Of a stretch of 47,934 nucleotides of DNA, positions 1 to 47,934 are shown piece after piece; positions within the stretch are counted from its first letter, which is position 1; each line of letters begins with the position of its first letter. The notes under the pieces are model-generated. The model was given only the letters and a program-made list of their open reading frames with translations. It was not told the origin of the DNA and searched no databases. Origin of the DNA: a virus; the IMG/VR virus record IMGVR_UViG_3300006923_000036, positions 1-47,934 of that record; one strand, given 5' to 3'. Both the position numbers and the translations under genes were made by a program.

Positions 1-3000
1 TAACAGATCATTGATAGGGACGGATTTAAGATCCGCCTCTATTTTAGGGCTATCAGACACTCCTAGTGACTATGGCTCTAGCGGAGAAGTCCTGACTACA
101 AATGGGAGTAATGGATTCTCATTATTACCCTCAGTTACCAGTCTTCTTAATTTAACAGATGTTGTTGAGTTTTCAGAAGAAGATCCTTATGGAGAAGCAA
201 ATGATATATTAATATCTGATGGATCAACTGGAGTCTCATTTACCAGTTCTAGTACGTTAATAGACGGGAGAATAGCTAGCGCTTCACTAGAAGATTTAGC
301 TAATACTCCTTCTTCTCTATCTGTAGTCAATTTAATATTAGATGAAAGCTATGGGTCTGATTCTGGGTCCATTACAGGAGCCCCGGTTTTGATTAACGGC
401 TCTGTATCACATTGGTCGGTGGTAAACCCAGATTTTTCTACAGGAAACGAGCCTTGGTACGATGTTACATATCCTTCTTTAGCTATTTGCCGAGGTTTAA
501 GTTTCTGGCGAGAAGATCCAGCGTCTGATCCAGATCCAGAAACAATTAAAGATTTTGAGGTATTCGGAGAAGTTACCCCTGGAGTTAGCGGGTTAGTTTC
601 CTTGGGCACCTTTACCTATATAAATGATGATACTAAGCAATATTTCTTTTTTGATAACGAGACTTCGTATAAAAAGTACCGAATAAAATTTTTGAGCAAT
701 TATGGAAATGGTAGCCTTCTAGGAGTTACTCATTTAGAGATGTACCAGGAGAGAGGAAAGTTCTTGGCCACAACTTTTGGGTCTAATGTCATTTTTACTA
801 GCGTCTTATCCAAGGACATTTTGGATTTTGATGAAAGTCTTGCAGCTTCTAGTGTAACTCAATTCTCCGATTTTCCGGTTGGATGGGGAGATGCTGGAGA
901 TTTCTTGATTACCAATGGGTCTGGTATGGCCTGGACTGATCCCACCGCAACAATAGACGGAAGAATAGCTGCCACTCCTATAACTGGTCTGTCGGATACT
1001 GCTACTGAGTTTGGCAATGATTTAAGGGACTTAGGGGTGACTCCTGCTATTGAACCAAATGCAACATCTTTTACAACTAATCCGGAGTATGCGATAGAGG
1101 TTGACGCATTATCTACAGTATCTATCACAACTTCTGGAAACATAGACGTGGATTTAGGTTCAGCTCAATTTGTAAACTCTATTATAGTTCATGATGATGC
1201 CGGGGATGGAATACAGAATTTTACTTTACAGGGGTCCAGTAATAGTGATTTTACAGGAGCAACAGGATTGATTGATGATATTAAATTAAATGATCCAAAT
1301 CCCGAGACTTTTTCCATAGCCTCCCCTAATTATTATAGATATTACAGGTTCAATATAGAGGATACTTATTCAGGGAATGCCAGAATTACTGATTTAGCCT
1401 TCATACGATCTGGGAAGCAGGTTATAACAACTAATGATTCTGGCACTGCTGTTATTTATAGACCTCTGGTGGATCTTGATCTAAAGAATCTCTCATTCGC
1501 AGCTTTATCCGACGTAGGAATCACCCTAGCCGGTGGAGCTAATAAATTAGTTAGGATTAATGCCAGTAATAATGGACTAGATCAAACAACATTCACTGTT
1601 CCAACAGCGTCTGGGACCGAGGGAGAGGTTTTAACTGCGGATGCTAGTGGGGACGTAGTTTGGGCAGCAGCTTCTGGAGGCGTTTCTAATTTTAGCGGGT
1701 TAAGCGACACCCCCAGCAGTTTTAATGATGATGGAGTTAGAACAGATATTTTTTCCTTTTCTGGAACTCCTGGAGGAGTGGGCTCCGGAGCTGGGGTATC
1801 TTCTACCAATCCCTTCAATGCTTTTAACGATAATCTTGGTAATTATTGGGACGCAGAGGATGACGGCTCAGGAGCATATCTTGCCTTTTATAATATAACG
1901 GGAGCTTCGTCTCTTATTATATCGGGATTGAGCTTGTACACCACAGGAACAGACGCTAACATAGGATCTTTTAGTTTTTATGGGAATGAGACGGCTGGTA
2001 TTAGTTCTAAGACTCATGCAGGCTGGGATCTTTTAACCACGGGCGATAATAGCGCTATAGATGTTACTCAGTATTTTTTCTTCGATAATAGTACCGCATA
2101 TCAATCTTTTAAGTTAGAATTTACTAAAACAGGGGTTGTCCAGTTGTCCAACCTGGAATTATTTCAGAAGCCGGATAATAAAATATCCTTGTTAGACTCA
2201 ACTAGCGACAATATAATTTTTAGGTCGATTGAAGACTTATTAGACTCCTACATACAGAATTCGTCTACTTACGATACAACATCAGACATAAGCCATGGAG
2301 ATTACGTGGTGTTCTCTAACCCTACTTCTGGGATCACATTAACACTACCGTCCCCTGTGGTTTATCCAGGGGCTAGGTACGTAGTTAAAAACATTACAAC
2401 AGGAGTTTCAAAAGCCACTTTATCTAGTTCTGGGGGGAATATAGACGGGGGAACTGTAACTTTGTACGGAGGAGATTCAGTAGTTGTGCAGAGTGATGGG
2501 TCTAATTATAAAGTTATAGCTAAGGATTATCCTATTAAGAATACTACTATTACTTCTGATGCTACTACTCTGGACTCTAAGTATAATCTTGTTTTTGCTA
2601 ACCCTCCATCAAGTGATATAACCATAAATTTACCTTCTATAAGTTCTTTTGTAGATAAGTCTTTAGTAACTATAAAAAATATAAGTGATACTTATAATGT
2701 GACGCTTGACCCAAATGGAAATATAGATGGAGTTCCTACTAATATAGTGTTAGCTCCTTTGGGGGTTGCGAAATTGAGAAGGAGTGGCAACTTTCTTTGG
2801 AACGAATCTCTTCCTTACTCGGGAGTTCCAGATTTTTTAGGATTGACAGATACACCTTCTAACTTCAGTTCTTCAGAAGATAAGTTTTTGAGGGTTAATA
2901 GTGCAGGCAATGCGGTGGAGTTCACTGGCTCTTTACTAACGGAGGAGAGAACGGTTTCATCATCTACGGCCACAGTTCTGTCTTCTGACCACACTATTTT

Positions 3001-3571
3001 TTGTAATACTACTTCAACTGACATTTTGGTTACTTTACCTTTACCATCTGGTAATGCGGGACAAGAATTTGTTATCAAGAAAGTGGCTAATACTTATGCG
3101 GTTACTGTTGATGTAGCTTCTGGTGGGACCATTGATACCAAAACCTCTTATGTCTTGGATCTTCTTGGGTCTTCTATTACTGTAATGTCGAATGGTACAG
3201 AATATAAGATAATCTGTTTAAACAACGAGTCCCCTCAGTATGGGCAGGTCCGGACAGAAACTGTGCCATCTGGGGACAGCTCGGTATCTGTAAGCGAGGC
3301 AGACTACATAGTTTTAATTGACTGTAGTAACTTGAGCACGAGTGACACGGTCACTGTAGACTTGTCTGCTGGACAAAAGGGGCGTTTATACGTTATTAAA
3401 AAATTTAACTCAGCTAATAATAATGATACTTCAGGCAAACTTACCATAGATCCTGATGGAACTGAGTTTATTGACGGAGATTCTACAAAAGACATAAATA
3501 AAAATAATGCTGTAGAAATTGTGTTTGATGGCGATAATTGGTGGACAATACGATTTAGCGGTATTGATTGA
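1..3571 (+). CDS. Modular tail fibre/adhesin-like virion protein, 5' end outside the window
   Basis: No stop lies upstream in frame and the reading frame runs through base 2, so the gene starts left of the window; a TTG at 11 is only an internal codon. About 1,190 residues are visible, numbered here from that TTG. Short units of the GLSDTPSDY / GEVLTTNGSNG type recur near residues 13, 285, 327, 563 and 944; this motif is common in fibres of marine phages. Between them lie three discoidin-like (F5/8 type C-like) beta modules at roughly 120-247, 350-468 and 575-720, the first and third sharing the motif QYFFFDN. The C-terminus carries four fibre-type beta repeats (about 753-836, 844-928, 980-1068, 1080-1182) with the pattern TLP, then IKN or IKK, then IDG. 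The likely role is host or surface-glycan binding at the virion surface. The module assignment is by eye; a baseplate or head fibre is also possible. Confidence 0.78.
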   Translation, partial: NRSLIGTDLRSASILGLSDTPSDYGSSGEVLTTNGSNGFSLLPSVTSLLNLTDVVEFSEEDPYGEANDILISDGSTGVSFTSSSTLIDGRIASASLEDLANTPSSLSVVNLILDESYGSDSGSITGAPVLINGSVSHWSVVNPDFSTGNEPWYDVTYPSLAICRGLSFWREDPASDPDPETIKDFEVFGEVTPGVSGLVSLGTFTYINDDTKQYFFFDNETSYKKYRIKFLSNYGNGSLLGVTHLEMYQERGKFLATTFGSNVIFTSVLSKDILDFDESLAASSVTQFSDFPVGWGDAGDFLITNGSGMAWTDPTATIDGRIAATPITGLSDTATEFGNDLRDLGVTPAIEPNATSFTTNPEYAIEVDALSTVSITTSGNIDVDLGSAQFVNSIIVHDDAGDGIQNFTLQGSSNSDFTGATGLIDDIKLNDPNPETFSIASPNYYRYYRFNIEDTYSGNARITDLAFIRSGKQVITTNDSGTAVIYRPLVDLDLKNLSFAALSDVGITLAGGANKLVRINASNNGLDQTTFTVPTASGTEGEVLTADASGDVVWAAASGGVSNFSGLSDTPSSFNDDGVRTDIFSFSGTPGGVGSGAGVSSTNPFNAFNDNLGNYWDAEDDGSGAYLAFYNITGASSLIISGLSLYTTGTDANIGSFSFYGNETAGISSKTHAGWDLLTTGDNSAIDVTQYFFFDNSTAYQSFKLEFTKTGVVQLSNLELFQKPDNKISLLDSTSDNIIFRSIEDLLDSYIQNSSTYDTTSDISHGDYVVFSNPTSGITLTLPSPVVYPGARYVVKNITTGVSKATLSSSGGNIDGGTVTLYGGDSVVVQSDGSNYKVIAKDYPIKNTTITSDATTLDSKYNLVFANPPSSDITINLPSISSFVDKSLVTIKNISDTYNVTLDPNGNIDGVPTNIVLAPLGVAKLRRSGNFLWNESLPYSGVPDFLGLTDTPSNFSSSEDKFLRVNSAGNAVEFTGSLLTEERTVSSSTATVLSSDHTIFCNTTSTDILVTLPLPSGNAGQEFVIKKVANTYAVTVDVASGGTIDTKTSYVLDLLGSSITVMSNGTEYKIICLNNESPQYGQVRTETVPSGDSSVSVSEADYIVLIDCSNLSTSDTVTVDLSAGQKGRLYVIKKFNSANNNDTSGKLTIDPDGTEFIDGDSTKDINKNNAVEIVFDGDNWWTIRFSGID

Positions 3572-3605
3572 TCCTAAAATTTAGGGTTAAATTTAAAAGA
3601 TTTTG

Positions 3606-3633
3606 TTGCTAAAATTAGAAATAAGTGTATAAT
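3606..3633 (+). promoter_or_regulatory. Putative sigma70-like promoter before the 2H phosphoesterase gene
   Basis: A perfect TATAAT at 3628-3633 is preceded by TTGCTA at 3606-3611 with a 16-base spacer (an alternative, TTGTTG at 3603-3608, has a 19-base spacer). It lies in the 167-base gap after the fibre gene and would give a leader of about 100 bases. The gap holds no other recognisable feature. The region is AT-rich, so chance matches are a real possibility. Confidence 0.45.
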
Positions 3634-3738
3634 ATATTAAGAGTATTTCTATTAATTATTACACTGAAGTGGTCGAGCTAATTAAAGAATTATTAGGTCT
3701 CATTCTACTTAATTTGTGTTCGTAGTTAATAGGATATT

Positions 3739-4263
3739 ATGAGAGAGATAAAGTTTTCTGAGCCAGCAGATATTAAAAAATTGGCAGGTACTTATTTGAT
3801 GTTTTCTGCTGTTGTTGACAAAGATGTACAAAGCAAGATAAACCAGTACTTGTTCCAAGTGTTTAATGCTAATGCTAGTTTAGAATTCGAGCCTCAAGAT
3901 TACCCGCATGTTACGTTGTTTGCCAGTCCTGATGATATAGGATACTCTCACAAGTTAGAGCTTATATCGTTTGTTCGAAATGTTTTACCTCCATCAAATA
4001 AACTTATTGATGTCGAGGTAACAGGGACTGAATTATTTTCTGATGACAAACAAACTTTAGTGGTTAGATTAGGCTCGAATAAATTAGATGAGTTAAATAA
4101 AAAGATCTGTGACTTTATGTCTAACAGAGGTTTTAAAATGAGCGAGTATAGCTTTAACCCACACATAACTTTAGGGAGGGTTTCTAGAAGTGATATTTAC
4201 TTACCCCCTATTGAAGATATGGGTATTATATTTAAAAATCTTACTGTTAGCATAGGCTACTGA
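3739..4263 (+). CDS. 2H phosphoesterase (2'-5' RNA ligase / cyclic phosphodiesterase superfamily)
   Basis: The 174-residue protein has the two hallmark H-x-T-L motifs of the 2H superfamily: HVTL at residues 57-60 (context YPHVTLF) and HITL at 142-145 (context NPHITLG), about 85 residues apart, the usual spacing for a bilobed 2H fold. The two histidines are expected to act on 2',3'- or 2',5'-linked phosphodiesters. Phage 2H enzymes include the anti-CBASS protein Acb1 (T4 gp57B), which degrades cyclic nucleotide signals, and RNA-repair enzymes. Which substrate is used here cannot be read from the sequence. The gene sits just upstream of the RNR, behind its own possible promoter, and starts at ATG 3739 without a strong ribosome site (AATAGGAT upstream). 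Confidence 0.8.
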   Translation: MREIKFSEPADIKKLAGTYLMFSAVVDKDVQSKINQYLFQVFNANASLEFEPQDYPHVTLFASPDDIGYSHKLELISFVRNVLPPSNKLIDVEVTGTELFSDDKQTLVVRLGSNKLDELNKKICDFMSNRGFKMSEYSFNPHITLGRVSRSDIYLPPIEDMGIIFKNLTVSIGY

Positions 4264-4348
4264 CCCGGAAATTTCTAGGTCTCTCAATTCAATTAAATAA
4301 GGTTAAAGTTAAGGGTTTCCTTTACTAAAAAAATTTGTGGAGAGTGGT

Positions 4349-7300
4349 ATGTCGGAGAGTTGGTTATCGTTTAAATTAGATGACAAGTTTGTTAAAGGGT
4401 ATGAAGGTACTAGACCTAGTTTTGGGTTTGGAGGACTAGGAGAATTAGTATTTTACAGAACTTATAGTAGAGTTAAGGAGAGTGGAGGTAAGGAGAGTTT
4501 TGCAGAAGTAATTAGAAGGTGTGTAGAGGGTTCGTATACTCTACAGAAAGATCATATACTAACACACAAATTGGGTTGGGACGAGAAAAAAGCTCAGGAG
4601 TCTGCCCAAACTATGTACGATCATATGTTTAATATGAGATTCCTCCCGCCGGGACGAGGTCTATGGATGATGGGCACTGAATATGCCCACACTAAAACGC
4701 CCATGGGAATGTTTAACTGTTTTGCGGGAGAAACGGAAGTTCTTACCAAGCAAGGGTATAGACCCATATCTGATATAGCTGGCACCACGCAAACTGTTTT
4801 GACTTCTCACGGTGGGTGGGTAGAGGCTCCTATCAAGTCTTACGGTAAGGATAGCCTTTATAAATTAACGCTTACTAGAGCCCGTAAAGAGAAAGAGATA
4901 TTTGTCACAAGAAATCATATCTGGTTTGCTAAGAATAAAGCGAGTAAATGGACTAGTTACGGGGAAAAGACTACCTTGCAGTTAGAGCCCGGTAACTATC
5001 TTCGTTCTTGTTATTCGTTGGATTCTAAAAAGAACTGTAGTAGCGAGGGATTATGGAGAGTTAAATCGGTAGATAGCACAAATAGAGTAGAAGAGGTTTT
5101 TTGTGCGGAAGTAGATAAATTTAAATCTTTTGTTATAGAAGGAGATATTCTAACTCATAATTGCAGCTTTATATCCACAAAAGATATTGTTTCGGATTTG
5201 TCTTTCCCGTTCCGTTTTTTAATGGATGTATCCATGTTAGGAGTTGGGTGCGGATTTGATACTAAAGGAGCTGGTCAAGTTACTATTAACAATCCAGGAC
5301 CTGATAGCGTTTCCTTTATTATTCCAGATTCGAGAGAGGGATGGGTAGAGAGTGTAGGAAAGCTGATTGATTCGTACCTTCTGGAGAATTCTCCAGTTAT
5401 TAATTTTGACTACAGTGGAATAAGATTAGCGGGGTCCTCTATAAAAGGATTCGGAGGAGTCTCCTCGGGTCCAGGGCATTTGACTTCTCTTCATGAGAAT
5501 ATAGTAGAAATTTTTGAGGCCAAGTTAAAAACTGATAGTCCAGTTGTCGATTCTAGGGTCATCGTGGACATAATGAATTTAATCGGGGAGTGTGTGGTAG
5601 CAGGTAATATTAGAAGATGTCTCGTTGGGGAAACCCCAGTTCACACAGATAAAGGAAAGGTCCCAATTGAAGATATAAAGGAAGGGGACAATGTCCTCAC
5701 CTCTAAGGGATACCACAAGGTTACAGAGCACATTAAGCAAGGTGTGCAGGCTGTTATGGCTATAGAGACTTCTTTGGGAGTTATAGAGTGTACGGGATCT
5801 CACAAGGTGGCCGTATTTGAGTCAGAGGGAGTAGTGTTTTGGAAGAATGCTGACCAACTGAGGGAGTCTGACTACTTGGTAAGTTTAGATTCCTTAGAAG
5901 GCTTCTCTACGATGAAGATTCCAGTGAAGATTTTATCTTTGACTTATAATGTCAGGGAAGCGCCCACTTTTGATATCTCTGTTGATCAAGTTCATGAATT
6001 TATCGCTGGGGAGGGGCTATTAGTGCATAATAGTGCAGAAATAGCCATAGGAGATCCCATGGACGCTCAGTTCCTCAACCTTAAAAATTATGACCTGTAC
6101 CCTGAACGCAAGAATTTTGGGCGGTATAGTAATAACACAGTAGATGTTAAACTGGGGCAGTCCTATAACCGCTTGGCAGAACGGACTGTGACCAACGGAG
6201 AACCTGGATATATTTGGCTGGAAAATTGCCAAAAGTTTGGTAGAATGATTGATCCCCCTAATTGGAGAGATGCTAATGTATCAGGAACTAATCCATGTTT
6301 TTCGGGAGATCAAAGACTTCTTGTTATAGAAGATAAGCAAGAGATCTATAGGTCTTTTCAAGAACTTAATGGTAAGGTTGTTACTATTTATAATCCGATA
6401 ACTAGAGGAACTACTTCTGGGGTCAGAGTTTTTGAAACAGGAATGAGGGAGACTATTGATATTTGTCTCTCTAATGGCAAGAGAATAAGATGTACTCCTG
6501 ACCACAGGTTTATGTCTAGTACTGGGAAAGAAGTAGAGGCAAAAGACTTGAAAGGGGTTAGACTATTATCTGGAATGCCTTGCATTGACGATAACGAAGA
6601 GGCCAACTTTCCTGAAGTTCTTAATATAGTTAGAACTGGTACAGTGGAAAAGGTATATGACTTTTCTATGCCTAATACGCATTGGGGAGTTGTTGAAGGA
6701 GTTGTTGCTCATAATTGTGGAGAGATTAGCTTAGAAAGCGGTGAAACCTGTAACTTAGTCGAAATCTTTATGCCTAATATAGCTAACAGAAGAGAGTTTT
6801 TTAATGTTATTAAATACGCTTATCTTTATGCTAAATCAGTCACTTTAGTGACTACTCACATTGAATTAAACAATAGAGTTCAAATGAGGAATAGGAGAAT
6901 AGGCTTAAGTCTTTCTGGAATAGCCATGTTCAAAGAATCTGAGGGAGTTACAAAGATGGTCGAGTGGATGGACGAGGGTTACCACAAGGTTCAAAGATAC
7001 GATGATATCTATTCTAAGTGGTTAGCCATTCCTAAATCTATAAAGACTACTACTGTTAAACCTAGTGGATCTGTGTCTTTAGTAGCAGGAACTACTTCGG
7101 GGATACATTATCCCATGGGAGCTTTTTACTTTAAAAACATGAGGTTGGCTAAAGATTCTGACGGTGTAAAGTGGGCTGAGAGTTGCGGTTATAAGGTGGA
7201 AGAAGAAATAAAATACAAAGAGGATGACCAAGGAAACTGGGTTCCTTATGTATCTGATAGTACCTCTGTAGCGTCTATACCAGTACGTTTTCCAATTGAT

Positions 7301-7672
7301 ATACGTTCCAGAACGAGTGTTTCTATTTGGGAGCAGATGAAACTGGTAGAATTGGTTCAAAAGTATTGGGCGGATAATCAGGTTTCTGTGACTGTTACTT
7401 TTAATCCTGGAGAGGAAGAAGAAGTCTCAAGGGTTCTTGAGATGTTCGATAGAGATCTCAAGACTGTCTCCTTTATTAAGAATGATAGCAGTGACTTCCC
7501 CCAAATGCCTGAGGAAGCAGTTTCTGAATCGGTGTTTGAGGAATATGTAAAAAGCATAAATCTAAAGCCTATACTTGAGTTTATGAAGGAAGAGGCTGCT
7601 GGCGTTCTAGGATGCACGGGCGATTCTTGTGACTTGGATTATCCAGAGTTCGAGGAAGCTGAAGTAGAATGA
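4349..7672 (+). CDS. nrdJ: Adenosylcobalamin-dependent (class II) ribonucleotide reductase precursor with three inteins
   Basis: Reduces ribonucleotides to deoxyribonucleotides using a cobalamin-generated thiyl radical. The precursor is 1,107 residues; removing three inteins leaves about 681, close to the monomeric class II enzyme of Lactobacillus (RTPR, about 740). Diagnostic extein blocks: LPPGRGLWMMGT, MLGVGCGFDTKG, NIRR-SAEIAIGDPMDAQF (across intein 2), NP-CGEISLESGETCNLVE (across intein 3), VKPSGSVSLVAGTTSG, and a C-terminal CTGDSC pair. By comparison with RTPR, Cys272 of the precursor matches redox Cys119, Cys790 the radical Cys408, Cys801 redox Cys419, and Cys1089/Cys1094 the C-terminal shuttle pair. 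I place the start at ATG 4349 because GGAG at 4339-4342 sits six bases before it; an in-frame GTG at 4337 would bury that site. No small subunit or activase is needed for class II, and none is seen nearby. Confidence 0.93.
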   Translation: MSESWLSFKLDDKFVKGYEGTRPSFGFGGLGELVFYRTYSRVKESGGKESFAEVIRRCVEGSYTLQKDHILTHKLGWDEKKAQESAQTMYDHMFNMRFLPPGRGLWMMGTEYAHTKTPMGMFNCFAGETEVLTKQGYRPISDIAGTTQTVLTSHGGWVEAPIKSYGKDSLYKLTLTRARKEKEIFVTRNHIWFAKNKASKWTSYGEKTTLQLEPGNYLRSCYSLDSKKNCSSEGLWRVKSVDSTNRVEEVFCAEVDKFKSFVIEGDILTHNCSFISTKDIVSDLSFPFRFLMDVSMLGVGCGFDTKGAGQVTINNPGPDSVSFIIPDSREGWVESVGKLIDSYLLENSPVINFDYSGIRLAGSSIKGFGGVSSGPGHLTSLHENIVEIFEAKLKTDSPVVDSRVIVDIMNLIGECVVAGNIRRCLVGETPVHTDKGKVPIEDIKEGDNVLTSKGYHKVTEHIKQGVQAVMAIETSLGVIECTGSHKVAVFESEGVVFWKNADQLRESDYLVSLDSLEGFSTMKIPVKILSLTYNVREAPTFDISVDQVHEFIAGEGLLVHNSAEIAIGDPMDAQFLNLKNYDLYPERKNFGRYSNNTVDVKLGQSYNRLAERTVTNGEPGYIWLENCQKFGRMIDPPNWRDANVSGTNPCFSGDQRLLVIEDKQEIYRSFQELNGKVVTIYNPITRGTTSGVRVFETGMRETIDICLSNGKRIRCTPDHRFMSSTGKEVEAKDLKGVRLLSGMPCIDDNEEANFPEVLNIVRTGTVEKVYDFSMPNTHWGVVEGVVAHNCGEISLESGETCNLVEIFMPNIANRREFFNVIKYAYLYAKSVTLVTTHIELNNRVQMRNRRIGLSLSGIAMFKESEGVTKMVEWMDEGYHKVQRYDDIYSKWLAIPKSIKTTTVKPSGSVSLVAGTTSGIHYPMGAFYFKNMRLAKDSDGVKWAESCGYKVEEEIKYKEDDQGNWVPYVSDSTSVASIPVRFPIDIRSRTSVSIWEQMKLVELVQKYWADNQVSVTVTFNPGEEEEVSRVLEMFDRDLKTVSFIKNDSSDFPQMPEEAVSESVFEEYVKSINLKPILEFMKEEAAGVLGCTGDSCDLDYPEFEEAEVE
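4718..5161 (+). other. Mini-intein 1 in the RNR (148 aa)
   Basis: Starts with Cys in CFAGETEVLT (block A) directly after MGMFN, carries a block-B-like VTRNHIWF with the conserved His, and ends with block F/G VFCAEV ... ILTHN. The next residue is the extein Cys of CSFIST, so the +1 nucleophile is Cys. The length and absence of LAGLIDADG or HNH motifs make it a splicing-only mini-intein. The insertion point is immediately before the redox Cys equivalent to RTPR Cys119. Confidence 0.92.
5618..6031 (+). other. Mini-intein 2 in the RNR (138 aa)
   Basis: Begins with CLVGETPVHT after VAGNIRR, has a block-B-like CTGSHKVAV with the conserved His, and ends with FIAGEGLLVHN. The following extein residue is Ser of SAEIAIGD, giving a +1 Ser nucleophile, unlike the other two inteins. 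Removing it restores the RNR block NIRRSAEI. No homing endonuclease domain fits in 138 residues. Confidence 0.92.
6296..6715 (+). other. Mini-intein 3 in the RNR (140 aa)
   Basis: Begins with CFSGDQRLLV after SGTNP, has block-B-like CTPDHRFM, and ends with VYDFSMPNTHWGVVEGVVAHN-type blocks F and G (final residues VVAHN). The next residue is Cys of CGEISL, which is both the +1 splicing nucleophile and the predicted thiyl-radical Cys (RTPR Cys408). No endonuclease domain is present. Confidence 0.92.
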
Positions 7673-7681
7673 TAGAGTTAC

Positions 7682-8131
7682 ATGGAATTTGGTGACCTAG
7701 GGGAATTAATTTCTCCTTACATATACGAGTATTACAGTGACCAACGTGTCCTGGGAATCTCAGAGAGCAGCATAGAAATTTACAAGCTCTCTGAGATTCC
7801 TGCTTCCATGGAGTGCGTATATTATATAAGTCCCGATTTGGATTGGTTTTCAAAAGATTTCATTGAGTCTTGTTTAGAATCAGAGGACACTAAAACCAGG
7901 AAAAAAGCTTTGAAATACGTTTTTACGGATAAGTTTCTTAGAGTCGTTAAGTCCTCGGTTAAAAACAAGTTTTTAGACCCCTCTTTTTTAAAGAGTTTAT
8001 CAAGGTTTTGTAAGTCCAAACAGAAAAATAGTGATTCCAATGTTAGTGTGGAAGAGCTAGATATTATACCTTTAGTTATGAGGTTGATATCCAAGATGGA
8101 AAAAGATTATTTAAGAAATAGCTCTAAATAG
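7682..8131 (+). CDS. Unknown 149-aa protein downstream of the RNR
   Basis: I do not recognise the family. The protein starts MEFGDLGELISPYIYEYY and is mixed in charge, with a lysine-rich helical C-terminal half (KKALKYVF, KSSVKNKF, SKMEKDYLRN). It has no cysteine cluster, membrane segment or enzymatic motif visible to me. It starts 10 bases after the RNR stop without a clear ribosome site, so translation may be coupled to the RNR. A perfect 15-bp stem-loop lies about 70 bases into the gene (separate entry). The ORF is uninterrupted and follows the dense gene packing, so I take it as real. Confidence 0.7.
   Translation: MEFGDLGELISPYIYEYYSDQRVLGISESSIEIYKLSEIPASMECVYYISPDLDWFSKDFIESCLESEDTKTRKKALKYVFTDKFLRVVKSSVKNKFLDPSFLKSLSRFCKSKQKNSDSNVSVEELDIIPLVMRLISKMEKDYLRNSSK
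7754..7800 (+). repeat. Perfect 15-bp inverted repeat inside the gene after the RNR
   Basis: Arms GGAATCTCAGAGAGC (7754-7768) and GCTCTCTGAGATTCC (7786-7800) are exactly complementary around a 17-base loop. There is no T-run after it, so it is not a standard intrinsic terminator. It encodes GISESS and LSEIP, so the match is not forced by repeated protein sequence. An RNA structure, an operator-like site or a processing site are possible. Confidence 0.75.
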
Positions 8132-8143
8132 TTTTTTTGTATT

Positions 8144-16598: not shown

Positions 16599-16651
16599 GA
16601 ATTCATAACTATTTAATTACTGTATAATCTTCTACTCCTATAAAATTCATA

Positions 16652-17257
16652 ATGCCAGAAAAACAATTTATCGCTTTCGAATCTAATAATAATTCAAAAA
16701 AATACGAAAAATCAGAAATAATAGGGTCTATACAAAGATCTTTAATGGATTTAAACAGGTCCCGCAAAAAAAACTACAAGGTACTGTTAAAAGATATTAA
16801 AGAAAGTATCCAGAATCTAGAGATATTCCTCCCTTTTAGAGAACTTCAAAAGGGAGGCTATTTTTTAAAAGAGAAAGAGTTTTATCTTCCTGGGTATGGA
16901 TTCATTGAGTACGATCCTAATGTAACCTACTTAGGTTTAGATGAAAATATCCACGTTAATCAGATTGTTTTGAATGAGGATTCTGAAGAATTAGATTTAG
17001 TCTCTGGCGAGGTTATAGAGTCAGAACAAATGAAGATGGATGAGTTCTTTAAAGGCCAGTTTAAATCAGGACAATTAGTTCAGATTATAGGCGGTACTTA
17101 CGCTGACTTACCAGCTAGGGTTGTCGAGTTAGATGATTCTGATGGAAAATACAAAGTAGTGGTATGTTTCAGGTCTGATATAAGGTATCTAAAAGTGGAT
17201 TCGGACAAACTACGGATATTCGAGTTTGACAGAATTATTATAGAAGAGGATTTTTAA
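16652..17257 (+). CDS. NusG-like transcription elongation factor (NGN plus KOW domains)
   Basis: 201 residues. An NGN-like domain covers residues 1 to about 130: the most diagnostic stretch, LPFRELQKGGYFLKEKEFYL followed by PGYGFIEY (80-87), lines up with the NusG segment 'VPTEE...RGG...KSERKFFPGYVLVQM'. A KOW domain follows at about 136-190: FKSGQLVQIIGGTYADLPA then RVVELDDSDGKYKVVV, matching NusG 'FEPGEMVRVNDGPFADFNG'. NusG-family proteins bind the RNA polymerase clamp and alter pausing and termination; specialised paralogues such as RfaH act as antiterminators. The N-terminus has an extra basic helix (RSRKKNYKVLLKDIK). A sigma70-like promoter precedes the gene and a terminator-like hairpin lies within it, which suggests self-regulation. 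Confidence 0.75.
   Translation: MPEKQFIAFESNNNSKKYEKSEIIGSIQRSLMDLNRSRKKNYKVLLKDIKESIQNLEIFLPFRELQKGGYFLKEKEFYLPGYGFIEYDPNVTYLGLDENIHVNQIVLNEDSEELDLVSGEVIESEQMKMDEFFKGQFKSGQLVQIIGGTYADLPARVVELDDSDGKYKVVVCFRSDIRYLKVDSDKLRIFEFDRIIIEEDF
16828..16866 (+). terminator. Intrinsic-terminator-like hairpin inside the NusG-like gene
   Basis: CCTCCCTTTT (16828-16837) pairs perfectly over 10 bp with AAAAGGGAGG (16848-16857) around a 10-base loop, followed by CTA and six T residues (16861-16866). It lies about 180 bases into the NusG-like coding region, over the conserved PFRELQKGG segment. Transcription must pass this point for the full protein to be made. Confidence 0.65.
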
Positions 17258-17292
17258 GACGTTCCTAATTGGAACTCAAGGCAGGTACTATA

Positions 17293-17958
17293 ATGTCCAG
17301 TAAAGGTTATTACGTAATTCCCCTTTCTCCCGACAAGTTCGAGACAATGGGGAACGACAGATCTCTTTATAATGATACTGTTGAGGAAGAGGTAGAAAAG
17401 AAAGAATCCGGAGATATCGAGGAATCACCGGCTGAGCTATTAGAAAAGAGGTGGAAGAAGTACCAGGAAATCAAAAGTCTCTTGCCCGAACGTGAGATAG
17501 ATATGCTAGAGATGTCCTTTTTACATGGAAAAGACCAGACTAGTATAGGGGAGATTTTTAATGTAACTCAGGGAGACGTTTCGTACAGAATAAGAAGAGT
17601 TTCTCATAGAATAATGTATTTAATGTCCCTCCCTGAAATTGATATGGAAGAAATGAGGCTAGACTTGTCTAAAGTATTAGACGAAGAGAAAGTTATAATA
17701 CTTTTTCTATTGCTAAAATATACTTCTCAGTCCAAAGTTGGAGAAGAACTTGGAATGCCTCAAGGAAAAGTTAGACATAGGTACATAAGCGCCATGTCTA
17801 GTATACGTAAAAAAGCGTTCAAGGACCTAAAATTTATTATGTATTATGATCTTTTTTGTAAACTACAAGGCAACTATAATGCTCTAAGAACTTTAGATGT
17901 TCAGGATAGATGGAAGCATAAGTTTACTAAGGAAGAGCCAGAATTTGAGATGGATTAA
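17293..17958 (+). CDS. Sigma-factor-like DNA-binding protein with two region-4-type HTH units
   Basis: 221 residues from ATG 17293, preferred because AAGGCAGG lies about 8 bases upstream; an in-frame TTG at 17269 lacks a site. The first unit (about residues 64-107) reads LLPEREIDMLEMSFLHGKD then IGEIFNVTQGDVSYRIRRV, the layout of sigma70 region 4: a 'LPEREREVL' helix followed by a helix-turn-helix. A second, looser copy covers about 129-173 (LDEEKVIILFLLLKY, VGEELGMPQGKVRHRYISA). No regions 2 or 3 are seen, so it is not a full sigma factor. It may be a phage-specific sigma-like regulator or an RNAP-appropriating protein. It lies 35 bases after the NusG-like gene and is presumably co-transcribed. 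Confidence 0.72.
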   Translation: MSSKGYYVIPLSPDKFETMGNDRSLYNDTVEEEVEKKESGDIEESPAELLEKRWKKYQEIKSLLPEREIDMLEMSFLHGKDQTSIGEIFNVTQGDVSYRIRRVSHRIMYLMSLPEIDMEEMRLDLSKVLDEEKVIILFLLLKYTSQSKVGEELGMPQGKVRHRYISAMSSIRKKAFKDLKFIMYYDLFCKLQGNYNALRTLDVQDRWKHKFTKEEPEFEMD

Positions 17959-18045
17959 TAAAATATCTTCCTGATAGTCTTTTTATTTCAGGTTGTATTT
18001 AAACTGTATTCAAAAATTTTTTGAGCTGTCCGAGAGAAAAAGCAT

Positions 18046-19806
18046 ATGTCAGATTTTATAGATTCTTTTAGCATGGGAAGTCAGTATACCATTACTGACG
18101 AGGGATTTAATATTGATGATTCCCCTAGTATAAATACCGACGACGAGTTGGGGAATAGATTCTCAACGAATTTAGGTTTGGTCCAAAGTAACACTAGGAT
18201 AGCCAATTCTCTAGAGGACTTATACAAGGATGAAGAAGAATTAAATTTAAGAGTTTTTATACACAACCTCATACTAAAGAAAGGTATAAGGGGTAAGCAT
18301 CTGGTTTCTGCTCTTGAGAAAGTCTACGAACCAAATTTTTTAAATTCTTACAAAAAGCTTGTTGCCTCTTATGTTAAGAGAGACTATTTAATCGGAAACG
18401 TTTATGACGACTTGAGTCCTTATGGATCGTGTGTACCGTTAAAATCGGTTATTAAAAGAAGCTCTGCTAAGCTTATAGTAAAGTGTGGAGAGTGTAGTGC
18501 ATGCCCTTTTAATGTTAAGAATAATTGCGGTGCTTACGGAAAAACCCTTGTAGATTCCCCTTCCCAAGTAGATTACCAAAAAGTAGCGAGTCAAATAGGT
18601 ATAGACGGCGACCCTACAGCCATAAACATTAATGCCCATTATAAGAAAGAATCGGAATCTCTAAAGGTTCCAACCATTAAAAAGAGTGGGCACACAGTAT
18701 TTAATAGTAATCATAAAAAAGAGTCTCAATACAATTTAAAAGCCGAGACCAAAAAGAACGATCCTACTAAATTAAATTGGGACCAGATTAAGAAAGCTAG
18801 TAAAAGCGGAGACACTAAAAAAATTCTCTCCTTTTTCATTAGGAAAAACATAGATGCCGGAACATTGGATTTTAAAAGGATGTTCCAGGGCTGTGATGTC
18901 AGCGATTTGAGAAATCACAAGACTTTATTAAAAAAGGTAGCTTATAAGTATTTGGCCGAGGATTCAGTGCTAGGAGAAGTTATAGATTTCTACGAGCTTC
19001 CTTTATTAAATAGAAGGTTGCCTGCGAGTATTCAGGATGAATCTCAGTGGTATAATCTTAGAGCAGAAGAAGAGGCAGAAAAGAGTTTGCTTTTTGTAAG
19101 AGATGGAGCTAATAAAAAGAAATCTTCTCTCGATCAGGGTAGCATGACTTGGAATTCATTTAGAAATAGATATTCAGGGTCTGAAACCAAAGACGTTTTA
19201 GATCATTTTATTCTAGCTAGGATTTCGTCTGATAGTGTTAATCTGGATCAGATGTTTTCTGGATCTAATTTGGAAGAAGTCAACATTAATATTAAAGCAA
19301 GCACTAAACGAGCTTTAAAAAAATATAAGGGCTTTAAGAAATATTTTGCCAAGACTTATTCGGAAGATACCTTTAAAACGCATAAGAAAGAAGCTAACTT
19401 AGAACCTGATCTTCCTTATTCTTCGTCCGGACAAGCCGGAGATGTAATGAAGATGGTTAGCAGCAAAACTAAATTAGATTTGACAAGTCTACAAAGCGAG
19501 TTTAATAAGGTCTTAAAGACTAATAATTTGAACTCTACTATGAAATTTGTAGCTAAATATGAAATAAAACCTGATGATTTAAGTTTTTTAGTTAAGGGGT
19601 CTGTTAAGAGTTTCCCTGAAGTAAAAAATCTTTGTTTCAAGCTTTTATCTAAATTAGGAGTTATTAAAAAAAGTTCCAAAAAAGTTTCTTCAACAAGAAG
19701 AGAAAGTAAAGTTGATTTTGACAGCTTAACTATTGATGGATCAGAATTAGAAAATAACAATGACTCTATAGAAGATATCAAGCTTTCATCGGGAGTAATT
19801 TTATAA
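18046..19806 (+). CDS. Unknown 586-aa protein with a Cys4 cluster and triplicated helical repeat
   Basis: I do not recognise the family. An N-terminal region of about 170 residues ends with a metal-binding-type cluster C147-x2-C150-x2-C153-x7-C161 (context VKCGECSACPF). The rest contains three related helical units of about 60-70 residues: one from DQIKKASKSGDTKKILSFF, one from WNSFRNRYSGSETKDVLDHF, one from LQSEFNKVLKTNNLNSTMKF, each followed by an I/L-rich strand and a (M)F- or V-containing loop. It lies just before the small terminase candidate with a 12-base gap and an AAAAGGAG site serving the next gene. A head-assembly or packaging-associated role is a guess from position. The 87-base gap before it shows no clear promoter. 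Confidence 0.65.
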   Translation: MSDFIDSFSMGSQYTITDEGFNIDDSPSINTDDELGNRFSTNLGLVQSNTRIANSLEDLYKDEEELNLRVFIHNLILKKGIRGKHLVSALEKVYEPNFLNSYKKLVASYVKRDYLIGNVYDDLSPYGSCVPLKSVIKRSSAKLIVKCGECSACPFNVKNNCGAYGKTLVDSPSQVDYQKVASQIGIDGDPTAININAHYKKESESLKVPTIKKSGHTVFNSNHKKESQYNLKAETKKNDPTKLNWDQIKKASKSGDTKKILSFFIRKNIDAGTLDFKRMFQGCDVSDLRNHKTLLKKVAYKYLAEDSVLGEVIDFYELPLLNRRLPASIQDESQWYNLRAEEEAEKSLLFVRDGANKKKSSLDQGSMTWNSFRNRYSGSETKDVLDHFILARISSDSVNLDQMFSGSNLEEVNINIKASTKRALKKYKGFKKYFAKTYSEDTFKTHKKEANLEPDLPYSSSGQAGDVMKMVSSKTKLDLTSLQSEFNKVLKTNNLNSTMKFVAKYEIKPDDLSFLVKGSVKSFPEVKNLCFKLLSKLGVIKKSSKKVSSTRRESKVDFDSLTIDGSELENNNDSIEDIKLSSGVIL

Positions 19807-19818
19807 AAGGAGCTTTGA

Positions 19819-20286
19819 ATGGCATCGACCAGTAAAGCTTTAATCTCATCCAAGAACCCTCAAACATTAATAAGAGAGGTTCGAGAATCCTTAGAGAATA
19901 GACTCGTAGGATCTCCTAGCGTAGACCAAGTTAATATTCTTCTTCTTTTATTAGATGAAGTTCAAGAGACTAAATATCTTTTTGACAAATTGAGAGAGGG
20001 AGACGAGGGTGGGACACGAAACCTTGTTGATTTAACTAAGGAACAAAGTAGGTGGCTCAAGTTAGTTGAGACTCTGCTAAAGGGTGTTCAGGATTTAGAC
20101 AAGACAGAATGGAATAATGACGATCTCATAAAGGTTACTAATTTCGTTTTGTATATTTTTAAGGATATTTTAGCCAAAGACTTCGGGTTTGATGATACTC
20201 AAATGAATAGGTTTTTTGCAATTTTAAAGACTAGAAGAGAAGAGATAGACGAATTCGTAGCCAATGTTTCGAGTAATAAGAGGTAA
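19819..20286 (+). CDS. Possible small terminase subunit
   Basis: 155 residues, mostly helical and acidic, starting at ATG 19819 behind a good AAAAGGAG site. It has no recognised DNA-binding motif. The assignment rests on position, since it ends 5 bases before the large terminase gene, and on size, since small terminases are commonly 120-200 residues. The central segment LTKEQSRWLKLVETLLKGVQ looks like an amphipathic helix pair suited to oligomerisation. An unrelated packaging or head accessory protein is possible. Confidence 0.4.
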   Translation: MASTSKALISSKNPQTLIREVRESLENRLVGSPSVDQVNILLLLLDEVQETKYLFDKLREGDEGGTRNLVDLTKEQSRWLKLVETLLKGVQDLDKTEWNNDDLIKVTNFVLYIFKDILAKDFGFDDTQMNRFFAILKTRREEIDEFVANVSSNKR

Positions 20287-20291
20287 TTATA

Positions 20292-22214
20292 ATGTCAGGA
20301 GTTCCCTCTTTTTTGGACACTGTTTTAGATTCTCAAGACAACTTTGAGGATTTAGTTGAGTACAAAGATGAAGAGCTTTTAGAGGGTCCTGAACTAAACA
20401 TAATTGAATTCACAGAGTCTCCTAAAGGTCTGCACCTAGAATTAAGACCCACGCAAAGGGTTATACTTAAACTCCTCTATGGAGTCCCTCTATCTACTGT
20501 TATACCAGATGAGCCAGAAAACACTCCTCCTTTGTATTCCCGCAGGATCTTAGTTAGGCATCCTGTTAGTGGTCAGGTAAACGGGCCTTTCTCCGAAGTA
20601 CAATACTTAGAGTTTCTGCGAGAAGAGGGAAGAACTAATGGTATAGAAGGAAAAGAATATACTTCCCTTATTTTGAATATAGGCAGAAGGGGAGGCAAAA
20701 GTACTTTGTCTACCGTAATAAGTTCCTATGAGATATACAGGCTACTAAGAAAAAGGTGTCCACAAAGGCATTATGGTATTAGAGATAACGCTGTGATAAG
20801 GGTTATTGTAGTAGGAACTGATAAATCACAATCAGAAGACTTGTTTTCAGATATATCTAGCTTTTCTTCCTCTTCACCATATCTCCGTAAATACTTGTCA
20901 GACGATATCAAAAGTGAGATAACTTTTTTCACTCCCTATGACTTTCAGAAAGCAAACAGATCTGGAACTAGGATAAAGCCTACTTTACTTATTAAGCCTG
21001 TCAGTTGTAATGCTCCTGCGGTACGAGGTCCTAATACTATTGATGGTATTATGGACGAGTGTGCTCACATGATGGATAGCACAAGTAAGAAGGCTTCTGC
21101 AAACTCAGTTTATGAAGCCCTGGAGCCTTCTGTTAGCACTTTTTATGACGGTAAAATGATTTTAATTAGCACCCCAAACGGCCCACAAGGATTTTTTTAT
21201 GATATTTTTACCATGGCTGCTCAGGAGGGGGACGACAGCGATATATTGGTAATAAAAGCTCCTACATGGGAAATAAATCCAGGCCGAGTGACTGATGTTA
21301 AATACAGGAACAAATGGAAGTTAGATAAAAATTCTTTTAGACAAGAGTATGGGGCAGATTTTACTAGTACGGTAAGGGATTATATTGAAGATCCGGACAT
21401 GTTTTTCAAAAATATTTATCCTATTCCTGGGGTAACTGAAAATGAGGAGTGTAAGTTACCTGAACAAGAGCCTGCTGAGAAGGGTCAGCAAGGTATAGAT
21501 TACTATTTTGCTGCTGACCTAGGGTTTAAACAGGATAGCACTTGTTTCGCTATTGGACATGCCGAGGGGGATGGCGAAGACAAGAAAATTGTAGTTGATT
21601 ATGTGGCCGAATACCAGCCGGGGGAAGAATTTGAGTGGACGAATGATCAAGGAGTGATTTCGTTTGAGAAAATGTCTAAGGAAACAGTGGACCTAACAGA
21701 GAGCTTTAATATTGTTAAAGGTGCATTTGACCAACACCACGGACCTGCATACAGTGAGCATTTATTGAACAATGGAATAACTAATTTTGTAGAATTGCCT
21801 CCAAGTGATAAACTGCATAATGATGTTTATCAGGTTTTCCGTAGGTTGTATCAAGAAGAGAGACTAGTTCTTCCTGGTTATGACTGGATTATAGATGGGT
21901 TTTTAGATCTAATTATGGTTAAAAAAGGCGTGGGAGACAAAGAGAAAATAAAAGTTGCTGCTACTAGAGGAAAACATGATGACGTGCCGGATGCTATATC
22001 CAGATTAGTGTACTTAATTTTCAAAGAAGTTTATTTGAAAGAGGGGGTCGGGGCTAAGGTGTCTAAACCCGTGAAAACTAGTGGGTACAGGGTTGTAACT
22101 GATTTAAGGCACAACAGAAATTTATTGAATAAGCATAATTCTAATGCAGTGGATTCTTACATGAGGAAACAGGGACATTCTAATTCACGGGGCCGAATGA
22201 AGAGAAGATTTTAG
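20292..22214 (+). CDS. terL: Terminase large subunit (packaging ATPase and nuclease)
   Basis: 640 residues. ATPase domain: Walker A GRRGGKST (131-138), Walker B IDGIMDE (250-256) and the coupling motif LISTPNG (291-297). RNase-H-like nuclease domain: Asp409 in FAADLGF, Asp480 in KGAFDQHHG, and Asp563/564 with Asp567 in KHDDVPDAIS, the three acidic positions that bind metal. It translocates DNA into the prohead and cuts concatemers. The arginine-rich Walker A form is common in large-phage terminases. The gene follows the small terminase candidate and precedes the portal, the normal packaging order. It appears full length with no intein, unlike the RNR. Confidence 0.95.
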   Translation: MSGVPSFLDTVLDSQDNFEDLVEYKDEELLEGPELNIIEFTESPKGLHLELRPTQRVILKLLYGVPLSTVIPDEPENTPPLYSRRILVRHPVSGQVNGPFSEVQYLEFLREEGRTNGIEGKEYTSLILNIGRRGGKSTLSTVISSYEIYRLLRKRCPQRHYGIRDNAVIRVIVVGTDKSQSEDLFSDISSFSSSSPYLRKYLSDDIKSEITFFTPYDFQKANRSGTRIKPTLLIKPVSCNAPAVRGPNTIDGIMDECAHMMDSTSKKASANSVYEALEPSVSTFYDGKMILISTPNGPQGFFYDIFTMAAQEGDDSDILVIKAPTWEINPGRVTDVKYRNKWKLDKNSFRQEYGADFTSTVRDYIEDPDMFFKNIYPIPGVTENEECKLPEQEPAEKGQQGIDYYFAADLGFKQDSTCFAIGHAEGDGEDKKIVVDYVAEYQPGEEFEWTNDQGVISFEKMSKETVDLTESFNIVKGAFDQHHGPAYSEHLLNNGITNFVELPPSDKLHNDVYQVFRRLYQEERLVLPGYDWIIDGFLDLIMVKKGVGDKEKIKVAATRGKHDDVPDAISRLVYLIFKEVYLKEGVGAKVSKPVKTSGYRVVTDLRHNRNLLNKHNSNAVDSYMRKQGHSNSRGRMKRRF

Positions 22215-22216
22215 CA

Positions 22217-22654
22217 ATGGCTGGAAAATTTCCTGGGTTTGATTCCGACACAGCTTCTCATAATAACAGTTCTTTTAGTACTACTAATATACCAGATATT
22301 ATAGAAGATAGTGACGAGATACAGGATATAAGAGCAGAAGCTAGTAAAAGTAAGCTAAAATCAGATTCTGGGTATAATAAAGCTATACAAGATAAGATAA
22401 TGGAAATTAATAGAGCTATTTCTGAAGTTGAGTCCGATTATCAAGCTAGATTACAAAATAGGATTAAAGTAGATTCGAAGAAAATCTGGGAAGAGCAGGA
22501 CTATATAGAACAGGTTATAAGAGAGAAGGGTCAGTACCCAGAAGTTCATATTAATGCCAAGTATCACCACATGAATGACGTTCAAACAAAGATGTTTGTA
22601 AAAACTTTGAAAGATATAAGAACTTCTTTGGAATTATTATTTGGTTATCTGTAA
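22217..22654 (+). CDS. Unknown 145-aa protein between terminase and portal
   Basis: The start codon at 22217 is two bases after the terminase stop, with no ribosome site, so translation is probably coupled. The N-terminal 40 residues are Ser/Asn-rich and look disordered. The remainder is helical and likely coiled coil (KAIQDKIMEINRAISEVESD). No family recognised. Its position suggests a head-assembly accessory or part of the packaging machine. Confidence 0.65.
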   Translation: MAGKFPGFDSDTASHNNSSFSTTNIPDIIEDSDEIQDIRAEASKSKLKSDSGYNKAIQDKIMEINRAISEVESDYQARLQNRIKVDSKKIWEEQDYIEQVIREKGQYPEVHINAKYHHMNDVQTKMFVKTLKDIRTSLELLFGYL

Positions 22655-22666
22655 AAGAAGATAGAA

Positions 22667-24451
22667 ATGAAAAATAAGCATATAGGGTCAACTAAATTTA
22701 ACAGGTCTAGAGATTATTTAGTCAGGGGCTCTGATAGTAAAATGTTTGGAGGCTCTGGATTAACAGCTAATTTTGAGACCGACTATAATACTTCTGGTGC
22801 AGGGGATATAAGTAACTCTAGGTTTGACAATTTTTTTCACCCAAGTTATTCCCCGGACCTTTTTTCTTTGCCCTATACTCTTTCAGACGAAAGAGATCTT
22901 TTCTTGTGGTTTTACGAGAGAGACCCTTATGTAGGTCATGCTATAGATTTATTGACTGAGCTTCCTATTTCAAGAGTTCACCATACATTACCTCTTACCG
23001 AGGATTCTGACAAAGCTTACGAGATACTTAGGTATACTAAATTACTGTCAGATAAGTTTGACCTTTTTCAGTTGTTAATGGAAATAACCCATGAATACTG
23101 GTTATACGGAAACGTATACATTTACGTGGAAAAAAACGCAGCAAAAGATAGTATCGAAAGGATTTTAGTTTTAGATCCTAATCTCATCAGAACTGAGAAG
23201 TCTCACTTTTCAACTGATAATATGATATTTCTAGTTCCTGATGAGGAACTCAGGCATATGATTAAGAGTAGTTTTATTGATAATGATACCAGAAAATTAC
23301 TGCAAACGATTCCGGATGAGATTCAGAAAGCTATTTATGATAACAAAATGATTGAGCTGAATACAGATCCTTATGATGGAACGTTCGTTCATCATTTATC
23401 TAGGAGTAGAAGTCAATATCATACTTTAGGAGTGCCTATACTTAGAAGATGTCTTAATGATCTTATGTATAGAGAACGATTAAGACAAGCTCAGATCATG
23501 GTTGCTATGAGAAACCTGACTCCTAAGCACCTTATTACTACTGATGCTCCATTAGATCCTACCGAAGTAGATAACTTGAGAGATCAGGTAGATGCTTCTA
23601 TGGAAACCCCTGATTATACTATTGTTACTACTTTTCCTGTTAATTGGACTCAGGTAGGGGCAGACACTAGAATTTTACAGCTAACCTCTGAGTGGGACGA
23701 AGTTAATAGCAGGATAGCTGCTGGACTCGGTCTTAGAAAAGAGATGATCTTTGGTGACGGAGTTTTCGGAGACACTAAACTTCAGGTTGACATAATGGAT
23801 AAAAGGTTTTCCCTTCTAAGAGATAAACTTCAAGAATTTATAGAGGGAAAGTTGTGGGCTCCGTTATGTTACCAGAAAGGATGGACTGAAGGGGACGATG
23901 AATCAAAAGTTATTCTAACTCCTGGGTTATCGTTTAGAAGATTAGGTCTTAGAGACAATGAAACTGCTTTCCAGAATTTGTTCCAGCTTTATAATAAAGG
24001 TTCATTGAGTGTCAGAACTATATTAGACCTATTCAACATTGATCCGGATCAGGAATTAGAATATTTACAAAGTGATTTGTTTACCTTGAACGATTCCAGG
24101 TTTAATGATCTTTTGAATTCTATGTACACGGAAGTTGGTAATCGTCTAGGACAAGACCCGAGATTCCATAAGTTATTGGCAGAACGTGGCATGGGAATAA
24201 AGGAATTCCAGCAACTTCCTGTAGATAGTACTATGGCAAGAAAGATAACTTCTGATTACAAGAATAAAGTTGTTAGTGAAACGGTAGATAATATAGAATC
24301 TAAAGACACCAAAAAGGTAGCAGAAGGTACTTATCATCTAGGAAAAGAAGATGCTATTAAAGCTGAAAGTATTCACGGGGTTATGTTAGAAGGTATGAGA
24401 AAGAGAGTTCTTAACAAGTACCAGAGTTCTAAAAAAGTGAGGACTAAATAA
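22667..24451 (+). CDS. Portal protein
   Basis: 594 residues, directly after the terminase block and before the protease, scaffold and capsid genes. Features that fit a large-phage portal: ERDLFLWFYERDPYVGHAID (membrane-distal wing start, near residue 74), an EYWLYGNVYIYVEK strand (near 142-155), VHHLSRSRSQYHTLGVP, DLMYRERLRQAQIMVAMR, WDEVNSRIAAGLGLRKEMIFGDG (near 345-370) resembling the 'hinge and clip' of T4-type portals. It forms the dodecameric vertex for DNA entry and tail attachment. The C-terminal 80 residues are basic. Confidence comes from the motif layout together with synteny. Confidence 0.85.
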   Translation: MKNKHIGSTKFNRSRDYLVRGSDSKMFGGSGLTANFETDYNTSGAGDISNSRFDNFFHPSYSPDLFSLPYTLSDERDLFLWFYERDPYVGHAIDLLTELPISRVHHTLPLTEDSDKAYEILRYTKLLSDKFDLFQLLMEITHEYWLYGNVYIYVEKNAAKDSIERILVLDPNLIRTEKSHFSTDNMIFLVPDEELRHMIKSSFIDNDTRKLLQTIPDEIQKAIYDNKMIELNTDPYDGTFVHHLSRSRSQYHTLGVPILRRCLNDLMYRERLRQAQIMVAMRNLTPKHLITTDAPLDPTEVDNLRDQVDASMETPDYTIVTTFPVNWTQVGADTRILQLTSEWDEVNSRIAAGLGLRKEMIFGDGVFGDTKLQVDIMDKRFSLLRDKLQEFIEGKLWAPLCYQKGWTEGDDESKVILTPGLSFRRLGLRDNETAFQNLFQLYNKGSLSVRTILDLFNIDPDQELEYLQSDLFTLNDSRFNDLLNSMYTEVGNRLGQDPRFHKLLAERGMGIKEFQQLPVDSTMARKITSDYKNKVVSETVDNIESKDTKKVAEGTYHLGKEDAIKAESIHGVMLEGMRKRVLNKYQSSKKVRTK

Positions 24452-24494
24452 TATAGACAACCACTAATCCATTTTAATTCAATTTTATACTTTT

Positions 24495-24533
24495 TTAGTA
24501 TTGTCTTTCTTTAAAGTCAATACTAATTTTTTT
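24495..24533 (+). terminator. Intrinsic terminator between portal and protease genes
   Basis: TTAGTATTG (24495-24503) pairs with CAATACTAA (24518-24526); inside, CTTT and AAAG add a further four pairs after one T-T mismatch, leaving a four-base loop. Seven T residues follow (24527-24533). The arrangement only works on the + strand, since the other side lacks a T-run in the right orientation. It would separate the packaging transcript from the head operon. Confidence 0.8.
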
Positions 24534-24547
24534 ACCTGGATTTTTGT

Positions 24548-26218
24548 ATGGAAAGTAAACGACGACCAATTTTCATGACTGATTCTACAGTCATAGCTTT
24601 AAAGCAATATTTTTTAAAGAATTCCTCTATCTCATATGAAGAGTTGAAGTCTGGATTTTTGTTAACTCCAGAGCAAATTAACTCCTTGATACTTGATGAT
24701 TATTTTAAACAGCAAGGTGCAGGTAGGAATAAAAGATATTCTCCAGGCTTGAAGTGGGAAACAACAGGTGTCTTTTATAGATATGGAAGCAGGGTTAAAC
24801 CAGTTGATGTTTCCAAAGCATTCAAAGATATATCCACTCTAGCTGAGAAGCGTGTCTCCCATAGAACTAAAGAAGACTATCAAAGAGCTTACCTTTTTAG
24901 GATAGGAGATATAGTTTCTCTCTCTTGGGGAAACGCTCCTGCTGGTCTAGGTGTTGTCGTAGATGTTCAACCAGTTAATCGAAAGGTTTCGGTAAGGTGG
25001 CCTTATGGTACTTACCAAGAGCATGTAGACAACTTAACATTACTTCCTAGAGATAGCGGGGATAGACAACTTTCCCAGCCTACTATTGATAAAGATATAT
25101 TAGGTAAAGTTCCAGAGTATTTTGACCCAGTTTCATATGTAGATGGTCAATCTGACAATGATTCCTATTCTAATTTAGGGGAACCTTCTTTTACAGCTTC
25201 TTCAAGCAGAAGTTCAGTAATGTCTAAAGATTCTCTTAAGGTTATAGCGAAGGCTCTAGTTCCTAAGAATAGCACATTAACTGACTCATTAAATCAAGAT
25301 TACATTCTTAGTCAAGCTGAGATAGTTGTATCTGTTAATACCGAGAAAGATAATCCTTTGTATAAAGACACTCCTTGGTACATTACTCCTGAGACAGCCA
25401 GCAACGTTAATGACAATGGTGATGCCTGGACTTCAGAGGTATTGACAAATGCTTATAAGTCCTTTAGAGGAGCTTATAATTTTTATGAGCATGAGCAAAA
25501 AGTATCTGCTAGCAAAGGAAGAGTAGTAGATGCTGTATTAAGAAAAGTTCCTTTGGGTAACGGGAAGCATCACTACGCAGTAGAGATTTTAGTAGCCACC
25601 AATAAAAAACATAAAAAATTAGCAAAAAGAATTGAAGACGGCTCAATAAAAACTCTTAGCATGGGATGTACTTGCACTTATACACAGTGCTCACAGTGCG
25701 GTCACGTTTCCTTTAACCCAGAAAATAAATGTGTTCACTTGAAGTATAACAAAGGTGGGTCATTTATTGATCAGTACGGTGTAAGAAGAGTTGTTGCTGA
25801 GTTATGTGGTGGAGAAGCTCACCAGGATTCTGTTGAATTCGAAGAAGCTAGTTGGGTGGAGATTCCGGCATGGAGGCATGCCACTGTTCACAACATTATT
25901 AATGCATCTACTAATGTAGCTAATGTAGTCGGATATTTACAGACTAGATTATACGGAAAGGATAGTTTTGAGATTATGTTAGAGGACGGAAAATTTCAGG
26001 ATATAAAGCTTAAGTTTAAAAAGACGGCTGCTGATGATGATTTTTTCGAGGATTTTTCGGAGGAGGAGACTCCAGAAGAAGGAACTGAAGAAGAGGAAGT
26101 TAAAGAAGAGAGTCCTAAAGAACTTGAGTTTAGTGATCCAGATAATATGGATTTTAAGCCTAGTACGGAGAAAGAATTATTGGAAGAGAACCTTATTACG
26201 AGTAAAGTTCTAGTTTGA
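24548..26218 (+). CDS. Prohead (capsid maturation) protease-like protein with zinc ribbon
   Basis: 556 residues. The region 298-400 fits a prohead protease: YNFYEHEQ with His315, GRVVDAVLRKVPLGNGKHHY strands, and IKTLSMGC with Ser371, the expected His/Ser pair of the herpes/HK97-type maturation protease fold. Immediately after it comes a Cys cluster C374, C376, C381, C384, C395, H397, a zinc-ribbon-like insert seen in some large-phage proheads. The N-terminal part (about 117-168) contains an SH3/KOW-like stretch, FRIGDIVSLSWGNAPAGLGV. The C-terminal 60 residues are very acidic and scaffold-like, so protease and a scaffold arm may be fused. It is followed by the scaffold and capsid genes, as expected. 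ATG 24548 lies 14 bases after the terminator. Confidence 0.75.
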   Translation: MESKRRPIFMTDSTVIALKQYFLKNSSISYEELKSGFLLTPEQINSLILDDYFKQQGAGRNKRYSPGLKWETTGVFYRYGSRVKPVDVSKAFKDISTLAEKRVSHRTKEDYQRAYLFRIGDIVSLSWGNAPAGLGVVVDVQPVNRKVSVRWPYGTYQEHVDNLTLLPRDSGDRQLSQPTIDKDILGKVPEYFDPVSYVDGQSDNDSYSNLGEPSFTASSSRSSVMSKDSLKVIAKALVPKNSTLTDSLNQDYILSQAEIVVSVNTEKDNPLYKDTPWYITPETASNVNDNGDAWTSEVLTNAYKSFRGAYNFYEHEQKVSASKGRVVDAVLRKVPLGNGKHHYAVEILVATNKKHKKLAKRIEDGSIKTLSMGCTCTYTQCSQCGHVSFNPENKCVHLKYNKGGSFIDQYGVRRVVAELCGGEAHQDSVEFEEASWVEIPAWRHATVHNIINASTNVANVVGYLQTRLYGKDSFEIMLEDGKFQDIKLKFKKTAADDDFFEDFSEEETPEEGTEEEEVKEESPKELEFSDPDNMDFKPSTEKELLEENLITSKVLV

Positions 26219-26299
26219 TAAAAACAGCAGTAAACAGTAATACTTTATTTATATCATAATAATTATATAACTCATAATATCTTATTTGAGGAGAAAACA

Positions 26300-27373
26300 A
26301 TGAAACAAACTGTACAAGAAAGAGCTAAAGTCGCTTATGACATTGCTAGGGCACTCCTTCCTGAGCTATTCGTAGCTGATAAGGAAACCTTTAAGGCAAC
26401 TGCCGGTAGGATTGCTAGACTAGAAAGCCCTCTGTTATTTAAATTGCACGAAAGAAGCCTGCTATTAAACCACGTAGCTAAATTTGTAGACGCTTCCGCT
26501 GCTGATTACAGATGGCTAGTTGATAAGTACAATGCAGAGCACGATAGCCTTACGGAAAATTATTCAGGGCCAGAAGATGGTTCTAAAGAGGATTATGCTT
26601 ATACTCCTCAAGAATGGAAAGATAAGTCAGAGGCTGACAAACTAGACAAGCATATGTCTGAAGGTCCTCTTGAGGAATCAAGAAAGGATTCAGAAGGTAG
26701 CTACGGTCCCCCTGAAGGTGGATTGGACTATCCGGATAAAAATATGCCTAAAGAATGGCCTAGCACTAAGGCTTCCGCAGAGATGGATAGTCTTAAGGCA
26801 GAGATTGCTGAACTTAAGGATCTTGTAAAAGCTTCTTATAAGTATGGTCTTTCTGATAAAGAAGATGGAGACGCAGAGAAAAAAGCGGAAGAAGAAGTTG
26901 AAGACGCAAGGGAAGCTCAAACAGATTCCGGAGCTTCTTGGACCAAGGCTTCCACAGAAGTTGTTGCTGAACCAGTAATCGCTGAAGAAGTAGAAGCTCC
27001 TATCGAGCCTATGGCTATGGAAGAAGAGATCGACGAAGAGCCTATCATAATGGAAGAGGAAGAAGATATTGGTCTTGATGAAGAAGACGATATATTTGAG
27101 GCCGGTTTCAATATGGAAGAGGAAGAAGAGGAAGATCTAGAATTGAACTTGAACGACGATATGAGTGCTATGTATTCAGCAGCTCTAGTCGATCATGAAC
27201 TCATGGATCTTTTCGGAGATGAGGGATTTAATTCCCAAGCTTCTCTCGATGGGATTGAGGATTCAGTTAAGCTAGGTGGCGACCAAGTTCTGCCACAGGT
27301 TTTAACTAAATCAGCTAGTAAAAAAGAAAAAAATAAGGCGAACGAACTAGATAGTTTGTTTTCCCAGGATTAA
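26300..27373 (+). CDS. Probable scaffolding / prohead core protein
   Basis: 357 residues, starting at ATG 26300 with a GAGGAG site. The N-terminal 90 residues are helical. The rest is highly acidic and low complexity, with runs of Glu/Asp around 230-285, and ends in a basic tail. Acidic, partly disordered proteins directly between protease and capsid genes are typical of internal scaffolds that are digested during maturation. Short 'KAS' or 'KSAS' sequences recur (TKASAEM, VKASYKY, TKASTEV, TKSASKK) and might be cleavage points. The assignment is from composition and position rather than homology. The 81-base gap before it is AT-rich with no clear promoter. Confidence 0.6.
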   Translation: MKQTVQERAKVAYDIARALLPELFVADKETFKATAGRIARLESPLLFKLHERSLLLNHVAKFVDASAADYRWLVDKYNAEHDSLTENYSGPEDGSKEDYAYTPQEWKDKSEADKLDKHMSEGPLEESRKDSEGSYGPPEGGLDYPDKNMPKEWPSTKASAEMDSLKAEIAELKDLVKASYKYGLSDKEDGDAEKKAEEEVEDAREAQTDSGASWTKASTEVVAEPVIAEEVEAPIEPMAMEEEIDEEPIIMEEEEDIGLDEEDDIFEAGFNMEEEEEEDLELNLNDDMSAMYSAALVDHELMDLFGDEGFNSQASLDGIEDSVKLGGDQVLPQVLTKSASKKEKNKANELDSLFSQD

Positions 27374-27395
27374 TTAATATTTAAGGAGAAAGACA

Positions 27396-27902
27396 ATGGC
27401 ACTTGAACAATTACATAAAGTAACTGCTCGTCCTGTATCTCTAGGTGATGACGCTAAAACTCAGGAAAATTTCGATTTTTCTCAGAATGGGTCACCCTAC
27501 CAAAATAAAACCATGGGTAAAGGTAATGACACAAACAAAGGAGTTCTAGGAGGATCTATAGGTGCTATGGATACTGACGGAACTCTAAAGAAGTGTACTG
27601 AGACCCTTAGAGCTATGGGATTATTTGGACATGACGCAGCAGGGGAAGACTTTGAGAGCAACCGCCCAAAGGATTCTGGAGTTATTACTCTAGTATCTCT
27701 AGGATTTCATTTTGTTGATATCTATGAGACTAGAAATAAAGCTAATGGGGGAGATTTAACTTACGTTTCCGGAGAGACTTTGTACTCTTCTGGTAACGGT
27801 CTATTAACCAATGAAGATTGGGGATCTGCTCTAGTGGTTGGTGTAGTAGAAACAGCTCCTTCTGCCCTAGGCGAGAAGATGCTTATTAAGCTGTTGGTAT
27901 AA
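27396..27902 (+). CDS. Possible head decoration/stabilisation protein
   Basis: 168 residues, between scaffold and capsid genes, each with a strong AAGGAG site, implying high expression. The C-terminal segment VVGVVETAPSALGEKMLIKLL resembles the end of lambda-D-type decoration proteins, where a 'GVV...APSA...' strand precedes the C-terminus. The N-terminus is polar and possibly disordered. It might trimerise on the capsid surface. An alternative is a second minor head protein; the homology is weak by eye. Confidence 0.5.
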   Translation: MALEQLHKVTARPVSLGDDAKTQENFDFSQNGSPYQNKTMGKGNDTNKGVLGGSIGAMDTDGTLKKCTETLRAMGLFGHDAAGEDFESNRPKDSGVITLVSLGFHFVDIYETRNKANGGDLTYVSGETLYSSGNGLLTNEDWGSALVVGVVETAPSALGEKMLIKLLV

Positions 27903-27912
27903 GGAGAAAATA

Positions 27913-28797
27913 ATGAGACGATTATTTGACAACGAAAATTTAAGCAGCCGAAAGAAGCATGAGCTAATTGCTAAGTATATCAGGACTCCTAAGGGACGAA
28001 TGGTATTAGCAAAGTACCTTCAATCACCAGTAAAAAGACAACTTCTTTATGAAGGGGTTTTACGAAAGGCTTTCTATGTAGAAGAACTTCTACCTGGAGC
28101 TAGCCCTTACTACGATAAGGACGTTAATGTTCCTGCGTATGTAGTTTCAGAAGAAGCGGATTCTGTAATGGCTATTCAGAGGAGCACCAGAATTGATGTT
28201 CCTATGTTTGAAATTGCAGCTAATCCAATGATTCCTTTCACTACTATTCAGGAAAAGCGATTTGACATCGTAGAGAGGACGTTAGAGCAAGGTAAGTCGG
28301 CTATCATGGAAGAAGAGGATACTCGTGGTTTTAATTTGATTGCAGCTACTGCAACTCAGAATACTACTAACGCAGTTAACCCTACCATCGGTGTGGGTAC
28401 TGGTGTAACACCAGCTCTTTTGGCAGATGCCTTCGGACAGGTAGAAAAGTGGCGATTAAGAGTTTCTAGAGTATTCTTGAACCCTCTTAACTATGCTGAC
28501 ATCAGGAAGTTTGATAGAGATATCCTTGATATCGAATCCCAAGCTTTCCTTTTGAAGACTGGTATTCAGAACTCTCTTTGGGGAGCACACTTGATTCAGT
28601 CTAGCGTAGTACCTGTTGACACTGTTTACGTGGTTGCAGAGCCTGAGTATTTTGGTAGAATGCCAATTAGAACAGACTTGACTATCTTGTCTGCTGACGA
28701 CAATCGCCAGCGTATGATCGGATTCTCTATGTTTGAGATTATTGGTATTGCAGTAACCAATCCACTTGGATTACAAGCTCTTAGCATTAACGAATAA
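27913..28797 (+). CDS. Major capsid protein (HK97-fold)
   Basis: 294 residues. After a basic helical N-terminal segment of about 55 residues (RTPKGRMVLAKYLQSPVKRQ), which may be the removable delta region, the body has EELLPGASPYYDKDVNVPAY, FTTIQEKRFDIVERTLEQGK (an E-loop/P-domain-like stretch) and a long central helix region around FGQVEKWRLRVSR. The C-terminus contains AEPEYFGRMPIRTDLTILSA and FEIIGIAVTNPLG, typical of A- and P-domain strands. The gene follows the protease and scaffold, has a strong ribosome site and is closed by two terminators, as for the most abundant virion protein. At 294 residues it is short for a large phage. Confidence 0.85.
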   Translation: MRRLFDNENLSSRKKHELIAKYIRTPKGRMVLAKYLQSPVKRQLLYEGVLRKAFYVEELLPGASPYYDKDVNVPAYVVSEEADSVMAIQRSTRIDVPMFEIAANPMIPFTTIQEKRFDIVERTLEQGKSAIMEEEDTRGFNLIAATATQNTTNAVNPTIGVGTGVTPALLADAFGQVEKWRLRVSRVFLNPLNYADIRKFDRDILDIESQAFLLKTGIQNSLWGAHLIQSSVVPVDTVYVVAEPEYFGRMPIRTDLTILSADDNRQRMIGFSMFEIIGIAVTNPLGLQALSINE

Positions 28798-28818
28798 ACA
28801 CAAGAGACAACAAAAATT

Positions 28819-28843
28819 GGCCCCTCTAGTAGGGGCCTTTTTT
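28819..28843 (+). terminator. Intrinsic terminator after the capsid gene
   Basis: GGCCCCT (28819-28825) pairs with AGGGGCC (28831-28837) around a five-base loop and is followed by six T residues (28838-28843). It lies 22 bases after the capsid stop codon. The stem is GC-rich, in contrast to the surrounding sequence. Confidence 0.9.
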
Positions 28844-28879
28844 ATATTCAATTGTTTTTCGATTGTTAGTAACATAGAT

Positions 28880-28904
28880 AAAAAGCTGTTTTGACAGCTT
28901 TTTT
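28880..28904 (+). terminator. Second terminator-like hairpin, upstream of the next gene
   Basis: AAAAAGCTGT (28880-28889) pairs with ACAGCTTTTT (28894-28903) around a TTTG loop, ending in six T residues. The A-tract on the other side makes it potentially bidirectional. It follows the first terminator by 37 bases and ends 20 bases before the start of the next gene, so it could also be an attenuator for that gene. Confidence 0.7.
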
Positions 28905-28923
28905 GTTATTCTAAGGAGAATAA

Positions 28924-29790
28924 ATGAAGAAGAGATATTTTATTTGTAATTCCGCTATTCACTTAAGCGATGCTAAGCGCACCCTATACAAGGGCAGGTA
29001 TTTACTTGTGAGCCGGGGTAAAGTTTTTATCCCTTCCAAGGGAAAGCTAAAAGAGATTAGCAGTCAAGGAGACTGGGTTATTAGTAAAGCTGAGAAGGGT
29101 TTTCTTATTGAAAAGTCTGAAAAGGAATTTAACGAGTTTCTAAAAAGTGACGTTAAAAAAGAGGTAAAAGCTGTCAATTCGACTACCGATTATCAAGAAG
29201 TCGTAACTCATGTTAAAGTTGATGATAGAATAAAAAGAGTAGATGCTCATAAAGCTTTCTCTCAACCTTTAGCTTCTCCTTCTGTATTACGACCTCCTAA
29301 GACCGCCAGCGAACCTAGAGTTGAGACTAAGATTCATACTAACGCTGTGACCAAGGAGAAGCCAGCTTATTCTGTAGGGTCTGGGAGCAAGGTTTCTGGT
29401 GAATTGGCAGAAAAGTTCGTGGTTATAGACACATCTGAACTAAAAAAGGCTAATCCCTTTGACTCGGAGAGTGCGTATAAGAAGGAAGCTTCGAAAGACC
29501 TTATAGTAGCGGACAAAATTGATCCTCCGGTTAAAGAGGATAAAGAAGAGAAATCACACAGAGAAAAATGGGAGGAATACGTAAAGCTTTCTAAAAAAGC
29601 TCAGAGAATTTCTTTTATAGGAGAGTTAACGTATCCAAAACTGCTTATGTTTTTCATAGATAAAACAGCAGAAATAGTGAGTACCGGGGAGTTAGATGGC
29701 CGAAAATTAACAGCTAATCTGAAGAAAATGCACCAAAATTTAATGGAAATAATGGAGTCTCAGTTAAAGTTAGCTAGGTTTTCAGCCTAA
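28924..29790 (+). CDS. Unknown 288-aa protein downstream of the capsid
   Basis: No family recognised. ATG 28924 has an AAGGAGAA site. The N-terminal 75 residues look like a compact beta domain (KKRYFICNSAIHLSDAKRTL, YKGRYLLVSRGKVFIP). A polar, Pro/Ser/Lys-rich linker follows. The C-terminal 80 residues are helical (KWEEYVKLSKKAQRISFIGE). The layout of a folded head, long linker and helical tail would suit a structural or assembly linker protein. The two terminators upstream mean it needs its own promoter or read-through. Confidence 0.65.
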   Translation: MKKRYFICNSAIHLSDAKRTLYKGRYLLVSRGKVFIPSKGKLKEISSQGDWVISKAEKGFLIEKSEKEFNEFLKSDVKKEVKAVNSTTDYQEVVTHVKVDDRIKRVDAHKAFSQPLASPSVLRPPKTASEPRVETKIHTNAVTKEKPAYSVGSGSKVSGELAEKFVVIDTSELKKANPFDSESAYKKEASKDLIVADKIDPPVKEDKEEKSHREKWEEYVKLSKKAQRISFIGELTYPKLLMFFIDKTAEIVSTGELDGRKLTANLKKMHQNLMEIMESQLKLARFSA

Positions 29791-29829
29791 TTTAGTTTTA
29801 TTCATTTTTTCTTCAGTTGATAAGAGGCT

Positions 29830-30333
29830 ATGAATAACTTTTTAACTATTCCTTTATTTAATTTGAATGATGACGATTGCGGGTGTGACCACTCAGTGGT
29901 GTCCTATACCCTGGATGAGCTGAGAAATACTACCGCACCTCTTTCTAAGAGATTCGTGGGAGGGTGTAGCTCAACTTTGTATAGAGTAGACGCTAGAAAT
30001 GCTAGGTGGCTATTTAAAGTTGTGTGTAACAAGCCTAAATCAGAGGGTCCTTATGTTGTAAGAGTGGGGATAGCAGATAAGTCTGATATGGATACTCCGG
30101 TTAAAGATAGGGACATGAATGTTTATTGTTCTTGCCCGTTCTTTTGGTATTACGGAGCTGCGTATAATGCGTATGTAGAAGGTTATTTGGAAGGTAGAGA
30201 TAAAAGAGGAATTCCTAGCACTCCACAAGTACCGGGAAAACAGAATATAAAAATTTGTAAACATATAACTGCGGTGATACCAAAGGTTAGAACTTATTTG
30301 TTAACGACATTTAAAAAGAGTAGAGGAAATTAA
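29830..30333 (+). CDS. SWIM zinc-finger protein
   Basis: 167 residues with a C-x-C ... C-x-H pattern: C100 and C102 in VYCSCPFFWYYG, then C143 and H145 in KICKHITAV. This fits the SWIM zinc finger (CxCx(n)CxH), used for DNA or protein interaction. The preceding segment LYRVDARNARWLFKVVCNKP resembles the strand pair that often precedes SWIM motifs. An additional Cys pair C17/C19 and His21 lie near the N-terminus. It is followed after one base by an FmdB-type zinc ribbon. In this head-neck region it is probably a virion or assembly protein. Confidence 0.65.
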   Translation: MNNFLTIPLFNLNDDDCGCDHSVVSYTLDELRNTTAPLSKRFVGGCSSTLYRVDARNARWLFKVVCNKPKSEGPYVVRVGIADKSDMDTPVKDRDMNVYCSCPFFWYYGAAYNAYVEGYLEGRDKRGIPSTPQVPGKQNIKICKHITAVIPKVRTYLLTTFKKSRGN

Positions 30334-30334
30334 T

Positions 30335-30604
30335 ATGCCGTTTTATAGTTATAGATGTGAAAGCTGTTCTCACGAGTTTGAAGAAATGAGAAGTATAAGT
30401 TCTATGGATGAAGAAAGCAGTTGTCCCGAGTGCTCCAAAAACGGTAAAAGGTTTTTTAATGTAGGCAGTGAAGTTAGTGTTATTTACACAGGTTGGGGAT
30501 GGCATGATAAAAATGTTAAGCTGGCTCAACATAGAATGGAACAGAGTAAAAAAATGGAGAAGCTTCAGAAGGACAATCACCCTAGCCTGAGAGCTAGAAG
30601 ATAA
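30335..30604 (+). CDS. FmdB-type zinc-ribbon protein
   Basis: 89 residues with the FmdB family signature: MPFYSYRCESCSHEFEEMRS at the start, then SCPECSKNGKRFF. The four Cys (CxxC...CxxC) should bind zinc. The C-terminus is basic and helical, suitable for binding nucleic acid or another virion component. The ATG comes one base after the TAA of the SWIM gene, so expression is likely coupled. A paralogue occurs at 39811. Confidence 0.75.
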   Translation: MPFYSYRCESCSHEFEEMRSISSMDEESSCPECSKNGKRFFNVGSEVSVIYTGWGWHDKNVKLAQHRMEQSKKMEKLQKDNHPSLRARR

Positions 30605-30613
30605 GGAGATATT

Positions 30614-31519
30614 ATGCCCGTTCGAGTACAAGTAGAGAGTAGGGATAATGAAAAGGTTCTTCTATTTTGGAAACCCTCCGATATAAGTCTTGTTAAAGCT
30701 TATAATGTATATACTTCTTTAGAAAGAGAAGGTGTTTATACTAAGCGAGTAAGCAACCTTTTAAATAAAGCGGGGGAAACAGGGTCTGCCCCAAAGAAAA
30801 TAAGAAGTTTTTATAGACAGGGTGCTGTAACTCTATCTGTTTCAGTGAATTCTTATATAGCTGCTGATAAAGAGTTCTATGTAAAAGTAACTGAGGTTTA
30901 CAAGGATAATACAGAGGAGCTTATAACAGTAGCTCCGTTTCGTTATGTAAGACTGCCAGGACGTGCCTCCACTATTATTAGAAATATAGATTTTGATAGA
31001 GAAAGAGGAATTCTGGGATGGGACGAAGAGAATAACACATACAAAAGATTGGGAACCTCCTTATTATTGGAGGAAATAGATGAGAAACACGCTTTAGATG
31101 TAAAACTACAAGAGTCTTTAGTTAAGATAACTAATAATACAGATACAGATTCAAACCCCATTCCAATTAGTATATCCAGAACTTCAGATCCAGTGGTTCT
31201 AAGGAAGTCAGTTTCTGTTACTGATGGTCCAGACGATGTTTTTGACAGTTTGAACTTTACCCCGGATTCGGATAAAAAATATGGTATTAGGGATATTAAA
31301 ATAAGTTCCTCTAATGATATAAAATATTATTTGAAATACAACACAGACACATTAGATCAGGGCCACTTAATTGCTCAAGACACTGTTCATACAGTGTTTT
31401 CGGGGGACTACTTTTTTGATGGGGCTGTAGCAGGCGGAGACCTAATATTAGAGATAACTTCTGAAAATGGAACAGCAGATGTGTTTTGTTTAGTTATTTT
31501 GGAGAGGCTTACTAAGTAA
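30614..31519 (+). CDS. Virion structural protein with fibronectin-III-like N-terminus
   Basis: 301 residues, AAGGAG site before ATG 30614. The N-terminal 120 residues fit a fibronectin type III domain (VLLFWKPSDISLVKAYNVY, FYVKVTEVYKDNTEELITVAP). The remainder is beta-rich, with VFDSLNFTPDSDKKYGIRDI and a Gly-rich end. Nothing catalytic. Placement between head genes and the neck genes, with a series of similar beta-sandwich proteins, suggests a head or neck decoration or connector protein. A hairpin of about 10 bp (31377-31400, loop TCAT) lies inside it. Confidence 0.6.
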   Translation: MPVRVQVESRDNEKVLLFWKPSDISLVKAYNVYTSLEREGVYTKRVSNLLNKAGETGSAPKKIRSFYRQGAVTLSVSVNSYIAADKEFYVKVTEVYKDNTEELITVAPFRYVRLPGRASTIIRNIDFDRERGILGWDEENNTYKRLGTSLLLEEIDEKHALDVKLQESLVKITNNTDTDSNPIPISISRTSDPVVLRKSVSVTDGPDDVFDSLNFTPDSDKKYGIRDIKISSSNDIKYYLKYNTDTLDQGHLIAQDTVHTVFSGDYFFDGAVAGGDLILEITSENGTADVFCLVILERLTK

Positions 31520-31528
31520 GGTGGAATT

Positions 31529-31930
31529 ATGACACAACGAAGATTAGCTATAAAATCTAGTGAAGATAGCGTATTAGTATCTCCTAGATCTCTCACTAAT
31601 ACGGTTAGTAGCAGTGTTGACATGTCATCTGCTGAATTAGCTCTATCCATTACTTCTGGAAGCTCTTTTTTAATGCATTTTGTCGGAGTAGGTTTTTCTT
31701 CTAATAATGCTTTCGAAGGAGAAATAATAGTGTCTATTAAAATCGGGACTGATCAGTTGATAATAGACTCTAGGCCCTTAGTAGGACCCTCAGGGAGTAT
31801 AGATTATTTCTATCAATTCGACACTCCAATAAGTTTAGAGGCTAACAATGAGATTATAGTAGAGACAACTACTATGAAGGGCTCTACCGTAACAGCTAAA
31901 TTATTCTGCTCTAAATCAGAGTTAGTATAG
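31529..31930 (+). CDS. Small beta-rich virion protein
   Basis: 133 residues, no family recognised. Composition is Ser/Ile/Val-rich, with alternating strands (ELALSITSGSSFLMHFVGVG, IIVSIKIGTDQLIIDSRPL) and an acidic loop, consistent with a single beta-sandwich or jelly-roll unit. It forms a run with the genes at 30614 and 31939, all with the same composition and good ribosome sites, so it is likely a minor virion protein. Confidence 0.6.
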   Translation: MTQRRLAIKSSEDSVLVSPRSLTNTVSSSVDMSSAELALSITSGSSFLMHFVGVGFSSNNAFEGEIIVSIKIGTDQLIIDSRPLVGPSGSIDYFYQFDTPISLEANNEIIVETTTMKGSTVTAKLFCSKSELV

Positions 31931-31938
31931 GAGTAAAT

Positions 31939-32490
31939 ATGCCTAGCAAAGTAAACGGCAAAACTATAACAGACGAGACTTTATTAGACATTGCTTCTAC
32001 TACGTCTAAAACTGATGATTACGGGGAAACGTTTCCTTTTATTCAAGCCATAGGGGTTATTGATGCTGATCCAAAAGAATTCAAAATATCTGGCACTCAA
32101 ATAACTAGCGTTAATGATAGTGTTATTCACGAGTTTCAGATTGATCATCATGCCCCCGGACCTGTGAAGCTTCAATCATTAGAAATAGATTTATCCTGGG
32201 ATGTGCTGGTAACAGGAAGTAATGCAGGGGACTTTGCTTATATTAGATGGCAATGGGCAGACTCTAGCACAGAAGTTTTTAATTACGAGGATTTTACTGA
32301 TGATATCAAGGTTTTTAAAAATAATCCTACTGGAGAGGTGTTTCATCGGTACGCAAGATTTAAGGCAGTTAATGTAACAGTGCTTCCAATAAAGATTAGA
32401 GTTTTAGGCAGGGTAAGCGAAGCAGGAGTTACTCTGGACGCTCTATTTAATAGTGATAGCCACTTTAAACACACTGTGACAATTGAATAA
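31939..32490 (+). CDS. Beta-rich virion protein, unknown
   Basis: 183 residues, ribosome site TAGGAG upstream of ATG 31939. Strands dominate (VIHEFQIDHHAPGPVKLQSL, DLSWDVLVTGSNAGDFAYIRW), with an aromatic core and an acidic central loop. No metal or catalytic motif. It belongs to the same run of small structural genes and is not recognised further. Confidence 0.6.
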   Translation: MPSKVNGKTITDETLLDIASTTSKTDDYGETFPFIQAIGVIDADPKEFKISGTQITSVNDSVIHEFQIDHHAPGPVKLQSLEIDLSWDVLVTGSNAGDFAYIRWQWADSSTEVFNYEDFTDDIKVFKNNPTGEVFHRYARFKAVNVTVLPIKIRVLGRVSEAGVTLDALFNSDSHFKHTVTIE

Positions 32491-32536
32491 TTTTTTGATA
32501 TTCGCTTGGTTTATCAATCTGCTTTTGAGGTAAAAA

Positions 32537-33895
32537 ATGACATTATTAAGAAGAATAATTGAAAAAGAGCACGGATTAACTCGTGTTGAAATAGCTTCTG
32601 TAGAGGGTAAAGTAGATCAGGTATTGACTGACCTTACTACTCAGACTACTACTATTACTACAGCTATAACTGACCATGATACTAGTATAGACTCCCAGTT
32701 AACAGCGATAACTGCTGCTGTAAACGCTCTTCAAAATGATGTTAGTGCAGCAATCTCATTTCCGTATGTTATTGAAAGGCCGGATGAAAATTCTAATAGA
32801 ATCAATAAAATCTATTTTTATAACTACTCAGACGGAATAATTGCAGATTTATTAGGCAGTAATACCGAGCTTCCTACACTTAGAATTCTAGACGGAGCTG
32901 GAAGTGCTTTGACCAATGGTTCCAATGCTTCCACTGGCCCCAGCACTCTTATAAATAATTTAGATATGACCCGAGAGTCTGAAGGTATTTACTTTTTTGA
33001 GTTTGACCATGAGTTTCCTAATGGAGGGAGTCCTAACGCAGATGTAGGAACCTACAGATTAGAGATCAAGTCTAAGGAATCGGAAGGGCCAGACACATTT
33101 GCTTTGCACCCCAGATCTTTTGAGGTAGTTGAATTAACAGGAATGGCTTCAGGGTTTGCAGGTTTAACCTCTGACATAGCTGATTTAGACGGGGACGTTG
33201 TTGCTTTTAGAGCTGCTGTTGATGGATGGTTAGGCGGGGCTGCTATGGTTACCGCAGGAACTGATATTTACGCAGAAATACTAGATATTAAAGGAGATAT
33301 AGCTACTCTTTTAAATGAGACCCAGCAGAATATTCCGAATAAAATTGATCTAGTGACCACAGCCGTAAATGACAATCACGGAATTACGGATGGTGTGTTT
33401 GAGGTTACCCTACCTATAATAGGGTCTACTTCTACTCTGTTGTCTGGAGATCCTACTGATATAGCAGGAACTCCGGTGAATGGTACTTCTAATGTGATGA
33501 AAAAGTCTTCTGAGTTTAATATCCAAGTTCCTACTAGCAGTAGGGTAACCACTGGGGTATACCAGAATATAGTTACTTACGATTTGTCCTGGAAGAGTAT
33601 TATGGGAGGCGCTGGCCAAACAGGAGGCTCTGTCTGGGCTATAAGTAATACCGCCTACGGAGTAAATGATGATGTTACTTTGTCAGGCAGAGTATTTACT
33701 GCGACTTTAGCAGCATCTGATACAGAGACTAGGCACACTCTATACGGAGAAATTCAAGACGCTATACAGGATGGGGATTGGTACTTGACTTTAGCAGGGC
33801 AATCTACTGTTGATACTAACACTTTGACACTCACTCCTATGTCAGAAACACGAGTTTCTTTTGCATATACTGTAACGAGTGTGAGTCCAGTTTAA
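32537..33895 (+). CDS. Virion structural protein with N-terminal coiled coil and beta-sandwich domains
   Basis: 452 residues. The first 75 residues are heptad-like and Thr/Ile-rich (KVDQVLTDLTTQ, TSIDSQLTAITAAVNALQND), likely a trimeric coiled coil. A beta-sandwich domain follows (INKIYFYNYSDGIIADLLG ... SEGIYFFEFDHEFP ... GTYRLEIKSKE), sharing its strand order with the small genes at 36107 and 36499. A Gly/Thr-rich C-terminal domain ends it. The architecture of coiled coil plus beta modules suits a fibre or whisker-like appendage. Confidence 0.6.
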   Translation: MTLLRRIIEKEHGLTRVEIASVEGKVDQVLTDLTTQTTTITTAITDHDTSIDSQLTAITAAVNALQNDVSAAISFPYVIERPDENSNRINKIYFYNYSDGIIADLLGSNTELPTLRILDGAGSALTNGSNASTGPSTLINNLDMTRESEGIYFFEFDHEFPNGGSPNADVGTYRLEIKSKESEGPDTFALHPRSFEVVELTGMASGFAGLTSDIADLDGDVVAFRAAVDGWLGGAAMVTAGTDIYAEILDIKGDIATLLNETQQNIPNKIDLVTTAVNDNHGITDGVFEVTLPIIGSTSTLLSGDPTDIAGTPVNGTSNVMKKSSEFNIQVPTSSRVTTGVYQNIVTYDLSWKSIMGGAGQTGGSVWAISNTAYGVNDDVTLSGRVFTATLAASDTETRHTLYGEIQDAIQDGDWYLTLAGQSTVDTNTLTLTPMSETRVSFAYTVTSVSPV

Positions 33896-33910
33896 TAAAA
33901 CCCTTGTATA

Positions 33911-33919
33911 TGATATAAT
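33911..33919 (+). promoter_or_regulatory. Extended -10 promoter element abutting a start codon
   Basis: The sequence TGATATAAT (33911-33919) is a perfect extended -10 (TG, one base, TATAAT). No good -35 is present 17 bases upstream (TTTAAT), which extended -10 promoters can tolerate. Transcription would begin near 33926, exactly at the ATG of the next gene, predicting a leaderless mRNA. Confidence 0.4.
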
Positions 33920-33925
33920 GTGAGG

Positions 33926-35323
33926 ATGACTTTTTCATTCAGATCGTCTATACACATATACAAAAAAGATACTAATTTCTCTCTTTCTTTTCTAAGAAGT
34001 TTAATAAATACTTTGGAATCAGAAGTCAGTGTTTTTGTATATTCTGAAATAGAGCTTCCTAGTGACATAAAGTATACTTTACTAGAGAATCCCTTGGAGG
34101 AATCCTTTTATTTACCTATAGATATAAGGTTCTTTTTCTCAAGAATTCCACAAAAAAAGCTAAATTCTCTCAGTTCAGATAGTATCTTGTTTGAGGAGGA
34201 CTCCCAAGAATTTTTGACAAAAGTTTTGAAGAGGGTCCAGAATATCAAATGGGACCGGGGACGGCTTTTAAGATCATTAGACCTAGATAAAAGTTTGTCA
34301 ATATCATTCTTAGCCGAGAAATTATCAACGGGCTTCCATTCCTTAATAACCGATACAATCAGAAAAGGGTTCCATTCTAGAGCTTGTATACTAGATAATG
34401 TTGATTACCAGTTTAAAGGCAGTCTAGAGAACCTAAAGTATTGTGATGCAGTGGTTTTTTACAATTTTATAGACGTTTCCATATTTGATCTAGGAAAGCC
34501 TGTAGTACTTTGCATAGATGATTTAAGAGTGATGAAAAATATGGACAGAAATGAGCGTTTCTATCTACTCAAAACCAAGTTAATACAAAAAATATACACG
34601 GATAGCACAGAGATAAAAGATTTTTTCAGTGAGTTTGGTTTAGACTGTGAGCTGCTTACTAACACAAGTTTAAGTCTTACAGGCTTTTCTAAATGTTTGG
34701 CTAGCTTATATACGAAGTTTAATCCTGCTGTAGTAGAAAACCTAAAGATTGACCACAAGTTTCTGGGGGAGGGCGACACGGAGCTAGTCATTCCCAGTGA
34801 TTTGTCCAAGTCTTATGCCGGAGTTCTAGAAAGCTATGATACTAGTTATGGAAGTCAGGAAGAAAGCTGGAAATATAGTCATCTTGCAGAGTCCTTGAGA
34901 CTACTTGGAAAAAGAGAAGCCCTTTATATAGGAGAAAATGCTCTATTTGTAGAGGATCTTAGGGCCAAAGGATACGACGTTTTGTTTGTGTTTGCTTCAG
35001 AGAACCTGGAGAGTCCTGACTTAGAGGAAGTATTAGAGATAGAATCTCTTCCGGAATTAACTAGAGAATCTCATAGGTATGTGATTTGTGATAGCATATT
35101 TGATGATGATGATTACCTTAGTTGTTGCAGTTTTTTATGGCTACTTAGGGATATGGGATTTGGCTTTACAAGCATTTCTTTTTTGAGAAAGAATAATTTA
35201 TTTTTACAGTCTAATATATGTTCACAGTATTTACAAAATTTAGGGTGGAAAATCAATTGTAACGGATTCCAATCAGAGGTCCCGGATGATAAACTATCTA
35301 TTATTAATTTAATTCCAGCTTAA
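33926..35323 (+). CDS. Possible glycosyltransferase/methyltransferase-like protein
   Basis: 465 residues from ATG 33926 (a GTG two codons earlier is the alternative). It stands out among structural genes. The N-terminal half has the feel of a GT-B glycosyltransferase: CDAVVFYNFIDVSIFDLGKP, VVLCIDDLRVMKN, KIYTDSTEIKDFFSEFGLD. The C-terminal half resembles a degenerate Rossmann methyltransferase: REALYIGENALFVEDLRAKG, YDVLFVFASENLE, then HRYVICDSIFDDDDYLS. The classic GxGxG is not clean (YIGEN), so activity is uncertain. A role in modifying virion proteins or host glycans is a guess. Confidence 0.45.
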   Translation: MTFSFRSSIHIYKKDTNFSLSFLRSLINTLESEVSVFVYSEIELPSDIKYTLLENPLEESFYLPIDIRFFFSRIPQKKLNSLSSDSILFEEDSQEFLTKVLKRVQNIKWDRGRLLRSLDLDKSLSISFLAEKLSTGFHSLITDTIRKGFHSRACILDNVDYQFKGSLENLKYCDAVVFYNFIDVSIFDLGKPVVLCIDDLRVMKNMDRNERFYLLKTKLIQKIYTDSTEIKDFFSEFGLDCELLTNTSLSLTGFSKCLASLYTKFNPAVVENLKIDHKFLGEGDTELVIPSDLSKSYAGVLESYDTSYGSQEESWKYSHLAESLRLLGKREALYIGENALFVEDLRAKGYDVLFVFASENLESPDLEEVLEIESLPELTRESHRYVICDSIFDDDDYLSCCSFLWLLRDMGFGFTSISFLRKNNLFLQSNICSQYLQNLGWKINCNGFQSEVPDDKLSIINLIPA

Positions 35324-35337
35324 TATAAAGGGGAATC

Positions 35338-35766
35338 ATGTCCACAAGAAAATCCACTAGGTCTATTTATAAGAAGGTTTCCGTTAACAGGGCTCATTCG
35401 GTTCTGCCCTATGCTGATACTGGGGATTCTACTATATTTACCATACGTACAGAAGACACCTATATTTTGTATGGTATTAGCTTCAAACTAACCACTTCCT
35501 CAGGGTCGTTTACTGATCCTAAATTCTATATAGGAAGTCAATCAGACATAGTAAACGCCTCCGGGTATAAAGTTTTTCCTTTTGATACGCATGAGAATAT
35601 AGTTTTTAAGGACCTAGGTGACGACACCTCTTTATATGATTCACAGTTTATTCATCCCATCACTATTCCTAGGGGATTTTATATTTCTTTAGTTTTTAAT
35701 GAGAGCGGGGTCACAAGTAACCCGGTTGTGGCTTTTGATCTTAATTATGTGGTAGAGCAGACTTAA
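35338..35766 (+). CDS. Small virion-associated protein
   Basis: 142 residues, AAAGGGGA site before ATG 35338. A basic Ser/Arg/Lys N-terminus (STRKSTRSIYKKVSVNRAHS) is followed by a beta-rich body (YILYGISFKLTTSSGSFTDP, RGFYISLVFNES). No family recognised. It heads the run of three small beta-sandwich genes that leads into the neck proteins. Confidence 0.55.
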   Translation: MSTRKSTRSIYKKVSVNRAHSVLPYADTGDSTIFTIRTEDTYILYGISFKLTTSSGSFTDPKFYIGSQSDIVNASGYKVFPFDTHENIVFKDLGDDTSLYDSQFIHPITIPRGFYISLVFNESGVTSNPVVAFDLNYVVEQT

Positions 35767-35768
35767 TT

Positions 35769-36107
35769 ATGACAACTTTAGTTCAGATAAACACTACCCA
35801 TACTGTCAGAGCCGTTTTTGAAGACGGTTTTGGAGGCCCTGGAAGTATCACCAGTCCTAGCACAGAAGTTGTTAGCTTAGACGGAGCTACCAGAACAGTC
35901 ATAAACGCAACAGTAACCCTTACTGAAAATAATACCGGAGAATACTCTCTTTCATTGTCAGTTTCCGATACCTTGTTTTCTATTAACAAAGATTACTTTA
36001 TAGTGCTATCCGGAATTGAAGCGGGGCAAGGCTCAGTTAACGAGCTTATTTCATTTCAGTTTAGACCAGTAGATGTACCTATCACTTACTCCGTAGATTT
36101 TTCGTAA
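35769..36107 (+). CDS. Ig-like beta-sandwich protein
   Basis: 112 residues, starting two bases after the previous stop. The strand pattern (THTVRAVFEDGFGGPGSI, ATVTLTENNTGEYSLSLSVS, INKDYFIVLSGIEAG) and the 'TGEYSL' turn are typical of Ig-like domains. The next two genes carry comparable domains with TGHYYVEI and IGEYKIIW in the same place, so these are probably paralogous units of one virion structure. No catalytic residues. Confidence 0.6.
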   Translation: MTTLVQINTTHTVRAVFEDGFGGPGSITSPSTEVVSLDGATRTVINATVTLTENNTGEYSLSLSVSDTLFSINKDYFIVLSGIEAGQGSVNELISFQFRPVDVPITYSVDFS

Positions 36108-36439
36108 TGAAAACTCTATTTGATGTTAGTGATTTGAGTATTTCAACTGGCCCAGAAGACCTAGATATTACCATAAAAGATATAAATGGAACTCCTATTG
36201 CTGTAGACCAGATTTCGGCATCTCTATATAAAAAAGGAGATGTAGGAATGTTCAACTACAGTAATCTCATTTACGCCGATTTAGAGCCGGAGAGTGATAG
36301 TACAGGTCATTACTACGTAGAAATTATAGTAGGAACTGATTTTATTTTTACCGGCGAATACAAGCTAACGTGGTCGGTAAAACGGGATTCCGAACATAAC
36401 CTTACCGCTTATTCCTCTTTTTTTACTGTTGTGGCTTAA
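36107..36439 (+). CDS. Ig-like beta-sandwich protein, paralogue
   Basis: 110 residues. The ATG shares its first base with the previous TAA (TAATG), so translation is coupled. One domain: DLDITIKDINGTPIAV, STGHYYVEIIVGTDFIFTGE, YKLTWSVK, ending FFTVVA. The N-terminal domain of the next gene has the same order and ends FHVVA, so one is likely a duplicate of the other. Confidence 0.6.
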   Translation: MKTLFDVSDLSISTGPEDLDITIKDINGTPIAVDQISASLYKKGDVGMFNYSNLIYADLEPESDSTGHYYVEIIVGTDFIFTGEYKLTWSVKRDSEHNLTAYSSFFTVVA

Positions 36440-36498
36440 TAGCTTGTAATAGTTTATTTTTCGCTCTCTATGAAGCTTAGACTTTGTGAGGTTTTAAT

Positions 36499-37389
36499 AT
36501 GGCTAGAGCGTTTTATAGAGGGCAAACCCTAACAGAAAAAGATTTAAAAGTTACTTTTCGTGACGAAATAGGAGCGTTGTTTGATCCGTTTAGTGTTACT
36601 TACGGAATTGTGGATATAACACAAGGATTTGACATACTTGTTGACAATAATAACGCAAGAGTCCCAGATAGGATTTCAACTGGTCTTTGGTACGCTCCGT
36701 ATTCGATTTATCCGGACGCTTCCATTGGAGAGTATAAAATAATTTGGACTATACAAGAAATAGATGGTGGTGCTACAAAAACTTTTGATGATAAATTTCA
36801 TGTAGTAGCAGATAGTACTAAGACTAAATCTCAGTATCCTGATCAAGTTGCTTCCATGATAGAGAAACTGAGGATAAGACTAGGTGATAATGATCCTGAT
36901 AGAAATTACAGGTTTGCTCCGCCAAGATCTGCTCAAGAGGTTAATAACTTTACCACTAATCATGGTTATATATGGCAAGACTACGAACTATTATCAGCCT
37001 TACAGGACAGTACAGATGATGTTAATTGGTATCTTAGGGGCACAAACTACACGATAGGGTCAATCCCCTCCCCACTGAGGTCCATTGTTCTTAATGGAGC
37101 AGTGGTATTTGCTCTTCAGCATATTACCATGATTTGGATTCAAGATGAATTTGGTTACTCTTTGAATGGTATTTCTTTGGATTTAAGTAAATCTGAGAAA
37201 TATAGATCCATGTTAGATTCCTCTATAGAATGGTTCAGAAATGAACTGGAAAACCTACAAACTAATAGGTCTCATCAAATAGCGGGACTAAGGCAAGCTA
37301 GGTTTAGTGTTGGATATGGCTATGGTAAGGGTCAGTACACTTTTAAAGGAGCTGGAGCTGGGTCCTGGCGACGTAGAAACAGAGCGTAA
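36499..37389 (+). CDS. Head-tail connector/neck protein with Ig-like N-terminus
   Basis: 296 residues. Residues 1-105 repeat the Ig-like fold of the preceding genes (DLKVTFRDEIGALFDPFSVT, SIGEYKIIWTIQEI, FDDKFHVVA). The C-terminal part, IEKLRIRLGDNDPDRNYRFA, QDYELLSALQDSTDDVNWYL, then a helix and a basic glycine-rich tail, resembles head-tail adaptor proteins that sit under the portal. The location before the connector and sheath genes fits. ATG 36499 follows a 59-base gap with a GTGAGG site. Confidence 0.6.
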   Translation: MARAFYRGQTLTEKDLKVTFRDEIGALFDPFSVTYGIVDITQGFDILVDNNNARVPDRISTGLWYAPYSIYPDASIGEYKIIWTIQEIDGGATKTFDDKFHVVADSTKTKSQYPDQVASMIEKLRIRLGDNDPDRNYRFAPPRSAQEVNNFTTNHGYIWQDYELLSALQDSTDDVNWYLRGTNYTIGSIPSPLRSIVLNGAVVFALQHITMIWIQDEFGYSLNGISLDLSKSEKYRSMLDSSIEWFRNELENLQTNRSHQIAGLRQARFSVGYGYGKGQYTFKGAGAGSWRRRNRA

Positions 37390-38708
37390 TGGCAGATGAG
37401 ATTGCACCTAATAGTATTACTGGAGCTGTTGATAATAACAGCTTAGATAATACAGATCCCCTTAATATTAAGGGGCTTCCTAGATATAATTACCCTTTTC
37501 CGGTATCCCCTAGAAACTTTAGGGTTTATTTTGCCTATGACACAGGAAGTTTTGATCTTTATTGGGATAGCCCGTTAATTGATCCGAAGAATTCCGTTCA
37601 CGCTGTTCAAGGAGTTAATATATATAGAAGTATTGATTCGTCTGAAGGCCCTTGGACATTAGTAAATCAGAGTCCCATACAAGTTAACTTTTTTAGGGAT
37701 GAATCGAGGAATACGATAGTCACTGATGAAATAGTTACTTCTGGCAGATTAAGTTTAGCTGAGAATAAGGCATTTGCTAGAACAGAGAACAAGCCTCTAG
37801 TCGTTAGTAAAACTGATCAAACTTACGTGTTTAATTCTAGTGATATAACAGCTAAGATTGACGGTAAAACAGTCGAAGTAAAGAATATAGAACCTCAAAC
37901 TGGAGAAATAGAGTTTCACGTAGATCCAGTGTGGGACCCAGTGTTCGAAAGGTTTATCAATTTTCCGGTTCCCACAGATCAAACAGAAATAAAGTTGACC
38001 TATACGTATAATGCCCTGTTTTTGCAAGAATACAATAATATAGACCAAAGAATTTTTTATAAGATAACTAGTGTTACCAGTGAAAAAGAGACTCCTCTTG
38101 ATAACGCTCCGTTAGGATCGTACCAAGACCTGGACTCTATGTTTTATATTTGGAAAAACGCTATTTCTAAGCAGAAGTTTATGCTGGATCAGGGTGGAGA
38201 GGAAGTTAATTTCTTTATCCAAAAAAGTGCGGGAGACAGGTGTGATAATCACGATATAGTTGATCGTAATTTATATGATGACACAGTATATAGATCTTGC
38301 CCTGTTTGCTATGGAACAGGATTTATAGGAGGATATTTAGGCCCATTCAAGTCTAGAATGGCCCCTTTCGATGCTAGTTCTACTTATAATCGAACAAACA
38401 AAGGATCTAAAAGGACCAAGACACAATCCACCTGGATTATAAATAGTCCAGTTCTTAGACAAGGTGACGTTCTACTCCGACAAAACGGAGAGAGATATAT
38501 TATAGGACCTGTCCAGCGTAAGGAGCCTAATGGGGTTCTGGTGCAACAGAATTTTGATGTCCATATACTTCAGCCCACGGATATTTTATATAAGGTAACT
38601 GTTCCTGGAGTTCCTAGTATTTACCCTAAACCAGATAAGCCTAATATTCCTGATTATAAAGAGAGTAAAGGTAAGTCTCCGACTTTTGGAAATTGGGAAC
38701 GCTCGTAA
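37389..38708 (+). CDS. Neck/connector protein with beta domains and a zinc knuckle
   Basis: 439 residues, ATG overlapping the previous TAA by one base. N-terminal fibronectin-III-like region (FRVYFAYDTGSFDLYWDSP, VQGVNIYRSIDSSEGPW). Around residues 140-220 is a beta domain with AKIDGKTVEVKNIEPQTGEI and EIKLTYTYN that recurs in the tail sheath. A CxxC knuckle, CPVCYGTG, lies near 309-316 after a CDNHD segment and may bind zinc. The C-terminus is Pro/Lys-rich. The role is probably joining head and tail. A perfect 18-bp palindrome lies near its start. Confidence 0.6.
   Translation: MADEIAPNSITGAVDNNSLDNTDPLNIKGLPRYNYPFPVSPRNFRVYFAYDTGSFDLYWDSPLIDPKNSVHAVQGVNIYRSIDSSEGPWTLVNQSPIQVNFFRDESRNTIVTDEIVTSGRLSLAENKAFARTENKPLVVSKTDQTYVFNSSDITAKIDGKTVEVKNIEPQTGEIEFHVDPVWDPVFERFINFPVPTDQTEIKLTYTYNALFLQEYNNIDQRIFYKITSVTSEKETPLDNAPLGSYQDLDSMFYIWKNAISKQKFMLDQGGEEVNFFIQKSAGDRCDNHDIVDRNLYDDTVYRSCPVCYGTGFIGGYLGPFKSRMAPFDASSTYNRTNKGSKRTKTQSTWIINSPVLRQGDVLLRQNGERYIIGPVQRKEPNGVLVQQNFDVHILQPTDILYKVTVPGVPSIYPKPDKPNIPDYKESKGKSPTFGNWERS
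37458..37475 (+). repeat. 18-bp perfect palindrome CCCCTTAATATTAAGGGG
   Basis: Two-fold symmetric sequence inside the 5' part of the neck-protein gene, encoding PLNIKG. As RNA it could form a 7-bp stem with a four-base loop. Such length is uncommon by chance, and it may be a protein-binding site, though coding constraint may also explain it. Confidence 0.6.
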
Positions 38709-39808
38709 TGGATGTAATACCAGGAATAAAAGCTTTAAAGCAAGAGATTAAGGATAGACTTAGGGACGTTCTTGATAAAGCTCCTTATGTTACCAGAGAA
38801 GGCGTTAGAGTCCGTACCTTACAAGATATTGACGTTATTGACGAGTATACTACTAAGAATATAAGTAATAACACAATTTATATCTCAGTCAAAGGCTTTA
38901 CGGATAATCCTGTTGGTATAGATAGTTATGGCGGAGTAAGACACTCCAACTATCTTTTAGCCAAGAAAGCTGGAGCTGATTTTAACGGAACTAGTGTTCA
39001 GTGGATTCACGAAGATCCTCGTACTTATGATTTAGAGGCTAGTAAAGGGTATTATTTTATAAGCATAGCTACCCAGGATAACTCGGGAAATGGAAATTAT
39101 CAATACATGAAAGTAATTGATAAAACCTCTGTGCTAACCACTAGTTATACTGAGAACAATGATAATACTATAGAACTTCCTGAAGAGCCTATTGACCCTT
39201 CTACAGTAAAACTGTGGTTCGGTAGTTACCTTCTTATCAGAAAAGAGCATTTCGAAGTCAGTGGAACTACCGTGAGCTTTAAAAGGTCCTTTCCTAGCGA
39301 TATGACAGTCAAAGCTGCTTGGAAAGTTCAAGAAGGCGAAATAGTTACTAAGTCTTATGAGTCTGGTAGAACTTCCGAGTTAGTACCTGGAATCACCTTG
39401 TATTTTAACGAAGAGGTTGTTCTAGGGGACGAGCAGGTTTTAATCTTATTACCAGAAACTAGGCCAGCTTTTCATGTATTTACTTCGAGAGGAAGATTTG
39501 ATGTCAATTTAATTTTTTCCATGCCGGACAAGAAGAAAGAAACAGATCTTTTCGATTTCATGTTACCTAGGCTAAAAACTGAGATAGCTTCTATGTTTAA
39601 TCGTAATAATTGGAGCATGAATGATATTAACTGGTCGGACAATGATTTAGAAGAATGGACCGACGACGGGTATCTAAAAACCGCCAATTCAACCTTATCT
39701 TTTACTATAGACTTAGAGTGGGCTAGGTTTGTTCCTATGTCTAGAGAATACCACGGGTTTATTTTTGTAGGAAGCATCCAGGAAGTACTTGGATTTTATA
39801 AAGGGTAA
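38708..39808 (+). CDS. Neck/tail-completion protein
   Basis: 366 residues. I start at ATG 38708, which overlaps the previous TAA by one base as in the neighbouring gene pairs; an in-frame TTG at 38693 would lie inside the upstream gene. It opens with helices (IKALKQEIKDRLRDVLDKAP) and has a beta domain around residues 155-215 (LPEEPIDPSTVKLWFGSYL, VSGTTVSFKRSFPS) resembling the sheath and connector inserts. The C-terminal region, RFDVNLIFSMPDKKKETDLF, fits tail-completion proteins. It precedes the sheath operon. No enzymatic motif. Confidence 0.6.
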   Translation: MDVIPGIKALKQEIKDRLRDVLDKAPYVTREGVRVRTLQDIDVIDEYTTKNISNNTIYISVKGFTDNPVGIDSYGGVRHSNYLLAKKAGADFNGTSVQWIHEDPRTYDLEASKGYYFISIATQDNSGNGNYQYMKVIDKTSVLTTSYTENNDNTIELPEEPIDPSTVKLWFGSYLLIRKEHFEVSGTTVSFKRSFPSDMTVKAAWKVQEGEIVTKSYESGRTSELVPGITLYFNEEVVLGDEQVLILLPETRPAFHVFTSRGRFDVNLIFSMPDKKKETDLFDFMLPRLKTEIASMFNRNNWSMNDINWSDNDLEEWTDDGYLKTANSTLSFTIDLEWARFVPMSREYHGFIFVGSIQEVLGFYKG

Positions 39809-39810
39809 TT

Positions 39811-40137
39811 ATGCCACTATATGATTTTGTATGCGAAAACGGGCACACCACTGAGCATTTGTGTAAAGATTCTGGTGTTGAAATGATGTGTCCTGTTTGT
39901 AATAAGTCTTCGACCAGGAAACAAGTAAATAGAATTAGCACTGTATTTTCTGACTTCAATTCGGTTAAAAATAGCATTGATGTTAAAGTTGGGCGAGATT
40001 CTAATAAAAGGTGGGAGCATTACTATACAAAGTTTAAGAAGAAAGAGGATTTAAAACTCAAGAACCCTGGAGTGAGTAACGATCAGATAGTGGCTACTCA
40101 AAACGGGGATTACACGATTGTTGACAATAACAAATAA
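39811..40137 (+). CDS. Second FmdB-type zinc-ribbon protein
   Basis: 108 residues, starting MPLYDFVCENGHTTEHLCKD and then CPVCNKSS, matching the FmdB family start 'MPxYxFxC...CPxC'. The first Cys pair is C-x3-H rather than CxxC (CENGH), a variation also seen in family members. The basic, lysine-rich C-terminal half (TKFKKKEDLKLKNPG) may bind nucleic acid or another protein. The ATG is 2 bases after the preceding stop. It lies at the junction of neck and tail genes, as its paralogue at 30335 lies at the head-neck junction. Confidence 0.65.
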   Translation: MPLYDFVCENGHTTEHLCKDSGVEMMCPVCNKSSTRKQVNRISTVFSDFNSVKNSIDVKVGRDSNKRWEHYYTKFKKKEDLKLKNPGVSNDQIVATQNGDYTIVDNNK

Positions 40138-40225
40138 TTTATATTGAGTAATGGTTAATTTTTTATTTATTTTGTATTTCTTTAAAAGGAAATCATTATT
40201 ATCAAGATTTTAAGAAGGTATTACT

Positions 40226-43200
40226 ATGGCAGATAGAATTTCATTTTTGGATTACCAACCTCCTGGTGTTTATACGCAGACAATTTTGTCTAGCGAGAGT
40301 ATAAATTTGTCAGCAGGGTTTAGGATTCCTACGTTTATAGGAACGGCTGATGTTCTTATTGAGAACACCGATGTTCCGGTTGTTCGTGGTAGTTCTAAGA
40401 ATTTTCCTGTTTTTGTTGAACGAGAAGATGTGTCTTCTCAGGCTAACGGATCAACCTCTATATTTAAAACAAAATTCGGACCAATTGTAGATCCATTAAC
40501 ATTTTTGGCGACGGAGAATATTGAAAATGTCGTTATATCAGTTAATGATAAGAGCACTAATCCTCTGTTAATTGAGCCAGAAAATGTGGATGGAGTAGGA
40601 GAAGTTCATCTCACTTTTACCCCTGATACCGGAGACGAAATTTACATCTCGTATTACTACATTATAGAGGATGTTGCAGTAATTGATGAAGATCTTTCAT
40701 ACCAAATTGAAAATGGATCTCAAGAGACATTCTATACTAAGCACAAGAAAGTGGTAGACTCTGAGGGAGATGTTACTAATGATGTGACTGATATAGCAGT
40801 AAAAGTTAATGGAGCTAGCTCTATAGTTAGTACATTAAATGGTACTACAGGACAGTTTGTTTTACAGACCGCTCCTGGATTATCAGCAGTCTTGACCATA
40901 TCTTATACATACAGTAATCATATAGACAAAAATGATCCTCTCCCAAATAAATACATTCACAGTATTTCCAGAGTTGGTAATGTTTCAGGAAGAAAAGATT
41001 ATGTTAATGGTGTAGACTATAACTTCTCTTTTGAGAGAAGTATAAATGATACTACATTCCATGAAATTTCCTGGGGAAACTCATTTGCACTGACTTCTAT
41101 GCAAAAAGAAGATCAAGATTTTCAGTATGACTGGATTCCTGGTGACCATTTGACTATAGATGTTCACGATAAGCTTATTTTTGCTGAGGTTGCTATTCCT
41201 GTTGATACCACTGAAGCTACCACTGCCGTATTTAAAGTCAAGAATCCTATTATGGACGGAACGGGAAAAGGGTCTTTTTTAAACGATCCTGAAGTCGATC
41301 CCGGAGTGTTTGATTTCTATGTTGGAAGTGACGTTGATACGGCTATAACCGCAGAAGATAAGAAGTGGACTACCGATTCCGATGCTTTACGGGTAGTAAG
41401 AGTTGAGGGAGACAAGGGCTACATTCATTTAAACAAGGCTGTAGATCCGTCTTTAGACAATCTCTACATAATTTACAGAGCTAGTTTTACTACCTCAGAT
41501 CAGTTTACTTTGTCCAAGACTCTGGCTGCTTCTGGCGGTAATTTAGGTCAGTATACCATGTTTAGTCCCAGCACAGGGTATGTATCCTCGGTTTCTGAGG
41601 GAACTCATACTGTTGCGGACGGTTCCTTTACGTCGGTCCTTGGAACTTCTGGAATGTACGCACCAAATTCTTGGTTAACTACGTTACAAGGTCAAGGCAA
41701 AACTAGTACAGCGTCTTTCCCGTCATATGCTGATATAATTGCCCCTCTTAATATGTCTCAAGACGAAGTAGTGACTGTGACAGTTATAGAGAAGCCAGCA
41801 GCGTCAGGGAAACTTAGATACACAGTTACTTCTGATGGCCTAATAGGATCTGATGTTAGTGTTAATACTTATTATGCAGATACATTTAGGGCCGGTACTT
41901 TAAGTAATGAGGGGTTCTTTGGGGAGGCGTTTGTAGATCCCGCTTCCGGCTTATACTTAAACTTATCCAATCCAGGAGACATTTTAGTCAAAGACGACAT
42001 ACTCAAGTTTAATGTGACTAAAACAGGGGTTTTTGAGTTGCAGGACGCAGGAGCCGGAACTCCTGTTTATAACATGATGATCCCAGGAATTTCTATCCTA
42101 ACTGATGAAGAGAACTCGGAATTGACAGTGGGAGACGAGGTAATTCTTAATACTTATGATAATGCAGGTGCGGAGCCTAATGTTGGTGACACTTACTATG
42201 TTTCCTATAAATATTTTAGAACTGATTTTAAACACAGGCTGTACTTGAGATTCAGCGAGGTTGTAAGAGATTTCGGAATCCCTAATATGAGTAACCCATT
42301 GTCAATGGCTGCTAAACTAGCTTTTGAAAACGGAGCACCTGTGGTGGGAGTTAAACCTCTCCCAAGATATCTTGATAGCACATTCCAGGATTTCTTGAAA
42401 ACAGAGGATTTTATCTTGAATCCTGATAGTGCTACTGCTATTCAGCTTTTTAAAGATGCTTTCGATGATATAGAGGCACCTTTTGATTCTAATTCCGAGT
42501 CAAAGCCGTATGTTGTTGTCCCTTTGTCTGACGACTCTCAGGTATGGTCTTATGGTAAAGCTCACGTAGAAAAAATGAGTAGTACTGAACGTAGAATGAA
42601 CCGTTACATGATAACAGGTTTTAATACAAATAAGAAAGATTCTTTGGTTATTGAAAGAGCTAGAAATCTCAAGAGTAACAGGATGATGATTACTTATCCT
42701 GTAAGCGCTGTTATGGATCTAGAGACTAGCGTAGGAGAGTTTACTTCAGCGGTAGTTCCTGGTTGGTTCTATGGTGCAGCTATTGCAGGTCTTATAGCTA
42801 ATCCTGGGACATCTCCAAGTGAGCCATTGTTAAATAAAAATTTACAAGGATTTAAAGAAACAGGTATTTTTAAGAATCCTTTGGAATATAACCAAATAGC
42901 TAAGGAAGGGGTTACTATTTTAACTACTAAGAACCCTGTTATTAATGTTAGAGATGCTTTGAATACAGACATGACTTCTGTAGCTACTAAAGAACCTAAT
43001 GTAACTTTTATTGCTGACTTTGTAGAGGGTCAAACAGAAATAGTTATGAATAGGTTTGTAGGGCGACCTTTTATTAATACTATTCTTGGTGAAGTAGAGA
43101 CAGTGTTTTCTGCTTTTCTACAGGAATTACAGAGGGCTGGTATAATATTTGACTATAAGAATATTGAAGTCAGAGAGAATGAGAATGACCGAACAATAGT

Positions 43201-43276
43201 TGAAATATCGGCTGGGTACAGACCTGTTTTAGGAGTTAAGTACGTATTCGTGACATACAGAATTCAAGGGTCTTAA
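40226..43276 (+). CDS. Contractile tail sheath protein, unusually large
   Basis: 1,016 residues, against about 660 in T4 gp18. The N-terminus, LDYQPPGVYTQTILSSESIN, is the classic sheath start. The C-terminal 400 residues are the conserved core: VRDFGIPNMSNPLSMAAKLA, VVPLSDDSQVWSYGKAHVEK, PGWFYGAAIAGLIANPGTSP, the GVTILTTK segment, FIADFVEGQTEIVMNRFVGR, ending in GVKYVFVTYRIQG. Between them lie several extra beta domains, at least two of one type (about 70-146 and 163-230) with 'VNG...G...ISYYY' ends, which are probably surface-exposed. It polymerises around the tube and contracts on infection. The 88-base gap before it contains a repeated leader motif (see findings). Confidence 0.92.
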   Translation: MADRISFLDYQPPGVYTQTILSSESINLSAGFRIPTFIGTADVLIENTDVPVVRGSSKNFPVFVEREDVSSQANGSTSIFKTKFGPIVDPLTFLATENIENVVISVNDKSTNPLLIEPENVDGVGEVHLTFTPDTGDEIYISYYYIIEDVAVIDEDLSYQIENGSQETFYTKHKKVVDSEGDVTNDVTDIAVKVNGASSIVSTLNGTTGQFVLQTAPGLSAVLTISYTYSNHIDKNDPLPNKYIHSISRVGNVSGRKDYVNGVDYNFSFERSINDTTFHEISWGNSFALTSMQKEDQDFQYDWIPGDHLTIDVHDKLIFAEVAIPVDTTEATTAVFKVKNPIMDGTGKGSFLNDPEVDPGVFDFYVGSDVDTAITAEDKKWTTDSDALRVVRVEGDKGYIHLNKAVDPSLDNLYIIYRASFTTSDQFTLSKTLAASGGNLGQYTMFSPSTGYVSSVSEGTHTVADGSFTSVLGTSGMYAPNSWLTTLQGQGKTSTASFPSYADIIAPLNMSQDEVVTVTVIEKPAASGKLRYTVTSDGLIGSDVSVNTYYADTFRAGTLSNEGFFGEAFVDPASGLYLNLSNPGDILVKDDILKFNVTKTGVFELQDAGAGTPVYNMMIPGISILTDEENSELTVGDEVILNTYDNAGAEPNVGDTYYVSYKYFRTDFKHRLYLRFSEVVRDFGIPNMSNPLSMAAKLAFENGAPVVGVKPLPRYLDSTFQDFLKTEDFILNPDSATAIQLFKDAFDDIEAPFDSNSESKPYVVVPLSDDSQVWSYGKAHVEKMSSTERRMNRYMITGFNTNKKDSLVIERARNLKSNRMMITYPVSAVMDLETSVGEFTSAVVPGWFYGAAIAGLIANPGTSPSEPLLNKNLQGFKETGIFKNPLEYNQIAKEGVTILTTKNPVINVRDALNTDMTSVATKEPNVTFIADFVEGQTEIVMNRFVGRPFINTILGEVETVFSAFLQELQRAGIIFDYKNIEVRENENDRTIVEISAGYRPVLGVKYVFVTYRIQGS

Positions 43277-43292
43277 TCTAGGAGAATAAGAG

Positions 43293-44021
43293 ATGCAAAC
43301 TGATAATTATATTTACAAACAAACTTTTGCCCCAGAAGGTACGCATACCATTATTGCTGCAAAGCATAGGGTATTTGCTCCTCAAGTTGGGATGAGTGGA
43401 TTGACTCTTATTGGAAATCTTAGCCAGTTTAATCTGAACGAGTCCAGAACAGTAGAGCCTGTACGAGGTATTGGTAAGGGTATGCAGATTGCAGAGCTAG
43501 TTCCTGGGGTAGTTGAGCCAATGGCTATAAGTTGTCAGTTTTTCGCTCTTTATCTAGCTAATACAATGCAAATTTTTGGTTATAATTCTGGAGTGGACGG
43601 ATTTGTTAGGTCCTTGAAAGAGCACCAATGGCCTTTTGACATCAAATCAGAGGTTGTAATGAGCCGTTTAACCAAGGATAGCCCTGCTGCTAGCGGGAAT
43701 ACTGGAGCATTAGGAACTGGTACTCAGAGAGCTACTACAGATGGAAACTATCTCAATTTAGCTGGATATGATGAGAGAGCTATAGTTACTATTTATGAAG
43801 CTTGCTGGATGGAATCTAATACTATGGAGACTGATCAGGGCAATGCTATTGTGACTTCTGGAGTAGAGATCAAATCTACTGATGTGATAGATGGTAGGTA
43901 TGCGGGTCAATTAGGAGCCAGCACTGGTAATGAGCCTAACAGTAAAGGTGGGGGTTCTAATAGAACTAGTGTAGGTTATAACTTACTAGGAATAGCTGGA
44001 CAGCTTACGGGATTATTCTAA
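43293..44021 (+). CDS. Tail tube protein
   Basis: 242 residues, 16 bases after the sheath gene, with an AGGAG site. The order sheath-then-tube and the size fit. Sequence features such as VGMSGLTLIGNLSQFNLNES, VEPVRGIGKGMQIAELVPG and VTIYEACWMESNTM resemble tube proteins of large myoviruses. The C-terminus is Gly/Ser/Asn-rich. A strong terminator follows immediately, suited to an abundant structural protein. Confidence 0.8.
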   Translation: MQTDNYIYKQTFAPEGTHTIIAAKHRVFAPQVGMSGLTLIGNLSQFNLNESRTVEPVRGIGKGMQIAELVPGVVEPMAISCQFFALYLANTMQIFGYNSGVDGFVRSLKEHQWPFDIKSEVVMSRLTKDSPAASGNTGALGTGTQRATTDGNYLNLAGYDERAIVTIYEACWMESNTMETDQGNAIVTSGVEIKSTDVIDGRYAGQLGASTGNEPNSKGGGSNRTSVGYNLLGIAGQLTGLF

Positions 44022-44032
44022 GAAACCATTTT

Positions 44033-44063
44033 AAAAAGGGTCGGAGTTTTCCGACCCTTTTTT
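44033..44063 (+). terminator. Intrinsic terminator after the tail tube gene
   Basis: AAAAAGGGTCGG (44033-44044) pairs with CCGACCCTTTTT (44051-44062), plus an A-T pair in the loop, followed by further T residues. It lies 11 bases after the stop codon. The A-tract on the left makes it bidirectional in principle. Confidence 0.92.
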
Positions 44064-44121
44064 ATTTTCTTTTATTTATTTGTATTTCATGAAACTACAT
44101 TAAATTAAGGGAAACTACAAA

Positions 44122-44796
44122 ATGGCACTACCTAAAGAATTAAATTTTTTAAAAACAGTTGAAAAGTATAAAGTTGAAGGGACAAAAGATATCTCTATAG
44201 GGGATGATATCTTTACACTACGGGCTCTTTCTGTCGATGAGACTCTGGAATGCGTAAAAAGGTCTTGGGAGGAAGTTCCAAATATAGGGGAGCAACCTGC
44301 TGTCTTTGCTTCTGCTTTGAAAACAACTGTTTTAACTTATTGCATCACTAGAGTTAATGGGTCAGAGTGCCCCTCACCAAATACAATAGTCTATGATGAT
44401 GATTCTGGAGAGGCCGTAGGATCATTCTTTGACATTCTTAGAGATATAATTAAAGGGTGGGATGACGCTATATTTTCTTACGTTCTCAATGAATATGAGG
44501 AATTTAAAGATAAGCATACTAAATCCATTGAAAAAAAGTATGGTATAAAAGTAAATAATGCCGATCTCTCTAAGATATTAGATTTCCAGGAAGACATAGA
44601 AAACATGGAGTCTTACGACAAGAGTTTAGCGGATAGTGTCAACACTCCAGTTTCTGAGAACGCATTTGACCCAGAGCCAGTTCCGGAGTATAGCAACCTA
44701 GAGAATAGAACTTATCAAGAGGAACCTGAAGAGGTCGATAAAGTAGTAATACCAGAAAATCAGGGGGCAGTTGTAGCTAAACCGCCCAGGATTTAA
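44122..44796 (+). CDS. Probable tail assembly chaperone-like protein
   Basis: 224 residues, between tail tube and tape-measure genes, where tail assembly chaperones normally sit. The N-terminus (KYKVEGTKDISIGDDIFTLR, ALSVDETLECVKRSWEEV) matches the style of such proteins. The C-terminal 60 residues are acidic and Pro-rich. The stop TAA is followed directly by the ATG of the next gene in the same frame, so a frameshifted fusion product is not expected here. ATG 44122 lies 58 bases after the terminator behind AAGGGAA. Confidence 0.5.
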   Translation: MALPKELNFLKTVEKYKVEGTKDISIGDDIFTLRALSVDETLECVKRSWEEVPNIGEQPAVFASALKTTVLTYCITRVNGSECPSPNTIVYDDDSGEAVGSFFDILRDIIKGWDDAIFSYVLNEYEEFKDKHTKSIEKKYGIKVNNADLSKILDFQEDIENMESYDKSLADSVNTPVSENAFDPEPVPEYSNLENRTYQEEPEEVDKVVIPENQGAVVAKPPRI

Positions 44797-45801
44797 ATGC
44801 TAACTCAAGAGATATGTGTAAAATTAGAGAACCTTATACTTTTTTCCGGTCTTTTTTATAGGGTAGAAGTAGATAGTGGTGTATCTATTCTATTTAAAAC
44901 AGTATCTCAACAAGAGGAAAAAGCGTTAGAATTACAAACGGGCTTTTCTATTCTAAAAGTCTCGGAAGTGTCTTCTAATCAAGATATAACTTCTATTTTA
45001 GAATATGATAAGCTAAAGAGATACGCAAGCCTTTATTTAGCTAGATCTGTAGTTTTTGTAAATGATCACAACCTTTTGTTGAATAGATCGAGTACTTTAC
45101 CGGACCTCGAAGACTACTTTAAAACTTTACCTTTAGAACTGTTATTTTATTTGTTTTCCGAAGCTGTTAAGAAAAGGGCAGAGGAGATGAATTTGGCTAA
45201 ACATTTAGAGGACTTCCATAGACTTTATTATTCGAAAGTTTTATGGACTTTAGTTAAAAGGTGTGGATTTAACGCTTTTGCCGTAACAGGTATACCAGGA
45301 TCTGACAATTTTTGCTTATCATATATTCAATTGTTATTTATGAATTATATGGAGCGACGTGAAGAGTTTGAGAGACAAAAGGAGATGTTCCAGCCGTTCC
45401 AATTTATATCTGGTTTATTTAGTAAAGACGCATCAAAAAAAGTAGAAGAGCATTTCCAAAGGCTAGAGCTTTCTAGGATTAAAAAAGAAAAGAGAGATGT
45501 TTTTGTACATGGGGTTACAACTAAGGAAGAGTTGGTGAGACAGTTGGACAGCATGATGAGTGGTCAAGAAGACGATGCTGATAAAGCTGTAAAAAGAGCT
45601 GAGCGCCATTCTTACGAATTGTGGAAAAGAGACTACCTAAGCACCCACAAAAAATTAGTCGATTCAGATATACCAGTTTTAGGCAAAAGGGAGCAAGAAA
45701 TAACCGAAGAGTATTTGTTAAACGAATACTTGAAACACAGGAATTTTAAATTTAGTTCCTGGATGTTGGATGAAATAAAGAGGTTCGAAAACAATGGCTG
45801 A
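44797..45801 (+). CDS. Probable tail assembly protein, unknown family
   Basis: 334 residues, starting immediately after and in frame with the TAA of the previous gene, without its own ribosome site. Largely helical: LVKRCGFNAFAVTGIPGSDN in the middle, then MERREEFERQKEMFQPFQF, and a charged C-terminus. The position before the tape-measure-like gene, which it overlaps by 8 bases, suggests a partner of the chaperone-like protein. Frameshift-dependent extension is ruled out, but stop-codon read-through would give a 559-residue fusion. Confidence 0.5.
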   Translation: MLTQEICVKLENLILFSGLFYRVEVDSGVSILFKTVSQQEEKALELQTGFSILKVSEVSSNQDITSILEYDKLKRYASLYLARSVVFVNDHNLLLNRSSTLPDLEDYFKTLPLELLFYLFSEAVKKRAEEMNLAKHLEDFHRLYYSKVLWTLVKRCGFNAFAVTGIPGSDNFCLSYIQLLFMNYMERREEFERQKEMFQPFQFISGLFSKDASKKVEEHFQRLELSRIKKEKRDVFVHGVTTKEELVRQLDSMMSGQEDDADKAVKRAERHSYELWKRDYLSTHKKLVDSDIPVLGKREQEITEEYLLNEYLKHRNFKFSSWMLDEIKRFENNG

Positions 45802-47923
45802 TGAATTAAAGATTGACGTAAATAAGTCTAAGAAAGATTTGGACTCCATTCTTGAAACTGTCCAAAATGTTCGTACCGGACTTTCTCAGGCTGGTAAAGA
45901 AGCTGAGGGATTCGGTAAGAGTGTCAAAGGGGCACAAAAGGCTGCTGACGTAACTGGCAGAGCTATGGAAAGAAGCAATAAGTCTACTAAGGAGATGTCT
46001 GACAGCCAGAAAGAGACCACAAAGAACATGAAAGAGTTTGACATGTTGACCCACAGGATAAATAGGTCTCTAGGAGATACCAGGACTATTATGGACGACA
46101 TAGCTGATTTTTCGGAGACATGGGGAAGTTCTAGCGGGTTTCCCACTCTTACGAAAGCTTTGTCGGGAGGTATAGGCAAATTACAGAATAAAGATTCTAT
46201 AATAGGAAAAGTAGGATCGGCTTTCGTGTCTATGTCAAAGGGCATGCAGTTTATGGGGCAAACTAGTAAATTACTAGGTTCTGTGTTTAGACCTCTCTTG
46301 TCAATGGTAAGTCTTGCTGGAGGTCTATTAAAAGGTCTGTTCTTTATTTTAGTAGGCACTCACGAAAAAGCAGCCCAAAATGCAGGAGCCTTTCAAAAAA
46401 TGGCTTTGAGCATGGGTACTTTTGGTGAAAACATAGATAGGCTAGATAAAACGAATCTTACTGCGTTACAGGTTGCGGTTAATAAGGCGGGTAAAGAGCT
46501 TGGTTTCGTGGGTTCCGAGATGATAGAAGCTTTTGGGGCTCTTGCGGAGTCGGGAGGCGTTTTCGATCTTACCGAGAAAGGGGTGGACAGGCTATCTAGA
46601 TCCATCCGTCATCTAGCTGTTGTTACGGGGCAGGACTTTAAACAAGTAGCTTCTCAACTAGGAAAGCTAATTAGTATGACTGGACGTGGCGAGGAGTATA
46701 GTAGTGCTGTTCTTAGCACGGTAAAAGATAATTTTATAAATAGTGGAATGGAGGTAGGACAGTTTACTAGTACTGTCATGGAAGCTGTGGATTCCATGGG
46801 TGACTTTGGGACAATGATAAAAGGTAACGCTAGATACCTAGCTTCTCTTAAGAACGTCACTCATTCTAATACTAGGGCTTTAGAAGCTTTTAGAAGTGCT
46901 CAGGAAGGAAGAAAACGGGAGATAGGAGAAAGCTCAGCTTTGTTAACCGACTTTTTAGGGTCAAAAGAAGGTAAAAGGGTTATTGGTACTATGATACTAG
47001 ATGTTCAGAAGAAGCTAGATGATAGTAAGAAAGAGGGAGGAAAACCCCTATCTAAAGAAGAAAGTGTTATTGCAACAACTCAGTTGAGATCCTTTAAAAA
47101 ACTACTGAAATCCCCTAGTGATATAGGGGCGATTAATATATTTCGAAAAGGTGTTGACGCTCAGGTTCTTGCTTCCGCTGAAATGGCTGGATTATTGAGA
47201 CTAATGGTAGGTAATACCGAAAATTTTGATATTAACAAGTTTCTTGATAGAGGAGACTTTAATATAACTCAATTTGCCGAGGGTTTTAAAATAAGAGAGG
47301 AAAGCTTTAGAGTTTTTATAAACAGCTTTGCTAAAGCCCAGAAAAAAGACCCTTCTATGGGACTAAATGAATTTATTGGCCAATATATGACGAAAAGTGT
47401 GGCCCAATCTGAAGAGGACAAGGTAAAAAAGGAAGCTGCGGAAAAGGCTGCTGCTGATAAATGGGCAAAAGAACAACTAACCATAGCAAAGCAGGCTGCT
47501 GCTTTTACAGAGAGTCTTACTACACACGTAGCCGATATTTTTCCTGAGATTGGTAAGATGGGGGGTCTAGCTGATATGGGTCTGGGGGGACTAGAAAAAG
47601 CTGCGGTTTGGATTTTACATGCAATAAGGTCTGTAGTGGATATAATAAAGGATGTGTGGGACGAATTAAAAATTTTAACAGCCACCCTTCAAACTTCCAG
47701 GTTCTTTGACGCTCCCGAACCTCCTCCTAATTATATAAAGAAGAACGGTGAGATGATAGCAGGCCCTCAGTTCAATTTTATCGACAAGTTTATGTGGGAC
47801 TTTAGTAAGAGTGTGTCAGGCTGGTTCAAGGGAGATAGGAGCAAGATTGTTCTCCATAGCAATAACAACTTTACCAAATTTGGAACGGAAATGGTTAGGG
47901 TCCTGGATAAAGGAAATCAGTGA
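45794..47923 (+). CDS. Tape-measure-like tail protein
   Basis: 709 residues, overlapping the previous gene by 8 bases. The N-terminal 100 residues are heptad-rich and polar (KSKKDLDSILETVQNVRTG, SQKETTKNMKEFDMLTHRIN). A hydrophobic segment, LLSMVSLAGGLLKGLFFILVG (about 169-190), is the kind found in tape-measure proteins for membrane passage. The middle has alternating helices (ALGALAES-like turns, FKQVASQLGKLISMTG). The C-terminal part has KEAAEKAAADKWAKEQ and a second hydrophobic helix. The position after the chaperone-like genes supports the call, but the length is modest for a large phage, so the tape measure may be split over further genes. Confidence 0.65.
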   Translation: MADELKIDVNKSKKDLDSILETVQNVRTGLSQAGKEAEGFGKSVKGAQKAADVTGRAMERSNKSTKEMSDSQKETTKNMKEFDMLTHRINRSLGDTRTIMDDIADFSETWGSSSGFPTLTKALSGGIGKLQNKDSIIGKVGSAFVSMSKGMQFMGQTSKLLGSVFRPLLSMVSLAGGLLKGLFFILVGTHEKAAQNAGAFQKMALSMGTFGENIDRLDKTNLTALQVAVNKAGKELGFVGSEMIEAFGALAESGGVFDLTEKGVDRLSRSIRHLAVVTGQDFKQVASQLGKLISMTGRGEEYSSAVLSTVKDNFINSGMEVGQFTSTVMEAVDSMGDFGTMIKGNARYLASLKNVTHSNTRALEAFRSAQEGRKREIGESSALLTDFLGSKEGKRVIGTMILDVQKKLDDSKKEGGKPLSKEESVIATTQLRSFKKLLKSPSDIGAINIFRKGVDAQVLASAEMAGLLRLMVGNTENFDINKFLDRGDFNITQFAEGFKIREESFRVFINSFAKAQKKDPSMGLNEFIGQYMTKSVAQSEEDKVKKEAAEKAAADKWAKEQLTIAKQAAAFTESLTTHVADIFPEIGKMGGLADMGLGGLEKAAVWILHAIRSVVDIIKDVWDELKILTATLQTSRFFDAPEPPPNYIKKNGEMIAGPQFNFIDKFMWDFSKSVSGWFKGDRSKIVLHSNNNFTKFGTEMVRVLDKGNQ

Positions 47924-47934
47924 TGCTATCAGAA
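47923..47934 (+). CDS. Start of the next gene (cut by window end)
   Basis: ATG at 47923 overlaps the TGA of the tape-measure-like gene (TGATG), the coupling arrangement used repeatedly in this region, and reads MLSE to the edge. Four codons cannot prove a gene. It is listed because the overlap pattern is consistent. Confidence 0.45.

What the first reader, a model, noticed from the sequence alone, without database searches (positions are those of the whole stretch)
4349..7672. Class II RNR gene carrying three splicing-only mini-inteins
Three inteins of 148, 138 and 140 residues, each with Cys1, a conserved block-B His and a terminal His-Asn, interrupt one phage gene and none has a homing endonuclease. 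Inteins in RNRs are well known, but three small inteins lacking any endonuclease in one phage gene is notable because endonuclease-free inteins are not expected to keep spreading. They differ in sequence and in +1 residue (Cys, Ser, Cys), arguing for separate arrivals rather than one duplication.
Basis: partly seen in the sequence, partly recalled or inferred. Interest (0 to 1): 0.75.

Follow-up and report, generated by a model that had tools for sequence, protein, structure and literature searches.

The report
Phage reductase with three endonuclease-free inteins
A phage's DNA-precursor enzyme gene is interrupted by three small self-removing protein segments, each from a different known lineage that has lost the enzyme it once used to spread, so it is a tidy end-stage example of a familiar kind of genetic parasite.

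Summary
Window 4349-7669 encodes a monomeric class II ribonucleotide reductase (RTPR/NrdJ type). Three in-frame inteins of 148, 138 and 140 aa interrupt it, leaving a 681-aa spliced product. Cys1, block-B Thr/His and the terminal His-Asn are intact in all three. No homing endonuclease (HEN) was found in any of the three, or elsewhere in the 48-kb contig.

They are three unrelated site-specific alleles, not one duplicated intein (joint clade rejected, AU p=1.4e-50). At all three sites, related phage reductases carry LAGLIDADG- or HNH-bearing alleles of about 300-440 aa. The nearest reductase (56% identity) has only the site-1 intein, with its HEN. Two insertions sit directly before catalytic cysteines (RTPR C119 and C408), so the enzyme needs splicing.

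Best reading: three independent invasions of known reductase hot spots, now at the splicing-only end of the homing cycle. Multi-intein reductases are well documented (Trichodesmium, four; Pyrococcus abyssi, three), and I found up to four in other phage reductases. The only unusual point is that no intein in this gene has a HEN. A side finding may be more interesting: intein 1 belongs to a phage family that keeps Cys1 yet carries the class 3 Trp-Cys-Thr motif.

The parts
4349..7672 (+). Class II (adenosylcobalamin) ribonucleotide reductase precursor, RTPR/NrdJ type, 1107 aa
   Evidence: TIGR02505 E=5.5e-81, PDB 1l1l E=1.4e-63, phrog_367 E=4.7e-106
4349..4717 (+). Extein part 1 (123 aa)
   Evidence: aligns to 1l1l up to N118
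4718..5161 (+). Intein 1, mini-intein of 148 aa; +1 residue is the RTPR C119-equivalent redox cysteine; Cys1 plus W69, C129, T146 (WCT)
5162..5617 (+). Extein part 2 (152 aa)
5618..6031 (+). Intein 2, mini-intein of 138 aa; +1 Ser = RTPR S320 position; block F Asp (ordinary class 1 residues)
   Evidence: PF14890 41.1 bits against cut-off 35.8; site-2 clade
6032..6295 (+). Extein part 3 (88 aa)
6296..6715 (+). Intein 3, mini-intein of 140 aa; +1 residue is the RTPR C408-equivalent radical cysteine; block F Asp (ordinary class 1 residues)
   Evidence: PF14890 47.8 bits against cut-off 35.8; site-3 clade
6716..7669 (+). Extein part 4 (318 aa), with the C419-equivalent cysteine and the C-terminal CTGDSC pair
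   Evidence: sequence

Best explanation
The gene encodes a normal class II ribonucleotide reductase that was invaded at three separate active-site hot spots by three unrelated intein lineages. Each lineage has since lost its homing endonuclease, either in this lineage or before arrival, leaving the HINT splicing domain. The 1107-aa precursor folds, and each intein excises itself: Cys1 acyl shift (possibly helped or replaced by the block-F Cys in intein 1), transfer to the +1 Cys/Ser/Cys, Asn cyclisation and ligation. This yields a 681-aa enzyme. Two of the inteins are inserted immediately before the catalytic cysteines, so losing splicing would abolish the enzyme while losing the endonuclease costs the phage nothing. 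Shown here: anatomy, fold of intein 1, intact catalytic residues, allelic HEN-bearing relatives at all three sites, independent origins. Inferred: splicing activity, and the order of arrival and endonuclease loss.
For: Exact intein anatomy and continuous extein homology; intein models hit; HINT fold of intein 1. Tree: intein 1 in an 11-row clade (100/97), intein 2 in a site-2-only clade of 7 rows (97/82), intein 3 in a 5-row clade of reductase site-3 alleles (100/98) whose other members are all 324-336 aa. One clade for the window's three rejected, p=1.4e-50; site-3 mini-inteins as one clade rejected, p=2.7e-10; at least 10 mini/long changes on the tree. LAGLIDADG_3 in 19 and HNH_3 in 3 of 26 long alleles. 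Nearest reductase L122 (56%) carries only a HEN-bearing site-1 intein. Close relatives differ in occupancy: L107 and L108 are 98-99% identical and differ by the site-3 intein. A possible decay intermediate is Thermus phage phiLo site 2, 269 aa with no endonuclease hit.
Against: No splicing has been measured. Mini-inteins at site 1 as one clade (p=0.47) and at site 2 as one clade (p=0.30) are not rejected, so inteins 1 and 2 may have arrived already endonuclease-free. The closest intein 1 splicing domains by identity lie in phage methyltransferase-like genes (54-57% over 72 aa), so its route may not be purely site-specific. No close relative of the window is available to time the events.
Confidence: 0.87

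Rival explanations
1. The mini-inteins still spread, or recently spread, without their own endonuclease by hitch-hiking: co-conversion when a neighbouring HEN-bearing intein homes, or ordinary phage recombination moving reductase segments. They arrived endonuclease-free rather than losing it in place.
For: Site-1 and site-2 mini-inteins as one clade are not rejected. L064, L107, L139 and L120 carry a mini-intein beside a HEN-bearing or long one in the same gene. A mini-intein beside a HEN-bearing one is discussed as dependent on co-homing in PMC10643990.
Against: Here no neighbour has a HEN, so co-homing cannot operate now. Intein 3 has only HEN-bearing neighbours in its clade.
Confidence: 0.3
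2. The inteins are kept as regulatory switches: splicing is delayed or made conditional (redox, metal, temperature) so that the reductase is activated only under the right conditions of infection.
For: Insertion directly before the redox and radical cysteines, and retention of splicing residues. Conditional splicing is reported for other inteins (PMC4031507, PMC6195587).
Against: Related reductases work without them, and presence is patchy between near-identical phages, as expected of parasites. Nothing here tests regulation.
Confidence: 0.08
3. The gene is a decaying pseudogene whose inteins no longer splice.
For: No expression data; intein 1 lacks the block-F His.
Against: 1107 open codons, every splicing and reductase catalytic residue checked is intact, and the missing block-F His is also missing in several HEN-bearing relatives of intein 1.
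Confidence: 0.04

Closest known systems
Trichodesmium erythraeum ribonucleotide reductase, four inteins (Liu et al. 2003, cited in PMC1635734)
   Same: Several non-allelic inteins in one reductase gene; from memory, some at sites beside catalytic residues
   Different: Cellular gene that also holds group II introns; from memory, its inteins all retain endonuclease domains
Pyrococcus abyssi ribonucleotide reductase, three inteins shown to splice (Kerrigan et al. 2009, title in reference list of PMC5050341)
   Same: Three inteins in one reductase, splicing studied
   Different: Archaeal; from memory, larger inteins
Phage reductase inteins: Thermobifida phage P318 (site 1), Thermus phage phiLo (site 2), Nodularia phages (site 3)
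   Same: Same insertion sites and homologous splicing domains
   Different: One intein found per gene; P318 and Nodularia are full-length (305 and 336 aa), phiLo is 269 aa with no detected HEN
NrdJ-1 split intein (Dassa et al. 2009; PDB 8ubs)
   Same: Intein in a class II reductase; HINT fold matches intein 1 at Z 17.0
   Different: Split; here all three are contiguous
Class 3 inteins (WCT motif)
   Same: Intein 1 has Trp B:12, Cys F:4, Thr G:5
   Different: Intein 1 keeps Cys1, which class 3 inteins normally lack

Membership tests
Inteins (HINT protein-splicing elements) | N-terminal nucleophile, block-B Thr/His, C-terminal Asn and +1 nucleophile | tested here: met
   Present in all three
Inteins (HINT protein-splicing elements) | HINT fold | tested here: met
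   Intein 1 by model, Z 18.1; inteins 2 and 3 by Pfam above the curated cut-off, not modelled
Inteins (HINT protein-splicing elements) | Self-excision with extein ligation | not testable with these tools
   Needs expression
Mini-inteins | No homing endonuclease domain | tested here: met
   138-148 aa; no LAGLIDADG or HNH match
Site-specific reductase intein alleles | Same insertion site and closest kinship to inteins of that site | tested here: met
   Tree; for intein 1 with the exception of related inteins in methyltransferase-like genes
Class II ribonucleotide reductase, RTPR/NrdJ | RTPR homology and active-site cysteines C119, C408, C419 plus C-terminal Cys pair | tested here: met
   1l1l alignment; C-terminal CTGDSC in sequence. 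The intein-interrupted precursor scores 272.8 bits, below the TIGR02505 cut-off of 340; the spliced form was not scanned
Class 3 inteins | WCT motif (B:12, F:4, G:5) | tested here: met
   Intein 1 only: W69, C129, T146; inteins 2 and 3 lack it
Class 3 inteins | No Ser/Cys at position 1 | tested here: not met
   Intein 1 starts with Cys
Class 3 inteins | Block-F branched intermediate | not testable with these tools
   Needs biochemistry

The most novel reading that the evidence does not exclude
Intein 1 belongs to a widespread phage intein family that keeps Cys1 but carries the complete or near-complete class 3 catalytic triplet. Its members may splice by the class 3 route, or by either route, and would then be living representatives of the proposed phage progenitor of class 3 inteins. 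In the set gathered here, 55 of 55 have Cys1, Trp B:12 and Cys F:4, and 45 of 55 also have Thr G:5; Cys1 was partly required by the search pattern.
Probability: 0.2. Interest if true: 0.6.

Novelty: new member of a known kind. Interest (0 to 1): 0.36.

Why it matters
The gene captures three independent inteins at the same late stage, splicing kept and mobility lost, in one phage enzyme. The relatives assembled here show empty, HEN-bearing, apparently decaying and HEN-less states at the same sites, so the phage reductase family is a compact system for testing the homing cycle and whether HEN-less inteins can still move. The Cys1-plus-WCT family is a concrete place to test where class 3 splicing came from.

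Tried and rejected
Duplication of one intein within the gene: rejected by the AU test and low mutual identity (27% between inteins 1 and 2; no significant match of intein 3 to either). A free-standing endonuclease in the window that might mobilise the inteins in trans: none by Pfam, PHROGs or motif scan; the ORFs after the gene (7682-8131, 8144-9094) have no informative match. Close relatives of inteins 2 and 3 by back-translation in viral contigs: none for intein 2, one weak for intein 3; junction patterns worked much better. Composition as a sign of recent arrival: GC3 of inteins 0.33, 0.44, 0.26 against extein 0.36; only intein 2 lies outside the window's central 95% range, so weak. Kinship of intein 1 to class 3 inteins: intein 1 alone gives no significant PDB sequence hit, and the profile of its family matches only an engineered gp41-1 WCT mutant; no authentic class 3 sequence was placed in the tree (record fetches 75, 76, 78, 79 failed). 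A loose LAGLIDADG pattern I used is unreliable and was replaced by Pfam. A genome-contig search with the intein 1 alignment could not be run.

Full report
WHAT IS THERE. The window is a whole virus record of 47,934 bases, so no flanking genome could be searched. It is a tailed phage with a tail sheath gene, major head protein and terminase. The open frame 4349-7672 encodes 1107 residues. It matches adenosylcobalamin-dependent ribonucleoside-triphosphate reductase (TIGR02505, E=5.5e-81; PDB 1l1l, E=1.4e-63; phrog_367, E=4.7e-106) in separate blocks, interrupted by three insertions. Using the intein rules (Cys1 to His-Asn), the insertions are 4718-5161, 5618-6031 and 6296-6715, of 148, 138 and 140 residues, and removing them leaves 681 residues. 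Every number in the finding is right.

ARE THEY INTEINS. All three begin with Cys, have Thr-x-x-His in block B, and end His-Asn before Cys, Ser and Cys. Pfam Intein_splicing matches inteins 2 and 3 above the curated cut-off and intein 1 below it. I therefore modelled intein 1 on an alignment with seven relatives: pLDDT 91. It matches solved inteins at Z up to 18.1, 1.8 A over 128 residues, including the NrdJ-1 intein at Z 17.0. Chance does not explain three such segments in one frame at conserved sites. Splicing itself was not measured.

WHERE THEY SIT. The alignment to 1l1l puts the +1 residues at C119, S320 and C408. From established knowledge of Lactobacillus RTPR, C119 and C419 are the redox pair and C408 carries the thiyl radical. 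Two inteins thus precede catalytic cysteines directly, as is usual for inteins. C419 and the C-terminal Cys pair are present, so the spliced enzyme looks intact.

NO ENDONUCLEASE. None of the three contains a LAGLIDADG or HNH match. The other main predicted proteins of the window, and all six reading frames by motif, gave no HEN either. Because the record is not known to be complete, a HEN elsewhere in the phage cannot be excluded.

RELATIVES. A scan for the extein found 71 viral loci, mostly intein-free at 40-50% identity. Scans for extein/intein junctions at the three sites found many reductases with inteins. Phage genomes added P318 (site 1), phiLo (site 2) and Nodularia phages (site 3). 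The same sites are used repeatedly, with at least three more sites in this gene family (near extein position 36, at the C419 position, and at KPSG). L131 has four inteins, L107 at least three complete plus a partial fourth, L114 and L135 three each. In each of the ten other multi-intein genes (L064, L089, L107, L108, L109, L114, L120, L131, L135, L139) at least one intein is long; the window's is the only all-mini one I saw. That is a small, pattern-selected sample.

SEPARATE ORIGINS. In a tree of 48 splicing domains, intein 1 falls in an 11-row clade (100/97) of site-1 inteins plus relatives in other phage genes (methyltransferase-like genes among them). Intein 2 falls in a clade made only of site-2 inteins (97/82). 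Intein 3 falls in a clade of five site-3 inteins (100/98) whose other four members are 324-336 aa. Holding the window's three together costs 150 log units, p=1.4e-50. Of 26 long alleles scanned, 19 have LAGLIDADG_3 and 3 have HNH_3; the 269-aa phiLo intein has neither and looks like a decay intermediate. Mini-inteins at site 3 are not one clade (p=2.7e-10), but at sites 1 and 2 a single mini clade is not excluded (p=0.47 and 0.30), so inteins 1 and 2 could have come in without their endonuclease.

HISTORY. The reductase pairs with L122 (100% SH-aLRT, 56% identity), a 993-aa frame with a single 306-aa site-1 intein that has a LAGLIDADG domain. Inteins 2 and 3 were therefore gained after that split, or lost in L122. 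Occupancy changes fast elsewhere: L107 and L108 are 98-99% identical yet only L107 has the site-3 intein, and near-identical Lokiarchaeota-bin reductases L218 and L219 hold different inteins.

LITERATURE. A Trichodesmium reductase has four inteins (PMC1635734). Splicing of three P. abyssi reductase inteins was published (reference 53 in PMC5050341). Phage reductases with introns and inteins were surveyed in PMC3653736. HEN loss after fixation is the homing cycle of PMC1654191. Mini-inteins beside full ones and possible co-homing are discussed in PMC10643990. The finding is thus a clear member of a known kind.

SIDE FINDING. Intein 1 has Trp at B:12, Cys at F:4 and Thr at G:5, the class 3 triplet, together with Cys1. 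In a set of 55 (intein 1 included) all have Cys1, Trp and Cys, and 45 have Thr. The search pattern required Cys1 in many of them, but not the Trp or the block-F Cys. [quoted passage not shown] From memory, Tori and Perler (2011) tested inteins with mixed motifs, so mixed cases are not wholly new. I could not place authentic class 3 inteins in the tree.

Noticed in passing
window 4718-5161 and relatives: Intein 1 and 54 relatives in phage genes combine Cys1 with Trp B:12 and Cys F:4, and mostly Thr G:5: class 3 motif with a class 1 nucleophile.
   Followed up: partly
L107 550-4594 and L108 1-3004: Phage reductases 98-99% identical in DNA differ by presence of a 347-aa site-3 intein; both share a 134-aa HEN-less site-2 intein.
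   Followed up: yes
L052 7177-10920 (+); L094 and L103 reductase regions: Fractured reductase genes: split-intein halves separated by a free-standing ORF that looks like a Vsr-type nuclease (by eye), resembling the Dassa et al. arrangement. L052 is split at the KPSG site.
   Followed up: partly
L082, L089, L092 (site 3): Site-3 inteins of about 400 aa end ...GITMRR|CGE with no terminal Asn; possibly non-splicing or misdelimited.
   Followed up: no
L218, L219 (Lokiarchaeota bins), L216, L217: Near-identical class II reductases with a LAGLIDADG-like intein at the C419 site (L218), an HNH-like one at C408 (L219), or none (L216, L217).
   Followed up: partly
L064 10591-12609: The same phage that has reductase inteins at sites 1 and 2 has a 131-aa mini-intein in its terminase gene.
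   Followed up: no
L074 4231-7092: Two related 341-aa inteins of the Cys1-WCT family within one protein, apparently a nuclease-like gene.
   Followed up: no
L120 2548-4962: Reductase with a non-intein charged, probably coiled-coil insertion of about 118 aa near extein position 300.
   Followed up: no
window 9103-10296: M16-family (insulinase-like) peptidase gene in a phage, E=1e-15, with no PHROG match.
   Followed up: no
window 16652-17257 and 17269-17958: Adjacent weak NusG/KOW-like antiterminator and sigma-70 region 4 genes, a likely phage transcription switch.
   Followed up: no
window 3739-4263: 2'-5' RNA ligase / LigT-like phosphoesterase directly upstream of the reductase.
   Followed up: no
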